From Sulfuriferula multivorans (GTDB lineage Bacteria; Pseudomonadota; Gammaproteobacteria; Burkholderiales; Sulfuriferulaceae), in assembly GCF_003851125.1 (NCBI RefSeq), contig NZ_BGOW01000010.1, positions 1-64,000 of the forward strand: a DNA stretch of 64,000 nucleotides. Reading direction: 5' to 3'. This document shows positions 1 through 64,000 of this stretch, in pieces. Made by a program: the position numbers and the translations under genes. The notes under the pieces were generated by a model, which was given only the letters and a program-made list of their open reading frames with translations, was not told the origin of the DNA and did no database searches. Every line of letters starts with the position of its first letter. The first letter of the stretch is position 1.

Positions 1-120
1 GGTCAGTGCTATGGCAGCCGCCGCCTGGTGCATGCGTTGCAGGCGCAGGGCATGACCATGGGTCGGCACCAGGTGAGCAGCCTGATGCGTGAAGGGTCCT
101 TCCAGGCAATTTTGACTTAG
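1..120 (+). pseudogene. IS3-family transposase OrfB remnant
   Basis: The first 120 bases read as a 39-codon open frame to a TAG stop, with no start inside the window. The translation contains YGSRRLVHAL and then MGRHQVSSLMRE, which fits the HTH_21 segment near the N-terminus of IS3-family OrfB transposases. In an intact OrfB a DDE (rve) domain of about 200 residues follows. Here the frame stops eight residues after LMRE, so the gene is broken. The piece upstream is outside the window. Bases 121-241 show no further recognisable transposase and only a small hairpin (GATGC-TATC-GCATC). Confidence 0.75.
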
Positions 121-241
121 CGGTCGAGGGGCTCGGATGCTATCGCATCTCGCCCACACGAGGGTTTAATCAAGCGTTGCACTTGGGATTTGAACTCGCG
201 GGCTCTATCTGGGCGTGCTCCAGTTGGAAATCCAGGCCTGT

Positions 242-3034
242 TCAGAGACTCTTGAGCAACGCTTTGGCCGCTTCTGCCTCGGGGAATTTCTGGGTGTCGG
301 CGAGTAATTGTTCCAATTCTTTCCGAGCCTGGGTCTTGTCTCCGGTACGGACCAGCGCTGCGGCGTGGTGGTAGCGGAAGGATGCCACTTTGGGTGCCTT
401 GGCAACGGCTTTGCTCAGCAATTCCAGACCGCGCGGGGCTTGCCCCTGCTTTACCAGAATCCAGCCCAGGGTGTCCTGAATGGCTGGGCTGTCTGGGGCA
501 AGTTTCAAGGCCTGCTCGGCCGTAGCCAGTGCTCTATTGTCTTGTTCGCGCTCGTATAAGCCAGCCAGGTTATTCAGAACGAGTGCGTTATTTGGGGACT
601 GCCGCTGGATTTCCTGGTACTGGGCGATGGCCTCCTTATTTTGGCCACGAAAAATGTAGTACTCGGCAGCGTAGGCTCGCACCACGTTGTCGCTGGGATG
701 CTGTTTGAGCCAGGCGTTGAGGAGTTGCCCGGCAAGCGCGTTTTTGCCAACAAGAACGTAGACACGGTTTAGCTTGATGAATTCGGTCGATCCGGCACCT
801 TTATCCAGCGCTTGCTCATAAGCCTTGATTGCTTGAGGAAAATGTTTCTGGGCAGTCTGAATATCGCCTTCACGGTCGAATCCCAATGGGGATTTGGGTT
901 GTAGAGTCTGAATTTGGCGGGCAATCTGCAAAGCTGCTTCGAGTTTGTTTTCGGTCAGATTCAAACGGAGCAGTGTATCCAGAGTTTGCGACCGGTTCGG
1001 TTGGAGTTGTAGAGCTTTCTGTAAGCTTGTTCTGGCATCTGTCAGGTTCTTGTTGGCAATTTGGGCAAACGCTAGATGCAAGTAGGCATCTGGAGATTGC
1101 TCGTCCATTCTCGTTAGCTTAGTGAAAGTAACGATGGCGTTGGTTATATCATTGGTAGTCAGTTGTGTGGCGCCCAGCAAATTGAGTGCCCCTGGATTGT
1201 TAGGATTAGCATTAACCGCCTCTTTTGCTAAGGCCAATGCTTTCTGGGGTTGATTCTTGGTCAGGTAATACTGGGTGAGTGCGGCACGGGGTGGGATGGC
1301 TTCGGGGTGTGCTTTGGAAGCTTTTTCCAACCAACCGACGTAGGCATTTTCCTGTTTATTGATGGAGGCCAGCTCTGCCAGGGCCATCATGGCTTGTAAG
1401 TTGTTTTTATCAATGCTCAGGATGCTTTCAAAGCGTTTGCGCGCTGCGGCAGGGTTGTTCGCCTGTATATCAAGTTGCGCTAAATTTTCTGCTGCAGGGA
1501 AGAAATCAGGTTTGATCACCAGTGCCTGTTCGAAACTCTTGCGCGCATTGACCACGTCATTTTTGCCCAGATAGGCGCCGCCACGCAAATTGTAGGTGGT
1601 CGGATTATTAGGTTGTTTTTTGTCCAGCGCTGCGATGGCTAGCAGTGCGCGATCATACTGTTTGTCGCGTATCAGGCTTAGGATCAGCAGCGTGTCTGCA
1701 TCGCGTGCACCGGGGCCGGTGCCGCTATCCAGCGCAGCGGCGGATCCCAAGTCTGCTAACGCGCGTTCTGTTTCGCCGCTGGCTAGGAGACTTACTCCTA
1801 AACCGGTACGAATAGCAGCATTTTTTGGGTCAATTGCGGCGGCTTTCTCCAGGAGTTGTTTCGCTTTCGTGTATTCCTGTTCCTGTAGATAAATACCACT
1901 CACCAGCGCCAATAATTGTGGGTCATTTGACTGTTCTGGATTAAGCGGCTGCAAGGTAATGAGTGCTTGTTTGTTCTGGCCGAGTTTGGATTGCGTGACA
2001 GCTAGCAGCTTGAGGGCATATGCGTTGCCGGGTGTTCGTTCGAGGACTTTGCCAAGTTGGTTTGCAGTTTGTTCGTAAGAACCCAGAGCATAGTTCACAG
2101 CACTGGAAAGCAGCAGACTGGGTAGATGGTCCGGGGCGATTTGGAGCGCTTCTTGTAGTGCATCGCGTGCTTCCGGGTATTTATTTTGTTTAAAGGCCAA
2201 TAAAGCTTGTGTGTATTTGGAAAGCAGCGAGTTTGGCGCTATCTTGCGTATGCTCTCAATATCTCTTCGAGCCGTGTCCAATTGTCCGAGCGTGATATTG
2301 ATGAGGGCGCGGTTTTGTAGTGCTTCCAGATTATCCGGTTCGATTTTCAGCGCGCTGCTATAAGCAGTCAGCGCACCTTGCGTATTTTTATTGAGTTGTT
2401 CCAAATCACCAATAAATATCCAGGTCTTGGCCTGTCTGTCATTGATCTTGAGTGCGGTATCGAGCAAGGCTTTGGCTTTGCTCATGTCTTTATTTGCCAC
2501 CGCGCATTGCGCTAGCCCCCAATAAGTCGATGGATTACTCGTATCGGTATCGAGTGATTGCTGAAACAGATTACACGCCTCCTGCAATTTTCCTGTCCTG
2601 AGCAAGGCTTCGCCGCGCATTTGATAAATGCGTGCCAGGTTGGGTTTGGAAGTTGTGTCGCCCGGTTGAATTTCGGCCAGTACTCGATCGTATTTTCCCA
2701 TCAACATCAAGGCTTCGCCCAGAAGGGGTTTGATGGTTTCCTGGCGTACACCCAGTTTTTGAGCTTTTTGAAGTTCGTTTTCGGCTTCCGCACCCATGCC
2801 GGCTTTCAGGTAAATTTCTCCGAGTAGCAGCCTGGCTTGCGGGCTGTTGGGATTTTTCTGAAGTGCATTTTTCAGTTCAATCACGCCTGTCTTTAGATCG
2901 CCTTTGTCCTCAAAATCCTTTGCGCGCTGGATGAGTTGCTGCTCGGTCAGGTTGGCGTTATGGTCGCAGCCTTGCAAGGTGGACGTGGTTAATAATGCAA
3001 GGATCAAAGCCGACTGGAATGGTTTAAGTAACAT
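242..3034 (-). CDS. prsT: PEP-CTERM system TPR lipoprotein PrsT (second copy)
   Basis: A 930-residue protein with a lipoprotein signal peptide (hydrophobic stretch, then STLQG-C23) followed almost entirely by tetratricopeptide repeats. This matches the PrsT family, large TPR lipoproteins encoded with prsK and prsR in genomes that have exosortase XrtA and PEP-CTERM proteins. A role in secretion or assembly of the exopolymer at the envelope is inferred for the family. The ATG start has an AGGGA Shine-Dalgarno seven bases upstream. It lies 35 bp after another prsT copy, so the two are probably co-transcribed. The central third is much closer to the neighbour than the two ends are. Confidence 0.88.
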   Translation of the reverse strand: MLLKPFQSALILALLTTSTLQGCDHNANLTEQQLIQRAKDFEDKGDLKTGVIELKNALQKNPNSPQARLLLGEIYLKAGMGAEAENELQKAQKLGVRQETIKPLLGEALMLMGKYDRVLAEIQPGDTTSKPNLARIYQMRGEALLRTGKLQEACNLFQQSLDTDTSNPSTYWGLAQCAVANKDMSKAKALLDTALKINDRQAKTWIFIGDLEQLNKNTQGALTAYSSALKIEPDNLEALQNRALINITLGQLDTARRDIESIRKIAPNSLLSKYTQALLAFKQNKYPEARDALQEALQIAPDHLPSLLLSSAVNYALGSYEQTANQLGKVLERTPGNAYALKLLAVTQSKLGQNKQALITLQPLNPEQSNDPQLLALVSGIYLQEQEYTKAKQLLEKAAAIDPKNAAIRTGLGVSLLASGETERALADLGSAAALDSGTGPGARDADTLLILSLIRDKQYDRALLAIAALDKKQPNNPTTYNLRGGAYLGKNDVVNARKSFEQALVIKPDFFPAAENLAQLDIQANNPAAARKRFESILSIDKNNLQAMMALAELASINKQENAYVGWLEKASKAHPEAIPPRAALTQYYLTKNQPQKALALAKEAVNANPNNPGALNLLGATQLTTNDITNAIVTFTKLTRMDEQSPDAYLHLAFAQIANKNLTDARTSLQKALQLQPNRSQTLDTLLRLNLTENKLEAALQIARQIQTLQPKSPLGFDREGDIQTAQKHFPQAIKAYEQALDKGAGSTEFIKLNRVYVLVGKNALAGQLLNAWLKQHPSDNVVRAYAAEYYIFRGQNKEAIAQYQEIQRQSPNNALVLNNLAGLYEREQDNRALATAEQALKLAPDSPAIQDTLGWILVKQGQAPRGLELLSKAVAKAPKVASFRYHHAAALVRTGDKTQARKELEQLLADTQKFPEAEAAKALLKSL

Positions 3035-3069
3035 GTTCGTTCCCTGAAAAGATTCTTGAATCTCGGTAG

Positions 3070-5853
3070 TTAATTTGTCTTGCCTTGCAGTTGCTTGAGT
3101 AGCGTACGCGCCTCAGACTCGTGTGAAAATGCGGCACCGCTAGCGAGCAGGCGTTCCAGTTCACTACGTGCACGAGCAGTGTCGCCGGATTTTGCCAGTG
3201 CCTGGATGTAGTGGTACTCGATTTCAGTGCTGTCAGGTGACTTCGACAACGCCTGCCGGAATAGTTGTATGGCGCGCCCGGTTTGCCCGCGGGTCATCAA
3301 TATTTCGGCTAGTGTATCCATAACGGCGGTATTGTCGGGGGCAAGCTTGTAGGCGCGTTCGGCATAATCCAATGCTCTTGCGTCGCCGGCGCGCTGCAGG
3401 CTCCATGCGTAGTTGTTGAGGATCAAAATGTTGTTGGGGGATTTTTCCAGCAATGTGGCGTAGTTGGTATTGGCTAGTTTGTAGTTGCCGCGCTCCATGG
3501 CGCTCTGCGCTAAATAGGCGCGGCTTGCGGCATCATCGGGGTGCGCCTTGAGCCAGACAAGCAGCCCGGCATCCGCCTCAGCGGCTTTGCCGGAAAGCAC
3601 TTTGGCGTTGTGGAGTTTAACGGCCAGCGGACCACTGTTTTGCAGGCGCCAGGCGGTTTCGTATTTTTGCAGTGCCAGTGCGGGCTGTTTTTGCATCAGC
3701 AGTGTATCGCCTTCCAACACCCAACCAACAGGGGCACGCGGCAGTTGCTGTTGTACCTTGTGTGCCATCTGGATGGCCTGATCGTAGTGTTTGCCCTGAA
3801 TGTCGAGGGCAATCAGTGCGGTCTGGGCATCAAGGAAATCAGGCTTGATCTGGAGTGCACGATTGAGCGCAGCGCGCGCTTTATCGGTTTGTTTGAGCGC
3901 CAGCTGTGCATTGGCGATCCGAACCTGAACCGCGGGGGATTGCGGCGCCATTTCGGCCAGTTTCTGGAAGCTGGCGAGAGCGTTGTCTTTATCGCCTGCC
4001 GCCAGTTGGGCGTTGCCGAGCATATCCAGTGCGGCCGGGTTACCGGGATTGGCAGTGCGGGCTTCTCTGGCCAGCACCAGGGCTTTGGAGAAGTCGTTTT
4101 TACGCAGGTAGTAATCGGCCAGCAGCAGACGCGGCTGCAGCGCATCGGGCGCAGTCTTGGCAGCCCGTTCCAGCCAGCTCAGGTAGTCCTTTTCCTGTCC
4201 TGCCCGGGCGGATAGCTGGGCCAGTGCAAGCATAGCCTGGGCATTGTTGGCATCGTGCTGGAGCAGCGTCTCGAAGCGCTTGCGTGCGGCGGCTGGGTTG
4301 TTTGCCTGCAGGTCGAGTTGCGCAAGATTGGCAGCCGCCGGAAAAAAATCCGGATTGATTGCCAGCGCCTGCTCGAAACTCTTGCGTGCGTTGCTCAGGT
4401 CTTTTTTGCCCAGATACGCGCCGCCACGCAAATTGTAGGTGATTGGGCTGTTGGGCTGCTTTTTGTCCAGATCGGCGATGGCTTGCAGGGCGCGGTCGTA
4501 CTTTTTGTCACGCATCAGCGTCAGGATCAGCAGCGTGTCGGCTTTGTGCGCGCCGGCTCCAGTATCCAGGGTCGCGGCGGATTCGAGGTCGGCCAGCGCG
4601 CGGTCGGTGTCGCCACTGGCGAGACGGCTCACGCCCAAGCCGGTGCGGATGGAGGCGCTCTTGGGGTCGATGGAGGCGGCTTTTTCCAGAAGCTGGTTGG
4701 CTTTGGTGAAATTATTGGTGTGCAGATAGAGGTCACCGGCCAGCGCCAGCAGCTGGGGGTCGTTCGATTCCTCCGGTTTGAGTGGTTGCAAGGTTGCCAG
4801 TGCCTGCGCACTCTGGCCCAGTTTGGCCTGGGTGGCGGCCAGCAACTTGCGCGCATAAGCGTTGGCAGGGGCTTTTTCCAGCACCTTGCCGAGCTGGCTT
4901 GCGGCCTGTTCGTAGGAGCCCTGCGCATAGTTGACTGCGGCAGACAGTAGCAGAGCAGGCGGGTATTCTGGCGCAGATTTCAGCACCTCCTGCAGGTTGT
5001 CGCGCGCTGCGTCGAGCTTGCCACCACGGAAATCCACCAGCGCCTGCATATAGCGCACGGAAAGGTTGTTGGGGTTGAGTTTGCGCGCCGCTTCGATTTC
5101 CTGCCGGGCTTCCGCGAATTTATTGCTCGCCAGATAAATGGAGGCAATGCTGAGGTGGGCAGCGGAGTTGGTTGGATCGCTTTTGATCGCCTCGCGGTAG
5201 GCAGCAAGCGCGGCTTCGGGTTGGTTTTTCAGGCGCAGCAGATCCGCTTTCATTAGCCAGGCGTCCCGGTCCGTGGGCGCCAGCTTCAAGGCATTCTCGA
5301 TTTCGCCGAGGGCGCTATCCAGGCTGCCTTTGGCGGCGGCGATGCGTGCCAGTCCCAAATGCGCCGAAGCAGAGCTGGGTGCCGCTTTGAGCGCTTCGTT
5401 GAACAGTTTTCCGGCTTTGTCGGGTTCATTCAGACCCAATTCCGCGTTGCCGCGGGCAACGAGGATCTGCGCCTGGAGCGGCCCGGAAGCACCCTGAGGC
5501 AGGGTGATTTCCTCAATCACCCGCTGGTAAGCACCTTGTCCCTGCAGCGCTTCGGCCAGCGCAACCACTACCTTGTCCGGGGAGTACCCGGCGTCGCGCG
5601 CGCGACGCAGCTCTTTTTCCGCCGAGGCGTAATCGCCGCTGCGGTTATAGGCAGTACCCAGCAGATAGCGTGCCTCGGCGTTTTTGTCATCTTTTTGCAG
5701 GACGTTCTTGAGCTGAATGATGGCGGCTTTGTCGTCGCCCTTTGCTTGTAATTGTTTGGCCTCGGACAGGTATTTTGATGTGGAATCGCCGCAAGCTGCT
5801 GTAGCGAATAGGGTCAGCAGCAATGCAATATGAAGGCGGGATATAGAGGGCAC
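3070..5853 (-). CDS. prsT: PEP-CTERM system TPR lipoprotein PrsT (first copy)
   Basis: A 927-residue TPR protein with a lipoprotein signal (LFATAA-C21), the same family and size as the following gene. The start is GTG, supported by an AGGAG six bases upstream. TPR units fill residues of about 25-920. It follows prsR after 245 bp. That gap shows no -24/-12 element, so whether it has its own promoter is unclear. Membership of the PrsT family is firm from length, lipobox and neighbours. The biochemical role (probably a scaffold for exopolysaccharide or PEP-CTERM protein handling on the periplasmic face of a membrane) is inference. Confidence 0.88.
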   Translation of the reverse strand: MPSISRLHIALLLTLFATAACGDSTSKYLSEAKQLQAKGDDKAAIIQLKNVLQKDDKNAEARYLLGTAYNRSGDYASAEKELRRARDAGYSPDKVVVALAEALQGQGAYQRVIEEITLPQGASGPLQAQILVARGNAELGLNEPDKAGKLFNEALKAAPSSASAHLGLARIAAAKGSLDSALGEIENALKLAPTDRDAWLMKADLLRLKNQPEAALAAYREAIKSDPTNSAAHLSIASIYLASNKFAEARQEIEAARKLNPNNLSVRYMQALVDFRGGKLDAARDNLQEVLKSAPEYPPALLLSAAVNYAQGSYEQAASQLGKVLEKAPANAYARKLLAATQAKLGQSAQALATLQPLKPEESNDPQLLALAGDLYLHTNNFTKANQLLEKAASIDPKSASIRTGLGVSRLASGDTDRALADLESAATLDTGAGAHKADTLLILTLMRDKKYDRALQAIADLDKKQPNSPITYNLRGGAYLGKKDLSNARKSFEQALAINPDFFPAAANLAQLDLQANNPAAARKRFETLLQHDANNAQAMLALAQLSARAGQEKDYLSWLERAAKTAPDALQPRLLLADYYLRKNDFSKALVLAREARTANPGNPAALDMLGNAQLAAGDKDNALASFQKLAEMAPQSPAVQVRIANAQLALKQTDKARAALNRALQIKPDFLDAQTALIALDIQGKHYDQAIQMAHKVQQQLPRAPVGWVLEGDTLLMQKQPALALQKYETAWRLQNSGPLAVKLHNAKVLSGKAAEADAGLLVWLKAHPDDAASRAYLAQSAMERGNYKLANTNYATLLEKSPNNILILNNYAWSLQRAGDARALDYAERAYKLAPDNTAVMDTLAEILMTRGQTGRAIQLFRQALSKSPDSTEIEYHYIQALAKSGDTARARSELERLLASGAAFSHESEARTLLKQLQGKTN

Positions 5854-6098
5854 GTCAATCTCCTGGGGTATTGTTTTTTTAACTATTGGTGGTGGGTATC
5901 ATGGCGGCCGGCTGCAGGAATTGTCTGAATAGTGCAGCCAAATCAGCCGGCCTCAGTGTTGCGGTAAGACAAGGCGCATAAATAACAACAGCAAGTCCAG
6001 CCGCAACATATCCATGTTTCCCTTCAAGATTTGCAGATCATGCTACCACGCCGCAACAAATGGCGTTATCGGCCATCTGGTTGATAGTCACGGAAAAT
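5854..6098. other. Intergenic gap between prsR and prsT
   Basis: These 245 bp hold no open frame that looks real. I checked each GC dinucleotide for the spacing of a sigma-54 -24/-12 promoter reading toward prsT and found none. There is no strong terminator with a T-run after prsR. The stretch is likely a leader or untranslated spacer. Confidence 0.5.
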
Positions 6099-7451
6099 TT
6101 ATTTCAGGCCGCAACGGTTGATCAAGTCATACAAGGTTGGCCGGCTAACGCCCAATAGCTCCGCAGCCTGCACGATATTGCCATTGGTACGCCCCAGGGC
6201 TCGGATCACTGCGCGACGATCGGCTTCTTCACGAACCTGGCGCAGGTTGAGCGGTTCGGATTCGGCGCCACCAGCTTTCAAGCCCAGATCCTGGGCGGTG
6301 ATCTGCGTGCCCTCGGCCATGATGACTGCGCGCTTGATGACATTCTCCATTTCGCGTACGTTGCCTGGCCAGGGGTGGGCTTCGATGGTTTCAATGGCGT
6401 CGGCTGTGAAGCCTTTCAGGGTGCGGTTTTGCTGAGTGCTGAATTTTTCCAGGAAGGCATGGGCGAGCAGGGCGGCGTCACCCTGACGCTCCCGTAGTGG
6501 CGGGATCGTCACGCTGATTTCACTCAGGCGGTAGTATAAATCCTGGCGAAAGCTGCCTGCCTGGATCAGGTTTTCAAGATTCTGGTGGGTGGCCCCGATC
6601 ACCCGCACATCGACCGGGATTTCGCCACGTCCGCCCAGGCGCTCGATGACGCGCTCCTGCAGGAAACGCAATAACTTGGCCTGCAGAGGTTGCGGCAAGT
6701 CGCCGATTTCATCGAGGAACAGGGTGCCTTTGCTGGCGTATTCGATTTTTCCGATAGTCTGTTTTGCAGCTCCGGTGAATGCGCCCTTTTCATAGCCGAA
6801 CAGCTCGGATTCGAGTAAGGCCTCGGGTATGGCTGCGCAGTTGATGGCGACAAAACGTTCACTGGCCCGGTTGGAGAGCCGGTGCAAAGCACGTGCCAGC
6901 ACTTCTTTGCCGGTACCGGATTCACCCAGCAGCAATACGGTTGCGTCGGAGGGGGCGACTTTTTCCACAGTACGACATACACGGACCATGACCGGTGCGC
7001 TGGTGATAATGCCGTGCATGACTTCGCCAGGCCTTTGTTGCTGGAGTACGCGGTTCTCTTGCTCCAGACCGTGCACGCGAAACGCGCGCGCAATGATCAT
7101 GTCCAGAATTTGCGGATCGAATGGCTTCTGGTAAAAATCATAGGCGCCAAGGCTGATGGCTTTGACGGCATTGACGCGATCCTGATTGCCCGTTACAACG
7201 ATTACCTTGGTGGAGGGTGCGATGGCTACGATTTGTTGCAAAGTAGCGAGTCCTTCCTCGGCACTGTCGGGAAACGGTGGCAGGCCGAGATCGAGCAATA
7301 CCACGGCCGGCTCGAAGCGACGGATCTGATTGAGAGCGGCTTCACGGTCGGCCGCCAGTTGTATGTCATACCCATCCAGGCTCCAGCGTAGCTGCTTTTG
7401 CAACCCCGGGTCGTCCTCGACTACGAGTAGTGTGGGTTTGTTATCGCTCAC
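6099..7451 (-). CDS. prsR: Sigma-54-dependent response regulator PrsR
   Basis: A 450-residue NtrC-type regulator. A receiver domain (phospho-acceptor D54 in VVLLDLGLP, acidic pair D13/D14, K109) is followed by an AAA+ domain with Walker A GESGTGKE (176-183) and GAFTGA (223-228), the loop that contacts sigma-54. A C-terminal Fis-type helix-turn-helix (AAELLGVSRPTLYDLI) completes it. The GTG start is chosen because it overlaps the prsK stop (GTGA) and has AAGGAG at good spacing; longer frames extend into prsK. It is the expected partner of PrsK. Three -24/-12 promoters in this window are likely targets. Confidence 0.93.
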   Translation of the reverse strand: MSDNKPTLLVVEDDPGLQKQLRWSLDGYDIQLAADREAALNQIRRFEPAVVLLDLGLPPFPDSAEEGLATLQQIVAIAPSTKVIVVTGNQDRVNAVKAISLGAYDFYQKPFDPQILDMIIARAFRVHGLEQENRVLQQQRPGEVMHGIITSAPVMVRVCRTVEKVAPSDATVLLLGESGTGKEVLARALHRLSNRASERFVAINCAAIPEALLESELFGYEKGAFTGAAKQTIGKIEYASKGTLFLDEIGDLPQPLQAKLLRFLQERVIERLGGRGEIPVDVRVIGATHQNLENLIQAGSFRQDLYYRLSEISVTIPPLRERQGDAALLAHAFLEKFSTQQNRTLKGFTADAIETIEAHPWPGNVREMENVIKRAVIMAEGTQITAQDLGLKAGGAESEPLNLRQVREEADRRAVIRALGRTNGNIVQAAELLGVSRPTLYDLINRCGLK

Positions 7452-9553
7452 GCGATTTCTCCTTGAGTCAAATTGCCTGTTTCTCGCCGCGTGTTTTCTG
7501 CGGGGATATGGATGTTGAAAGTAGTCCCCTGCCCGGGTGTGCTGGTCACGTCGATTCTGCCGCCCAGTTCGAGAATATATTCGCGGCATTCGTAGGCGCC
7601 AATGCCCATGCCGGAGCCTTTGGTGGAATCGAACGGGCGGAACAGGCGTTCGCGGATGAAGGCGTCATCCATACCGCAACCGGTATCGGTAATGTCTATC
7701 ACCGCATCGTCGTCCTGGAGCGACAGATGTACCTCAATATGCCCATCGTAGGGGGTGGCCTCTAGCGCATTTTGCAGGATGTGGCCGAGCACGCGTTTGA
7801 GGCGTTCGTGATCGGCATTGACTTCGATGGAAGCGACATCTATCTGCAGCACGGGTTTAAGCCGGTAGACATGTTTCTCGCCAATAATTTCGGAAAGCAA
7901 TCCGCCCAGCTCGATTTTCTGCTCGGTCAGCACTGCCGGCTGGCCGCCCTTGAGTTGTTGCAGCAGGCGATCCATGCGCGCCACCGAGCTTTCCACGGTG
8001 CTGATCATGTCGTCCACGAACTCCGGGTTGTGCTTGTATTTCCCGGCATTGGACACCAGCAGGGATTGCTGTGCGATGAGGTTTTTCAGGTCGTGCACGA
8101 CAAACGCCGCCATGCGGTTGAACGATTCGAACTGACGCGCAACGGTAAGGGCTTCCGCGGCCTCCATCTGGGCCAGGTTGGCAGCGGCTTGGCGCGCGGC
8201 GGTCTTGATCAGATCGCTGACTTCCCAGTTGAATGGGATTTTTCCCAATGAGCGACCGATAATCATGAATCCGATCAGTTTGTCGCGCACCAGTAGTGGC
8301 GCTAGCAGCCAGGCATCAGGGATGGCATTGATCCAGGCAGGCAGCTGCAGGCCTTCGTAGAGCTCGGGCTGGCTGCGATATTCATCCAGATTGATTACCC
8401 ATTCGCGCTGGGTAAGAAACTCAGCCAAGGCGCCATCGACAGGTTCTTCGCCATCGGCGTGGTGCAGATTCCAGCTAACTATGCGGGTGAAGCGATGAGG
8501 TTCGCGCGTTAGCCACAAGGCGCCCGACTGGCTCTCCACCAATCCCGCAACGGCCTGGATGGCGCGCGTGCATAGCTGTTCGCCGGGGTCACCCTGCGAC
8601 AGGATGCGGGTGAAATTGAGCCATTCATCGCGATAGTCGTAGGTGTAACTAAAAAAATGCTTGCTCAAAAATACCCGCACCCGTGCCCGCAGTGTGCCGG
8701 AAAATAGAACCGACAGCAGGATCACGAACGCACCGAACAGGAATGCCGCCTGCAGGATACTGCTCCATTCTCCGCCAAAGGTGCGGATGTAATAGCCTGC
8801 GCCTGCCATGATCAGCAGGTATACGCCTGCACCGAGCAGGGCTGCCGTATGGAAAAACAGTCGTCGGGATACGGTGACGCGCAGATCCCAGTTGGGATTG
8901 CGTTTGGCGGAAATGGCGATCAGCGGCACCGACAATGCATTCACAATTCCGCGTCCAGCCCAGATTTCCGCGTCAATATGTTGAAACAGCATGGCGTCGG
9001 AGTATAGGTAAAAGTCATAGACCAGCATGCCGCCCAGACCAAAGCACAGGTATTTGATGCCCCAGCGGTCCTCGCTGCGGGTACTGCGGAATAGCTGTTC
9101 CACCAATGCCATGCCAAGCACTGCCAGGATAACCCGGCTTACTGCGCCGCCGAGTAGTGTATCCAGTATCGGTAGATCAACGAGGCCCGGAAAAATACTC
9201 AACGAATCCGCCACGATACGTACTATTAGCAGCGCGCAGTATGCCAGCATGACATAGCCGGCCACGCGCAGAATGGACATGGTTTTAGGCTGCATGCCCT
9301 GGCGCTGGTTCACCAGGTCAAGAAGGAAATAAAGCCATGCGGCATCGCGCAACAGTTCTGTAATTGCGGTGAGCGAGGAGATGTGCTGGCCATGGTAAGC
9401 GTCCAGCGCTGCGAGTCCAGCCCACAATGCGCTTATCACGCTGGCAGCCATAAACATGCCGGTGCGATTGGCTCCGCGTCTCGATACTGCCATCGCGCTC
9501 AGTGCTACAAACGCAACCGATGCAAAACCGTAGCTGATCAGGGTGGCATTCAT
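7448..9553 (-). CDS. prsK: PEP-CTERM system histidine kinase PrsK
   Basis: A 701-residue membrane sensor kinase. The N-terminal ~300 residues form a series of hydrophobic helices. Then come a GAF-like region, a dimerisation/phospho-acceptor segment with H487 (VVHDLKNLIAQ), and a HATPase domain (DTGCGMD, GSGMGIGAYECREY). This layout is that of PrsK, found with XrtA-type PEP-CTERM systems. The ATG at 9553 is preferred over an upstream TTG that would overlap the sugar transferase; its protein start (MNATLISYGFASVAF) matches the family. The gene follows the transferase after 19 bp and overlaps prsR by 4 bp, so all three form one operon. Confidence 0.92.
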   Translation of the reverse strand: MNATLISYGFASVAFVALSAMAVSRRGANRTGMFMAASVISALWAGLAALDAYHGQHISSLTAITELLRDAAWLYFLLDLVNQRQGMQPKTMSILRVAGYVMLAYCALLIVRIVADSLSIFPGLVDLPILDTLLGGAVSRVILAVLGMALVEQLFRSTRSEDRWGIKYLCFGLGGMLVYDFYLYSDAMLFQHIDAEIWAGRGIVNALSVPLIAISAKRNPNWDLRVTVSRRLFFHTAALLGAGVYLLIMAGAGYYIRTFGGEWSSILQAAFLFGAFVILLSVLFSGTLRARVRVFLSKHFFSYTYDYRDEWLNFTRILSQGDPGEQLCTRAIQAVAGLVESQSGALWLTREPHRFTRIVSWNLHHADGEEPVDGALAEFLTQREWVINLDEYRSQPELYEGLQLPAWINAIPDAWLLAPLLVRDKLIGFMIIGRSLGKIPFNWEVSDLIKTAARQAAANLAQMEAAEALTVARQFESFNRMAAFVVHDLKNLIAQQSLLVSNAGKYKHNPEFVDDMISTVESSVARMDRLLQQLKGGQPAVLTEQKIELGGLLSEIIGEKHVYRLKPVLQIDVASIEVNADHERLKRVLGHILQNALEATPYDGHIEVHLSLQDDDAVIDITDTGCGMDDAFIRERLFRPFDSTKGSGMGIGAYECREYILELGGRIDVTSTPGQGTTFNIHIPAENTRRETGNLTQGEIA

Positions 9554-9572
9554 GTGGGCGACAGCGGCGGGT

Positions 9573-10967
9573 TTACTGACCTTTGCCCCAGAGTACAACC
9601 TGTACTGTCTGAAACAGGACCATCATGTCAAGGAACAGGGTATGGTTTTTGACATAGTACAAATCATATTGCAGCTTTTCCACCGCATCCTCAACGCTGG
9701 CGCCATACGCGTAACACACCTGCGCCCAGCCGGTAATGCCGGGTTTGACGGTGTGACGGCTGTTGTAATAGGGAATCTGCCGGGTCAATTCATCGACGAA
9801 ATAGGGACGCTCGGGCCGCGGGCCAACAAAGCTCATATGTCCCATGAATACGTTAAATAGTTGCGGCAGTTCATCAAGACGCACGCGCCGAATAAAACGT
9901 CCGGTACGTGTGGTGCGATCGTCATCCTTGTTCGCCCAACGCGGTTTGCCGTCCTGTTCTGCATCGGGACGCATGCTGCGAAATTTCAAGATGGTGAATG
10001 GCTTGCCATGTTGACCTACGCGTTCCTGACGATAGAGTACCGGGCCGCCGCTTTCCAGATAAATTGCCAGTGCAGTCAGTGCCATGGCGGGCAGTGAAAT
10101 CAGCATGATGACGAGACTCACCACCAGATCGAAAATGCGTTTGATGGTGTCGCGCGCGAGTCCCTGCTTGAAGCCTTCGGATAGGATGATCCAGCTGGCG
10201 TTAAGTGATTCCAGTTGCAGTTGACCATTTTCGCGCTCGAAGAATGAGGATAGCTCAATGACATTGATGCCGCGCAACTTGCATTCCAGTAATTCGCTCA
10301 CTGGCAGACCGCCATCACGGCGGTCGCGTACCGCAATGACGATTTCATGGATATTGTATTTGGTGACGATTTCGCCGAGGCTGGTGGTGTCATGCAATAC
10401 GCGCGCATGCTCTACATAATGGTGGTTGCCCTGCAAGGGGAGATAACCCACTATTTGCAGGCTGCGGGCCGATGACATCGACTTGATCAGTTGATCCACC
10501 TTGGCGGCACGGCTGCCACTCCCCAGCACCAGGACACGTTTCTTGAAGGTGTCGAGATTAGACCATTTAACGAATGCAATGCGGGTAAGCGTTATACCGA
10601 TCAGGGCAAACAGCAGAGAAAACAGGAATGCGCCGCGTCCCAGCAGCATGTCCGGGAACAAATAAAACAGCAGGCTCATGACCACGAAACCCATTGCGAA
10701 ACTGGCAATCATGCGGACGGCAACGGCACGCGCACCCGCCATCCATTCGCCGCTATACATGCCGAATACGGTCATGATCAACATCATCACCAGGGCAAAC
10801 GAGCTGGCTTTAGGGAATATCGGGCCGAGTGAAGCAGGCAGGTCGCCGCTGTTCTCGATGAAACGCACGGAGATGCCTAGATAGATCGAAGCGACCATGA
10901 CGGCAAGGTCCAGCCCCATTATTAATATCAAATGGGCGGGTATGTAATGTCGGAAAAATCGAATCAT
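9573..10967 (-). CDS. Polyprenyl-phosphate sugar phosphotransferase, PEP-CTERM associated
   Basis: A 464-residue member of the bacterial sugar transferase family, type TIGR03013 (EpsB_2), which is associated with exosortase systems. About five N-terminal membrane helices precede a Rossmann-like middle (VLVLGSGSRA). The C-terminal catalytic part starts KRIFDLVVSLVIML, with ESGGPVLYRQERVG, FRSMRPDAE, LDELPQLFNV and VGPRPERP. Such enzymes load the first sugar-1-phosphate onto undecaprenyl phosphate to start exopolysaccharide synthesis at the inner membrane. It is the first gene of the operon with prsK-prsR and has a sigma-54 promoter about 85 bp upstream. Confidence 0.92.
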   Translation of the reverse strand: MIRFFRHYIPAHLILIMGLDLAVMVASIYLGISVRFIENSGDLPASLGPIFPKASSFALVMMLIMTVFGMYSGEWMAGARAVAVRMIASFAMGFVVMSLLFYLFPDMLLGRGAFLFSLLFALIGITLTRIAFVKWSNLDTFKKRVLVLGSGSRAAKVDQLIKSMSSARSLQIVGYLPLQGNHHYVEHARVLHDTTSLGEIVTKYNIHEIVIAVRDRRDGGLPVSELLECKLRGINVIELSSFFERENGQLQLESLNASWIILSEGFKQGLARDTIKRIFDLVVSLVIMLISLPAMALTALAIYLESGGPVLYRQERVGQHGKPFTILKFRSMRPDAEQDGKPRWANKDDDRTTRTGRFIRRVRLDELPQLFNVFMGHMSFVGPRPERPYFVDELTRQIPYYNSRHTVKPGITGWAQVCYAYGASVEDAVEKLQYDLYYVKNHTLFLDMMVLFQTVQVVLWGKGQ

Positions 10968-11051
10968 GTTGTGCTTGTCACCTTTGGGTTGTCCCGTTTG
11001 TATTGTGAGGTGCCGATTGTTTATTGGTTATATTGTTTTTTCAGAATGGCT

Positions 11052-11068
11052 ACGCAGGATACGTGCCA
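11052..11068 (-). promoter_or_regulatory. Sigma-54 (-24/-12) promoter of sugar transferase-prsK-prsR
   Basis: On the minus strand the sequence is TGGCACGTATCCTGCGT. It has a perfect TGGCAC -24 element, five bases, then CTGC, so GG and GC are exactly ten bases apart as RpoN requires. The expected transcript would start near 11042, leaving a leader of about 75 nt. Since the operon encodes a sigma-54 activator (PrsR), autoregulation is likely (inference). Confidence 0.78.
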
Positions 11069-11174
11069 GTTGTAAAAAATGGCGAATTGTTTTGCCCAGG
11101 CACGGTGTTTAGGAAACTCAAACAATCCCTTCGGGGCAAGAGTCTAGCGGTGCGGCGTCGTGATCTCAACTGTA

Positions 11175-11191
11175 TGTCGGATTTCTTGACA
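11175..11191. promoter_or_regulatory. Candidate PrsR-binding dyad, sugar transferase operon
   Basis: A 17-bp dyad, TGTCAAGAAATCCGACA on the minus strand (TGTC-N9-GACA), centred about 116 bp upstream of the -24 element. Similar dyads with TGTC-N9-TACA occur at almost the same distance from the sigma-54 promoters of both PEP-CTERM genes. The assignment to PrsR is inference from position and co-occurrence. Confidence 0.5.
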
Positions 11192-11237
11192 TGTTTTGTG
11201 AGGGGGGCGTCTGAATACGGGAATGCCCAATATTGGG

Positions 11238-11858
11238 CTATTCAATGGCGGGTAAAGCGGGCGTTACGTCGTCTAACAGTGCCTGTACTTGTGACAATTT
11301 GGCGCGTTTTGGCGTACGGCCGTCAGCTTGACCGCGGGGAACACTGCGCAACTCGTCTTCAGGATAAATGGCGATTTCCACATCCGCCGTATCCAGGTTA
11401 AGTGTGAAACTGGGGATGTTTTTTGCCCCCCCCTGCCGGTGTATCTGACGTTGTCCCTGTTTAAAGGGGATGTTGCGTTGCATCAGATACAGCTCGAATT
11501 CTTTTTCGTTGTCGGTATAGAGCTGAAGATTGATATCAGAGTGCGGTCCGGCCGTGCCATTGAGCACCGAACCGGTTAAATAGGGATGATAATCGGTGAG
11601 CATGCGCATGGTATCCAGCGCGATCTCACGCAACTCCCGTAGCCGCGCCGGGTGGGATTCGCTATGGTAGAGCGCCTGGTACGATTTGAGCGCCAGTTCG
11701 ATTTCCTGATTGCCTGGCAAGTTATAGCCATCTTCCACGCCCAGCTGACGCGCAGCCTTGCGTTTGGCCAGCCCGTAATCCTGAATGCCATGCTCGGCCA
11801 TTAATTGCGCAGCAAGTTGCGCCAGGCGCTCACGCAATTGATTGCGTCGATTACTCAT
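11238..11858 (-). CDS. Nucleotidyltransferase-like protein, function unknown
   Basis: A 206-residue soluble protein. It has an N-terminal helical part (residues 1-90) and then TGSVLNGTAGPHSDINLQ, which resembles the GS...SDIDL active-site signature of minimal (MNT/Pol-beta fold) nucleotidyltransferases. The second aspartate is replaced by asparagine (SDINL). A possible third acidic strand is TADVEIAIY. Databases sometimes attach mur-ligase names to such proteins, but no mur-ligase ATP motif is visible. It starts 5 bp after mrcA and is probably co-transcribed with it. A perfect 14-bp palindrome (GCCCAATATTGGGC) covers the end of the gene, without a T-run. The role is unknown. Confidence 0.7.
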   Translation of the reverse strand: MSNRRNQLRERLAQLAAQLMAEHGIQDYGLAKRKAARQLGVEDGYNLPGNQEIELALKSYQALYHSESHPARLRELREIALDTMRMLTDYHPYLTGSVLNGTAGPHSDINLQLYTDNEKEFELYLMQRNIPFKQGQRQIHRQGGAKNIPSFTLNLDTADVEIAIYPEDELRSVPRGQADGRTPKRAKLSQVQALLDDVTPALPAIE

Positions 11859-11863
11859 GATGT

Positions 11864-14209
11864 CTAAAACACCGGGCTGGAGTCAGGTTGTGGGGTGTCC
11901 GGTTGAGGGGGCTCCGGTGTAGCAGGCACTGCCTCTGGAATGGCAGGGGCGGTGGTGAGCACTGGTACGGTCTCCTGATAAAAATATTCGTTGTAGCCCG
12001 TCTCGCCGTTCGCGACTGGCAGACCAGTGAGCGGATTGATGGTGGCGGTGACAATGCCACTGGGCACCGCGTAACCGGTTTGTGGTACATCACGCAATAC
12101 CGTTCCCATGTATTTCATCCAGATCGGCAGCGCGGCCTGGGCCCCGGTTTCACCTCTGCCGAGAGTACGTGGTTGGTCAAAGCCGATCCAGGCAACCCCC
12201 ACTACGCTGGGTTGGTAGCCGCTAAACCATGCATCGACCTGATCGTTGGTGGTGCCCGTTTTACCCGCCAGATCGGTACGTCCCAGCTGCATGGCGCGTG
12301 CTGCAGTGCCACGCCGCACCACACTTTGCATCAGACTGGTCATGATAAATGCGTTGCGCGGGTCGATCACCTGGTGCGGTTTTTCCGGCACGGTCTGGCT
12401 TAGTATCCGCCCTTGCTGATCTACAACGCGGGTAATCAGATAGGGGGTGGCTAAGCGTCCGCCATTGGCAAACGCGGTATAGCCCCTCGCCATCTGTAGT
12501 GGCGTGACCGAACCGGCGCCGAGCGCCAGGGTGAGATAAGGGGGCTGGCGCGCAGGGTCGAAACCGAAACGTTTTGTGTAGTCGCGCGCGTAATTAGGAC
12601 CGATCGCCTGCAGGATTCGAATGGTAGGTAGATTAAGGGATTTGGTCAGCGCCTGACGTACGCTGACTATGCCGGAATAGGTATCTTCGTAGTCTTTTGG
12701 AGACCACTCCACGCCGCCGGCCTGCGCAGCCGGGATTGTAAGGGGTGCATCATCCACCAGGGTGGCGGCGGTAAAGCCTTTTTCCAGTGCGGCAGAGTAA
12801 ATGAAGGGTTTGAAACTGGAGCCAGGCTGGCGCCATGCCTGGGTAACGTGGTTGAACTTATTAAGGTTGTAGTCGAAGCCTCCGACCAGTGACAGAATCG
12901 CGCCGGTTTTTGGATCGATAGAGATAAATGCGGCCTCCACGGTGGGTATCTGAACAATCCGCCAGGCGTTGGTCTTGGCATCTTTCTCTACCCGGATCAA
13001 TGCCCCGCGTCGGATATCAAGCTTGGACGGGAGACCGCCAGTAAGTGCGCGCTGGGCAAATTTGAGTCCGGCGCCGGTGATGGTAATCATGCCGGAATCC
13101 TTGCTGTAAGCGCGTACCAGTTTGGGGCTCGCTTCCAGCACCACAGCGGGTTGCAAATTATGGATGACAACCGAATTCTGCAAGGCATCATCCAGCGTGG
13201 TTTCAATATTCTGGTTGTCTTCGGGTATCTGGACAGTCCCCTCCACACCGCGATAGCCGTGGCGTTGATCGTAATCCATTACGCCCTGCCACAACGCCTG
13301 GTCGGCGGCATCCTGATCGCGTTTGCGTATTGTCGTATAAACCTTCATTCCGCTGGTGTAGATGGCATCCTGGTAGCGATCGTACATGGCCTGTCGCACC
13401 ATCTCGGCCACATAATCTGCGCTGACGTTTTTTGTACTCAGCGGCCCGCTGCGGATCACCAGATGCTGGTTTTTGGCTTGCTCGTATTGGGCGTCATCAA
13501 TATATTTGAGTACATGCATACGGTTAAGTACGTACAACTGACGCTGACGCGCACGCTCAAAGTTGACCACCGGGTTGTAGCGTGACGGCGCCTTGGGCAA
13601 TCCGGCCAGCATCGCCGCCTCGGCAATAGTGACTTTCTGCAATGGTTTGCCGAAATAGGCATAGGAAGCGGCGCCAAAACCATAGGCACGCTGACCAAGG
13701 TAAATCTGATTGATATACAGAGTGAGAATCTGATCCTTGGACAAGGCATGCTCAATCTTGATTGAGAGCAGCGCCTCATTCAATTTACGGGCGAAAGTTT
13801 TTTCGCGAGTCAGAAAGAAATTTCGTGCCACCTGCATGGTGATGGTGGAAGCTCCTTCTTTCGCGCCGCCCGACATCACGTTACTTAACGCTGCGCGCAA
13901 AATGCCTAAGGTATCCACGCCGCCGTGCTGATAAAAACGCTCATCTTCTGCAGCCAGAATGGCCTGCGGGACAAAATGAGGAATATTGGAGAGGCTGACC
14001 ACGGCGCGCCGCTCCTCGCCGAATTCGGCAATCAGAGAATTATCCGCAGTGTAGACCCGCATCGGCACTTTGGGGCGGTAATCGGTAAGGCTATCCAGGC
14101 TGGGTAAGTTGGGATAAATCAATACTGCAGCAAGGACTCCCAAAGCGGCGATGAGCAGAAAAAAAGTAACCAGTGCAGCAATGAGATAGTGCCAACGAGA
14201 TTTGAACAT
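11864..14209 (-). CDS. mrcA: Penicillin-binding protein 1A
   Basis: A 781-residue bifunctional peptidoglycan synthase. One N-terminal membrane anchor (residues 8-32) is followed by a GT51 glycosyltransferase with catalytic E88 in EDERFYQHGGVD and STITMQVARNFFL. A transpeptidase domain has S464 (SSFK), SLN and K650 (KTGTT). The C-terminus is a proline-rich tail (EPPQPDTPQPD). It polymerises and crosslinks glycan strands in the periplasm. It is divergent from pilM, the usual arrangement in betaproteobacteria and pseudomonads. Confidence 0.96.
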   Translation of the reverse strand: MFKSRWHYLIAALVTFFLLIAALGVLAAVLIYPNLPSLDSLTDYRPKVPMRVYTADNSLIAEFGEERRAVVSLSNIPHFVPQAILAAEDERFYQHGGVDTLGILRAALSNVMSGGAKEGASTITMQVARNFFLTREKTFARKLNEALLSIKIEHALSKDQILTLYINQIYLGQRAYGFGAASYAYFGKPLQKVTIAEAAMLAGLPKAPSRYNPVVNFERARQRQLYVLNRMHVLKYIDDAQYEQAKNQHLVIRSGPLSTKNVSADYVAEMVRQAMYDRYQDAIYTSGMKVYTTIRKRDQDAADQALWQGVMDYDQRHGYRGVEGTVQIPEDNQNIETTLDDALQNSVVIHNLQPAVVLEASPKLVRAYSKDSGMITITGAGLKFAQRALTGGLPSKLDIRRGALIRVEKDAKTNAWRIVQIPTVEAAFISIDPKTGAILSLVGGFDYNLNKFNHVTQAWRQPGSSFKPFIYSAALEKGFTAATLVDDAPLTIPAAQAGGVEWSPKDYEDTYSGIVSVRQALTKSLNLPTIRILQAIGPNYARDYTKRFGFDPARQPPYLTLALGAGSVTPLQMARGYTAFANGGRLATPYLITRVVDQQGRILSQTVPEKPHQVIDPRNAFIMTSLMQSVVRRGTAARAMQLGRTDLAGKTGTTNDQVDAWFSGYQPSVVGVAWIGFDQPRTLGRGETGAQAALPIWMKYMGTVLRDVPQTGYAVPSGIVTATINPLTGLPVANGETGYNEYFYQETVPVLTTAPAIPEAVPATPEPPQPDTPQPDSSPVF

Positions 14210-14323
14210 TTTGGTATCAGTAAAAAATCTTGGGTGAGGAATCTAAAGTTCCCGACATTATAGGCGTTATCAGTAGGCAAGTTAAAACACGCTTGTCGTG
14301 GGCCTGGTGTGGATTGTGGAAAG

Positions 14324-14339
14324 TGTAAAAACCTTTACA
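14324..14339. promoter_or_regulatory. Inverted repeat and possible promoter upstream of pilM
   Basis: TGTAAAAACCTTTACA is a perfect 6-bp dyad around a 4-bp centre, in the 208-bp space between mrcA and pilM. Its right arm TTTACA could also be a -35 element, with TAGCAT 17 bp downstream as a -10, reading toward pilM. Both readings are tentative. No sigma-54 spacing was found nearby. Confidence 0.3.
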
Positions 14340-14417
14340 GCATATAAACTTGTTGTTAGCATTTAACGTGAATTGTGTATTTAGTTCCTAACTATTACAT
14401 TAAAAAAGGGATTTCCA

Positions 14418-15494
14418 TTGCAGTTCGATTTCTTCAAAGCGAAGTCTCCCCCTCTGATTGGCGTTGATATCAGCACCAGCGCCATTAAGATGGTGGAAGT
14501 CAGCGATGCAGGGAGGGGTCTGTATCGTATCGAGCGCTATACGATTGAGCCATTGCCCAAAGATGCTGTGGTCGATGGGAATATCGCCAAGCTTGACGAA
14601 GTGGCTGATGCTATCCGGCGCGCCTGGAAAGACATGGGTAGCCGCGCAAAACATGTTGCGCTTGCGCTGCCCGCTGCTGCAGTCATTACCAAGAAAATTA
14701 TCCTGCCCGCAGACCTGCCCGAGCAAGAACTGGAATCGCAGGTTGAAGCTGAAGCCAACCAGTCCATTCCGTTCGCGCTGGATGAGGTGAATCTGGATTT
14801 CCAGATACTGGGCTCGGCACCGAATAATCCGGGCGAGGTGGAAGTGTTGCTTGCCGCCAGCCGCAAGGAAAAGGTAGAGGATCGCGTGGCCGCAGCTGAA
14901 GCTGCCGGGCTGAAAGTGCTGGTAATGGATATGGAATCCAATGCCAGCCAGACAGCGTACGAAGCCATGACGCACATGTTGCCCGACGAAGGGCGCGGGC
15001 AAACTGTTGCGCTGATCGATATCGGTGCGGCAACCATGCATATCATGGTATTTGTGGATGGGCAAATGATGTACCAGCGCGAACAATCATTTGGCGGTAA
15101 TCAGCTGACACAGGAAATCCAGCGCCGCTATGGCATGTCAATTGAAGAAGCAGAAAAAGCCAAGCGTGGTGGTAACTTGCCGGAAAGTTATGAGCCAGAA
15201 GTGCTGGAGCCGTTTACCGATACTGTAGCGCTGGAAATCAGCCGCGCGCTGCAGTTATTCTTTACTTCCACACCGTATAGCAAGGTTGATCACATAGTCC
15301 TTGCAGGCGGTTGTGCAGCCATCCCCGGTCTGGATGAAAAGGTTGCCGGGCGTACCCAGGCCAGCACCATGGTCGCCAATCCATTTGCCAATATGGCTGT
15401 TTCAAACAAAGTACAGCCGGGCCGGCTTGCGCTCGACGCGCCTGCACTGATAGTTGCCTGCGGGCTGGCGATGAGGAGGTTTGACCCAGCATGA
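14418..15494 (+). CDS. pilM: Type IV pilus assembly protein PilM
   Basis: A 358-residue actin-like protein (FtsA/SHS2 fold) that binds the PilN N-terminus on the cytoplasmic face and links the pilus motor to the alignment complex. Actin-fold elements are visible: IGVDISTSAIKMV near the start, VALIDIGAATMHI in the middle and VLAGGCAAIPGL near the end. The start is TTG, preceded by GGGA six bases upstream, and gives the usual family N-terminus (FFKAKSPPLIGVDI). It is the first gene of pilMNOPQ, whose members overlap or nearly touch. Confidence 0.95.
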   Translation: MQFDFFKAKSPPLIGVDISTSAIKMVEVSDAGRGLYRIERYTIEPLPKDAVVDGNIAKLDEVADAIRRAWKDMGSRAKHVALALPAAAVITKKIILPADLPEQELESQVEAEANQSIPFALDEVNLDFQILGSAPNNPGEVEVLLAASRKEKVEDRVAAAEAAGLKVLVMDMESNASQTAYEAMTHMLPDEGRGQTVALIDIGAATMHIMVFVDGQMMYQREQSFGGNQLTQEIQRRYGMSIEEAEKAKRGGNLPESYEPEVLEPFTDTVALEISRALQLFFTSTPYSKVDHIVLAGGCAAIPGLDEKVAGRTQASTMVANPFANMAVSNKVQPGRLALDAPALIVACGLAMRRFDPA

Positions 15495-16075
15495 TACGCA
15501 TCAACCTTCTCCCGCATCGTGAAGTCAAGCGCGCGGCACGCCAACGCCAGTTCAATCTGTTGCTGGGGTCAGTCGCCCTGTTTGGTATCGCCATCGTTAT
15601 TTTGGGTTATCTGGCGCTGGATGCTCGCCAACAGACCCAGGCAAAGCGTAATGAATATTTGAAAGTCGAAATCGCCAAACTCGACAAGGATATTGTTGAG
15701 ATCAAGGGGCTCAAGGAGCAGACGCAGTCGTTGCTTGCCCGAAAGCAGGCGGTAGAGACTTTGCAAACCAACAGATCCAACGAAGTGCATTTGCTTGACC
15801 AGTTGGTGCGGTTATTGCCAGAGGGGCTTTACCTGAAATCCATCAAGCAGACCGGTAATACCATCAATCTGCAAGGGTATGCCCAGTCCAGTGCGCGCGT
15901 TTCCAGCCTGATGCGCAATCTGGAGTCATCGCCATGGCTGGAATCGCCGGCATTGATTGAAATTCATGCCGCGACCGTACAAGGTTTGCGTGCCAATGAA
16001 TTCAACCTCAATGTGCAGCAGAAACAGCCACAGAGCAGCGCCGATGCCCAAGCAAAAAATGGCGGTAAATCATGA
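15491..16075 (+). CDS. pilN: Type IV pilus assembly protein PilN
   Basis: A 194-residue bitopic inner-membrane protein. The short cytoplasmic N-terminus MIRINLLPHRE is the known PilM-binding motif. A membrane helix (about 25-45), a coiled coil (about 50-95) and a periplasmic ferredoxin-like domain follow. Its ATG overlaps the pilM stop (ATGA), so translation is coupled. Confidence 0.95.
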   Translation: MIRINLLPHREVKRAARQRQFNLLLGSVALFGIAIVILGYLALDARQQTQAKRNEYLKVEIAKLDKDIVEIKGLKEQTQSLLARKQAVETLQTNRSNEVHLLDQLVRLLPEGLYLKSIKQTGNTINLQGYAQSSARVSSLMRNLESSPWLESPALIEIHAATVQGLRANEFNLNVQQKQPQSSADAQAKNGGKS

Positions 16076-16695
16076 CTCTAGATGACCTGAATAATCTCAA
16101 CCTGAAGGATCTTGCCAATGCGCAGATGAGCGTTAAGGCGGTTCTTCTGGCGGTGCTGTTTGTGGCGATTGTTTTCGCCGGCTACTGGTTTGGCTGGAGT
16201 GGGCAACTCGATGCATTAAATACTGCCAAGCAGGAAGAGATGTCCCTGCGCGACACTTACATGAACAAAAAGCGTCAGGCTATTAACCTTGATGCTTACA
16301 AACAGCAACTCAAGGACATAGAGCGCTCGTTCGGCGCGCTGCTCAAACAGTTACCCAACAAGTCCGAGATGGATGCGCTACTGACCGACATTAACCAGGC
16401 AGGGCTGGGGCGTGGCCTGCAATTTGAGTTATTCAAGCCGGGCACAGAAAAAATCGGTGATTTCTACGCCGAATTACCAATCAGTGTGCGCCTTACCGGC
16501 AGTTATCATGATCTTGGCGCCTTTGCCAGCGACATCGCGCAACTACCGCGTATCGTTACCTTGCATGATATTGAAATCAGTCCGGAAAAAGACGGTGCCT
16601 TATCCATGAATGCCGTCGTGAAAACCTATCGTTATCTGGACGATGACGAAATTGCGGCGCAAAAAAAAGGCGCCAAGGGAGCAGCTAAAAAATGA
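16072..16695 (+). CDS. pilO: Type IV pilus assembly protein PilO
   Basis: A 207-residue bitopic inner-membrane protein with one helix at about 24-44, a coiled coil and a periplasmic domain. It pairs with PilN in the alignment subcomplex between motor and secretin. The start overlaps the pilN stop (ATGA). The C-terminus is lysine-rich (KKGAKGAAKK). Confidence 0.95.
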   Translation: MTLDDLNNLNLKDLANAQMSVKAVLLAVLFVAIVFAGYWFGWSGQLDALNTAKQEEMSLRDTYMNKKRQAINLDAYKQQLKDIERSFGALLKQLPNKSEMDALLTDINQAGLGRGLQFELFKPGTEKIGDFYAELPISVRLTGSYHDLGAFASDIAQLPRIVTLHDIEISPEKDGALSMNAVVKTYRYLDDDEIAAQKKGAKGAAKK

Positions 16696-17195
16696 AACGG
16701 CTCGTTTCCATTATCCTGTTATTGAGCCTCGCCGCATGCGGCGGTAATGGCTATGAAGACCTGGAACAGTTTGTCAAAAACTCGGGCAACAATCTGCGCG
16801 GCAAGGTTGAGCCATTGCCTGAGGTCAAGCCTTATCAGCCGTTTACCTATGCGGCATTTGACCTTCCCGACCCGTTCAAGCCGCGCAAACTCAAGCTATC
16901 TCAAGGTGGCGGCGGACTGCAGCCGGATATGAATCGTCCCAAAGAGCCACTTGAAGCTTACGCATTGGAAAGCCTGAAAATGGTAGGGGTACTCAAGCAA
17001 AAAGGCCAGACATTTGCAATTATCAAGGCGCCGGACAACGCAATTTACCGGGTTCATAGCGGCAACCACATGGGGCAAAATTTTGGTCTGGTTACCGCAG
17101 TGAATGACACCACCGTGAAAATAAAAGAAATCGTGCAGGACAGCGCAGGCGACTGGGCAGAGCGCGAAAGCAACCTTACCCTGCAGGAACAGTAA
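16692..17195 (+). CDS. pilP: Type IV pilus lipoprotein PilP
   Basis: A 167-residue lipoprotein with signal MKRLVSIILLLSLAA-C16. A flexible proline-containing linker (PLPEVKPYQPFTY, DPFKPRK) leads to the C-terminal beta domain that contacts PilQ. It overlaps pilO by ATGA and connects the PilN/PilO inner-membrane complex to the secretin. Confidence 0.95.
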   Translation: MKRLVSIILLLSLAACGGNGYEDLEQFVKNSGNNLRGKVEPLPEVKPYQPFTYAAFDLPDPFKPRKLKLSQGGGGLQPDMNRPKEPLEAYALESLKMVGVLKQKGQTFAIIKAPDNAIYRVHSGNHMGQNFGLVTAVNDTTVKIKEIVQDSAGDWAERESNLTLQEQ

Positions 17196-17209
17196 ACATG
17201 AGGTCTACC

Positions 17210-19432
17210 ATGAAAAACAAACTGGCTCATTTATACCAACAATTACTTGCATGTATCGCCGTCGCCTTATTCCTGGCCATGGGTATGCAGACAGTACGTG
17301 CCGCGGGAAGCGACGCCAACAGCGTACAGTCGCTTGATTATTCCACGCTGGAAGATGGCAAGCTTCTGATTAAGGTGGGTTTAAAGCAGCCCCTTAAAGC
17401 CAGTCCTGCTGGCTTTGCCATCAACAACCCGCCGCGTGTCGTGCTTGATCTGGCCGGAGCCAGCAATGGTCTTGGTAAAAATACCGTCAATGTCGGACAG
17501 GGCGCGCTGCGCGATATCAATATCGTGCAAGCTGGAGACCGTACTCGCCTGGTGTTGAACCTGTCCAAGGCTGCCCAATACACCACACGCATGGAGGGTA
17601 ATGATCTGTTCATCACCCTGCAAGCATCCAATAATCAGATTACCAGCAATGAAACGCCGCGTTTCGCTGAAGGCTCGCCAAGCGCCGCCAAGCATAGTGT
17701 GCGCGACATTGACTTTCACCGTGGGTCAAGCGGAGAAGGGCGCATCGTCGCGACATTATCCGACACCACCACCGGCATCGATATTCGCAAGCAGGGTCAA
17801 CAGCTGGTTGTGGATTTCCTTAATACAGACGCGCCGCGCAGCCTGCAACGCCGTCTTGATGTCAATGATTTCGCAACACCCGTAAAATATATTGAAACCC
17901 AGAGCAACGGTGGCAATGTGCGCATGGTAGTGGAGCCCAAAGGCGACTACGAGTACTCCGCTTATCAGGCCGACAACCAGTTCACCATCGAAGTACGTGC
18001 CAAACAGGAAGAATCCGGTAAAACCGGCTCAGGCAAGCCCAAGTATACCGGCGACAAGCTTTCCCTCAACTTCCAGAACGTTGAGGTGCGCTCGGTGCTG
18101 CAAGTGATTGCCGATTTTACCGGGCTTAACATCATCACCAGTGACACGGTGAACGGTAACCTTACCCTGCGCCTGAAAGACGTGCCCTGGGATCAGGCTC
18201 TCGACATCATCATGCAAAGCAAAGGTCTGGACAAGCGCGTCAATGGTAATGTGATCTGGATCGCGCCCAAGGATGAGCTGGTTGCCAAAGAAAAAGCCGA
18301 ACTGGAGTCGCGTCAGGCTACCCAGGCACTGGAACCGCTGGTAGTGCGCAGCTACGAGCTGAACTACATGCGTGCCGAGCAAGCTGCCCGGGTATTGCAA
18401 GGGCAGGCCGCGGCACCGGGCGATAACGGAGAAGATGTGTCATGTTCGGCGCAAGCTCAAGGCGTCAAGGCAACCCCAGTGACAACTACGGCCGCACCAA
18501 CCACAGCACCTGGTTCAGCGGGCGGAGTGAGCCGGATACTTTCCGCTCGTGGTAGCGCCTCATCCGAGCCGCAGACCAACAGTCTGATAGTCAGTGATAC
18601 GCCCAGCAAACAGGATGAAGTACGCGAATTGCTCAAATTGATCGATATTCCTGCCAAACAGGTGATGATCGAAGCGCGTGTGGTGGTGGCGGATGACGGG
18701 TTCAGCCGTCAATTGGGCGTGCGCTTTGGTGTCCAGCATGGCCGCCCAGGCGACAGCGTGGGTGTTTCCAATAGCGCAGCTAACGCGGCGAATGGAATAA
18801 CCTCCGGTGTAAATGGCGCGGCGCCATTTAATTTTAATTTTCCTAATGTGAATCTGCCGGGTGCGGCTGGTGTGACTGGCACGCTTGGGCTGTCGCTGAT
18901 CAATCTGGGCAGCGGCAATTTGGTGAGCCTCGAGTTGTCCGCACTGGAAGCGGACAATCGCGGCAAGATCATCTCCAATCCGCGTGTAGTGACTTCCAAC
19001 CAGAGACCTGCGGTCATCCTGCAGGGCACGCAGATTCCCTACATTACCCCTGGCACCGCGAACTCCCCGCCCACAGTGACATTTAAGGATGCTTTTCTGT
19101 GTCTGCTGGTTAACCCCCAAATCCTGAACAACGATTCAGTGATCTTGAATGTCGAAGTGCAGAAAGATGCTCAGGGGATCAGCGTGGCGGGGCAGCCTGC
19201 CATAGATACCAAACGGGTTAAAACGCAGGTGCGCTTGAAGAACGGTGAAACGGCAGTTCTGGGAGGTATCTTCGAACAAACTACCCGGAATGATACCAAT
19301 AAGGTGCCATTGCTGGGAGATATTCCGGTATTAGGGAATTTGTTCAAAACGACGAACAAGCAGAATAGCAAAATGGAATTGCTGATATTCCTCACTCCAC
19401 GCATTATCAAGGATAATATGGAATTGCGTTAA
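17210..19432 (+). CDS. pilQ: Type IV pilus secretin PilQ
   Basis: A secretin of about 740 residues forming the outer-membrane pilus channel. It has a signal peptide ending around TVRA-AG, two AMIN domains (about 40-140 and 160-260) that bind peptidoglycan, an STN/N0 domain near 280-350, an N1 domain, and the secretin core with [15 protein letters not shown] and LLIFLTPRI near the C-terminus. An alanine/threonine/glycine-rich segment interrupts N1 and the core around residues 410-440. ATG 17210 has GAGGT six bases upstream and is preferred over ATG 17198 four codons earlier. Confidence 0.95.
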
Positions 19433-19445
19433 AATCTCATCCATT

Positions 19446-19474
19446 AAAAAAAGCGGGCATAGCCCGCTTTTTTT
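19446..19474 (+). terminator. Rho-independent terminator after pilQ
   Basis: GCGGGC-ATA-GCCCGC stem-loop flanked by seven A before and seven T after. It closes the pilMNOPQ transcript and separates it from aroK. Confidence 0.93.
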
Positions 19475-19530
19475 CGTCCGTTCAAATGGCCAGACTAGGT
19501 AGCAGCGTCAGCTTTCGCTACAATCCTGCC

Positions 19531-20058
19531 ATGACTGATAAACATACCAATATTATTCTGGTCGGCCTGATGGGTGCCGGAAAAACGACAGTAGGCAAGT
19601 TGCTGGCCAGACACCTCGATAAATGCTTTTATGATTCCGACCATGAGCTGGTACGCCGCAATGGCGTAACGATTCCGGTGATATTCGAAGTAGAAGGTGA
19701 GGCGGGTTTTCGCAGGCGTGAAGAAGCTGTCATTGACGAATTGAGCAGCCTCGACAACGTGGTGTTGGCCACAGGGGGTGGAGCAGTATTGAGTGCGCAA
19801 ACCCGAGCCTTGTTGAAGTCGCGCGGCACGGTCGTATATCTGCGCGGTGCGGTGGAGGAATTATGGCAACGTACGCGCCATGACCGCAATCGTCCGTTAT
19901 TGCAAACGGCCGACCCCAAGGCGCGCTTGCGCGAGTTGTACACCGAGCGCGACCCGTTGTATCGCGAAGTGGCCGACGTGGTAATCGACACCAGCCGGCA
20001 GAACGTCAATGCCCTGGTACGCCAGCTTGAACAGAAACTTGCCGGCTTGCCGGATTAA
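19531..20058 (+). CDS. aroK: Shikimate kinase
   Basis: A 175-residue P-loop kinase (GLMGAGKTT at 12-20) that phosphorylates shikimate at the 3-position in the aromatic amino acid pathway. Other family marks are DSD, the FRRREE segment, ATGGGAVL, and RNRPLL in the lid. ATG 19531 gives the normal family length; an upstream in-frame start would add 15 residues with no family match. In most relatives pilQ-aroK is followed by aroB, but here a secreted beta-helix gene follows only 4 bp later. Confidence 0.95.
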
Positions 20059-20062
20059 CATC

Positions 20063-21379
20063 GTGAAGACGGCCTGGCGCTTTGTGTGGCAGGTGATATT
20101 CATCCTCTGGGTTGGGAGCGGCGTTACGGCTGAAGCACGAATAATCAGCGCCAATCCTGCCAATTATCACGCACTGATACAGACCCTGAAGCCTGGCGAT
20201 CGGCTGCAACTCGCAGCAGGCGATTATACGAACGGTCTGCCGGTACATCAGCTGGTCGGCCTGCCCAACCGTCCCATTGTCATTGCCGGGCCAGTTGCAC
20301 CGGCGCGCGCGGTGTTTCATGCCCGTTCCGGCGCCAACACAGTGAGCATCGTGGATTCTGCTTATGTTGAAATCCGTGATCTGGTCCTCGACGGCGGTAA
20401 CCTGCCGGTGGACGGCGTGCGAGCCGAAGGTCATGCGCATTTTGCGCATCATATTACGCTGACCAACTTGCTGATTCAGGGGCATGGCAATAACCAGCAA
20501 ACCGTAGGCATCTCCACCAAATGTCCGGCGTGGGACTGGGTGATTCGCGACAATGTGATTCTCGGCGCGGGTACTGGAATGTACCTCGGCAATTCGGATG
20601 GCAGCGACGCGTTTGTCGGCGGTGTGATCGAATATAACTATATCGCCGACACGCTAGGCTACAACCTGCAAATCAAACACCAGATCGTCCGCGCCAGCGT
20701 GCCCGGAATGCCTGCCACAGCCCGGCAGACCATTATCCGCCACAACGTGTTCAGCAAGGCAAAGAATGCCAGTAGTGGCCAGTTGGCGCGCCCCAATGTG
20801 CTGGTTGGGCATTGGCCGCTTACGGGCAACGGCGTAAATGATCGCTACCTGATTTACGCCAATTTTTTCTATGACAACCCGACCGAAGCCCTGTTTCAGG
20901 GGGAAGGCAATATTGCGCTGTACAACAATATCTTCGTCAACCCGGCGGGCGACGCAGTGCATATCCAGCCGCATCACGACATTCCGAAAAATATCGTGAT
21001 TGCCTACAACACCATTGTCGCCAGCGGTGACGGCGTACGCTTGCTGCATCTGCCGGATACGCCGGTGGCAGAACTGACATTCACGCATAATTTGATCTTC
21101 GCTGGCCGGGCCGTGGCAGGCCTCGTAGATGCAGGTAATCTGGCGCAGGACTATGCCAGTGCCGAGCTGTATCTGCGGCGCCCGGACGCAGCGCCGCCTG
21201 AGTTGGATGTCACGCCAATACGCCGGCTGCGTGTGTCTGCTGCACGCCTGGCCGCGCTACCCGAATTGACGCGCGACTATGCCGGACAACGCCGCAATCC
21301 GGAGGATGTGGGCGCACTGTCGAGCGCGCAGCCGTCTGCCAGCGTGCCGCTGCTGCTGGCACGGCCACGCCGAAAATAA
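20063..21379 (+). CDS. Secreted right-handed parallel beta-helix protein
   Basis: A 438-residue exported protein. The GTG start lies 4 bp after the aroK stop and gives a clean signal peptide ending TAEA/R26. The rest shows regular short beta-strand coils with repeated N-x-I/V patterns (IRDNVIL, IEYNYIA, IRHNVFS, IYANFFY, LYNNIFV, AYNTIVA, THNLIFA), typical of the pectate-lyase-like right-handed beta-helix fold. Relatives include polysaccharide lyases and epimerases, but I cannot name catalytic residues. It is followed 10 bp later by a VanZ/Wzy membrane protein, which suggests a polysaccharide role (inference). Confidence 0.8.
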   Translation: MKTAWRFVWQVIFILWVGSGVTAEARIISANPANYHALIQTLKPGDRLQLAAGDYTNGLPVHQLVGLPNRPIVIAGPVAPARAVFHARSGANTVSIVDSAYVEIRDLVLDGGNLPVDGVRAEGHAHFAHHITLTNLLIQGHGNNQQTVGISTKCPAWDWVIRDNVILGAGTGMYLGNSDGSDAFVGGVIEYNYIADTLGYNLQIKHQIVRASVPGMPATARQTIIRHNVFSKAKNASSGQLARPNVLVGHWPLTGNGVNDRYLIYANFFYDNPTEALFQGEGNIALYNNIFVNPAGDAVHIQPHHDIPKNIVIAYNTIVASGDGVRLLHLPDTPVAELTFTHNLIFAGRAVAGLVDAGNLAQDYASAELYLRRPDAAPPELDVTPIRRLRVSAARLAALPELTRDYAGQRRNPEDVGALSSAQPSASVPLLLARPRRK

Positions 21380-21389
21380 TGGAGGATTC

Positions 21390-24300
21390 ATGAACAACAA
21401 GCCCGCGCGCAGCATATCGGTCACATATGCGGCACTGGCCTACCTGTGCTTCGTGATCTACGGCAGTCTGGTACCGCTGGATTTTCATGATGTGCCATGG
21501 GATCAGGCATTACAGCATTTCGGTGCGATTCCCTGGCTGGCGATGGATACTATTTCACGCGCTGACTGGGTCGCAAACCTGGTGCTGTATATGCCACTGG
21601 CGTTCCTGCTGATGTGGGCACAGCGTCCGCGTAGCAGTGCAGGTTATTGGGCGGCGAGCATCGTTGCCCTGACGGTATGCATAGCATTGGCGGTGGGTAT
21701 TGAATTTACTCAAATGTACTTTCCGCCGCGTACTGTTTCGCTCAATGACATCGTCGCTGAAGTTATTGGCAGCGTGCTGGGTACGGGGTTATGGTTGCTG
21801 GCCGGCGAGGCCATTGCACACCGTTTCTCGCGTCTGAGTGAAGGGGGGGATGCGGCGTTGACCGCGGCGTTTGTGTTGTATCTGCTCAGCTATCTGGCGC
21901 TGAGTCTGTTCCCATACGATTTTGTGATAGCGTCGAATGAACTCGCCACGCGGCTTGCCACGGGCCGTGACAGTTGGTTCGTGTCACCTGTTGTGTGCAG
22001 TGACGCACTGCGCTGTGTTGCCAGATTGGCGGAGGAAGCCCTCGTCGTGGCGCCGCTTGGCGCATTGATGGCGCGTTGGCTGCGCGGGCCGAAGGCAGCG
22101 CGGGTGCTGGTCGCGATGAGCGCGGGTGCACTGCTGGGTATGCTGATCGAGATTACGCAATTGTTTCTGGAGTCGGGTATCTCGCAAGGCGCGTCGGTAT
22201 TGACCCGCGCGCTGGGCATGGGGCTGGGGGCAGTCGTGTACCAGCGCCTGCTGGCGCATGCTTTCACCGCCCAGGTACGGCTGCAGATTCGATGGTTGGC
22301 AGCGCTCGCGTTGCCGTTTTATCTGATCGCCGTGGTGGTCCTGCAAAACGATCATCTTTCCGGCTGGCTGGGCTGGCATAATGGTTTGGCGCGGCTGCCC
22401 GAAGTGCACTTCCTGCCGTTCTATTATCACTATTACACTTCAGAGGCTCTGGCACTCTCCAGTTTGCTGATGGTACTGGCCGCTTATTCACCGCTCGGTG
22501 TGCTGGCATTTTTATGGCAATTAGGAGCGGTGCGCCGGATGGGGGCAACGGTACCGGCATTGCTTGCCGCACTGATCGCAGCGGCTGTTGAATTCAGCAA
22601 GCTGTTCCAGTCCACGCAACACTCCGACCCGACCAATGTCATGTTGGCCGCGCTGGCAGCGGCGGCAGGGTATCGCGTGCTGGTCTGGATGAACGCCTTG
22701 AACACAACTGCCCGGCACCGTACCGCGCGGCAACAGACACATGCTGCGCCAACAGCAGACAACACCCACCCAGAATCGCTCGCTCAATATCCAGATAGTC
22801 GCGGAGGCATCAATCCATTGGCCCTGGTGAGTGTCGGCATTCTGGTATGGGTGGTATTGCGCTATCCCTTGGGCAGCCTCTGGCTGGGTGGCGCCCTGCT
22901 GGCGTATGCAGCATTGTTGTGGCGCTGGCCGCGGGCTTGGTTGGTAGCGGTGCCGGCGATGCTGCCGGTGCTTGATTTGGCACCCTTCACAGGCCGGTTT
23001 TTCTTCGATGAGTTTGATTGCCTGATACTTGTCACGTTTGCTGTGGTGGGCTGGCGCCGCAATAGCGGCAGACTGGTATGGAACCTGAGTGCCGCCGCAT
23101 GGTTGCTACTGGCATTGTTTACGCTATCGGTGGTGACTGCGGCGCTTGTTGGTATGTATCCATTTCCCGCGCTGGATGCCAATTCATTCAGCAATTACAA
23201 CAGCCACTACAATGCGTTGCGCGTCGCCAAAGGCCTGCTGTGGATATTGCTATTGTTGCCATTGCTGCGTATGGGATTGAATCAGAATGCCGTACGAAGT
23301 CAGCGCTTGCTCACGTTGGGTGTGACGCTGGGCGTGCTGGCCGGTGGAATTTCGGTGCTTTGGGAACGCGCCGCATTTACCGGGTTGCTCAATTTCAGTG
23401 GCGACTATCGCGTGGCGGGCATGTTCTCCGGGATGCACATCGGGGGCGCATATATTGAAGCTTACTTCGCCACCGCGCTGCCGTTCGTGGTGTGGTGGAC
23501 TTTGCGCAGCCGGCGTGCGCTGTCGCGCTTGTTCGGTGTGGGCGTGTTTGCGCTGGGTGTGTATGCGCTGCTGGTGACTTACGCCCGCGGCGGCTATGTG
23601 GCACTGGCACTGAGCATGGCGGTACTGGGCTTGGGATTATTGATGCGCCGTAAGGCATCCGTGCGTAGCAGTCAGATTCTGGGTGGGTTGGCACTGCTGC
23701 TGGTGCTGGGCGGGATTGCCTGGCCGGTGCTGGAAGGCCGCTTCATGCAGAGTCGCTTAGCCGTCACGCAGCAGGATGCCGGCATCCGCGCTGCGCATTG
23801 GCAAGAAGCGATCGATATGATGGATAGCGGCATCGGCACGCAGCTATTCGGCATGGGATTGGGACGCTACCCGGAGACCTATTTTTGGCGCAATGAGCAG
23901 AACGTGCGGCCTTCGAACTATCAGTTTGTTACGCAAAAAGACAATACCTGGCTGGAACTGAGCGGGGGCGATGCGTTGTATTTTGAACAAATCGTCGCCG
24001 TGCGCGCGGATCGGCATTATCGATTGAGTTTTGCCGCACGTTCACGTCAGGATCGGGCGGATTTGAACGTGCCGGTGTGCGAGAAATGGATGCAAAATTC
24101 AGCTGCTTGTGTATGGCAGAGCGTGCATGTCGGCAATACCGGCGGACAATGGCGGCACTTTGTACTGGAGGTGGATACTGCCAAATTCTCCAGGCATCCC
24201 TGGTATGCACAACGCAGTGTAAAAATGAGTTTTTACAACCCGAACCCTGGCACGCTGCTGGATGTTGATGATGTGTCCCTGCGCGACGAGGCCGGACACG

Positions 24301-24677
24301 AATTGGTGAAAAACGGCAGCTTTAGTGCTGGCATGGACCACTGGTTTTTTGCCGCCGACAACCATTTACGCTGGCATTTCATGGATTTGTGGCTGCAACT
24401 GTATTTCGAGCAGGGAGGACTTGGACTCGCGCTGTTTGCTGCGATGGTGATTTATGCCTGCGTTGCATTAGTGCGGCGCTGGCGCGAACCCGAGTTTCCG
24501 GCACCCGCGTTGGCAGCGGCGTTGGTGGCATTCCTGACTGTGGGTGTAGCGGACAGCCTGTTTGATGCACCGCGAATGACGTTATTGTTTTTCCTGCTGT
24601 GGGCCTGGATAGCAGTGCGCGAGAGGCCCCATTTACGGCACTCTGCGCGCAAGCGGCCTCGGGTGCAGCCACAGTAG
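21390..24677 (+). CDS. Giant VanZ / O-antigen-ligase-like membrane protein
   Basis: A 1095-residue polytopic inner-membrane protein. The start ATG has GGAGG four bases upstream. The N-terminal ~450 residues contain three VanZ-like blocks, each marked by an E-F/I-T/S-x-L/M-F core: GIEFTQMYFPPRTVSLNDI, LIEITQLFLESGISQGAS and AVEFSKLFQSTQHSDPTN. After a hydrophilic linker (about 450-475) comes a Wzy/WaaL-type region with many helices and the typical TYARGGYVALAL. A large periplasmic loop follows (about 850-990) that looks like a carbohydrate-binding beta-sandwich (VKNGSFSAGMDHW). The C-terminus has more helices. Ligation or polymerisation of a glycan is inferred. Confidence 0.82.
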   Translation: MNNKPARSISVTYAALAYLCFVIYGSLVPLDFHDVPWDQALQHFGAIPWLAMDTISRADWVANLVLYMPLAFLLMWAQRPRSSAGYWAASIVALTVCIALAVGIEFTQMYFPPRTVSLNDIVAEVIGSVLGTGLWLLAGEAIAHRFSRLSEGGDAALTAAFVLYLLSYLALSLFPYDFVIASNELATRLATGRDSWFVSPVVCSDALRCVARLAEEALVVAPLGALMARWLRGPKAARVLVAMSAGALLGMLIEITQLFLESGISQGASVLTRALGMGLGAVVYQRLLAHAFTAQVRLQIRWLAALALPFYLIAVVVLQNDHLSGWLGWHNGLARLPEVHFLPFYYHYYTSEALALSSLLMVLAAYSPLGVLAFLWQLGAVRRMGATVPALLAALIAAAVEFSKLFQSTQHSDPTNVMLAALAAAAGYRVLVWMNALNTTARHRTARQQTHAAPTADNTHPESLAQYPDSRGGINPLALVSVGILVWVVLRYPLGSLWLGGALLAYAALLWRWPRAWLVAVPAMLPVLDLAPFTGRFFFDEFDCLILVTFAVVGWRRNSGRLVWNLSAAAWLLLALFTLSVVTAALVGMYPFPALDANSFSNYNSHYNALRVAKGLLWILLLLPLLRMGLNQNAVRSQRLLTLGVTLGVLAGGISVLWERAAFTGLLNFSGDYRVAGMFSGMHIGGAYIEAYFATALPFVVWWTLRSRRALSRLFGVGVFALGVYALLVTYARGGYVALALSMAVLGLGLLMRRKASVRSSQILGGLALLLVLGGIAWPVLEGRFMQSRLAVTQQDAGIRAAHWQEAIDMMDSGIGTQLFGMGLGRYPETYFWRNEQNVRPSNYQFVTQKDNTWLELSGGDALYFEQIVAVRADRHYRLSFAARSRQDRADLNVPVCEKWMQNSAACVWQSVHVGNTGGQWRHFVLEVDTAKFSRHPWYAQRSVKMSFYNPNPGTLLDVDDVSLRDEAGHELVKNGSFSAGMDHWFFAADNHLRWHFMDLWLQLYFEQGGLGLALFAAMVIYACVALVRRWREPEFPAPALAAALVAFLTVGVADSLFDAPRMTLLFFLLWAWIAVRERPHLRHSARKRPRVQPQ

Positions 24678-25718
24678 TATCAATACCAATGCCGGCCACA
24701 CCAGTGCAACCCAGGCTGCAAGCGCGGTAATGTTGAGGGGGATGGCCCCGCTGCCGCCAGAAAAAGCGCGCATTGCGTTGCTGTGCAGCAGGAACTGCAA
24801 TGCCCCGGCCAGCGTCAGCAGCAAGGCCAAAAACTGCGCATGTAAACCAGCGGGTTCGCGCCTTGCCCAGAAAATCAGCAGCGCCGCCAGCACCATGCCG
24901 CTCACCATCTCGGCAGACAAGAGTCGCGGCAGTACCCAGCCTTTTAACAGCAGCGCTGCGGCGAGCAATTTGCACACCAGGACAAATCCAAAAATTGCGG
25001 CCCATCCGGATAGTTTCCTGGGCGGATGGCGCATCAGGCTGGCAATTAGCAAGCTCGCCAGAGCCCCTTCCAAGCCAAATATCAGCGCATGTAATAAATG
25101 AAACCGGTAGCCATCATTTCCGGGAATCTCCCAAAATGGCACAAAATGGGTTTTCAGATTGCCCGCCACCAATGAGGGAACATCCAGGCTCAGTTGCGAT
25201 AATCCCCATAGTGCCAGCATGAGCAGACCGAAATTGCTCCACAGTCCAGGCGCCAGCCAGCGTCCGCGCCAGCCGGGCAGCAGATGCCCCGGCCATTTGC
25301 TTTCCTGCAGCAGACGGTAAAGCATCACGCCTACCATGGCACCCGTCACATTGGCCGCAATGTCCTGTGTTGCTGCGATGCGGCCAGGCAGGAAAGTCTG
25401 CGACCATTCCATCAGCAGGCTGAACAGCGAGGTGGCCAGGATTGCCCATAACACGGTGCGCCAGCGCGACAGATACAGGCGTAGCCAGGCTGCGAGCAGG
25501 TAACCCAATGGCAGATAGGCCAGGATGTTGGTAATCAGGTCGGTACGGGTAATATGGTGCGGCCAGGGTGCTGACAGGAACGCCAAGCTGCCATTCAGAG
25601 ACGCACGCCAGCCGCTGAATGGATAGAGGCTGCCGTAACCAATCAGCAGCACATATAGCAGCAGCGCACCGAGCCGCATCAGGCGGGTCAAGCTTGAAGG
25701 TGAAGTGGTGTGAGACAT
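24633..25718 (-). CDS. VanZ-family membrane protein
   Basis: A 361-residue polytopic membrane protein. The first half is a VanZ domain with NILAYLPLGYLLAAW and LLMEWSQTFLPGRIAATQDI, the same core seen in the neighbouring large protein. The second half holds further helices (HLLHALIFGLEGALAS) that may be a degenerate second copy. ATG 25718 is chosen as it starts just before the first hydrophobic segment; an upstream start would add a cysteine-rich unrelated stretch. Its 3' end overlaps the convergent VanZ/Wzy gene by 45 bp. VanZ proteins are often found in exopolymer loci; the biochemical activity is not known. Confidence 0.82.
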   Translation of the reverse strand: MSHTTSPSSLTRLMRLGALLLYVLLIGYGSLYPFSGWRASLNGSLAFLSAPWPHHITRTDLITNILAYLPLGYLLAAWLRLYLSRWRTVLWAILATSLFSLLMEWSQTFLPGRIAATQDIAANVTGAMVGVMLYRLLQESKWPGHLLPGWRGRWLAPGLWSNFGLLMLALWGLSQLSLDVPSLVAGNLKTHFVPFWEIPGNDGYRFHLLHALIFGLEGALASLLIASLMRHPPRKLSGWAAIFGFVLVCKLLAAALLLKGWVLPRLLSAEMVSGMVLAALLIFWARREPAGLHAQFLALLLTLAGALQFLLHSNAMRAFSGGSGAIPLNITALAAWVALVWPALVLILLWLHPRPLARRVP

Positions 25719-25795
25719 GAGGTGATGGTAGCAGAAGCAGGTATGATATAGCGCTGCTGTAACGGTTCCAGAATAAGCCAGGGGGACGGCAAAAC

Positions 25796-26761
25796 GTGAC
25801 ACAGTATTTTGATGTATTCAATGGTGATGCGGACGGCATTTGTGCTTTGCACCAGTTGCGTTTGGCACAGCCGCTGGAGGCCACCCTGATTAGCGGGGTG
25901 AAGCGCGATATCGGGCTGCTTGCGCAGGTGAGCGCGGCGGCAGGTGATGAGATTACCGTGCTCGATATTGCCATGAGCAAAAACCATGCGGCGCTTGTTG
26001 CCCTGCTCGCAACGGGCGCGCATGTGCGCTATTTCGACCACCATATTCCCGGCGACATCCCCCAGCATCCGCATCTGGATGCGTATATCGATACCGACGC
26101 CAATGTTTGTACCAGTCTACTGGTGAACCGCTATCTGGGCGGTAGTCAGTTGATCTGGGCGTTGGTTGCAGCGTTTGGCGACAACATGGCCGGCGCCGCG
26201 CGTGCAGCGGCCGCCCCGCTGAATTTGAGCGAAGCACAGCTGGATGACCTGCGCAGTCTGGGTGAATGCATCAACTACAACGGCTACGGCGACACACTGG
26301 CGGATTTGTTTTACGCGCCGATAGAGCTTTATCGTATCGTGCATACATACACCGATCCATTCGAGCTTATCCAGACTGAACCCGCTTACCAGGTACTGCG
26401 TGATGGGTACGCCGAGGACATGGCCCGAGCCCACGCCGTGCAGCCAATTCAAGTTCGCAGTAGCGGTGCCGTTTACTTGTTACCCGATGCGACCTGGAGC
26501 CGACGCGTATCCGGTGTGTTCGGTAACCGTCTGGCAACCGATTATCCCGAACGCGCCCATGCCGTGTTGACCCACAAACCCGGTGGCGGCTATGTGGTGA
26601 GCGTACGTGCACCGCAGACGACCAAGGCTTGCGCGGGTGTGCTATGCAGTAGCTTTGCCACGGGCGGGGGGCGTCGCGGTGCGGCGGGTATTAACCACCT
26701 GCCCGAAGTGGAACTGGAAGTGTTTGTAAATCGCTTTTATACGATATTCGAAAAGAATTGA
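25796..26761 (+). CDS. DHH-family phosphoesterase
   Basis: A 321-residue protein with DHH motifs: FNGDADGICA (motif I), VLDIAMS (II) and YFDHHIPGD (III), then a C-terminal DHHA1-like end with GGGRRGAAGINHLP, where the usual GGGH histidine is arginine. DHH/DHHA1 proteins of the NrnA type hydrolyse nanoRNA and pAp (3'-phosphoadenosine 5'-phosphate). The start is GTG. The gene is 10 bp before the Sat-CysC fusion, so a role in clearing pAp made from PAPS is an attractive but untested idea. Confidence 0.85.
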   Translation: MTQYFDVFNGDADGICALHQLRLAQPLEATLISGVKRDIGLLAQVSAAAGDEITVLDIAMSKNHAALVALLATGAHVRYFDHHIPGDIPQHPHLDAYIDTDANVCTSLLVNRYLGGSQLIWALVAAFGDNMAGAARAAAAPLNLSEAQLDDLRSLGECINYNGYGDTLADLFYAPIELYRIVHTYTDPFELIQTEPAYQVLRDGYAEDMARAHAVQPIQVRSSGAVYLLPDATWSRRVSGVFGNRLATDYPERAHAVLTHKPGGGYVVSVRAPQTTKACAGVLCSSFATGGGRRGAAGINHLPEVELEVFVNRFYTIFEKN

Positions 26762-26771
26762 GGGAGATGCT

Positions 26772-28448
26772 GTGGAGCAGTTGATCACGCCTTACGGCGG
26801 CGAGTTGGTGAATTTGTTGGTGAGCAGCACGCGTGCCCTGGAGCTCAAGCGTGATGCGTTCCACCTGCCGTCACTGGATTTGAACTGGCGTCAACAATGC
26901 GATCTGGAATTGTTGCTGAATGGGGGCTATGCGCCGCTTACCGGCTATCTCGGGCAAGCCGATTATCTGAGCGTGCTGCACTCCATGCGCCTTGCCGATG
27001 GCCGTGCCTGGGCACTCCCGGTTGTATTGCAAATCCACGAGACGCTGGCGCGCAGCCTGAAACTCGGAGAACCACTGGCATTGCGCGACCCTGAAGGCTT
27101 CATGCTGGCAGTGGTCATGGTGAACGAGATCTGGCAGGCGGATATCGAGCTTGAAGCCGAGCAGTTGGGCCGCGCCGCCGATGCCCCGCCAAAATGGTAT
27201 GTTGGCGGTGCGGTCGAAGGTCTGTCGTTGCCGCTGCGCCACGATTTCATGGCATTGCGTCTCACCCCGGCCGAATTGCGAGCCGGCTTCACGCGGCTTG
27301 GCTGGCGCAATGTGATTGCTTATCCCGCGCGTACTCAATTGCAGCGTGCCCAGTACGAGTTTATTTTGCGTGCTGCAGTACAGAATGAGGCCAACCTGCT
27401 GATCCATCCCATGGCAGGCGGCGATCCGGTAGAGAGCGCGGATTATTTTGCCTTGGTGCGGAGCTATCAGGCCGTGATCGGCCGTTTTCCTTCGGCCACC
27501 AGCCAGTTGGCATTGTCGCCGGTGTATGTCCGCGACGGCGGTGTGCGCGATACCCTCGCGCGCGCCATCATCCAGCGCAATTACGGCTGCTCGCATCTGA
27601 TTGTGGGCGGTGAACACGACGCACACGGGCAGCATCGGCGTGGTACCGACATCGTGCAGCACGAGGACTATCAGCGCGTCGCCGACCACATCACTGAAAT
27701 CGGCGTGGGTCTGATCCCGTTTCCGCGCATGGTGTACGTGGAAGAGCGCGCCCAGTTCATGCCTCTGGAAGAACTCCCCAAAGGCGCGCGTGCGCTGACC
27801 CTGACCGGCGCAGAAATTCAGCGCAGGTTGCAAGCGGGCGTGAACATTCCGGATTGGTACACCTTCCCCGAAGTATTGGCAGAGATGCGCCGTAGTTACC
27901 CGCCGCGTGACCGTCAGGGCTTCACCGTGTTTTTCACCGGCCTGTCCGGAGCGGGAAAATCCACCATCGCGCGTGCACTGGGCACGCGCCTGATGGAAAT
28001 GGGCGGGCGTTCGGTCACCCTGCTGGATGGCGATATCGTGCGTCGTCATCTGTCAGCTGAGCTTGGCTTCTCGCGCGAGCATCGCAACATCAATGTGCTC
28101 CGCATCGGTTACGTGGCGTCGGAAATCACCAAGAACCGCGGTATCGCCATCTGCGCGCCGATTGCACCTTATCGCAATACGCGCCGCGATGTGCGCGCCA
28201 TGATTGAACCCCTGGGCGGCTTCCTGGAAGTCTTTGTCGCCACGCCTATCGAAACCTGTGAATTGCGCGACCGCAAGGGACTATATGCCAAAGCGCGGGC
28301 GGGGTTGATCAAGGAATTCACCGGGGTGTCCGACCCCTATGAGGTTCCCGAGCGGCCAGAGTTGTCGATCGATACCACGGACTTGAGTGTGGACGAAGCG
28401 GTGCAGCGGATTTTGCTCAAGCTGGAGCATGAGGGGTATTTGCGTTAA
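26772..28448 (+). CDS. Sat-CysC fusion: degenerate ATP sulfurylase plus APS kinase
   Basis: A 558-residue two-domain protein. Residues of about 1-380 have the ATP-sulfurylase fold (PUA-like N-terminus, NYGCSHLIVGGEHD, then LTGAEIQRRLQAGVNIPDW). The catalytic signature QTRNPxHRAHE is replaced by PARTQLQRAQYE (185-196): the substrate-binding Q and N and both catalytic histidines are lost. Residues 383-558 are an APS kinase with an intact P-loop GLSGAGKST (390-398), LLDGDIVRRHLS and ICAPIAPYRNTRRDVR. Databases would likely call it bifunctional. On sequence only the kinase half is expected to work, making PAPS. The start is GTG with GGGAG five bases upstream. Confidence 0.85.
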   Translation: MEQLITPYGGELVNLLVSSTRALELKRDAFHLPSLDLNWRQQCDLELLLNGGYAPLTGYLGQADYLSVLHSMRLADGRAWALPVVLQIHETLARSLKLGEPLALRDPEGFMLAVVMVNEIWQADIELEAEQLGRAADAPPKWYVGGAVEGLSLPLRHDFMALRLTPAELRAGFTRLGWRNVIAYPARTQLQRAQYEFILRAAVQNEANLLIHPMAGGDPVESADYFALVRSYQAVIGRFPSATSQLALSPVYVRDGGVRDTLARAIIQRNYGCSHLIVGGEHDAHGQHRRGTDIVQHEDYQRVADHITEIGVGLIPFPRMVYVEERAQFMPLEELPKGARALTLTGAEIQRRLQAGVNIPDWYTFPEVLAEMRRSYPPRDRQGFTVFFTGLSGAGKSTIARALGTRLMEMGGRSVTLLDGDIVRRHLSAELGFSREHRNINVLRIGYVASEITKNRGIAICAPIAPYRNTRRDVRAMIEPLGGFLEVFVATPIETCELRDRKGLYAKARAGLIKEFTGVSDPYEVPERPELSIDTTDLSVDEAVQRILLKLEHEGYLR

Positions 28449-28482
28449 TCGGGTAGCGGGTGTGATGTCATACGGGCAATAA

Positions 28483-28508
28483 AAAACGGCGGCCAAGGCC
28501 GCCGTTTT
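28483..28508. terminator. Bidirectional terminator between sat-cysC and PEP-CTERM gene
   Basis: Perfect 12-bp stem AAAACGGCGGCC / GGCCGCCGTTTT with an AA loop, placed between two convergent genes. A-run and T-run flank it on the two sides, so it can act on both strands. Nearly the same hairpin occurs at 29772-29795 after the other PEP-CTERM gene. Confidence 0.9.
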
Positions 28509-28529
28509 GCTGTCAAGGAATCTGACAGA

Positions 28530-29330
28530 TTAAGCAGCTTGTTTGCGACGACGCGCGGCTGCAAGACCGGCCAAGCCGATGCCGAGAAGTGCCAAGGAAG
28601 CGGGTTCGGGGACGGTACCATTACCAACAGAGCCTTTCGGTACGGAGGCAAAGCGCAGGGTGCCGCCAGCAACCAAGTACTCGCCGAAACCATCACCAAA
28701 GAAGGTTACCTTGGAGAAGAAGCCGGACGAGTCGATTGCGCCGATGAAATTGTTGTAGCCATCTCCCGCAGGAATCCCGGGGTTGTCATTAGCACTCAGG
28801 GCGTTGGCTGGCAAAGTGGCAGCACCCCCGTCAAACGCAATCCACAGACCCGAGCCGGTCGCCGGTACGCCATAGGTGGACACTACATTGGCATCACGGA
28901 CGGTGCCAGTACAGCAAGTTGCCCAGTCGCCAATTTCAAAGCCAAACGCGTTTACTGGCGAGCTGAAAGTAAAGGTTAAACCAGAGTTAAAACCGGGAAT
29001 CGGATCAGCGCCTGTAGCGGATGGACTAATGTCCCAGATAGCTCCGGAAAGAATGCCGTAGCTTCCGGATGGAATTGCAGCCGAACCATTACTGGTACGG
29101 GTAACCGAGACGGTTGCCGCATTGCCGTTTTTATCAGTGTAGTTGTACGAGCTTTGGCCACTGACGACTTGCGAAGTCGTGACTGTTGACCCGGTGCCTG
29201 TGATCACGCTGTCAAAAGCACTGGAAATATTGCTGATCGCGCTGTTGACAATAAGCGGGGCTGCGCTGGCGCTTGCTACCATGAACATGGCCGATGCGGC
29301 AAGTGCGCTGGCTAGTACGGTTTTTCTCAT
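28530..29330 (-). CDS. PEP-CTERM sorting-domain protein
   Basis: A 266-residue exported protein. A Sec signal (MRKTVLASALAASAMFMVASASAA) is followed by a low-complexity Ser/Thr/Gly/Asn-rich body of unknown fold. The C-terminal sorting signal has VPEPASLALLGIGLAGL then a basic RRRK tail, the form recognised and cleaved by exosortase. The ATG at 29330 is chosen since it begins the signal peptide and has GGAG upstream. Such proteins are anchored or released at the cell surface together with exopolysaccharide. A sigma-54 promoter and dyad lie upstream. The exosortase itself is not in the window. Confidence 0.9.
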   Translation of the reverse strand: MRKTVLASALAASAMFMVASASAAPLIVNSAISNISSAFDSVITGTGSTVTTSQVVSGQSSYNYTDKNGNAATVSVTRTSNGSAAIPSGSYGILSGAIWDISPSATGADPIPGFNSGLTFTFSSPVNAFGFEIGDWATCCTGTVRDANVVSTYGVPATGSGLWIAFDGGAATLPANALSANDNPGIPAGDGYNNFIGAIDSSGFFSKVTFFGDGFGEYLVAGGTLRFASVPKGSVGNGTVPEPASLALLGIGLAGLAAARRRKQAA

Positions 29331-29418
29331 AATGTAGCTCCTGAAATTAAAATTAATGGGGTCAGACACGATTACTAGCATTTCCCTAATTGCTATCGTG
29401 CTGCTTACGGTCACTGTA

Positions 29419-29435
29419 AAGCATTACCCATGCCA
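29419..29435 (-). promoter_or_regulatory. Sigma-54 (-24/-12) promoter of first PEP-CTERM gene
   Basis: Minus-strand TGGCATGGGTAATGCTT: TGGCA at -24 and TGC at -12 with GG and GC ten bases apart. It lies about 90 bp upstream of the ATG. The same element, differing at three positions, precedes the next PEP-CTERM gene. Confidence 0.78.
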
Positions 29436-29529
29436 ACAGAGAGGATAGTTATAAAATACCATTTAACTACAGCATGTTAAATATTAACGGTGTGGGCTCC
29501 AGCAACTAGTCTGTAAAGTTCCTAAGCGA

Positions 29530-29560
29530 GACTGTAAAAGTTACTGACAAACTTCTGACG
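29530..29560. promoter_or_regulatory. Candidate PrsR site upstream of first PEP-CTERM gene
   Basis: Contains the dyad TGTCAGTAACTTTTACA (minus strand; 29533-29549), 99 bp upstream of the -24 GG. A second GTCAG lies 11 bp from the first, one helical turn away. The whole 31-bp block is conserved at 30791-30821. Confidence 0.55.
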
Positions 29561-29771
29561 ACCAAGTGCGACGCTTCGGGCTTATCGAAGCCCTCACCGC
29601 ACGCAAGGCAGTCCCCTACCCAATTAGGCAATTTTCAATAGCGATCAAAGATTGCACGTTGGTGTGCTGGTAAATGACACGTCACCAGTATTGGCGTGTT
29701 TCCAAGAGAGATTTAATGCAGAAAAAGGAAACGAATGGGAGAGTTGTTGCTTGGGAGGGTACCGAAAATAG
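29561..29771. other. Intergenic region between PEP-CTERM gene units
   Basis: No credible gene. It holds a small hairpin (CTTCG-ggcttat-CGAAG near 29574) and a weak one (ACACG...CGTGT near 29677-29700). The rest shows nothing recognisable. Confidence 0.5.
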
Positions 29772-29795
29772 AAACGGCGGCCAAGGCCGCCGTTT
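29772..29795 (-). terminator. Rho-independent terminator after second PEP-CTERM gene
   Basis: AAACGGCGGCC-AA-GGCCGCCGTTT stem-loop, almost identical to the hairpin at 28483-28508 and at the same distance (about 22 bp) from the stop of a PEP-CTERM gene. On the minus strand it is followed by CTATTTTC rather than a long T-run, so it may be a weaker stop than its twin. Confidence 0.75.
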
Positions 29796-29817
29796 TGCAG
29801 TCAAGTAATCCGACAGG

Positions 29818-30600
29818 TCAAGCCATCTGTTTGCGACGGCGCATTACACCCAGACCGGCAAGGCCGATACCCAGCAGCGCCAGTGAGGCAGGTTCGGGAA
29901 CCGAAGAAGAGATAGGCGGTGGACAAGTCGGATTGCACGTCCCTGCCACATTGTCCAGGAAGAGGGCCGAATCCAGAATTGTGTCCTTGTCATTTGTAGT
30001 AACAAATGCGATTTTATACGCGCCAGTCTGTGTCAGGGTTTTGCTATAGGTTTGCCAGCCTGAATGGCCAGAAGTGCCAACAGCAATACCTAGACCGTGA
30101 ATGCTGGCCAGCACGTCGATCACGGGCGTCCCGTCCGGGTTGATGATGATCGCAAAGGACGGGTCGTTGTAAGGAATATAGTCGCGCGCTACATAATCCC
30201 AAGCCATCCCAATGCTGTCACCACTGTTGGCGTTGAAACCTTGATAGATCGCTGCTCCGTCCGTCAGGGAACCGCCACTCGAATTGGTGTTGTATGCATT
30301 AAGTGAGCCGCTAGCGAGGCCCAAAGCGGCCTCAATGCTGGATATCCCGGCACCATTGCTATTGAGTTGGGCCATTGTGGTGCCGGCGGCACCGATAGTC
30401 CAGACTGTACCGTCATACGTCGTCACACTTGTGGACGGGGTCGCAAAGACACTCCCTAGGGCTGTCCAGCCGCTTAGGGTGCCAGTTTCGAAATTTTGGT
30501 TCGCTAGCGAGATAACCGTAGCAGATGCGCTCCCTGCCGCAAACATACAAGTTGCCAATGCAACCGAAGCGGCCAGATTGTAAATTTTCAGATTTTTCAT
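29818..30600 (-). CDS. PEP-CTERM sorting-domain protein
   Basis: A 260-residue exported protein with a signal peptide ending GSASA/T and an N-terminal NQNFETGTLSGWTAL, typical of carbohydrate-binding-like beta-sandwich domains. A possible second strand set is near GWQTYSKTLTQTGAYKIAF. The sorting signal is VPEPASLALLGIGLAGLG plus RRRK. A cysteine pair sits just before it (CNPTCPPP). The SD GGGAG is seven bases before the ATG. The upstream region and 3' end resemble those of the preceding PEP-CTERM gene, but the mature domains do not. Confidence 0.9.
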   Translation of the reverse strand: MKNLKIYNLAASVALATCMFAAGSASATVISLANQNFETGTLSGWTALGSVFATPSTSVTTYDGTVWTIGAAGTTMAQLNSNGAGISSIEAALGLASGSLNAYNTNSSGGSLTDGAAIYQGFNANSGDSIGMAWDYVARDYIPYNDPSFAIIINPDGTPVIDVLASIHGLGIAVGTSGHSGWQTYSKTLTQTGAYKIAFVTTNDKDTILDSALFLDNVAGTCNPTCPPPISSSVPEPASLALLGIGLAGLGVMRRRKQMA

Positions 30601-30681
30601 GACAAACTCCCTGCCAAATTATTAAAAGAATTAATTTTGAGTCAGGCACGAATTGCGTTGTGCAGCTCTCGCTTATACGTC

Positions 30682-30698
30682 AAGCATTATTCATGCCT
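30682..30698 (-). promoter_or_regulatory. Sigma-54 (-24/-12) promoter of second PEP-CTERM gene
   Basis: Minus-strand AGGCATGAATAATGCTT with GG and GC ten bases apart, about 82 bp upstream of the ATG. It matches the element of the sister gene outside the central bases. Confidence 0.75.
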
Positions 30699-30790
30699 CA
30701 ATTAATTAGAAATTAAATCTTGTTTAACTACATAATGTTAATGGTTAACAATGTTAGCTCCAGTTGCTATTCTGGCAAGTATCCACGCGA

Positions 30791-30821
30791 GACTGTAAAA
30801 ACTCCTGACAAATCCCTGACG
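30791..30821. promoter_or_regulatory. Candidate PrsR site upstream of second PEP-CTERM gene
   Basis: Contains TGTCAGGAGTTTTTACA (minus strand; 30794-30810), 97 bp upstream of the -24 GG, plus a second GTCAG 11 bp away. It sits directly behind the stop codon of the symporter gene. Confidence 0.55.
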
Positions 30822-30822
30822 C

Positions 30823-32229
30823 TCAAACGCGGCGCTTATGGCTGATCAAAGACCCCGCCAGCATTCCCGCCAAACTCATCAGCAAGCCCAATAATTGCGG
30901 CGGCCACAGGCCGTCCGGGTGGAAGATTTCCAGCAGCAGCCACGACGACACGCCCAGCGCGATGGCGAATAGCGCGCCCTGGGTGTTGGCACGTTTCCAG
31001 TACAGGCCGAACACCAGCGGGACGAAGGCTGCTACCAGGGTGACCTTGTAGGCGTTCTCTACCATCTTGTAGATGCTGGCGTTGGAGTTGAGCGCGAATA
31101 GCGTGACGATGCAGGCAAAGCCGACCACTACGGCACGCATTGCCCACAGCAGGTGGCGGTCGCTGAGATGGTCGATAAAGGGTTTGATGATGTTCTCTGT
31201 AAAAGTTACCGACGGCGCCAGCAAGGTGCCGCTGGCGGTGCTCATGATCGCGGACAGCAGCGCGCCGAAGAACATGACCTGGGCGAACACCGGCGTGTGG
31301 TTGAGGATCAGGTCGGGCAGGATGTGCTGCGGGTCTGTGCCCAGCAGTGCGTTGACCGAAGCCGGGTCAATCAGCAGTGCGGAGTAGGCCAGGAAGATGG
31401 GGATAAAGGCGAACAGGAAATACAGGCTGCCGCCCAGCACCGCCCCCGTCACCGCGATGTTTTCCGATTTGGCCGACATCACGCGCTGGAATACGTCCTG
31501 TTGCGGAATCGAGCCGAACATCATAGTCACCCAGGCGGCGACGAAAGCCAGTATGTCGCGCGTTTCCAGCCTGGGCCAGAACTGGAATTTGCCCGCCTCC
31601 TGCGCGTGGCTGACCACGTTGCCGGCGCCGCCAGCGTAGCCGCTTACCACCCAGCCGATGTAAAGCATGCCGACAACGATGATGATCATCTGGAAAAAAT
31701 CGGTGAGGGCCACCGACCACATGCCGCCGAACAGGGTGTACACCAGCACGATGCCGGCGCCGATGATCATGCCGTCGTGCGCGCTGATGCTGCCGTGGCT
31801 GAGCAGCGAGAACACCAGCCCCAATGCGGTGATCTGCGCCGAAACCCAGCCCAGGTAAGACGCCACAATCGCCAGACTGGTCAGCAGTTCGACCGTCCTG
31901 CCATACCGCTGGCGGTAATAATCGCCGATGGTGAGCAGGTTCATGCGGTACAGCTTGCGTGCAAAAAACAGTCCGACCAGCACCAGACACATGCTGGCGC
32001 CGAACGGGTCGGCGACGATACCTCTGAGGCCATCCTGCAGGAAGGTGGCGGAGGTGCCGAGCACCGTTTCCGAGCCGAACCAGGTGGCAAACACGGTGGC
32101 GGTGACGATATACAGCGGCAGCGAGCGTCCGGCGACGGCATAGTCCTTGGCGCTATGCACGCGGGTTGCGGCGTACAGGCCGATGCCGATGGAGATGAGT
32201 AGGTACAGCATTACAAACCAGATCAGCAT
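30823..32229 (-). CDS. Sodium:solute symporter (SSS family)
   Basis: A 468-residue inner-membrane transporter with about 13 hydrophobic helices of the SSS (PutP/PanF-like) family. Family marks include DYAVAGRSLPLYIVTATVFATWFGSETVLGT near the start and the TLFGGMWSVALTDFFQM segment. The substrate cannot be told from sequence. It follows ubiB after 21 bp on the same strand and may be the last gene of that transcript. Confidence 0.88.
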   Translation of the reverse strand: MLIWFVMLYLLISIGIGLYAATRVHSAKDYAVAGRSLPLYIVTATVFATWFGSETVLGTSATFLQDGLRGIVADPFGASMCLVLVGLFFARKLYRMNLLTIGDYYRQRYGRTVELLTSLAIVASYLGWVSAQITALGLVFSLLSHGSISAHDGMIIGAGIVLVYTLFGGMWSVALTDFFQMIIIVVGMLYIGWVVSGYAGGAGNVVSHAQEAGKFQFWPRLETRDILAFVAAWVTMMFGSIPQQDVFQRVMSAKSENIAVTGAVLGGSLYFLFAFIPIFLAYSALLIDPASVNALLGTDPQHILPDLILNHTPVFAQVMFFGALLSAIMSTASGTLLAPSVTFTENIIKPFIDHLSDRHLLWAMRAVVVGFACIVTLFALNSNASIYKMVENAYKVTLVAAFVPLVFGLYWKRANTQGALFAIALGVSSWLLLEIFHPDGLWPPQLLGLLMSLAGMLAGSLISHKRRV

Positions 32230-32250
32230 GACGTTAATTCCGCGCTCAGT

Positions 32251-33774
32251 TTAATGCGATAACAGGATATAACCGACCAGAGCGGCCAAAATAACAAGCA
32301 GCAGCGTGATAACGGCCAGAAGATTGCCCAAACGGATCTGTACCTTGGCCAGTTGGTGCGAGAGCGCTTCAATGGAGCTATCGCCGCGCGAAAGATAGGC
32401 GTGTGCGAGCCGAGGCAGTTGCGGCAGCAACACGGCCCAGCGCGGCCCTTCCTGACGTAATGCTTTGATCGCACCGCGCCAGCCGATCTGCTCGCTCATC
32501 CAGCGTTCCAGAAACGGTTTGGCGGTTTTCCACAAATCCAGGTCAGGGTCGAGCTGGCGCCCCAGGCCTTCGATGTTGAGCAGGGTTTTCTGTAGCAGCA
32601 CCAACTGCGGCTGGATTTCCATATTGAAACGGCGCGAGGTCTGGAACAGACGCAGCAGCACCTTGCCGAAGGAGATTTCCTTCAATGGCCGGTCGAATAC
32701 CGGCTCGCACACAGCGCGGATGGCGGCTTCGAATTCGTCCACGCGGGTGTCGGAGGGGGTCCAGCCTGCGTCCACATGAGCCTGTGCCACGGCACGATAG
32801 TCGCGCTGGAAAAATGCCAGAAAGTTTTGCGCCAGATAGTTTTTATCGACTTCGGTGAGCGTGCCCATAATGCCGAAATCAAGCGCGATATATTGTCCGC
32901 GCGCATTGACCTGGATATTGCCGGGATGCATGTCGGCATGGAAAAAGGCGTCACGAAATACCTGGGTGAAAAAGATTTCCACCCCTGCCATAGCGAGCTT
33001 GGGGATGACCACGCCCATCGCGCGCAGCGTGTCGATCTGGCTGATGGGCACGCCTTTCATGCGCTCCATCACCATCACCTCGGGCTCGCAATAATCCCAA
33101 TAAACTTCCGGCACGATGAGCAGCTCGGAGTCTTCGAAATTGCGCCGCAACTGCGAGCAGTTGGAGGCCTCGCGCATCAGGTCGAGCTCGTCGGTGAGGG
33201 TTTTGCGGAACTCCCCCACCACTTCGCGCGGGTGCAGGCGCGGGCCATCGGCGAAGAGTTTTTCCACCAGCAGGGCGCCGGCTTCCAGCAGGCCGAGGTC
33301 GTGCTCGATCACCGCGCCGATGCCGGGACGCAGCACTTTGACGGCGGCCTCGGTGCCGTCCTGCAACACTGCAAAATGCACCTGCGCCATAGAGGCGCTC
33401 GCCACCGGCTCGGCCTCGAATTGCGCGAACACCTGCTCCACCGGCCTGCCGTAGACGCGTTGCAAAGTAGTGCGGACCTCCTCGGCAGGGAAGGGCGGCA
33501 CACGGTCCTGCAGGCGCGCCAGTTCATCGGCAATGTCCGGCGGCATCAGGTCGCGGCGGGTGGACAGCATCTGGCCGAATTTAACGAAAATCGGACCGAG
33601 CGCTTCCAGCGCGCGGCGCAGCCGCACCGCGCGCGGTTCGGACAGGTTGCGCCAGAACAACGTGGTTTTGACCAGCCAGCGCAGTGCACGTACGCGCTCG
33701 TGGCCGAGAAAAAACTCGTCCAGGCCAAAGCGCAGCGCGACCCAGATGATGGTAATCAGTCGTAAAATTCGCAT
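32251..33774 (-). CDS. ubiB: Ubiquinone biosynthesis kinase-like protein UbiB
   Basis: A 507-residue member of the ABC1/UbiB atypical kinase family, needed for ubiquinone synthesis at the membrane. It has the KxGQ motif ([15 protein letters not shown]), an alanine-rich nucleotide loop (ASASMAQVH), [16 protein letters not shown] and ALDFGIMG. Two hydrophobic helices close the C-terminus. Its ATG shares one base with the ubiJ stop (TAATG). Confidence 0.95.
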
Positions 33775-34370
33775 TAGTTTACGTTGCGGCGCGCGGCGAA
33801 CAGTTGCAAGCGTTTTTCCAGACGCGCGGTGTCGTCACGCACTGCATCGACGTCATCAATAAAAGTAGCGATGTGACGGCGTTTAGCGAGCAGCGGGCGT
33901 TCCTCGGTGGCATATTCGACCAGTGATTGTTGCGCGCTATCCATGGCGTGACGTTGCCACGCATGCAGGCTGCGTGCGCTATGCACAAGGCGATGTGCGG
34001 CAACGTCGCCCACCACACGCGCCATATCCGCCTCCGCATCCCAATCCAGTTCTCGGAAAATGCTGCCCAGGGTCGCGGCAAACTGCGCATCACCATCAAT
34101 GACCACGTTGCGGAACGCTGCCGGATCTTTCATTGCCAGGCGTGCCGCCTGCACTGGGCTAAGCTCGATATGGGCGTCGGGCGCTGCGTCGGCCTCGGCC
34201 GCAGCGAACGTACCCGCTGCTGTGACTGTCAGAGTGAGGCGTAGCGGGAATAGCTTGATGCTGACGGTATGGCCGGCCCAGGCCAGCAGGCGCTGGCGCG
34301 CCCAAGGTGCACCGTGCAACAGGTGGTTGAGCAGCGGCAAGCCCGCACTGGCAGCCAGGCTGGATAGCAT
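33774..34370 (-). CDS. ubiJ: Ubiquinone biosynthesis accessory factor UbiJ
   Basis: A 198-residue protein with an SCP2-like lipid-binding N-terminal domain (about 15-115; the D/A-rich [17 protein letters not shown] and [20 protein letters not shown]) and a C-terminal coiled coil. UbiJ organises ubiquinone enzymes around the lipid intermediate. The start overlaps the ubiE stop and its own stop overlaps ubiB, both as TAATG, so the three are translated together. Confidence 0.9.
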
Positions 34371-35104
34371 TAAAACTTGTAGCCTTTGTGCAAGGCGACC
34401 ACACCGCCGCTCAGGTTGTAGTAGTCAACTTTGGCAAATCCGGCGTGTTCCATCATGGCCTTGAGTTCCTCCTGACCAGGATGCATGCGGATGGATTCAG
34501 CCAGATATTGGTAGCTGTCTACGTCTTTGGCGACCAGCTTGCCCATGAACGGCAGCAGCTTGAACGAGTAGGCGTCGTAAAGCGGCGCCAGCGGTTTCCA
34601 TATCTTGGAGAATTCCAGCACAAGCAGCCGTCCGCCCGGGCGCAGCACACGATACATGTCGGCCAGCGCGAGGTCTTTGTGGGTCATGTTGCGCAGACCG
34701 AACGCTACGCTTACGCAGTCGAAATAGTTGTCCGGGAACGGCAGTTTTTCGCCGTCGCACTGTGCCACCGGTACCGCCTGTCCTTCGTCCAGCATGCGGT
34801 CGCGCCCCACGCTGAGCATCGAACTGTTGATGTCGGTGAGCCAGACCTGGCCTGAACTACCCACTTTTTTCAAAAATAGCCGGGTAAGGTCGGCGGTACC
34901 GCCTGCCACGTCAAGTACGCGATTGCCTGGCCTGACGCCTGAAGTCTCGACAGTGAAACGCTTCCAGGCCCGATGCAGCCCAACCGACATCAGGTCGTTC
35001 ATGACGTCGTAACGCTGCGCGACGGAATGAAAAACATCGGCGACCTTGGTGGCCTTATCGGATTCGGCAACCGTCTTGAAACCAAAGTGGGTGGAGTTGT
35101 CCAT
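34370..35104 (-). CDS. ubiE: Ubiquinone/menaquinone C-methyltransferase UbiE
   Basis: A 244-residue SAM-dependent methyltransferase that methylates the quinone ring carbon. Visible motifs are [25 protein letters not shown], the SAM loop [31 protein letters not shown] and LEFSKIW. The ATG at 35104 gives the normal family N-terminus (THFGFKTV); the longer frame adds 15 unrelated residues. Confidence 0.95.
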
Positions 35105-35184
35105 GGCGCGAAAACAATCAGAGAAAACAGCCAGAATCATAACCGACACGGGGGTGAAACAAAAGGCGATGCGTTATCCGGTAT

Positions 35185-35211
35185 TGTCACGAGTTTGTCA
35201 CAGAGCTGTCA
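35185..35211 (+). promoter_or_regulatory. Pho box of phoB-phoR
   Basis: Three TGTCA repeats at 35185, 35196 and 35207, each exactly 11 bp apart, the layout bound by PhoB. A -10-like TACTAT lies at 35222-35227, about 10 bp after the last repeat, with no -35 needed. This supports phosphate-starvation autoregulation. Confidence 0.82.
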
Positions 35212-35250
35212 TAACATGCATTACTATTGAATAATCAAATGGGAGCGAAC

Positions 35251-35943
35251 ATGGCTGCGACGATATTGCTGGTGGAGGACGAGCCCGGAATTCAAGAACT
35301 GGTAAAATTCAATCTGACACAGGCCGGTCATAGCGTGCTGTGCGCGGATTCGGCCGAGATGGCGACAGGTATGGTGAAGCACAGCTTGCCTGATCTGGTG
35401 CTGCTGGACTGGATGCTACCCGGCATGAGCGGGATCGACCTCGCCCGAAAATTTCGCGCGGACGGGCGCATGAAAAATGTGCCCATCATCATGCTCACTG
35501 CCCGTGGCGAAGAGCGCGACAAAGTGCTCGGCCTGGAAACCGGCGCCGACGACTACATTACCAAGCCGTTTTCACCGCGCGAATTGTCGGCGCGTATCAA
35601 GGCCGTGTTGCGCCGCCGCGCGCCGCAGATGACCGAGGACAAAGTGGAGATACGGGGGCTGAGCCTGGATCCGGTGAGTCATCGCGTCACCGGCAACGGA
35701 ACCCCGGTAGAACTGGGCCCGACCGAATTTCGCCTGTTGCACTTTTTGATGACCCATCCGGAACGCGTGTACTCGCGTTCACAGTTGCTCGATCAGGTAT
35801 GGGGCGACCATGTGTTTGTGGAGGAGCGCACTGTGGATGTTCATATCCGCCGTTTGCGTCTGGCATTGGAGCCTACCCGGCATGAAACCTTGATCGATAC
35901 GGTGCGCGGGGCAGGCTATCGCCTGTCAGCGCAGCCTGCGTGA
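35251..35943 (+). CDS. phoB: Phosphate regulon response regulator PhoB
   Basis: A 230-residue OmpR-family regulator. The receiver domain has acidic residues E9/D10, phospho-acceptor D53 (LVLLDWMLPG) and K at ITKPFSPREL. A winged-helix domain follows (GPTEFRLLHFLM, VDVHIRRLRLAL, DTVRGAGYRL). The ATG at 35251 has GGGAG five bases upstream and gives the usual length; earlier TTG/ATG codons lack this spacing. It forms a pair with phoR downstream. Confidence 0.95.
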   Translation: MAATILLVEDEPGIQELVKFNLTQAGHSVLCADSAEMATGMVKHSLPDLVLLDWMLPGMSGIDLARKFRADGRMKNVPIIMLTARGEERDKVLGLETGADDYITKPFSPRELSARIKAVLRRRAPQMTEDKVEIRGLSLDPVSHRVTGNGTPVELGPTEFRLLHFLMTHPERVYSRSQLLDQVWGDHVFVEERTVDVHIRRLRLALEPTRHETLIDTVRGAGYRLSAQPA

Positions 35944-36011
35944 TTTTATTGCACGCCCTGCCGTACATGATTTCAAGCATAATTAACCCCCTTTAAGCGG
36001 CGGGGATCCCC

Positions 36012-37319
36012 TTGTTTGATTTCTGGTGGCGTCCAGCCCTGATGCTGGGCGGAATCCTTTTTGCAGCCTTGCTGGCTGCGCTATTATTCAACGTATCGAC
36101 GGGTATTGCCCTGCTCGTGCTGGGCGTGCTCGGTTATCTGGTGTACAACTTGCGGCAGATGGCTGCGTTGATCCGCTGGCTGGAGCGGGGAGAACGCGGC
36201 GGTATCCCCCGGGCGTATGGCGCGTGGGATGATATCTTCTACGGCCTGGAGCGCCTGCTGCGCCGGCAAAAACGCAGCACCACCAAATTGTCTGCGCTGC
36301 TCGATCGTTTCGAGCATGCCGCACAGGCCATCCCGGACGGTATCGTAATGCTGAACGATACTGATCAGATCGATTGGTTCAACCCTGCAGCCAGCAAGCA
36401 TTTCAGCCTGGATAATGCGGCCGACCGCGGTCAGTTCATTGGCTACCTGATTCGGCAGGCCCCGTTTCATGAATATCTGGCGGGACACGATTACAGCGAA
36501 CCACTCATCATGAAATCGCCTGCCAGTCGCGATGTGACGCTATCGGTTCAACTGGTGCCGTTTGGCGACAAGCGCAAGATGCTGATTTCCAGAGACATTA
36601 CACAGATCGAACTGGTCGACTCGATGCGCCGTGATTTTGTCGCCAACGTGTCGCACGAACTGCGCACACCGCTCACCGTGGTAGGTGGTTTCCTGGAAAC
36701 CTTCGCCGACATGGAGCACATCAATCCGGTGGATTTCCGCCGCTACAGCGATTTGATGCAGCAACAGACCGAGCGCATGCGCATGCTGGTGGAAGATCTG
36801 CTTACCCTGTCGCGCCTGGAGAGTCCGCAAAACCGTCTGCAGGAAACACCCATCAATGTGCCCGCGCTGGCGCAGTCATTATTTCAGGATGCACAGAGCC
36901 TGAGCGGCGAACGCCACCATATCGAGCTGTTCATCGATATTGACCGCTGGGTTATGGGTAACCCCGACGAACTGCGCAGCGCTTTCGGCAATCTGGTCAG
37001 CAATGCGGTGCGTTATACCCCCAAGGATGGCAATATCACCTTGCGCTGGGCTGCGCGCGGCGGTGAAGTATGTTTCAGCGTGACCGATACCGGAGACGGT
37101 ATTGAACCGCACCATATCCCGCGCCTTACCGAGCGCTTCTATCGAGTCGACCGTGGCCGCTCGCGTGAAACGGGTGGCACCGGTCTTGGTCTGGCTATCG
37201 TCAAGCATGTGCTTACCCGCCATCAGGCGCGCCTGATGATTGACAGCCAGGTTGGTAAAGGCAGCTGTTTTGCTGCGTGTTTTCCATCCAGTCGAGTGAT
37301 GGCGCCGCCAGCGGCTTGA
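36012..37319 (+). CDS. phoR: Phosphate regulon sensor kinase PhoR
   Basis: A 435-residue membrane histidine kinase. Two N-terminal helices (10-26, 30-48) are followed by a PAS domain (about 95-200), the H-box NVSHELRTPLTVVGG with H215, and a HATPase domain with NLVSNAVRYTP, DTGDGIE and GTGLGLAI. This is the normal PhoR layout. The start is TTG; 68 bp separate it from phoB. Confidence 0.93.
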   Translation: MFDFWWRPALMLGGILFAALLAALLFNVSTGIALLVLGVLGYLVYNLRQMAALIRWLERGERGGIPRAYGAWDDIFYGLERLLRRQKRSTTKLSALLDRFEHAAQAIPDGIVMLNDTDQIDWFNPAASKHFSLDNAADRGQFIGYLIRQAPFHEYLAGHDYSEPLIMKSPASRDVTLSVQLVPFGDKRKMLISRDITQIELVDSMRRDFVANVSHELRTPLTVVGGFLETFADMEHINPVDFRRYSDLMQQQTERMRMLVEDLLTLSRLESPQNRLQETPINVPALAQSLFQDAQSLSGERHHIELFIDIDRWVMGNPDELRSAFGNLVSNAVRYTPKDGNITLRWAARGGEVCFSVTDTGDGIEPHHIPRLTERFYRVDRGRSRETGGTGLGLAIVKHVLTRHQARLMIDSQVGKGSCFAACFPSSRVMAPPAA

Positions 37320-37361
37320 TGGTTGTTTTCCCGCGCTGCCAGCGGGGGGTGTTTTGGCCGG

Positions 37362-37772
37362 TTACAGACGCTGCGCCAAAGCGGATTTCAAAATGCCGGC
37401 GATCAGATTGAGTTGGCCCTGTGGACGCGACTCGCGTTGCGGCACCCCCCAGATCGGGTTGGGAAAATGACGGTCGCTGGTAAAGCGCGGAATGACGTGC
37501 CAATGCAGGTGCGGTGTCATGTTACCCAGACTGGCGAGATTGATCTTGGCGGGCTTGAGCGTTTCGCGCAGCGCGGATTCGGTAGCAAGCACCACGCGTA
37601 ACAGCCGCAGCTGCTGCGCTTCGGTAAGGTCGGTCATTTCCTTGACATGGGCATTCAGGATCACCCGGCAAAAGCCGGGATAGTCCACGTCGTCGATCAG
37701 TACCACACGGCAAAAATCATCGCGCCACAACAACTCGCCACCAGGCTGGGTGCATAGCTCGCAATTTTCCAT
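37362..37772 (-). CDS. HIT-family nucleotide hydrolase
   Basis: A small soluble protein (about 136 residues) of the histidine triad family. The catalytic motif is HLHWHVIPRF, preceded by NMTP. An N-terminal CELC pair may bind zinc. Such proteins hydrolyse nucleoside phosphoramidates or AMP derivatives. The inner ATG (37772) is preferred over 37781 since the AGGA upstream lies only one base from the outer one. It converges on phoR. Confidence 0.85.
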   Translation of the reverse strand: MENCELCTQPGGELLWRDDFCRVVLIDDVDYPGFCRVILNAHVKEMTDLTEAQQLRLLRVVLATESALRETLKPAKINLASLGNMTPHLHWHVIPRFTSDRHFPNPIWGVPQRESRPQGQLNLIAGILKSALAQRL

Positions 37773-37793
37773 TGTATTCATTCCTGAGTAGTA

Positions 37794-37918
37794 ATTCCAA
37801 TTCGCAATAAAAACGATAACCGCGTTGGCTTCGTCTTCGGCTCCTAGCCGTACTGATTGTACTGTCTTCGTCGCCTCATCCTCGCCGCCTTGATCTCCTT
37901 TCTATTGCGAATTGGAAT
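37794..37918. repeat. MITE-like element with perfect 16-bp terminal inverted repeats
   Basis: ATTCCAATTCGCAATA at 37794-37809 returns as its exact reverse complement at 37903-37918. The 93 bp between are unlike the flanks (CTTCGTCTTCGGCTCCTAG...) and show no gene start. Size and perfect ends suggest a small non-autonomous mobile or repetitive element between the HIT gene and the permease. No clear target-site duplication is seen. Confidence 0.6.
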
Positions 37919-38053
37919 AAGCGGAGGCGCCTGCCGGGCGAGTTAGTATCTGGCGTGTCAACCATATCCGGCCGGTTTGCGTTCTCTTGTAGGGCCATAA
38001 TCCCCATGTACGGACAGGTTGAATATTTTTATCATTTTACGCTTTGGAGGCAC

Positions 38054-39430
38054 ATGAACGCAGCATCCGGTCTCGAAAAAAACGCACTGGGTCTGGCGGA
38101 ATCCACCATCATGGGTGTGGCGGGTACCGCGCCGGTATTTTCCATTGCCGCCACCAGCGCGACGCTGATCGCTGCGGTAGGCATCCTGTCGCCAGCCAGC
38201 CTGTTGTATTGTGGGCTGATCATGTTCGGCGTGACGTTTGCCTATATGTATCTGAACCGCCTGGATACCAATGCCGGCGCGTCCTATGCCTGGCTCAGCA
38301 GTGTCTTTAATCCGATACTGGGATTTCTTTCCGGTTGGGCACTGCTGGTTGCATCGGCCGTGTTCATGGTATCCGGTACCATCCCCGCAGCCACTGCCAC
38401 ATTGGCGCTGCTCGCGCCCAATCTGGCAAACAGCACGGGCAGCGTAACGCTGGTTGCTGCTGCCTGGCTGGTGGTGGTTAGCGCCGTGATTATCAAAGGC
38501 ATCAAACTGACCAGCTATGTGCAGGTGGTGATGACGCTGGTGGAACTGGGCATCGTGCTGGTTATTTTAATCGCGGCGTGGCTGCAATACGGTGGCCACC
38601 CCGCGCATCATCTATCGCTGACATCATTCAGCCCGGCTGGCTTCACTCCCCACCTTTTCACCCTGGGCGCATTGACGGCGCTATTCTTTTTTTGGGGCTG
38701 GGACGTGACCGTCAATCTCAATGAAGAAACGCGCAATGGTTCACGGGTGGCGGGACTGAGTTCGCTGCTGGCCATGCTGGTGGTGCTGGCGCTGTTTATC
38801 CTGTTTGCCATGGCAACACTCCTGGTGTTGAGCGATCAGGAAATCCAGGCATCGGGCACGAATGTGGTGCTTGCCATTGCCGAAAAACTGTTTCCCAAAC
38901 CCTGGAGCTACATAGCGGTGCTGGCGGTCATGTTGAGTACCGTGGGCACGCTGGAAACTTCCATACTGCAGTTCAGCCGTACGCTGTTCGCGCAAAGCCG
39001 CGACTACATGCTGCACCCGCGTTATGCGCGTCTGCATCCGTCCTGGAATACGCCGTGGATAGCCACCCTGGTGATTGCCGGTTTTGGCCTGTTGCTGCTG
39101 TTGCTGGCTTCGGGCATACCCAGCGTCAACCAGATCATTCAGGATTCGGTCAATGCCATCGGCTTTCAGGCGGCTTTTTATTACGGGCTGGCGTGTTTTG
39201 CGTGCGCCTGGCATGTGTGGAGCAATCAGCCAAAAAATGCTTACAACCTGACCTTCCTGGTGTTCTGGCCATTAACCAGCGCAGGCTTTCTCTGGTTTGT
39301 CGGGATAGACAGTCTGCCGGCTTTCAATACCACCAGCAGAGTGGTGGCGGTGGGTGGCATACTGCTTGGCCTGATACCGCTCTGGCTCAATCGTCACCTG
39401 CGCAGGGCTGCGCTTGCCACGCAGTCCTGA
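38054..39430 (+). CDS. Amino acid permease (APC family)
   Basis: A 458-residue inner-membrane protein with 12 or so hydrophobic helices. The N-terminal segment LGLAESTIMGVAGTAPVFSIAATSATL fits APC-superfamily transporters. It also has NRLDTNAGASYAWLSSVFNP and FFFWGWDVTVNLNEETRN. The ATG at 38054 follows GGAGG closely; the longer frame adds 33 residues with no family match. The substrate is not predictable. Confidence 0.87.
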   Translation: MNAASGLEKNALGLAESTIMGVAGTAPVFSIAATSATLIAAVGILSPASLLYCGLIMFGVTFAYMYLNRLDTNAGASYAWLSSVFNPILGFLSGWALLVASAVFMVSGTIPAATATLALLAPNLANSTGSVTLVAAAWLVVVSAVIIKGIKLTSYVQVVMTLVELGIVLVILIAAWLQYGGHPAHHLSLTSFSPAGFTPHLFTLGALTALFFFWGWDVTVNLNEETRNGSRVAGLSSLLAMLVVLALFILFAMATLLVLSDQEIQASGTNVVLAIAEKLFPKPWSYIAVLAVMLSTVGTLETSILQFSRTLFAQSRDYMLHPRYARLHPSWNTPWIATLVIAGFGLLLLLLASGIPSVNQIIQDSVNAIGFQAAFYYGLACFACAWHVWSNQPKNAYNLTFLVFWPLTSAGFLWFVGIDSLPAFNTTSRVVAVGGILLGLIPLWLNRHLRRAALATQS

Positions 39431-39446
39431 CACCGCCGGATCAGGA

Positions 39447-42400
39447 TTACAGCAACACCCGTTCGATGCCGCCGTTGCTGGCTTTCTCTATGTAACTCTC
39501 CATCCAGTCCGGCCCCAGCAGGTGTCTGGCCATTTCCACCACGATGTAGTCTGCCGAGGTGGCAGCGTCGTCATCGTAGCGGGACAAGCCCTGCAGGCAC
39601 GACGGACATGAGGTGAGGATTTTCACCGCAGCAGCTTCACCCGATTCGGTGCGCAGTTGTCCGGCCACCTTGCGGATTTCTTCTTCCTTGCGGAAGCGGA
39701 TTTGAGTGGAAATATCCGGGCGCGACACCGCCAGCGTGCCGGATTCGCCACAGCAGCGCTCGCTCAGCTTCACCTCTTCACCCATTAACTGGTTCACTAC
39801 TTTCAGCGGCTGATAGGTCTTCATCGGCGTGTGGCACGGGTCGTGGTACATGTAGCGCGTGCCGTTCACGCCTTCCAGTTTTACACCCTTCTCCAGCAGG
39901 TATTCGTGGATGTCCAGCAAGCGGCAACCGGGGAAGATTTTCTCGAACTGGTACTTCAGCAACTGATCCATGCAGGTGCCGCAGGACACGATCACGGTCT
40001 TGATGTCGAGGTAGTTGAGGGTATTGGCCACACGATGGAACAGTACGCGGTTTTCCGTGGTGATGGCGTCGCCCTTGTCCGCCTGCCCGCTGGAGGTCTG
40101 TGGATATCCGCAGCACAGATAGCCGGGCGGCAACACGGTTTGCGTGCCGAGTTCGAACAGCATGGCCTGCGTCGCCAGTCCCACTTGCGAGAACAGCCGC
40201 TCCGAGCCGCAACCCGGGAAGTAGAACACCGCGTCGGAATCCTCGCTGAGTTTGGCCGGGTTGCGGATTACCGGCACGATGCTGGCGTCTTCCAGTCCCA
40301 GTAGCGCGCGCGAGGTTTTTTTGGGCAGGCCGCCAGGCATGGGTTTGTTGATAAAGTGGATGACCTGTGCACGAACCGGGGCGGTGCCCAGAGTGGAGGG
40401 GGGATGGCTGGTTTGTGTCTTGATCAGGCCAAGTTTTTTCGCGCCCTGGTAAGCCCAGCGCTGCGCCTGATAACCCCAGGCTATCATCACCTTGCGGGTG
40501 AGTTTGATGGTAGCCGGATCGGTGGCGTTGAGGAAGAACATCGACGCCGTCGTGCCGGGGTTGAACTTTTTCTTGCCCTGCTTGCGCAGGAAGTTGCGCA
40601 TGGCGATGGAAACGTCGCCGAAGTCGATGTTGACCGGGCAAGGGTTCAGGCACTTGTGGCATACGGTGCAGTGGTCGGCCACATCGCCGAATTCGTCGAA
40701 GTGCTGGATGGAAACGCCGCGCCGGGTCTGCTCTTCATACAGGAAAGCCTCGATCAGCAGCGAAGTCGCAAGAATCTTGTTGCGCGGGCTATACAGCAGA
40801 TTGGCGCGCGGAATATGCGTGTTGCATACCGGCTTGCACTTGCCGCAGCGCAGGCAGTCCTTGATCGAGTCGGCGATCTCACCGATCTCGGATTGCTCCA
40901 TGATCAGCGACTCGGTTTCCAGCAGCGAGAAGCTGGGAGTGTAAGCGTTGCGAAGATCCGCGCCGGGCATCAGCTTGCCCTTGTTGAAGCGGCCTTCCGG
41001 ATCAATTTTGTGCTTGTAGCGCACGAAACTCTGGATCGCTTCGTCTTCCAGATATTCCAGCTTGGTGAGACCGATGCCGTGCTCGCCCGAAATCACGCCG
41101 CCCAGGTCCCGCGCCAGATGCATGATGCGCGCCACAGCGGCGTTGGCTTCCTGCAACATGGTGTAGTCGTCGGAATTGACCGGCAGGTTGGTGTGCACGT
41201 TGCCGTCTCCGGCATGCATGTGCAGCGCCACGAACACGCGGCTTTTCAGGATTTGTTTGTGCAGGCGGTCGCTGGCATCCAGTATCGGCTGGTATTCGCG
41301 GCCGACAAAAATGCGCTGCAGTTCCTTGCGCACTTCGCGTTTCCACGACACGCGCAGGGTGTGGTCCTGCAAGGCCTGGAACACCGTGGCGTGACCGTTG
41401 GATGCGACCAGATCGGTATTGATGATGGCGAGACCCGCGCTGGCGGGCGGCGCGTCCAGATGGTCCAGCAGCCAGCGCCAGCGCATACGGGTTTTTTCCA
41501 GCAAGGCCAGCGCGCGGCTGCGGCGTTCCTCGGTCATTTGCGAGTCGGCCACCGTATCCTCATCCTGGAACAGCGGCAGTTCGGCGCGGAAAAACGGTTC
41601 CAGTGCATCCAGCAATTTCAGCTTGTTGGCAATGGAAAGCTCGATGTTGATGCGTTCCACGCCGTCGGAATAATCCGCCAGCCGGTGCAGCGGAATCACC
41701 ACGTCCTCGTTGATCTTGAAGGCGTTGGTGTGGGCGGCGATGGCGGCGGTGCGGGCGCGATCCAGCCAGAATTTCTTGCGCGCTTCGGCAGTCACGGCGA
41801 TGAAACCCTCGCCGCCGCGCGTATTGGCGAGCTGGACAATGTGCGAAGCCGCTTCGCCGCAAGCGGCCTCGTCATCCGACACCACGTCGGCCAGCAGGAT
41901 CATTTTCGGGCGTTCGTGGCGGTGGGCCTTGGTGGCGTAGCCGACTGCCTTGATGTAACGCGCGTCCAGATGTTCCAGTCCGGCGAGGATGGCGTGAGGG
42001 TGGGCGTCCAGATAATTTTTGACTTCGACGATGGCAGGCACGGCATCGCGCACCTGGCCGAAAAACTCCAGGCACACCGTGCGCGTGAAAGCGGGCAGCT
42101 TGTGCAGGATGAAGCGGGCGGAAGTGATGATGCCGTCGCAGCCTTCCTTCTGGATGCCGGGCAGACCGGCCAGGAACTTGTCGGTGACGTCCTTGCCCAG
42201 CCCCACCTTGCGGAAGTGCTGGCCGGGGATTTCCAGGATTTCCGGTCTGGCGATCTCGGCTGTGCCGTCAATGTCGTAGCGCCGGATCTCGAAACGCGCC
42301 GTCGCGGCATCGTGAATCTTGCCCAGGTTGTGATCGAGGCGGGTGACTTCCAGCCATTCCGCATCCGGTGTCACCATGCGCCACGACACCAGATTGTCCA

Positions 42401-43277
42401 GCGCCGTGCCCCACAGCACGGCCTTCTTGCCGCCGGCGTTCATCGCCACGTTGCCGCCGATGCAGGAGGCGTCGGCCGAGGTCGGGTCGACCGCGAACAC
42501 GAAGCCCGCCGCATCCGCCGCATCCATCACCCGCCGTGTCACCACCCCGGCGCCGCAGTGGAGGGTGGCGTAGTCACGATCCACGCCGGGCAGGCGCGTC
42601 ATTTCGACCGTGGACAAAGCCTCCAGTTTTTCCGTGTTGATGACAGCAGAATCAGGCGTGAGCGGAATCGCGCCGCCGGTGTAGCCGGTGCCGCCGCCGC
42701 GCGGGATGATGGTCAGCCCCAGTTCGATGCAGCCTTTGACCAGATGGGCGATTTCCGCTTCGCTGTCCGGGTTGAGAACAACGAAGGGATATTCCACGCG
42801 CCAGTCGGTGGCGTCGGTGACGTGGGAAACGCGTGCCAGGCCGTCGAACTGGATGTTGTCCTTGCGCGTGTGGCGGCTCAGTTTTTTCAGTGTGTCGCGG
42901 CGCAACTGGCGCGTATGGGCAAAATCCGACTGGAAATTGGCCACGGCCCGGCGTGCGGCGTCCAGCAGCGGCGCAACCAGTGGATTGTCCTGCCGGCGCA
43001 TGTCGATTTCATTCAAGCGATGATTCAGCGCATCGATCAATGCCGCCTGGCGTTTGGGGTTGGCAAGCAGGTCATCCTGCAAATAGGGGTTGCGCGACAC
43101 CACCCAGATATCGCCCAGTACCTCGAATAGCATGCGCGCCGAGCGTCCGGTACGGCGTTCGCCGCGCAATTGGTTGAGGATCTCCCAGGCTTCTTTTCCC
43201 AGCAGACGGATGACAATTTCGCGGTCGGAAAACGAAGTGTAGTTGTAGGGAATTTCGCGAAGGCGGGGGGTATCCAT
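39447..43277 (-). CDS. FAD-linked oxidase / Fe-S / CCG fusion oxidoreductase (DUF3683)
   Basis: A protein of 1276 residues joining several modules. A DUF3683 N-terminus ([20 protein letters not shown], about 1-130) is followed by an FAD-binding type-4 domain ([25 protein letters not shown]), an FAD-oxidase C-terminal domain with [14 protein letters not shown] and GEHGIG, and two 4Fe-4S sites ([23 protein letters not shown]). Cysteine-rich CCG-type segments follow (FPGCGSE, LCCGYPQ, HDPCHTP, RCCGESG). The pattern is that of D-lactate or glycolate dehydrogenases feeding electrons to quinone, here in one chain. The substrate is unknown. Confidence 0.88.
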
Positions 43278-43501
43278 GAGCAGCACGGCGATTGCTAAAG
43301 CGCCATTTTATCAGTAACCAGGCGGCCAAATAACCCTTTACTTTTTCCGGCTTTCTTAAAGTTACGCGTGGCTTGGCTGCGCTTTCTTCCAGACGGAGAT
43401 ATGAAACTATTCGAACATCGATAGAGTCGGACTTACAACCATGGGCTTTGGCAAACGTATTTTTCAGGGCATTACGTGGTATTTATTACTGGAGGTTCGT
43501 C

Positions 43502-44029
43502 ATGAATGAATTAAAACGTTTTATATCCTTATTCGATCAGGAAGTTATCCATACTTTTGATTATCTGGGCATGCTGAGCGACGCGCAGTGGAGCGCTATA
43601 CCCATCGACTCTGAAACACTTTTTCTTGGCACCCGGATCAATAAAATCACCATCAGCGCTCTGGCGAGGCATCTGATCAATGCCGAGAGTCATTGGTTTG
43701 GGCAATTGGCGAGCCTGCCGGCTACGGCCACCATGCCATTGCCGGGCAAGTCCAGCACATTGGAAAACATGCCCGATGGCCCTGCGCTGATTGATGCTTA
43801 TCGTGCCACGCACGCCGTTAATCTGGAAAATCTGCATGCCTTGACGCCAGCGGTGCTGGAAAAAGAATTCGTCTTTACCGGCAGGCACTATACCGGCATC
43901 GGTTTTTTGTGGTCTGTATTGGGGCATCATACCTACCATCTCGGGCAGATCGACCTGCTGATGCGTCAGCAAGGCCTCGTAGCGCCGGAATATATGGAAT
44001 GGCAGGAAACAGGACGGGTACTGGGATGA
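43502..44029 (+). CDS. DinB-family protein
   Basis: A 175-residue four-helix-bundle protein of the DinB/YfiT superfamily. Candidate metal histidines are in HLINAESHWFG and GHHTYHLGQIDLL. ATG 43502 has GGAGG seven bases upstream; longer frames extend into non-coding sequence. Many relatives are thiol-dependent transferases or DNA-damage-induced proteins of unknown role. It overlaps the next gene by ATGA. Confidence 0.85.
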   Translation: MNELKRFISLFDQEVIHTFDYLGMLSDAQWSAIPIDSETLFLGTRINKITISALARHLINAESHWFGQLASLPATATMPLPGKSSTLENMPDGPALIDAYRATHAVNLENLHALTPAVLEKEFVFTGRHYTGIGFLWSVLGHHTYHLGQIDLLMRQQGLVAPEYMEWQETGRVLG

Positions 44030-44421
44030 GTGCCACAGAAATCGAAAAACGCTATCGCGACCTGCTCGGTTTTGTCCCGGATAACGTCAGGAAACGTAGC
44101 GCGCTGGCCAAACTCGCCGGCCGTGAAGCCTCAATCGACGCCGTTGAATCCCTTCGTGCATCGCTCATCCATGACAATCCACTCGATCGGAAGACCCAGC
44201 AGCTGGTGCATTTCGCCATGCTGCTGGCACTGGGGCACACGCAAGCCGCCCAGCTGCATGTGCGGGGTGCATTGAAGGCGGGAGCAGGGCCGGGCGAGTT
44301 ATATGGCGTATGCGAGACGGCGGCGATCGTCGGCGGCATGCCGGTGTTCAGCAATGCCGTGGAGATTGTTTATGATGCGTTACACGAAGCGGGATTGATC
44401 AAGGGGGATGCCTTGGAATAA
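44026..44421 (+). CDS. Carboxymuconolactone-decarboxylase-like (AhpD fold) protein
   Basis: A 131-residue helical protein. The core HTQAAQLHVRGALKAGAGPGELYGVCETAAIVGGMPVF-type pattern matches the CMD family, but the peroxidase CxxC of AhpD is absent (alanines at both places), so peroxidase activity is not expected. It is coupled to the DinB gene by ATGA. Confidence 0.8.
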   Translation: MSATEIEKRYRDLLGFVPDNVRKRSALAKLAGREASIDAVESLRASLIHDNPLDRKTQQLVHFAMLLALGHTQAAQLHVRGALKAGAGPGELYGVCETAAIVGGMPVFSNAVEIVYDALHEAGLIKGDALE

Positions 44422-44466
44422 TGCCTGTCCAGGCTGGCGCAGCGGGAGAATTAAACGCAATTTGAA

Positions 44467-45213
44467 TCAGGAGCACGGGGTGCCGCAAGCATCTTTGTCC
44501 AGGCTGCCCATTTTTTTGAGTCGTCGCGCCATGGCAAAAGCCAGTTTTTCGACTGAAGCCGGGTTCTGGCCGGTATGGAGCTGGCGGTCGATGACGACAT
44601 GCTCGCTGTCCGGTGCGCCAAAATACAATTCCCCGCCCAGCCTGGCGAGGCGTTCAGGCAGCAATTCGGGCAGCGTGTCGGCGAGTCCGGCGAGCTGTTC
44701 TTCCTGTGGGCTGAAGCAGGTCATCTGATAACCTGCAAATAACCAGTTTCCACCCTGTTGTGCCATGACCAACCCTGCTGGCCCATGGCTTACTGCGCCG
44801 ATCAGGCCGCCGCTGGCCAGGATGCGTTTGACCAGGTTGCCTGCGGCTTCGGAACAAATCAAATCGGCCATCGGACCATATCCGCCGGGGAAAAATAGCG
44901 CATCATATTTGGCGCCTGCCAGCGCCAGTCGTTCCAGCGATAATGGAGTGTGCCAAGCCTCGATCTCGGACAATTGTTCGCGCAGGTTGGCGATACGGCC
45001 GGTGTCGTGGTGGTGAAATGCCGGTGCAAAACAGTTTTCATCCAGCGCGGCAGGTTTTCCCCTGGGGGTGGCAATGTCGATCGTATGCCCGTGTTCGAGA
45101 AAAATATGGTGCGGCGGAACAAATTCCTGCGCCCAGAAACCGGTCGGGATACGATCACCGTTTTTGAGTGTGAGCTCGTTGGCGGCGGTGAGTATGAACA
45201 GGACTTTTGCCAT
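44467..45213 (-). CDS. DJ-1/PfpI-family protein lacking the nucleophile cysteine
   Basis: A 248-residue type-1 glutamine-amidotransferase-fold protein close to the Hsp31/glyoxalase III branch (FWAQEFVPPHHIFLEHGHTIDIATPRG, FFPGGYGPMADL). At the nucleophile elbow the usual AVCHGP reads AVSHGP: S142 stands in place of cysteine (codon AGC), while H143 is kept. Glyoxalase or deglycase chemistry would need the cysteine, so activity is doubtful. The gene shares the base A with the stop of a small exported frame upstream (TGATG). Confidence 0.85.
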   Translation of the reverse strand: MAKVLFILTAANELTLKNGDRIPTGFWAQEFVPPHHIFLEHGHTIDIATPRGKPAALDENCFAPAFHHHDTGRIANLREQLSEIEAWHTPLSLERLALAGAKYDALFFPGGYGPMADLICSEAAGNLVKRILASGGLIGAVSHGPAGLVMAQQGGNWLFAGYQMTCFSPQEEQLAGLADTLPELLPERLARLGGELYFGAPDSEHVVIDRQLHTGQNPASVEKLAFAMARRLKKMGSLDKDACGTPCS

Positions 45214-45413
45214 CAGTATGCCGCCATCCCGTTGGGTCGATTATTTATAGAACCGCGGGTTTTGCAGGACTGGTTTACGCAATTCATGGAACCTTGCGCC
45301 AGCGTTTTTTTCAAACTGCTGCTGGCTTGGCTGTCGGTACGGCCAATCAGCTTGTTTGCTGCAGCGATGGTGCTAATGACAAGGGCAGCGAAAAACATGA
45401 CAATCCTGTGCAT
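45213..45413 (-). CDS. Small exported protein, unknown
   Basis: A 66-codon frame starting MHRIVMFFAALVISTIAAA, a plausible signal peptide, with a short hydrophilic mature part containing two cysteines six residues apart. Its TGA overlaps the ATG of the DJ-1-like gene (TGATG), which supports translational coupling. There is no strong Shine-Dalgarno. It matches no family I know and could be chance. Confidence 0.4.
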   Translation of the reverse strand: MHRIVMFFAALVISTIAAANKLIGRTDSQASSSLKKTLAQGSMNCVNQSCKTRGSINNRPNGMAAY

Positions 45414-45439
45414 GACGATTTCTGGATGGAAAGAGGCAG

Positions 45440-45952
45440 ATGAGCAATAAACGATATCACAAGTATGTGTTGATTACTGTAGTGCTCGGCGCACTTGCAG
45501 CCGCACTGTACCTCGGATTGACGCAAAAAACTCCGGCGCCGCAAGTGACATTTACCGACCTCACCGGCAAGAAGATATCCATGCAAAGCCTGCATGGGAA
45601 AATGGTGCTGGTAAATTTCTGGGCGACCACTTGCCCTGGTTGCGTGGAAGAAATGCCGCATATCGTGGAAACCTACAATCAATATCATGACAAGGGTTTC
45701 GAAGTGATCGCGGTCGCCATGAGTTACGACCCGCCCAGTTATGTGCTCCGGTTCAAGCAGCAGCGCGGCTTGCCGTTTCCGGTGGCGCTGGATGTGCAGG
45801 GTAATCTGGCGCATCAGTTTGAGGATGTAAAGCTTACCCCTACCTCATATTTGATCGACAAAGATGGAAATATTGTTGAACAAACCATCGGTTCACTCGA
45901 TTTCGTCAAGCTGCGCAGTCGTCTGGATAAGGCACTCATCAAAAAAGGTTGA
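45440..45952 (+). CDS. TlpA-like thiol:disulfide oxidoreductase
   Basis: A 170-residue membrane-anchored thioredoxin-fold protein: N-terminal helix (9-27), then a periplasmic domain with FWATTCPGCVEEMP (C65/C68) and the cis-proline segment LTPTSYLID. It likely reduces periplasmic disulfides, for example in cytochrome c maturation. It is divergent from the small exported frame. Confidence 0.9.
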   Translation: MSNKRYHKYVLITVVLGALAAALYLGLTQKTPAPQVTFTDLTGKKISMQSLHGKMVLVNFWATTCPGCVEEMPHIVETYNQYHDKGFEVIAVAMSYDPPSYVLRFKQQRGLPFPVALDVQGNLAHQFEDVKLTPTSYLIDKDGNIVEQTIGSLDFVKLRSRLDKALIKKG

Positions 45953-45954
45953 TC

Positions 45955-46533
45955 ATGCAAAATCGGTATTCGTGGAAAAGCTATTTCGGGGTGCTGTCGG
46001 ATTACCAGCAGTGGGCGAATGATCGTTTGTTCGCGGCATTGGGCGGTATTGACCGCGCCTTGCTGCAAAGCCCGCAAGGCCTGTTTTTCGGCACTATCCA
46101 CCACACGGTGGATCACATCATGCTGGTCAACCGGTTGTGGCTGGCGCGGTTGCGCGGAGAAGTTGTGGCAGTCGATTTCCGGCAACTCACGTATCCGGAC
46201 TGGGACCAGTTGATCGAGGCTACCCAGCGCCAAGCCGAAGAACTCACGCTGTGGCTGGAGGGCTGTCCGGAGGACTGGTTTGATGGCCAGCTGGATTATG
46301 TGTCATCCGAAGGCGAGGCACGCTCGATGTGGATGCGCGATGTGCTCACCCACATGATGAATCACCAGACCCATCATCGCGGCCAGATTTCCGCGGTCAT
46401 CACCCGCCTGGGTGGTGCGGCACCGGAGATGGACTATGTTTACTACAAACGCGAGATGGAAGGCTATATGGAAATCATCCGCGATGACCAATCCTTGAGC
46501 GGCGGTGCCACCAGTCCTTCCAGCCTGGAGTAA
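45955..46533 (+). CDS. DinB-family protein
   Basis: A 192-residue DinB/YfiT-superfamily protein beginning about 2 kb downstream of another, with only limited similarity to it. Candidate metal histidines are in HHTVDHIMLVNRLW and HMMNHQTHHRGQIS. The ATG lies 2 bp after the TlpA stop. Confidence 0.87.
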   Translation: MQNRYSWKSYFGVLSDYQQWANDRLFAALGGIDRALLQSPQGLFFGTIHHTVDHIMLVNRLWLARLRGEVVAVDFRQLTYPDWDQLIEATQRQAEELTLWLEGCPEDWFDGQLDYVSSEGEARSMWMRDVLTHMMNHQTHHRGQISAVITRLGGAAPEMDYVYYKREMEGYMEIIRDDQSLSGGATSPSSLE

Positions 46534-46680
46534 TATACCTGGCTGCTGATTTTCTGGGGCATCACTCCATGCTTGTATGATGAACGCTTCGGGCACGGTG
46601 CCGATCCAGTCAAATGCCCGCCGTGTTTCGGCAAAGACAATGCCGGCGGGATTCAGATTCATTTTCATTCGGATAGATAC

Positions 46681-47088
46681 ATGCTGTGGATTAAGGCATT
46701 GCACATCATTTTTGTGACCAGCTGGTTTGCCGGACTGTTTTACTTGCCGAGATTATTCGTCAACCATGCCATGGTTAGTGACACCGCCACGTCGGAGCGC
46801 TTCAAGCTGATGGAGCGCAAACTGTATCGCTTCATGACGCCGCTTGGCGTACTGGCGCTGCTATTCGGCACATGGCTCTGGCTGGGTTACGGTTTTGCGG
46901 GTACCTGGCTGGAAATCAAGCTTGCTCTGGTGGCTGTGCTGGTTGTCTATCACCTGTATTGCGGCCATCTGGTCAAAGTGTTTGCCGAAAACCGCAACCG
47001 GTTGAGCCATGTCTTCTATCGCTGGTTCAATGAAGTACCGGTGCTAATCCTGTTTATTGTGGTGTTTTTAGTGGTACTGAAACCTTGA
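46681..47088 (+). CDS. hemJ: HemJ-type protoporphyrinogen oxidase
   Basis: A 135-residue membrane protein with four hydrophobic helices. The start MLWIKALHIIFVTSWFAGLFYLPRLFVNH is characteristic of HemJ (UPF0093/CopD-like), including the conserved histidine in LHII. HemJ oxidises protoporphyrinogen IX in bacteria that lack HemG/HemY. ATG 46681 is chosen by family match. The 147 bp before it hold no convincing gene. Confidence 0.85.
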   Translation: MLWIKALHIIFVTSWFAGLFYLPRLFVNHAMVSDTATSERFKLMERKLYRFMTPLGVLALLFGTWLWLGYGFAGTWLEIKLALVAVLVVYHLYCGHLVKVFAENRNRLSHVFYRWFNEVPVLILFIVVFLVVLKP

Positions 47089-47093
47089 GCGTT

Positions 47094-48245
47094 ATGGACA
47101 AGAAAAACCAACGATTTTTCGCCCCTTGCCCACGCGGCCTGGAAGCTTTGCTGGCCCAGGAATTAACCGGGCTGGGCGCGCAGGATGTTGCCGGTGGATA
47201 CGGGGGCGTCGCCTTTGCCGGCGATTTCACGCTGTGCTATCGCGTCAACCTGCATTCGCGTATTGCCAGCCGGGTGCTGTGGCGAGTAGGCGGCGGCGAG
47301 TACCGCGATGAAGAAGACGTCTACCAGGGCGCGCTGTCCTTCAACTGGCCGGATTTTTTCAGCGTGGACCGCACCATCGTGGTGAAAATGACAGCGCAGA
47401 AATCACCGCTGAAAAGTCTGGAATTCACTACCCTGCGCATCAAGGATGCGGTATGCGATCGTTTCCGCGAGGCCACCGGCGAGCGCCCCAACGTCGATAT
47501 CCGTGAACCCGATGTGCGCATTTATGCCTTTTTGACCAGCGATACCTGCACCCTTTATCTGGACACGTCGGGCGATTCTCTGTTCAAGCGCGGCCTGCGT
47601 AAGCAGGCGGGTGCTGCACCGCTGAACGAGAATCTGGCGGCAGGCATGCTGATGTTGTCCGGCTGGCAACCCGGCACGCCATTGTTCGACCCGATGTGCG
47701 GCAGTGGCACCATCCTGATGGAGGCCGCGTTGATGGCATTGAATATCGCGCCGGGCAGCCGACGCAGCTTCGGCTTCATGAAGCTCAGCAATTTCGATGC
47801 AGTGGTCTGGAACAAGTTGCGCGACGCTGCCGTCGCGGCGCAGCGCCCGGCAGAGCCGCAAGCGATTTTCGGTCGTGACCTGTTCGGCGATTCGCTGCGC
47901 GATGCACAGGTCAACCTCGAAGCAGCCGGGCTCTCCGGTGTGGTACAGCTGAAGCAGGGCAACGTGCTGGAAGTCCCGGCTCCGGCTGAATCCGGGACCA
48001 TCGTCACCAATCCACCGTACGGTGTCCGTATCGGTGAACAGGCCGAGTTGGCGGAATTTTATCCCAAGCTGGGCGACTGGCTGAAACGCAAATGCGCCGG
48101 CTGGAATGCGTACATCCTGTCAGCCGACATGCAGCTGCCCAAACTGATCCGGCTCGCGGCGAGCAAGCGCACGCCGTTGTTCAACGGCGCGCTGGAGTGC
48201 CGCCTGTTTGAATATAAAGTGGTAGCTGGATCGGCGCGCAAATAA
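47094..48245 (+). CDS. rlmL: THUMP-domain 23S rRNA guanine-N2 methyltransferase (RlmL N-terminal type)
   Basis: A 383-residue SAM-dependent RNA methyltransferase. A ferredoxin-like/THUMP region (about 5-160) is followed by a Rossmann domain with LFDPMCGSGTILMEAALMA and the catalytic NPPYG. This is the m2G2445 half of E. coli RlmL; the RlmK half is absent, as in many betaproteobacteria. ATG 47094 lies 5 bp after the hemJ stop. Confidence 0.88.
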   Translation: MDKKNQRFFAPCPRGLEALLAQELTGLGAQDVAGGYGGVAFAGDFTLCYRVNLHSRIASRVLWRVGGGEYRDEEDVYQGALSFNWPDFFSVDRTIVVKMTAQKSPLKSLEFTTLRIKDAVCDRFREATGERPNVDIREPDVRIYAFLTSDTCTLYLDTSGDSLFKRGLRKQAGAAPLNENLAAGMLMLSGWQPGTPLFDPMCGSGTILMEAALMALNIAPGSRRSFGFMKLSNFDAVVWNKLRDAAVAAQRPAEPQAIFGRDLFGDSLRDAQVNLEAAGLSGVVQLKQGNVLEVPAPAESGTIVTNPPYGVRIGEQAELAEFYPKLGDWLKRKCAGWNAYILSADMQLPKLIRLAASKRTPLFNGALECRLFEYKVVAGSARK

Positions 48246-48251
48246 GCGGGA

Positions 48252-51047
48252 TTAGCCGGACAGGCGCCGTTCCTCACGCAGCAGTTTTTCCAGTTCCGCG
48301 GCCTCCAGCGGTTTGCTGAAATAATAGCCCTGCATTTCATCGCATTTCATCTCACGCAATAACGCTAGTTGTTGCGCGGTTTCCACGCCCTCGGCAATTA
48401 TCCGTAATTTCAGGCTGTGTCCCAAAGTGACGATGGTGGAGGCAATGGCTGCATCGTCGGCATCCGTGGTGATGTCGCGGACAAAGGACTGGTCGATTTT
48501 GAGCGTATTGATCGGAAAGCGTTTCAGATAGCTCAGGCTGGAATAACCGGTGCCGAAATCGTCAATGGAAAGTCGAACCCCCATTGCATGGAGTTTGTTG
48601 AGCGTGCTGATGGTTCCTTCCAGGTCTTTCATGACGACGCTTTCGGTCACTTCCAGTTCCAGGCTGTCTGAATTGGGATCAAGGCCGGCATCTTCCATGG
48701 CTTTGGCCACGACCGTCAGCAGATGAGGCTGCCGGAACTGGCGTGCAGACAGGTTCACCGCCATGCGGATATGCGGCAGTCCCATATTCTGCCAGGCTTT
48801 GTTTTGCCGGCAGGCAGTGCGTAATACCCATTCTCCGATGGGCACGATAAGTCCGCTTTCTTCCGCGACCGGTATGAATTTGTCGGGCGGGATCAGGCCC
48901 TTTTCAGGATGCGCCCAGCGCACCAGCGCCTCCACGGCGATCATTTTTCCGCTCGCAATATCCACCTGTGGCTGGTAGTGCAACACCAGTTCGCCCTTTG
49001 CCAGTGCATGGCGCAGCCCGTTTTCGATTTCCATGCGATCATGGACGACCGCGTTCATTGCCGCTGTGTAAAACTGGAAATTGTTTTTGCCGTTTTCCTT
49101 GGCGTGATACATGGCGGTGTCGGCGTTGCGTAACAGACTCTGGATGTCGGTGTCGTCAAACGGAAATATGGTGATGCCGATGCTCGCCGTCACATGCATT
49201 TCATGGCTGTCTACAATGAAGGGACGGGAAACCGCGGCAAGTATTTTCTCCGCGATCTGGATAATGTTATCCACGACCGAGATGCCTTGCAGCAGGATGG
49301 TGAATTCGTCCCCGCCCTGGCGGGCGATCAGGTCATCGTCGCGCGCCACCAGATCATCCTTGCGCAGCGTCGCGGTCAACCGCTGCGCAATTTCCTTCAG
49401 TAGCATGTCGCCGTATTCATGGCCGAGGTTGTCGTTAATGTTTTTGAACCCATCCAGATCGAGAAACAGCACCGCCAGCAGCTTTTCCGTGCGCAGGGCA
49501 TGCGCCATGGCATGAGCCAGGATGTCGTGGAACAGGATGCGGTTGGGCAGGCTGGTGAGCGAATCATGGGTCGCCTGGTGTAATATTTGCGTCTCGAATT
49601 GTTTGCGCTCGCTGACGTCGCGTACTGCGCTAATCACAAAATAGCCATTTTCCGTTTTTAAAGAGCCCAGGCTGATTTCTGTCGGAAATTCGGTACCGTC
49701 CTTTCTTCGGGCGAACAGTTCCCGCCTTTCCCCCATTGCTCTTACGCCGGGTGCCGCCGTCGCCATATACGCGCCGCGGTGAACGGTGTGACCGGCGCGC
49801 AAGCGTTCCGGTACCAGGATTTCGATCGCTTGGCCTATCATCTCATCACGGTTATAGCCGAAAAGCCTTTCGGTCTGAGCATTGGCCATCACGATTTTTC
49901 CGCTGCTGTTGGAGACAATGATGGCCTCCGGAGTAACCTCCATGATGTGTTGGCTTTGCTGGAACAGCAGCTCCAGTGATTGGGCCATGTTGTCGAAGAC
50001 ACTGGCCAATTCGCTTAATTCGTCTGTGCCCTGGGCGAGTTGCGTGCGGGCGCTGAAATCCCCCTGCGCAATCCGCTTGGCGGATTGGATCAGCGCCTTC
50101 ATTTTGCGCAGCACCAGAATGTCGGTACCAAACCATGTCAGGATGAATATCAGCGCAATTGTCAACCCAAGAATGCCCAGATCTCTTGCAAATACGCGGC
50201 CACTTTTGGCAAACAGGATATCCGTGGGGGTGGTGACGCTGACGTAAATTGAGCCCATCTTGGGATTTTCGAGCAAACGATGGTAGGCAAATAGCCGGGT
50301 GATGCCGTCGGCTCCCTTGGCCCGGCCGAGGCCTTCTTTTTTCTGTGCCAGAATGCCCTGAACCAGTGGCGCCAATGGATTAAGCTTGCCAATGTACTTT
50401 TCCACATCCGGGTGTTGCGCCATAATGATGCCATTGACGTCCATCACGCTGACGGTCGTACCTTCCGGCAGATTGAGCTGTTTCAGTGCGTGCTGAAACC
50501 ATTCGATATTGATGGACGTCCATGCAACCCGCATCACCGTACCATTTTCATTGAATATTGGCTGGGCGATGACGAGAACGGTTTTCCCGGTGATCCGCCC
50601 GATCATTAGGCTGCTGATGAATAATTGCCGGGTTTTAAGTGCTTGCTGGAACCAGTCGCGATCGCCGAACCAGTGCGATCCCTGGGTTGCGAGAGCATCG
50701 CACAGCAATGTGCCACGTGCGTCTAGTACACCGATATTGGTATAGTGCTGGTCGCCCTCGAACATGCCGGAAAGGCGTTGCTGGCAAACAGTCGGCGCAC
50801 CATTCTTGATTTCCGGCAAAGTGGATAATGCCTGCAGCAGCGCGCTGGAATGGGTAATGGTTTCCCTCTGCTCGAAGGAAACAAGGCGCGCCAGTCGTAG
50901 AGTATTTTCCTGCGCTGCGTCAATCGCAACGCCGCGTTCTTCAATGGCATGATAAATGGTGATCGCCAGCCATGGCGCAACTGCCAGGGCCACCAGGAGC
51001 AGTACGCGTGCCCGAACGCCGGAAAACGTAAATTTTCCCAATGCCAA
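48252..51047 (-). CDS. Sensor diguanylate cyclase/phosphodiesterase (Cache-HAMP-PAS-GGDEF-EAL)
   Basis: A 931-residue inner-membrane c-di-GMP protein. One helix (12-32), a periplasmic double-Cache sensor (about 35-285), a second helix (about 290-315), HAMP (about 316-370), PAS (about 375-490), GGDEF (about 500-665) with intact RQGGDEF near 577, and EAL (about 680-925) with intact EALVRW near 705 and DDFGTGYSSL. Both catalytic signatures are complete, so it may make or break c-di-GMP. It lies between the rRNA methyltransferase gene and pilU/pilT, and so may bear on motility or matrix choice. Confidence 0.93.
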   Translation of the reverse strand: MALGKFTFSGVRARVLLLVALAVAPWLAITIYHAIEERGVAIDAAQENTLRLARLVSFEQRETITHSSALLQALSTLPEIKNGAPTVCQQRLSGMFEGDQHYTNIGVLDARGTLLCDALATQGSHWFGDRDWFQQALKTRQLFISSLMIGRITGKTVLVIAQPIFNENGTVMRVAWTSINIEWFQHALKQLNLPEGTTVSVMDVNGIIMAQHPDVEKYIGKLNPLAPLVQGILAQKKEGLGRAKGADGITRLFAYHRLLENPKMGSIYVSVTTPTDILFAKSGRVFARDLGILGLTIALIFILTWFGTDILVLRKMKALIQSAKRIAQGDFSARTQLAQGTDELSELASVFDNMAQSLELLFQQSQHIMEVTPEAIIVSNSSGKIVMANAQTERLFGYNRDEMIGQAIEILVPERLRAGHTVHRGAYMATAAPGVRAMGERRELFARRKDGTEFPTEISLGSLKTENGYFVISAVRDVSERKQFETQILHQATHDSLTSLPNRILFHDILAHAMAHALRTEKLLAVLFLDLDGFKNINDNLGHEYGDMLLKEIAQRLTATLRKDDLVARDDDLIARQGGDEFTILLQGISVVDNIIQIAEKILAAVSRPFIVDSHEMHVTASIGITIFPFDDTDIQSLLRNADTAMYHAKENGKNNFQFYTAAMNAVVHDRMEIENGLRHALAKGELVLHYQPQVDIASGKMIAVEALVRWAHPEKGLIPPDKFIPVAEESGLIVPIGEWVLRTACRQNKAWQNMGLPHIRMAVNLSARQFRQPHLLTVVAKAMEDAGLDPNSDSLELEVTESVVMKDLEGTISTLNKLHAMGVRLSIDDFGTGYSSLSYLKRFPINTLKIDQSFVRDITTDADDAAIASTIVTLGHSLKLRIIAEGVETAQQLALLREMKCDEMQGYYFSKPLEAAELEKLLREERRLSG

Positions 51048-51292
51048 TGTGATGATTCCTTATTCGTCGTGCAAAGCCTGAAGCATTAAAAATTGCCCGT
51101 TAATCCTTGGATATTCTGCCAGGTCTTGTATTGCAGCATTTCGCTTGTATGAAGCACCTGGGTTGCCGCACGATTTGTGGCAAATATTTGTTATAGCAGG
51201 CTACCAATGCCCGCCTTTGGCAGCAATACCCATGAATGGCGAGGTAGTATCGCCGCAAAAACCTGCTGCGAGGGATTGAAAACCGCGGCTGG
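51048..51292. other. Intergenic region between pilU and the GGDEF/EAL gene
   Basis: 245 bp with no credible gene and no strong terminator or promoter that I can identify. Confidence 0.5.
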
Positions 51293-52420
51293 CTATACGA
51301 TATCGAGGTGATCCAGTCCCGACATGATGTCGCGCTCTCTGGATTCCTGACCTTGCAGTTTGATCTTCAACCTGAGGTCATTGAGGGAGTCGGCGTTGCG
51401 CAGCGCATCCTCATAGCTGATCATGCCCGCTTCGTAGAGGTCGAACAGCGAGTGATCGAAAGTCTGCATGCCCAATTCGCGCGACTTTGACATGATCTCC
51501 TTGATCTCGTGAACCTCGCCTTTGAAAATCAGTTCTGAAATCAACGGGGAGTTGAGCAAAATCTCGACCGCTGCGACACGCCCCGGGGTACCTTTTTTGG
51601 CGATCAGGCGTTGTGAGATAAACGACTTGAGATTCAGCGACAAATCCATCAGCAATTGCTGGCGGCGATCATCCGGGAAGAAGTTGATGATACGGTCCAG
51701 CGCCTGGTTGGCGCTGTTGGCGTGCAGCGTGGTCAGGCACAGGTGGCCGGTTTCAGCGAAAGCAATGGCATATTCCATGGTTTCCCGGTCACGCACCTCA
51801 CCGATCAGGATCACGTCGGGCGCCTGACGCAGAGTGTTTTTCAATGCCGAAAACCAGTTATCGGTATCCACGCCGACCTCACGCTGGGTGATGATGGATT
51901 TCTTGTGTTCGTGAACATACTCCACCGGGTCTTCGATGGTAATGATGTGATCCTGGGCGTTCTCATTGCGGTAGCCGACCATCGCCGCGAGCGAAGTGGA
52001 TTTGCCCGAACCGGTGCCGCCGACAAAAATCACCAGGCCGCGCTTGACCATGGCCACATCCTTGAGTACCGGCGGCAGGTTGAGTTCCTCGAACTTGGGA
52101 ATCCTGGTGGTGATAGTCCGCAACACCAGGCCAACACGTGCCTGCTGGACAAATGCATTGACACGAAAACGGCCGATTTCCGGCGGGGAAATGGCAAAGT
52201 TGCTTTCGTGGGTTGCTTCAAAGTCCGCCCACTGGCGATCATTCATCAATGCCCGTGCAAACTCGCGTGTATGCGCGGGGGTAAGGGTCTGGTTGGATAC
52301 GGGCGCTATCTTGCCGTCCACCTTGATGGCGGGAGGAAAGCCCGCGGTGATGAATAAATCCGAGGCTTTTTTGCTGAGCATCAGGCGCAGCAGATCGTGC
52401 AAGGCTTTGAGGGCGTCCAT
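51293..52420 (-). CDS. pilU: Type IV pilus retraction ATPase PilU
   Basis: A 375-residue hexameric ATPase of the PilT/GspE family. The Walker A is GGTGSGKSTS, the Asp box ITIEDPVEYVHEH, Walker B VILIGEVRDRETM and the His box HLCLTTLHANS. The C-terminal ~25 residues beyond PilT length are typical of PilU. It assists PilT in pilus retraction and follows pilT after 20 bp. Confidence 0.94.
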   Translation of the reverse strand: MDALKALHDLLRLMLSKKASDLFITAGFPPAIKVDGKIAPVSNQTLTPAHTREFARALMNDRQWADFEATHESNFAISPPEIGRFRVNAFVQQARVGLVLRTITTRIPKFEELNLPPVLKDVAMVKRGLVIFVGGTGSGKSTSLAAMVGYRNENAQDHIITIEDPVEYVHEHKKSIITQREVGVDTDNWFSALKNTLRQAPDVILIGEVRDRETMEYAIAFAETGHLCLTTLHANSANQALDRIINFFPDDRRQQLLMDLSLNLKSFISQRLIAKKGTPGRVAAVEILLNSPLISELIFKGEVHEIKEIMSKSRELGMQTFDHSLFDLYEAGMISYEDALRNADSLNDLRLKIKLQGQESRERDIMSGLDHLDIV

Positions 52421-52440
52421 AAATTTATATCCAGGGTTGT

Positions 52441-53484
52441 TTATCCGGCAAACATGTCTTTGTTCGAGGCGCGGGAACGCGCTTCACCTACTGAAACCGT
52501 GTTGCGCCGTACCAGATCCTGCAGGCACTGATCGAGAGTTTGCATGCCGACGTTTTGCCCGGTCTGGATGGAGGAATACATCTGCGCAATCTTGTTCTCG
52601 CGGATCAGGTTGCGGATGGCGGGGGTGCCGATCATGATTTCATGCGCAGCCACACGGCCATTGCCATCCTTGGTTTTGAGCAGGGTTTGCGCGATGACCG
52701 CGCGGATCGATTCGGACAGCATGGAACGCACCATTTCTTTTTCTGCTGCCGGAAACACGTCCACAATACGGTCGATGGTTTTGGCTGCAGAACTGGTATG
52801 CAGCGTACCGAACACCAGGTGCCCGGTCTCGGCAGCGGTGAGCGCCAGACGGATGGTTTCCAGGTCACGCATCTCGCCCACCAGGATCACGTCCGGATCT
52901 TCGCGCAGCGCCGAGCGCAGGGCGTTGGAGAAGCTATGCGTGTGCGGCCCTACTTCACGCTGGTTGATCACGCATTTTTTGCTCTGGTGGACAAATTCAA
53001 TCGGGTCCTCGACGGTCAGGATATGGCCGAACTGGGTTTCATTGACGTAGTCCACCATGGCAGCAAGCGTGGTGGATTTGCCCGAACCGGTGGGACCGGT
53101 GACCAGCACGATGCCGCGCGGCTGGTCGGAAATTTCCTTGAAAATTTTGGGTGCGTTAAGTTCTTCCAGTGTCAGTACCTTGCTGGGAATGGTACGGAAC
53201 ACGGCACCCGAGCCCCGGTTCTGGTTGAAAGCGTTGACGCGAAAGCGTGCCAATGTAGGGACTTCGAAGGAAAAGTCCACCTCCAGCGATTCTTCATAGG
53301 TTTTGCGCTGGCCATCGTTCATGATGTCGTACACCATGTCGTGCACCGTATTGTGATCCAGGGCTGGCAGATTGATGCGGCGGATGTCGCCGTGTACCCG
53401 TATCATCGGCGGCAGGCCGGCTGACAGATGCAGATCGGAGGCTTTGTTCTTGACAGCAAAGGCGAGCAGTTCGGAGATTTCCAT
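52441..53484 (-). CDS. pilT: Type IV pilus retraction ATPase PilT
   Basis: A 347-residue retraction motor ATPase. Walker A is TGPTGSGKSTT, the Asp box LTVEDPIEFVH, Walker B VILVGEMRDLETI, the His box GHLVFGTLHTSSA, and the AIRNLIRE motif needed for retraction is present. It is divergent from yggS over only 33 bp, as in many proteobacteria. Confidence 0.96.
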   Translation of the reverse strand: MEISELLAFAVKNKASDLHLSAGLPPMIRVHGDIRRINLPALDHNTVHDMVYDIMNDGQRKTYEESLEVDFSFEVPTLARFRVNAFNQNRGSGAVFRTIPSKVLTLEELNAPKIFKEISDQPRGIVLVTGPTGSGKSTTLAAMVDYVNETQFGHILTVEDPIEFVHQSKKCVINQREVGPHTHSFSNALRSALREDPDVILVGEMRDLETIRLALTAAETGHLVFGTLHTSSAAKTIDRIVDVFPAAEKEMVRSMLSESIRAVIAQTLLKTKDGNGRVAAHEIMIGTPAIRNLIRENKIAQMYSSIQTGQNVGMQTLDQCLQDLVRRNTVSVGEARSRASNKDMFAG

Positions 53485-53517
53485 TTGTTATAATTCCGCG
53501 ATGATTTTCGAGCCATT

Positions 53518-54201
53518 ATGGACACACTAAAAAGCGCTTTGCAAGCCGTGCACGCACGGATTGCCGCGGCGGCATGCGCTGCCGGGCGGAAGCCGGATAC
53601 GGTCGAATTGCTGGCAGTCAGCAAAACTTTCGGCATCGACGCGATACGCGCAGCGGCAGCTGCCGGGCAGCAGGCGTTCGGTGAGAGCTACGTACAGGAA
53701 GCGCTAGTCAAAATAGCGGCACTGGCTGACTTATCTTTAACCTGGCATTTCATCGGGCCATTGCAACGCAATAAAACACGTGCGGTGGCTGAGCATTTTG
53801 ATTGGGTGCACAGCGTGGATCGTGCCATCATTGCACAGCGTCTGAACGATGCCCGGATTGCTATGCAGCCTCCGCTGAATGTGTGCGTACAAGTAAATGT
53901 CAGTGGCGAACCCAGCAAAAGCGGCGTATCACCGGCGGATTTGCCGGCACTCGTGCATGCGGTAGCGCAACTGCCGCGCCTGCATTTGCGTGGTCTGATG
54001 GCGATTCCGGCACCCAGTAAAAGCGCGGATCAGCAACATGCACAGTTCCGCTTGCTGCGACAATTGCGGGATGGCCTGGATGTTCCGCTCGATACGCTAT
54101 CCATGGGCATGTCGGACGATATGGAAGCCGCCATAGCCGAAGGAGCAACCCTGGTGCGTGTGGGTTCAGCTATTTTTGGCGGGCGTCAGATAATAAATTA
54201 A
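53518..54201 (+). CDS. yggS: Pyridoxal phosphate homeostasis protein YggS
   Basis: A 227-residue alanine-racemase-fold PLP-binding protein. The PLP lysine is in LLAVSKTF; FGESYVQEA, HFIGPLQRNK, SMGMSDDMEAAI and VRVGSAIFGGR complete the family pattern. It buffers free PLP. It heads a group with proC, yggT and yggU. Confidence 0.94.
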   Translation: MDTLKSALQAVHARIAAAACAAGRKPDTVELLAVSKTFGIDAIRAAAAAGQQAFGESYVQEALVKIAALADLSLTWHFIGPLQRNKTRAVAEHFDWVHSVDRAIIAQRLNDARIAMQPPLNVCVQVNVSGEPSKSGVSPADLPALVHAVAQLPRLHLRGLMAIPAPSKSADQQHAQFRLLRQLRDGLDVPLDTLSMGMSDDMEAAIAEGATLVRVGSAIFGGRQIIN

Positions 54202-54217
54202 CTTATCGGGAGTGGGA

Positions 54218-55024
54218 ATGCGCATTACGTTTATTGGCGGCGGCAACATGGCCACCGCTCTGATCGCGGGCCTGTTGCGTCAAGGACACTCAGCTCGGCA
54301 GATATCGGTGGTCGAACACAATGCCGAGGCGCGCGCGCGGTTGGCGGCTGATTATCAGGTGAGCACCTATGCAGAGTTGGGCCCGGAAGCCGTCATTGCG
54401 GATACCGTGGTACTGGCAGTCAAGCCACAACAGCTCAAAGGGGTGGCGCAGGCATTGTCGCCTTTGCTCGCCACGCAGCTGGTGGTGTCGATTGCCGCCG
54501 GGGTGCGTGCACGCACTTTATCGGCGTGGCTAATGGGTTACTCCAATGTGGTGCGCACCATGCCGAATACTCCAGCCATGATCGGGGCGGGTGTCACGGC
54601 TTTGTACGCTTTGCCTGCAGTGCAGTCGCCTCAGCGCCAGATGGCAGAAGACATTCTTAAATCTGCAGGCAGTGTGTTGTGGGTGGAAGATGAAGCGTTG
54701 ATGGATGCGGTCACAGCGGTTTCCGGCAGTGGCCCGGCCTATGTATTTTATTTTATCGAAGCCATGCAACAGGCAGCGCTGGAACTCGGACTGAGCAGTG
54801 CTGCCGCACGCCAGCTGGCACTGGAAACCATGCTGGGGTCTGCGCAGCTGGCTGCCGGGAGCCCGGAAGATGCTGCGACGCTGCGTGCACGCGTCACTTC
54901 CAAGGCAGGTACCACCGAGCGCGCCTTGCAGCGTATGGATGAAGCAGGAGTCAAGGCTGCCATTATCAGCGCTATCCATGCTGCCGCCGAGCGATCTATC
55001 GAGCTGGGCGATGCCCTGCAATAA
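54218..55024 (+). CDS. proC: Pyrroline-5-carboxylate reductase
   Basis: A 268-residue NAD(P)H-dependent enzyme making proline. The Rossmann start is FIGGGNMATALIAGL, with VRTMPNTPA and the C-terminal signature TSKAGTTERALQRM. The inner ATG at 54218, with GGGAG five bases upstream, is preferred to GTG 54212. The upstream pathway enzyme proA is at the right edge of the window. Confidence 0.95.
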   Translation: MRITFIGGGNMATALIAGLLRQGHSARQISVVEHNAEARARLAADYQVSTYAELGPEAVIADTVVLAVKPQQLKGVAQALSPLLATQLVVSIAAGVRARTLSAWLMGYSNVVRTMPNTPAMIGAGVTALYALPAVQSPQRQMAEDILKSAGSVLWVEDEALMDAVTAVSGSGPAYVFYFIEAMQQAALELGLSSAAARQLALETMLGSAQLAAGSPEDAATLRARVTSKAGTTERALQRMDEAGVKAAIISAIHAAAERSIELGDALQ

Positions 55025-55079
55025 TAAGCCGCCGCAGGCGTTTGGAAAATGTAACAATAACAGCGTGTTTTCACGGTAA

Positions 55080-55661
55080 ATGACTATGTTGAACCAAGCC
55101 TTGCAGTTTTTGCTGCAAAACCTTGTGAATCTGTTTTTGATCGCCCTATTGCTGCGTTTTTATATGCAATGGGTGCGTGTTCCATTCCATAACCCGTTTG
55201 CCCAGTTCGTGATCAAGCTCACCGATTTTGCCGTACGTCCGTTGCGGCGGGTCATCCCAGGCTTGTTCGGAGTGGACATGGGCACACTGCTGCTGGCTCT
55301 GGTGCTGGAATTTATATTGCTGCTGGCGCTATATGGCCTGGACGGCTACCCGTTCCTGGTGGCAGGAAGCAAAGTGTTGCCGGCGTTCCTGTTGTTGGCG
55401 GTCGTGCGTTTGGCTAGTCTGGGTATCTATACCCTGATTGGCCTGGTGTTGGTGATGGCTGTATTGTCCATGGTGAATCCCTTATCGCCCTTGATGCCGG
55501 TATTTGCGGCGCTGGCAGCACCGCTGCTGCGTCCGTTCCGTCGCCTGATTCCACCGATTGCCAATTTTGATCTTTCCCCGCTGGCTTTTCTGCTGGTGTG
55601 TCAGCTTATCATCATGCTGCCGCTCGCCTGGCTGGAAGGCGTGGCGCGTAGCATGATGTAA
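55080..55661 (+). CDS. yggT: YggT-family membrane protein
   Basis: A 193-residue integral membrane protein with two YggT repeats, each a helix followed by a basic amphipathic segment (LTDFAVRPLRRVIPG and LAAPLLRPFRRLIPP). The function is unknown. Its place after proC is widely conserved. Confidence 0.9.
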   Translation: MTMLNQALQFLLQNLVNLFLIALLLRFYMQWVRVPFHNPFAQFVIKLTDFAVRPLRRVIPGLFGVDMGTLLLALVLEFILLLALYGLDGYPFLVAGSKVLPAFLLLAVVRLASLGIYTLIGLVLVMAVLSMVNPLSPLMPVFAALAAPLLRPFRRLIPPIANFDLSPLAFLLVCQLIIMLPLAWLEGVARSMM

Positions 55662-55673
55662 CGGCGCGATGCC

Positions 55674-55973
55674 GTGCTTCCGACCTGGTTGAAAATAAGT
55701 GGTGAATCGGCACAGATTTTGCTGCATGTTCAACCAGGAGCAAAAACCACGGAAATTGCAGGTATTCATGATAATGCGCTCAAGGTTCGCGTTGCCGCAG
55801 CCGCTATTGACGGAAAGGCAAATGCTGCCCTGTGCGCATTTATTGCCAAAACACTCGATATATCAGTGAGGAACGTCCAGATTCAGGGTGGAGAAAAGAG
55901 CCGCCGAAAAATACTGAAAATTGCGGCGCTGGATGACGAGACCATTCAAAAACTAGAACAAATGGGAATGTAG
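55674..55973 (+). CDS. yggU: DUF167 protein YggU
   Basis: A 99-residue protein of the UPF0235 family with VQPGAKTTEIAG, LKVRVAAAAIDGKANAAL and GEKSRRKILKI. The start is GTG, 12 bp after yggT. The biochemical function is unknown. Confidence 0.9.
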   Translation: MLPTWLKISGESAQILLHVQPGAKTTEIAGIHDNALKVRVAAAAIDGKANAALCAFIAKTLDISVRNVQIQGGEKSRRKILKIAALDDETIQKLEQMGM

Positions 55974-55975
55974 AC

Positions 55976-57943
55976 ATGGCAAATCGGCTTGAGCAGGAAG
56001 TCGTGAATTATCAACAACGTCGCGCGGCGATACTCGGTTCATTGGACGCTTACCGCGGCTGGCTGGACCGCTATGCAGATATCGATGCAGAGCAGACCTT
56101 GCGCCTCTATGATCTGGCGGAGTCCCTGAAGCAGGACCGGCTGGTGCTGGCATTTGTGGCCGAATTTTCGCGGGGTAAATCGGAACTCATCAACGCGCTT
56201 TTTTTTGCCGACCTCAAACAGCGCCTTTTGCCCTCGGATGCGGGCCGCACCACCATGTGCCCGACGGAAATCTTCCACGATGCCGACAGCAAGCCGTATG
56301 TGCGCTTGTTGCCAATCGAGACGCGCTTGCGCGATGACAGCATCGCCACGCTCAAACGATTGCCCATAGAGTGGAGCACGATCAGCCTCGATCCTTCCAA
56401 CGCCATGCAGCTGAGTGCAGCCTTGCGCTCGCTGGCGGAAGTCAAACGCGTGCCGATCCCCGAGGCGCGTGCCATGGGCTTATGCGATAAAGATGATGCC
56501 GAGCTGGCACGCACGGGTGCGTCTGACGGCAAGGTGGAAGTGCCGGCCTGGCGTTATGCCCAGATCAATTTCCCGCATCCGCTGTTACAAGGTGGGCTGA
56601 CTATTCTGGATACGCCAGGCCTTAATGCGTTGGGCAGCGAACCCGAATTGACCCTTAGCGCGATTCCTAATGCTCACGGCGTGTTTTTCTTGCTGGCCAC
56701 CGATACTGGGGTGACACGTTCCGATCTGGATATCTGGGAAAACACGGTGTATCGCCGTGTGCACCACCATATCGCGGTACTCAACAAGATTGACATGCTT
56801 TGGGACGAGCTCAAATCGGAAGCTGAAATCGACGCCATCATCCAGCGCCAGATAGACCAAACCGCCGAGCAGCTTAGAATTCCACGCCATCAAGTATTTG
56901 CGGTTTCCGCGCAGAAAGCGCTGGTTGGAAAAATTCGCGATGATCAGGTGCTTCTGGAGCGTTCCGGAATTGCCAGGCTGGAGGCTTTACTTGCCGACAA
57001 AATCATACCCTCGCGTCAGGCACTGCTGCACCAGTCGGTGAATCGCGAGGTGCAGACCATGCTGGAGGCCTCGCGTGATGGGGTATTGTCCAGACTTAAA
57101 TCGGTTAAAAGCGATGCTGAGCAACTGAGTGGTTTCACCGGGAAAAACCGCGAAGTGGTCACCAAGCTGCGCGACAAACTGGTAATTGAAAAGCGCGGTT
57201 ATGATGCGGTAGCGCTGAATTTCAAGATTACCCGTAACCTGGTACAGCAACAGGGGCGTGCATTATTGTCCGAGCTATCCGGTGATGTGTTAAATGCCAT
57301 GCTGGAAAAAAGCCGCGAAAATCTGGATGAAAGCTGGACCACCGTCAGCCTTACCCGGGGGATGAATAATCTGTTCGGACGCATCAACACGCAATTTGCC
57401 AAAGTAGACAAAGCCGCCGCCACTATTCTGGAATTACTTGACTCGGCCTACCGGCGTTTTGAGGAGCAGCATGGATTCCCGCAATTGAATCCGCCCAAAC
57501 TGGATATGGATCGGCATCGCCAGCGTCTGGCGAGTCTGGCCCAGAGTACCGAGATGTTTTGCCGTGACCCCCTTAATTTGATGCTGGAAAAGCGTTTTAT
57601 GGTGAGCAAGTTTTATCAAAGCCTGGTGTCCGAGGCACGCACCGTATTCGAGATGGCGCGCCTGGAAGCCGATGCATGGCTGCGCCGGACGCTGGATCCG
57701 CTGGTAATGCGCATCCGTGACCATAAAACCCAGCTGGAACTGCGCGTCGATAACATACGCAAGGTGCACGACAATCTGGATAACCTGCAGGCCAAAGTCG
57801 CAGAGTTAAAACAGCAATTCGACGACCTGGGAAAACAGCATCAGGAAATCAATTCGATTCTCCGGACATTTTCACGCCATGCGGGCAGTGCAGTGAAGAC
57901 GGCTTCCCCTCCCTCATTGCATATAGTGCAGGCAGTTGCATGA
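55976..57943 (+). CDS. Dynamin-like GTPase
   Basis: A 655-residue protein with a G domain: G1 VAEFSRGKSELINAL (about 61-75, G to A at the first P-loop glycine), G3 ILDTPGLNALGS, and G4 LNKIDML. The remaining 350 residues are helical with a C-terminal coiled coil (DNLDNLQAKVAELKQQFDDL). This is the layout of bacterial dynamin-like proteins that act on membranes. It starts 2 bp after yggU and overlaps the FimV-like gene by ATGA. No obvious hydrophobic paddle stands out. The cellular role is unknown. Confidence 0.85.
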   Translation: MANRLEQEVVNYQQRRAAILGSLDAYRGWLDRYADIDAEQTLRLYDLAESLKQDRLVLAFVAEFSRGKSELINALFFADLKQRLLPSDAGRTTMCPTEIFHDADSKPYVRLLPIETRLRDDSIATLKRLPIEWSTISLDPSNAMQLSAALRSLAEVKRVPIPEARAMGLCDKDDAELARTGASDGKVEVPAWRYAQINFPHPLLQGGLTILDTPGLNALGSEPELTLSAIPNAHGVFFLLATDTGVTRSDLDIWENTVYRRVHHHIAVLNKIDMLWDELKSEAEIDAIIQRQIDQTAEQLRIPRHQVFAVSAQKALVGKIRDDQVLLERSGIARLEALLADKIIPSRQALLHQSVNREVQTMLEASRDGVLSRLKSVKSDAEQLSGFTGKNREVVTKLRDKLVIEKRGYDAVALNFKITRNLVQQQGRALLSELSGDVLNAMLEKSRENLDESWTTVSLTRGMNNLFGRINTQFAKVDKAAATILELLDSAYRRFEEQHGFPQLNPPKLDMDRHRQRLASLAQSTEMFCRDPLNLMLEKRFMVSKFYQSLVSEARTVFEMARLEADAWLRRTLDPLVMRIRDHKTQLELRVDNIRKVHDNLDNLQAKVAELKQQFDDLGKQHQEINSILRTFSRHAGSAVKTASPPSLHIVQAVA

Positions 57944-59712
57944 GACGGGATAAATATCCACAGCCTAAATATCTGGCCCCGCGCTTGTTGGCTGCGGCCT
58001 TGCTGGGTATGGGTATCGGGTCATTCAGTCTGTCCGGTCATGCGCTCGGCCTTGGGCCGGCGCAGGTACGTTCCGGTATTGGCCAGCCCCTGCGTGTGAA
58101 GGTCCCCGTATTGGCGGATTCGTCCGAGATGGCTGGAGGGGAAGAGTGCTTCCGTTTGGTGCAAGGGCCGCACCAAGGTGGCGCCGACTTGCCCACGCTC
58201 AGGCGTGCCGTTGTCAAGCTTGTACAAGGCGCGCAGGGTAAGTATTTGCTGTTGACCACCGCTTACCCTGTCAACGATCCGGTGCTGGATTTCAGCCTGG
58301 AGTCGGTGTGTGATAACTCGTTGCGTCGCGATTACACTGTACTGATAGACGTCGTTCCGAATTTGGCTGAAGAATCCAGCTTTGCACCCGTGACGGCAGC
58401 CGCCTCTATAGCGAAGCAACCGGTGGTGCGTGAGGGAAGTAATGCTGCGGTCATGCCATCCTCCAGGCGTGAGCATAAGGATGTGGCTGCGCGGCATCGC
58501 TCTTCCCGGTTACTGTCTGTGAACAATACCGCGAAGCAGGCAGAAAAAACCATCTCGGCGGCGCCTCGGAAAGCTGTTCCAATATCCGCTGGTCATGCCC
58601 CGGCAAGCTCGGGCGATCACTTTGCTTTGCACATCAGCACCAGCCTGAGTGCTTGGCCGGGGCAGCGCGGGCAGATATCCGATGCCAGCCAGACTGCACA
58701 ACCGCTTGATAACGGCGCCAGGCTTGTTCAGGCAGATGCTTTGCAAGATGATATGGTTGCGTTGCAAAAGCAATTGGCCGAAACTAGGGCGACCGTGGCG
58801 ATACTCCGCAAACAAATTGCTGCCATGACAGCCGCCCCCATGCCTGCAGCATTACCTTCCGGGTCATTGAAACAAGATTCGGCGAGTTGGCCAGCCTGGT
58901 ATATGTATCTGGTGGGTGCGTTGACCGCGGGCGCTGCGGGTCTGTATTTACTACGCAGGCAGCGTCGTTCAAATCCCCCGGTCGTTACTGATGTATTGCC
59001 TGATGCCGTTGCTGTTAACATCACCGATCCCTGGACGGAAGCCTTCTGGGAGAAGCCGGAAGCTCGACAGCCCATTAGCGGCGACATCGACGGGCAGGCT
59101 CAGCCAGGCGTCGATACACCTCGGCGTGCAACCACTGAGCGGTTCGCGTCGCAGTCAGGTCGCAAGGAAGATGATTTCCTGGTGTCGACGGTAAATCAAA
59201 TCACCGAAGAGGCTGCTGTGTTCGTGCACCTTGGCTATCCCGAACGCGCCATGACGTTGTTGACGGAACATATTGCCAGCCATGAGCGCAGCCACCCAGC
59301 TGTGTGGTACCTGCTCTTCGATCTGTATCGCGATAACGGCCAGCGGGCGGAATTTGAACTGGCGCAGATGAGGTTCAGGGGGCGTTTCAATCTTGTTGCG
59401 CCGCAATGGCAAAACAGCCCGGAGAGTGAAGCTGATTCTGTAGGCATACTGTCGTTCCCCCATGTGCTGGAATGCACAGCCAGACTGTGGCCGACTAGCG
59501 CCTGCCGGACGTATCTGGAAGGTTTGTTGTACGATAACCGGGGCGGTGAGCGTATGGGATTCAGTCACCAGACTTACCAGGACCTGGTGTTTCTGATTGG
59601 CTTGCTTGAACATGAGCTTGAACTTGTGCAAGCACCCGGGGCACAGGAAGCGCAGCCGGAATCGGCGGCTCCAGAGGGGCGCCTGCGCTTGATTCAAGGC
59701 GGGTCTGCCTGA
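57940..59712 (+). CDS. FimV-like envelope protein
   Basis: A 590-residue protein. After a signal-like hydrophobic stretch (about 14-36) comes the FimV N-terminal signature ALGLGPAQVRSGIGQPLRVKVPV (in two parts). A disordered Ser/Ala-rich linker, a coiled coil (about 265-292), a membrane helix (about 305-328) and a cytoplasmic TPR-like region (about 400-560) follow. A peptidoglycan-binding LysM domain, usual in FimV, is not visible. FimV proteins position type IV pilus and polar machinery. Overlap with the GTPase gene is by ATGA. Confidence 0.78.
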   Translation: MRRDKYPQPKYLAPRLLAAALLGMGIGSFSLSGHALGLGPAQVRSGIGQPLRVKVPVLADSSEMAGGEECFRLVQGPHQGGADLPTLRRAVVKLVQGAQGKYLLLTTAYPVNDPVLDFSLESVCDNSLRRDYTVLIDVVPNLAEESSFAPVTAAASIAKQPVVREGSNAAVMPSSRREHKDVAARHRSSRLLSVNNTAKQAEKTISAAPRKAVPISAGHAPASSGDHFALHISTSLSAWPGQRGQISDASQTAQPLDNGARLVQADALQDDMVALQKQLAETRATVAILRKQIAAMTAAPMPAALPSGSLKQDSASWPAWYMYLVGALTAGAAGLYLLRRQRRSNPPVVTDVLPDAVAVNITDPWTEAFWEKPEARQPISGDIDGQAQPGVDTPRRATTERFASQSGRKEDDFLVSTVNQITEEAAVFVHLGYPERAMTLLTEHIASHERSHPAVWYLLFDLYRDNGQRAEFELAQMRFRGRFNLVAPQWQNSPESEADSVGILSFPHVLECTARLWPTSACRTYLEGLLYDNRGGERMGFSHQTYQDLVFLIGLLEHELELVQAPGAQEAQPESAAPEGRLRLIQGGSA

Positions 59713-59724
59713 CCGGGCAGGTAT

Positions 59725-61179
59725 TTAAATCAGAATCACGTCGTATTGTTCCTGGGTATACAAGCTTTCTACCTGTAGCGATACCGGCTTGCCGATGAAA
59801 TCGCCGAGTTGCGCCAGGCTTTGCGATTCTTCATCCAGGAACTGATCGATCACTTGCTGTGATGCCAGTATCCTGAATTCGCGCGCATTGAACTGGCGTG
59901 CCTCGCGCACAATTTCGCGCAGGATCTCATAGCACACGGTTTGTGCAGTTTTGACTTCGCCGCGTCCCTGGCAGGTTGGGCAGGGCTGACACAACACATG
60001 AGCCAGGCTTTCGCGGGTACGCTTGCGCGTCATTTCCACCAGACCCAGCGATGAAAAATCATTCACCGTCATGCGCGTATGGTCGCGTGCCAGCGCCTTC
60101 TTGAATTCGGAAAATACTTCGTTGCGGTGACCGTGATTATCCATGTCGATAAAGTCGACGATGATGATGCCGCCCAGGTTGCGCAGCCGCAATTGACGCG
60201 CGATGGATTGCGCGGCCTCCAGGTTGGTCTTGAAAATGGTATCGTCGAAATTGCGTACACCGACGAAACCGCCGGTGTTTACGTCCACAGTGGTCAGCGC
60301 TTCGGTCTGGTCGATAATCAGATAGCCACCGGATTTCAGATCCACACGTCGCGCCAACGCTTTTTCGATCTCATCTTCAATGGCATACAAGTCAAACAGC
60401 GGGCGTTCGGCGGCATAATGGTTGAGTTTATCGACCACGCCACCACTATAATTCTCGGCAAAACTCATCATCTTCTGATAGGTTTCGCGTGAATCCACCA
60501 GAATACGGTCGGTTTCATCGTTGGCAAAATCACGCAACACGCGCAGCGACAGATTCAGTTCCTGATACAGCAGCGATTTCAATGGCGCGGTTCGAGCCTG
60601 CTGTTGAATATCTGCCCACAATTTGCGCAAGTATTCAATATCCGCCTGCAATTCGCGTTCTTCAGCCTGTTCCGCCATGGTGCGGATGATAAAACCGCCG
60701 TGTTCATCCTCTGGCAACAACTGTTGCAGCTTCTGGCGCAGCGATTCGCGTTCGGCTTCATCTTCGATTTTTTGCGAGATGCCGATGTGCGTTTCCTGCG
60801 GGAGATACACCAGAAAGCGCCCGGCAAAACTCACTTGGGTAGACAGTCGCGCGCCCTTGGTGCCGATCGGATCCTTGATGACTTGAACCAGCACACCCTG
60901 CCCTTCGAACAGAATGCGCTCAATCGGGCGTTCCTCGCCCCCGGCATGGCGTTCTTCCCAGATATCGGCGACATGCAGAAACGCGGCACGTTCCAGGCCG
61001 ATGTCGATAAATGCGGACTGCATCCCCGGCAATACCCGGCACACCTTGCCGAAGTAAATGTTGCCGACCAGGCCAAGCTGACTGATGCGCTCGATGTGGA
61101 GTTCCTGCACTACACCCAGATGCATCACTGCGACGCGGGTCTCCTGGGGGGTAACGTTGATGAGAATTTCTTCACTCAT
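59725..61179 (-). CDS. rng: Ribonuclease G
   Basis: A 484-residue endoribonuclease of the RNase E/G family. It has an S1-like domain at about 35-120 (GNIYFGKVCRVLPGMQSAFIDIG), the 5' sensor and DNase-like part, catalytic acids in VDVNTGGF and VDFIDMD, and the zinc-link CQPCPTC. It processes 16S rRNA and mRNAs. It ends the proA-nadD-rsfS-rlmH-maf-rng series. Confidence 0.95.
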   Translation of the reverse strand: MSEEILINVTPQETRVAVMHLGVVQELHIERISQLGLVGNIYFGKVCRVLPGMQSAFIDIGLERAAFLHVADIWEERHAGGEERPIERILFEGQGVLVQVIKDPIGTKGARLSTQVSFAGRFLVYLPQETHIGISQKIEDEAERESLRQKLQQLLPEDEHGGFIIRTMAEQAEERELQADIEYLRKLWADIQQQARTAPLKSLLYQELNLSLRVLRDFANDETDRILVDSRETYQKMMSFAENYSGGVVDKLNHYAAERPLFDLYAIEDEIEKALARRVDLKSGGYLIIDQTEALTTVDVNTGGFVGVRNFDDTIFKTNLEAAQSIARQLRLRNLGGIIIVDFIDMDNHGHRNEVFSEFKKALARDHTRMTVNDFSSLGLVEMTRKRTRESLAHVLCQPCPTCQGRGEVKTAQTVCYEILREIVREARQFNAREFRILASQQVIDQFLDEESQSLAQLGDFIGKPVSLQVESLYTQEQYDVILI

Positions 61180-61200
61180 GATGCGCGTTTACCTTGGGGC

Positions 61201-61821
61201 TTATTCGAAAAATTTCATGTTGAAGCGTTCCAGCAGCTGCGCTGTTTCAAACAGCGGCAGGCCCATTACGCCGGAATAGCTGCCCTCCAGATGTTCAATG
61301 AAAGTCGCTGCGCGCCCCTGTATGGCATATCCTCCCGCCTTGTCAAAGGGCTCGCCGCTACTGGTATAGGCGAGAATTTCACGTTCGCTGAGCGGTTTGA
61401 ATTTGACTGTCGACGTGCTCAGTAGCGCCTCGCATCGATCTTCATATGTCACTGAGACCGCAGTGACAACCTGATGACTGCGACCAGCCAGTTTGCCCAG
61501 CATGTCAATCGCCGCATTCAGGCCCAGTGGCTTGCCGAGAATTTCGTCATCCAGGATTACCGTGGTGTCAGCGCCGAGTACTGGATAGTGCGGAATATGG
61601 CGTTCTATGACGCGCTGCCAGCCAACGTCGGCCTTGGCGCATGCGATGCGCTGTGCATAATCCTGTGGCGATTCGCCAGGTCGCGGTGTTTCATTGACGT
61701 CGAGGCGGCCGCCGGATTCACGTAACAGCAACACTTCGTGACGCACGCCAATCTGACGCAGCAACTCGCGGCGGCGCGGCGAACGGGAGGCGAGATAAAT
61801 GCGTGAATCAATATGCGCCAT
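61201..61821 (-). CDS. maf: Maf nucleotide pyrophosphatase (YhdE type)
   Basis: A 206-residue house-cleaning enzyme that hydrolyses dTTP/UTP and modified relatives. It has LASRSPRRRELLRQIGV, LGADTTVILDDEILGKP and the YhdE-type KAGGYAIQGRAA and GLPLFET. It lies 21 bp before rng. Confidence 0.93.
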   Translation of the reverse strand: MAHIDSRIYLASRSPRRRELLRQIGVRHEVLLLRESGGRLDVNETPRPGESPQDYAQRIACAKADVGWQRVIERHIPHYPVLGADTTVILDDEILGKPLGLNAAIDMLGKLAGRSHQVVTAVSVTYEDRCEALLSTSTVKFKPLSEREILAYTSSGEPFDKAGGYAIQGRAATFIEHLEGSYSGVMGLPLFETAQLLERFNMKFFE

Positions 61822-61829
61822 GTTAGGTC

Positions 61830-62300
61830 TTATTCCCGGTGGTAAGGGTGGTTTTGTGTCACGCTCCAGGCGCGATATAGCTGTTCCGCCAGCATCACCC
61901 GCACCAGTCCGTGCGGCAGGGTAAAGCGTGACAGCGCAACCAGTTTATCGGCACGTTGCTTGATATCTTGATGCAAGCCGTCAGCGCCCCCTATGACGAA
62001 AGCCGTGTCGCGCCCGGCGCCTTGCCATTCACGCAGCGCGTCGGCCAGTTCCAGTGTGGTGAGCTGACTGCCATGCTCATCCAGTGCCCACGCTGTGGCG
62101 TCTCGCGGCAGCGCAGCGAGGATACGGTCGCGCTCGGCTTCCTTGATCTGCTCATCGGTCTTGCCGCCGGCGCGTTTCTCCGGCTTGAGTTCAATCAGCT
62201 CGATGCTGTTCTCGCGCGGCATGCGCTTGGCATATTCGGCAAACCCGGTCTCGATCCACGCCGGCATTTTCTGTCCCACCGCGATGATGCGCAGCTTCAT
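61830..62300 (-). CDS. rlmH: 23S rRNA pseudouridine-1915 N3-methyltransferase RlmH
   Basis: A 156-residue SPOUT methyltransferase with [28 protein letters not shown] and the C-terminal HPYHRE. It modifies helix 69 in mature ribosomes. It stands 8 bp after rsfS, the usual arrangement. Confidence 0.96.
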
Positions 62301-62308
62301 GGAAAGGT

Positions 62309-62665
62309 TCAGCCGGCTGCGTTGCGTTTATTGCGCTGATCCTGCGCCGCGCTCCAGAGTTCTTCCAGGTTGTAGTACTGGCGTACGGCAGGTTGCATCA
62401 CATGCACGACGACACTGCCCAGATCGAGTAGCACCCACTCACCTGACTCCATGCCTTCAATGCCCTGGTCGGGGATGCCTTTTTCCTTGAGTTTTTCCTG
62501 CACGTTGTGTGCCAGTGCCTTGGTTTGACGCGTGGAATCTGCGCTGGCGATGACCATGCGCTCAAACATGGCAGTGAGTTGGCTGGTGTCGAGTACCACA
62601 ATGTCCTGGCCTTTGATGTCTTCCAGTGCGTCGACGACTGCAGCAGTGATTTCGTTGATATCCAT
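62309..62665 (-). CDS. rsfS: Ribosome silencing factor RsfS
   Basis: A 118-residue protein of the Iojap/DUF143 family that binds L14 and blocks subunit joining in starvation. Motifs are [19 protein letters not shown] and [16 protein letters not shown] with [10 protein letters not shown]. Its start overlaps the nadD stop by one base. Confidence 0.95.
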
Positions 62666-63321
62666 TAATTTTCCGGTAAATATAGTTGGTTGGCCTGAAT
62701 ATAGTCGAGAACCACGTTAGGCAGCAAATAACGTGGGCTGCGTGCGGCACGCAAAGTGTCACGGATGTGCGTGGCGGAGATATCCAGCGCGGTGATCGGA
62801 CGCGTAACCAGCAGCCCCGCCGCAGCGCTGGTCAGGTCTTGCGGGTGCGCCATGCGCGCTTCCAGTTCGGCGCGCAGCACCTCGGGCATGGCGTCTTTCC
62901 AGGTGCTTTGCGGAAAGCCGGGACGATGCGCCACTGCGATGTGCGCCAGTGCGAACAAGTCCTGCCAGCGGTGCCAGGTGGTCAAGCCCAGGAACGCATC
63001 AGCACCCAGCAGCAGGCACAAGGGCTGTGTGGTGCCCAGTTCGTCACGCAATGAGGCGAGCGTCTCCACCGTGAAAGACAAACGCGGCAACCCGACTTCG
63101 CGGTTGTCCAGCACAAAACGCGGATTGCCGGCAATTGCCAGCTGCACCATCTGCAGCCGGTGATGCGCGTCGGTGCGCGGACGAGTGCGATGCGGCGGTG
63201 TACCCGCCGGGATGAAATGCACCGTGGCGAGTTCCAGCGCCTCGGCCATTTCCTCCGCCAGACGTAAATGACCGAAGTGGATCGGGTCGAAAGTGCCGCC
63301 GAAAATGCCGATGGGTTTCAA
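62665..63321 (-). CDS. nadD: Nicotinate-nucleotide adenylyltransferase
   Basis: A 218-residue NAD synthesis enzyme with the nucleotidyltransferase motif GIFGGTFDPIHFGHLRLAEE and the C-terminal ISATHIRDTL. The start appears to be TTG (63321), as no in-frame ATG precedes GIFGG at a suitable place. Confidence 0.94.
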   Translation of the reverse strand: MKPIGIFGGTFDPIHFGHLRLAEEMAEALELATVHFIPAGTPPHRTRPRTDAHHRLQMVQLAIAGNPRFVLDNREVGLPRLSFTVETLASLRDELGTTQPLCLLLGADAFLGLTTWHRWQDLFALAHIAVAHRPGFPQSTWKDAMPEVLRAELEARMAHPQDLTSAAAGLLVTRPITALDISATHIRDTLRAARSPRYLLPNVVLDYIQANQLYLPEN

Positions 63322-63357
63322 TGGCTGTGCGTGAGGCTATGCATCTAAAGGCGATTT

Positions 63358-63430
63358 GCCACAGAGAGCACAGAGGGCACCGAGCGTGATGTAGGCAGCT
63401 GTTCTCTGTGAGCTCTGTGTCCTCCGTGGC
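63358..63430. repeat. Imperfect inverted repeat (small palindromic element)
   Basis: The left arm GCCACAGAGAGCACAGAG and the reverse complement of the right arm (GCCACGGAGGACACAGAG) match with a few changes over about 27 bp, separated by about 17 bp. It resembles CACAGAG-type repeats scattered in proteobacterial intergenic regions. It lies between proA and nadD and could fold in the mRNA. Confidence 0.55.
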
Positions 63431-63448
63431 ATGAAGTGCTTTGGGTTT

Positions 63449-64000
63449 TTATTCGCGCACATGGCCATCGCCCAGCACCACCCATTTCTGCGAAGTCAGC
63501 CCTTCCAGTCCGACCGGCCCGCGCGCGTGGATTTTGTCGGTGGAAATGCCGATTTCAGCACCCAGGCCGTATTCGAAGCCGTCGGCGAAACGGGTGGAGG
63601 CGTTCACCATCACGCTGCTGGAATCCACTTCGCGCAGGAAGCGGCGCGCGCGCGTGTAGTCCTCGGTGACAATCGCATCGGTATGCTGCGAACCATACGT
63701 GTTGATGTGCTCAATTGCCGTGTCCATGCCGTCCACCACGCGGATGGAGATGATGGGGGCGAGATATTCGGTGACCCAGTCCTCATCCGTCGCCGCATTC
63801 ATCGCCACAATCCGGCGCGATGCCTCGCAGCCGCGCATTTCCACGCCCTTGGCGGCGTAGATGGCGGCGATCTTTGGCAATACCGTGGTTGCTACTCCTT
63901 GAGCCACCAGCAGCGTTTCCGTCGTATTGCAGGTGCCATAACGGCTGGTTTTGGCGTTGTCGGCAATGCGCACCGCCTTGTCGGGGTCGGCGCGGTCGTC
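63449..64000 (-). CDS. proA: Gamma-glutamyl phosphate reductase, C-terminal part
   Basis: Frame open from the right edge to its stop; 183 codons are in the window, the N-terminal half lies outside. The catalytic cysteine is in [34 protein letters not shown] and [15 protein letters not shown] are typical of the family. It makes glutamate-5-semialdehyde for proline. The gene continues upstream of the window on the minus strand. Confidence 0.93.

Follow-up and report, generated by a model that had tools for sequence, protein, structure and literature searches.

Two PEP-CTERM genes of Sulfuriferula multivorans lie behind probable PrsR-dependent sigma-54 promoters of a class with helically phased spacing

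Results

Two PEP-CTERM genes and the prs genes lie in one window

We analyzed a stretch of 64,000 nucleotides from Sulfuriferula multivorans (NCBI RefSeq assembly GCF_003851125.1, contig NZ_BGOW01000010.1, positions 1 to 64,000), which will be referred to as the window and to which all coordinates refer unless a contig is named. Two genes on its minus strand, gene A (28530-29330; 266 amino acids from the ATG at 29330) and gene B (29818-30600; 260 amino acids), code for PEP-CTERM proteins, and in a profile search both exceed the cut-off for PF07589 and TIGR02595. The same strand carries genes for the glycosyltransferase EpsB2 (9573-10967, TIGR03013), the histidine kinase PrsK (7448-9598, TIGR02916), PrsR (6099-7589, TIGR02915), which consists of a receiver domain, a sigma-54 activator AAA+ domain, and a Fis-type helix-turn-helix (HTH), and two PrsT TPR proteins (242-3034 and 3070-5853, TIGR02917); PrsR, PrsK, and PrsT all score over their cut-offs.

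Upstream of each PEP-CTERM gene, pattern matching and direct reading reveal a 17-bp box of the form TGTC-N7-TTTACA, the proposed PrsR site, followed by a perfect -24/-12 promoter of the form GG-N10-GC. The gene A box, TGTCAGTAACTTTTACA (29533-29549, minus strand), lies 98 bp before the sigma-54 promoter GGCATGGGTAATGC (29421-29434, minus), and the gene B box, TGTCAGGAGTTTTTACA (30794-30810, minus), lies 96 bp before the promoter GGCATGAATAATGC (30684-30697, minus). The epsB2-prsK-prsR operon likewise has a perfect -24/-12 promoter, GGCACGTATCCTGC (11054-11067, minus), which stands 107 bp after a palindrome, TGTCAAGAAATCCGACA (11175-11191, minus), that is a candidate operator. These elements, at all three places, confirm an earlier sequence-only reading of this DNA, which had given the gaps as 97-99 and 108 bp by a different counting convention. 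By eye, box and promoter stand before only 4 of the 10 PEP-CTERM genes of this genome.

The sequence-only reading named no published motif with which the box could be compared, but one has been described. Haft et al. 2006 (PMC1569441) report a 17-nt motif with the 3' end TTTACA upstream of most proteobacterial PEP-CTERM genes and, downstream of it, a second 17-nt motif corresponding to the -24/-12 pattern, with a spacer of 62.8 nt on average (SD 10.6, range 32-92). They found the pair at 99 of the 167 genes that they examined and named PrsR as the likely binder of the 17-nt motif; the NCBIfam name for PrsR (TIGR02915) is "PEP-CTERM-box response regulator." Genes A and B resemble the promoters of 2006 in having a 17-nt motif ending in TTTACA, a -24/-12 element, and a PEP-CTERM gene downstream, the boxes being matched to the description of motif 1 in the text of that paper rather than to its logo, and this genome resembles the genomes of 2006 in encoding PrsK, PrsR, and PrsT. 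The promoter type at genes A and B, including PrsR as the proposed binder, has been known since that paper. A further likeness is to pepA of Aquincola tertiaricarbonis, a PEP-CTERM gene with a mapped, RpoN1-dependent -24/-12 promoter and, upstream, what is remarked on as a "previously predicted enhancer sequence" (PMC9850573); pepA is a different gene from A and B, and the section reporting it gives no direct PrsR binding. PrsK/PrsR dependence has also been described in Zoogloea (as cited in PMC9012009).

Box and promoter recur across the order and track PrsR

The motif that the sequence-only reading had put forward, TGTC-N9-KACA, was too loose, since it occurs at background level in the S. 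multivorans genome (65 + 83 = 148 matches versus 76 + 65 = 141 for the control), and adding a loose -24/-12 element gave 27 matches versus 22. We give the recurrence for a strict pattern, TGTC-N7-WTTACA followed at 45-105 bp by a -24/-12 element, with the pattern read backwards as the control. It matched five times in the S. multivorans genome (control, 0) and 170 times across 150 genomes of the order, the matches being spread over 45 of them (control, 3). Matches were found in 33 of the 37 genomes with a PrsR over the curated cut-off and in 12 of the 113 others (Fisher p = 7e-19, a value that is optimistic because the genomes are related). Four genomes with PrsR thus have no strict match, and two of the 12 genomes that have matches and no PrsR over the cut-off (G142 and G107) contain a partial PrsR match below it. 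As claimed by the sequence-only reading, a cis-element of the PrsR/RpoN type precedes PEP-CTERM genes, and its distribution follows that of PrsR.

We inspected 130 of the 170 strict sites, made up of 30 loci and 100 fetched stretches, some of them short downstream (200 bases at L144 and 569 bases at L155). At 91 of these sites, a PEP-CTERM sorting signal lies within 1.3 kb downstream on the same strand; one site has such a signal on the opposite strand. Because 63 tails from these sites went into the sorting-signal profile, the count is circular for those 63. The figure of 91 replaces an earlier, laxer set of 98 sites, 28 of which were weak; where PEP-CTERM sites were needed, the 98-site set was used for the columns upstream of the box, the phasing draws and phase offsets, the phasing in single genomes, and the likeness of spacers.

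Spacing is helically phased and the box is used in one orientation

The gaps between box and promoter at the 130 inspected sites fall into peaks at about 52.6, 63.7, 74.7, 86.2, and 97.2 bp (10, 61, 32, 17, and 10 sites, respectively), with few or no sites in between. At a period of 11 bp, the 91 PEP-CTERM sites give a Rayleigh R of 0.757 (best period, 11.25), and the other 39 sites have an R of 0.66 at nearly the same phase. With the 98-site set, the largest R in 5000 draws from a smooth distribution was 0.32, compared with 0.75 observed, and the phasing persisted once the main peak was removed. Phasing is also seen inside single genomes, for example G045 (R = 0.80, 16 sites), and is weaker in some, such as G033 (0.46, five sites) and G053 (0.56, six sites), and differences of whole turns occur within single genomes. 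The gaps are phased over the class, and the idea of the sequence-only reading that spacings differ by whole helical turns is therefore right for the class. The range of 80-130 bp that it proposed is not the typical one: the main peak lies at 64 bp, and gaps of 100-160 bp yielded 16 matches versus 4 for the control.

Gene B (96 bp) and the S. multivorans kinase operon (107 bp) are each 0.7 bp off phase and gene A (98 bp) 1.3 bp; the kinase operon of the congener G005 (104 bp) is 3.7 bp off. The gaps of genes A and B fall in the peak at 94-102 bp, which with 10 of the 130 sites is among the two smallest, and exceed the maximum of 92 given in 2006 (PMC1569441), where the count may begin a few bases before the GG.

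Reading the box in the reverse sense before the promoter gave 14 matches, of which seven come from a single stretch repeated in genome G160, versus 3 for the control, which is near background. Such one-way use is not what we would expect where a Fis-type dimer binds an imperfect palindrome. The orientation may be mechanistic, or the cassettes may share it through common ancestry. Descent from a single ancestral cassette, with no part for mechanism, is a possibility that we hold at somewhat less than even odds. Genes A and B (see below) show that whole cassettes can be copied, but the gaps vary by whole turns, even inside single genomes, and the spacers are unalike: among the 98 sites, nearly all pairs of spacers show no greater similarity than shuffled ones do, and clustering at 60% identity, which merges 91 of the 98 spacers, operates near the random level.

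IHF-like sites occupy phased positions in related promoters

The spacers of the class are enriched in IHF-like sites. The exact sequence WATCAANNNNTTR, in either sense, is present in 21 of 130 spacers (shuffles: mean 1.2, maximum 5), and matches of at least 8 of 9 letters are present in 43 of 130 spacers in the reverse sense (mean 11.6, maximum 19) and in 38 of 130 in the forward sense (mean 11.1, maximum 20), all controls being letter shuffles rather than dinucleotide shuffles. The 44 reverse-sense matches are concentrated at particular positions: 26 start 32-34 bp and eight start 43-45 bp before the -24 element, and, counted from the other side, 21 start 30-32 bp and 13 start 41-43 bp after the box. 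Forward-sense matches form looser clusters at 30-32 and 19-21 bp before the -24 element. Further, in the 64-bp class, columns are conserved as A at -32 and -31 and as T, T, G/T, A, and A/T at -26 to -22 before the GG of the -24 element. In the A, B, and kinase promoters of the window, no IHF-like site above 7 of 9 letters was found; the feature therefore belongs to the class and not to these three promoters.

The palindrome of the kinase operon is conserved within one genus

Two congeners (G002 and G005) share 16 of the 17 positions of the palindrome upstream of epsB2-prsK-prsR amid otherwise diverged DNA, and because of this conservation the palindrome is probably functional. Directly after it lies a block, CAGTTGAGATCACGAC (11157-11172, minus), that is largely kept in three congeners.

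EpsB2 scored over the cut-off in 44 genomes, and we scanned 450 bp upstream of approximate start codons at 33 loci (30 loci plus three more), of which 32 were assessable, L264 being too near a contig end. One locus (L080, in the congener G014) was left out, being masked at the promoter, and L311 and L312, whose upstream DNA is identical to that of the G014 and G005 loci, were not recounted. The palindrome was present at 3 of the 32 assessable loci, all in one genus, and some of the loci without it had -24/-12-like matches. Over the 150 genomes, the 17-nt palindrome with a promoter gave 51 matches versus 29 for the control, a mild excess. The kinase site ends in CCGACA, not in the TTTACA of motif 1. 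The general link that the sequence-only reading drew between the PEP-CTERM genes and the kinase operon did not hold up in the orthologous operons, and we regard a link of the kinase operon to PrsR-box promoters as possible and weak.

At nif promoters, the NifA activator site is a symmetric 16-bp TGT-N10-ACA, and at nifH IHF acts between this site and the promoter. In comparison, the PrsR box is 17 bp long, asymmetric, and used in essentially one orientation. The A, B, and kinase sites all have the 17-bp frame TGT-N11-ACA, and none has the 16-bp NifA form. A 16-bp palindrome pattern with a promoter gave 51 matches versus 11 for the control; we read several of these palindromes, lying before nifH-, nifV-, and nifB-like genes (identified by eye from the protein starts), as NifA sites, and these served as an unplanned positive control.

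Two readings of the kinase palindrome have to be weighed. First, it may be a PrsR site through which the operon is positively autoregulated, a reading that we hold at somewhat less than even odds. The palindrome shares the TGT-N11-ACA frame of the PEP-CTERM boxes, it is kept in G002 and G005, its -24/-12 promoter is perfect, and in two of the three genomes that carry it the 107-bp gap fits the helical phase of those boxes; in the third congener, the gap of 104 bp is out of phase, and the altered right half (CCGACA), the lack of the palindrome at 29 of the 32 EpsB2 loci, and its mild excess elsewhere also argue against it. Second, another enhancer-binding protein may bind the palindrome, which we hold at the same odds. 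In favor of such a protein, the site forms a perfect inverted repeat (TGTC...GACA) and has a conserved CAGTTGA block after it, with no such block after the PEP-CTERM boxes, and the palindromes read as NifA sites show that near-relative dyads serve other activators; the fact that the operon encodes PrsR itself speaks against it.

The upstream regions of genes A and B are duplicates

The DNA upstream of gene A and gene B is homologous, with 145 identical positions in 212 aligned columns and a local score of 72, compared with at most 14 in 300 shuffles, and so, judged from this alignment, the two regions are copies of one cassette. Genes A and B are therefore not independent evidence. In a BLASTP comparison, the two proteins share a sorting tail (23 of 28 residues identical) and no other significant match. 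Across 28530-30600, a copied upstream cassette and a copied sorting tail thus enclose unlike bodies, as if bodies had been swapped between fixed ends.

A second GTCAG lies 11 bp before the GTCAG of the box in both gene A (29555-29559, minus, read from 29559) and gene B (30816-30820, minus, read from 30820). The sequence-only reading was correct that this element is common to the two genes at that distance; its place in the operator is not supported, since A and B are duplicates and it is not typical of 97 other sites, where no column before the box exceeded 0.25 bits and the words TGTC, CGTC, GTCG, and GTCA occurred at most three times at any one place. We also note a palindrome, TTTAAC-N8-GTTAAA, in the gene A spacer (29435-29532, minus), which is present with one mismatch in the gene B spacer (30698-30793, minus); TTAAC-N6-10-GTTAA was found in none of 130 other spacers. 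Because the cassette is copied, neither the second GTCAG nor the spacer palindrome adds independent support.

It is very improbable that A and B resemble each other merely because one upstream region was duplicated, without any meaning as an operator: their upstream DNA is homologous, yet their proteins share only the sorting tail, and the second GTCAG is not seen elsewhere, but the box and -24/-12 element occur 170 times across 45 genomes versus 3 for the control, with spacers whose similarity, for nearly all pairs, does not exceed that of shuffled ones. We conclude that duplication best explains the second GTCAG and the spacer palindrome and that recurrence elsewhere speaks against it for the box and promoter.

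Some sites precede genes without a PEP-CTERM tag

Thirty-nine inspected sites have no sorting signal downstream, and the proteins of 11 of these were scanned against Pfam and NCBIfam, in two sets of ten that have nine proteins in common. Exosortase and exopolysaccharide (EPS) genes had been expected among the targets; in the 11 proteins there was no exosortase, and EPS-related names arose only as repeat similarities below the cut-off (ExoR and AlgK) in L169, whose product resembles a lytic transglycosylase, also below cut-offs. A YcgR/PilZ protein lies behind the box at L220.

At six of the 130 sites (L054, L064, L175, L210, L224, and L231), the box and -24/-12 element precede a protein with an N-terminal RR(R/Q) and a hydrophobic stretch, judged by eye to resemble a Tat signal, of the RRR(F/L) type. 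L224 belongs to the S. multivorans genome (C1:35188, within C1:34988-36488). BLASTP relates L224 to L210 and L231, and L064 to L175, and these Tat-like proteins gave no convincing Pfam or NCBIfam match. A small membrane protein of 75-79 amino acids also stands behind the box and -24/-12 element, in S. multivorans (L225, C26:16459, within 16259-17759) and in the congener G014 (L045, which lies outside the 130 inspected sites), the two being alike by eye. Two further types of protein without the tag recur behind the box, at L072 and L187 and at L211 and L217 (alike by eye); the profile scan of L187 and L217 gave no clear family.

Discussion

Genes A and B appear, on the evidence of their DNA, to be transcribed from sigma-54 promoters that depend on PrsR and belong to the published PEP-CTERM-box type, and we put the probability of this reading, together with the looping mechanism as a whole, at about 90%. 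The box, the promoter, the phasing, the orientation, the IHF-like sites (in the relatives only), and the co-occurrence with PrsR are computed features. For the mechanism, we infer the following course of PrsR phosphorylation, PrsR binding, looping, and assistance by IHF. PrsK would, to go by its domains, phosphorylate PrsR, whose Fis-type HTH would then bind the oriented 17-bp box. The short DNA between box and promoter would bend, probably helped in some homologous promoters by IHF at the phased place, so that the AAA+ ring of PrsR, brought to the correct face of the helix, could contact the sigma-54 polymerase at the -24/-12 element and open the promoter. Surface-protein genes would thereby be switched on together. 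The kinase operon, with its sigma-54-type promoter and genus-conserved palindrome, would contribute a candidate PrsR operator. A comparable arrangement is NtrC at Klebsiella nifLA (Minchin 1989, as cited in PMC7408454), which, like the PrsR-box class, combines a sigma-54 promoter with an upstream activator site and depends on the face of the helix.

Beyond the promoter type itself, helical phasing, the orientation of the box, phased IHF-like sites, and some unclassified Tat-like targets go further than the text of 2006; the first three belong to the present description of the class and are absent from the section on the motif in Haft et al. 2006 (PMC1569441). Among the literature matches listed, which were titles and openings of abstracts with thin coverage of subscription papers, none described PEP-CTERM promoters in terms of phasing, orientation, or IHF. 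On balance, we favor the view that PrsR promoters work as rigid devices with at most three components, namely a one-way 17-bp box, a site for IHF, and a -24/-12 element, in which the end of the box would lie about 31 or 42 bp from the start of the IHF site and that start about 33 or 44 bp from the -24 element, in steps of about 11 bp, and that these devices also drive genes without a PEP-CTERM tail, including those for uncharacterized Tat-like (RRR-type) secreted proteins.

Phase, orientation, and the position of the IHF-like site turn the sequence logo of 2006 into a testable mechanical model. PrsR targets would have practical use because floc formation in a bacterium from activated sludge is reported to be under PrsK/PrsR control (PMC9012009), and the added geometry offers a sharper pattern for finding such targets, including those without the PEP-CTERM tag.
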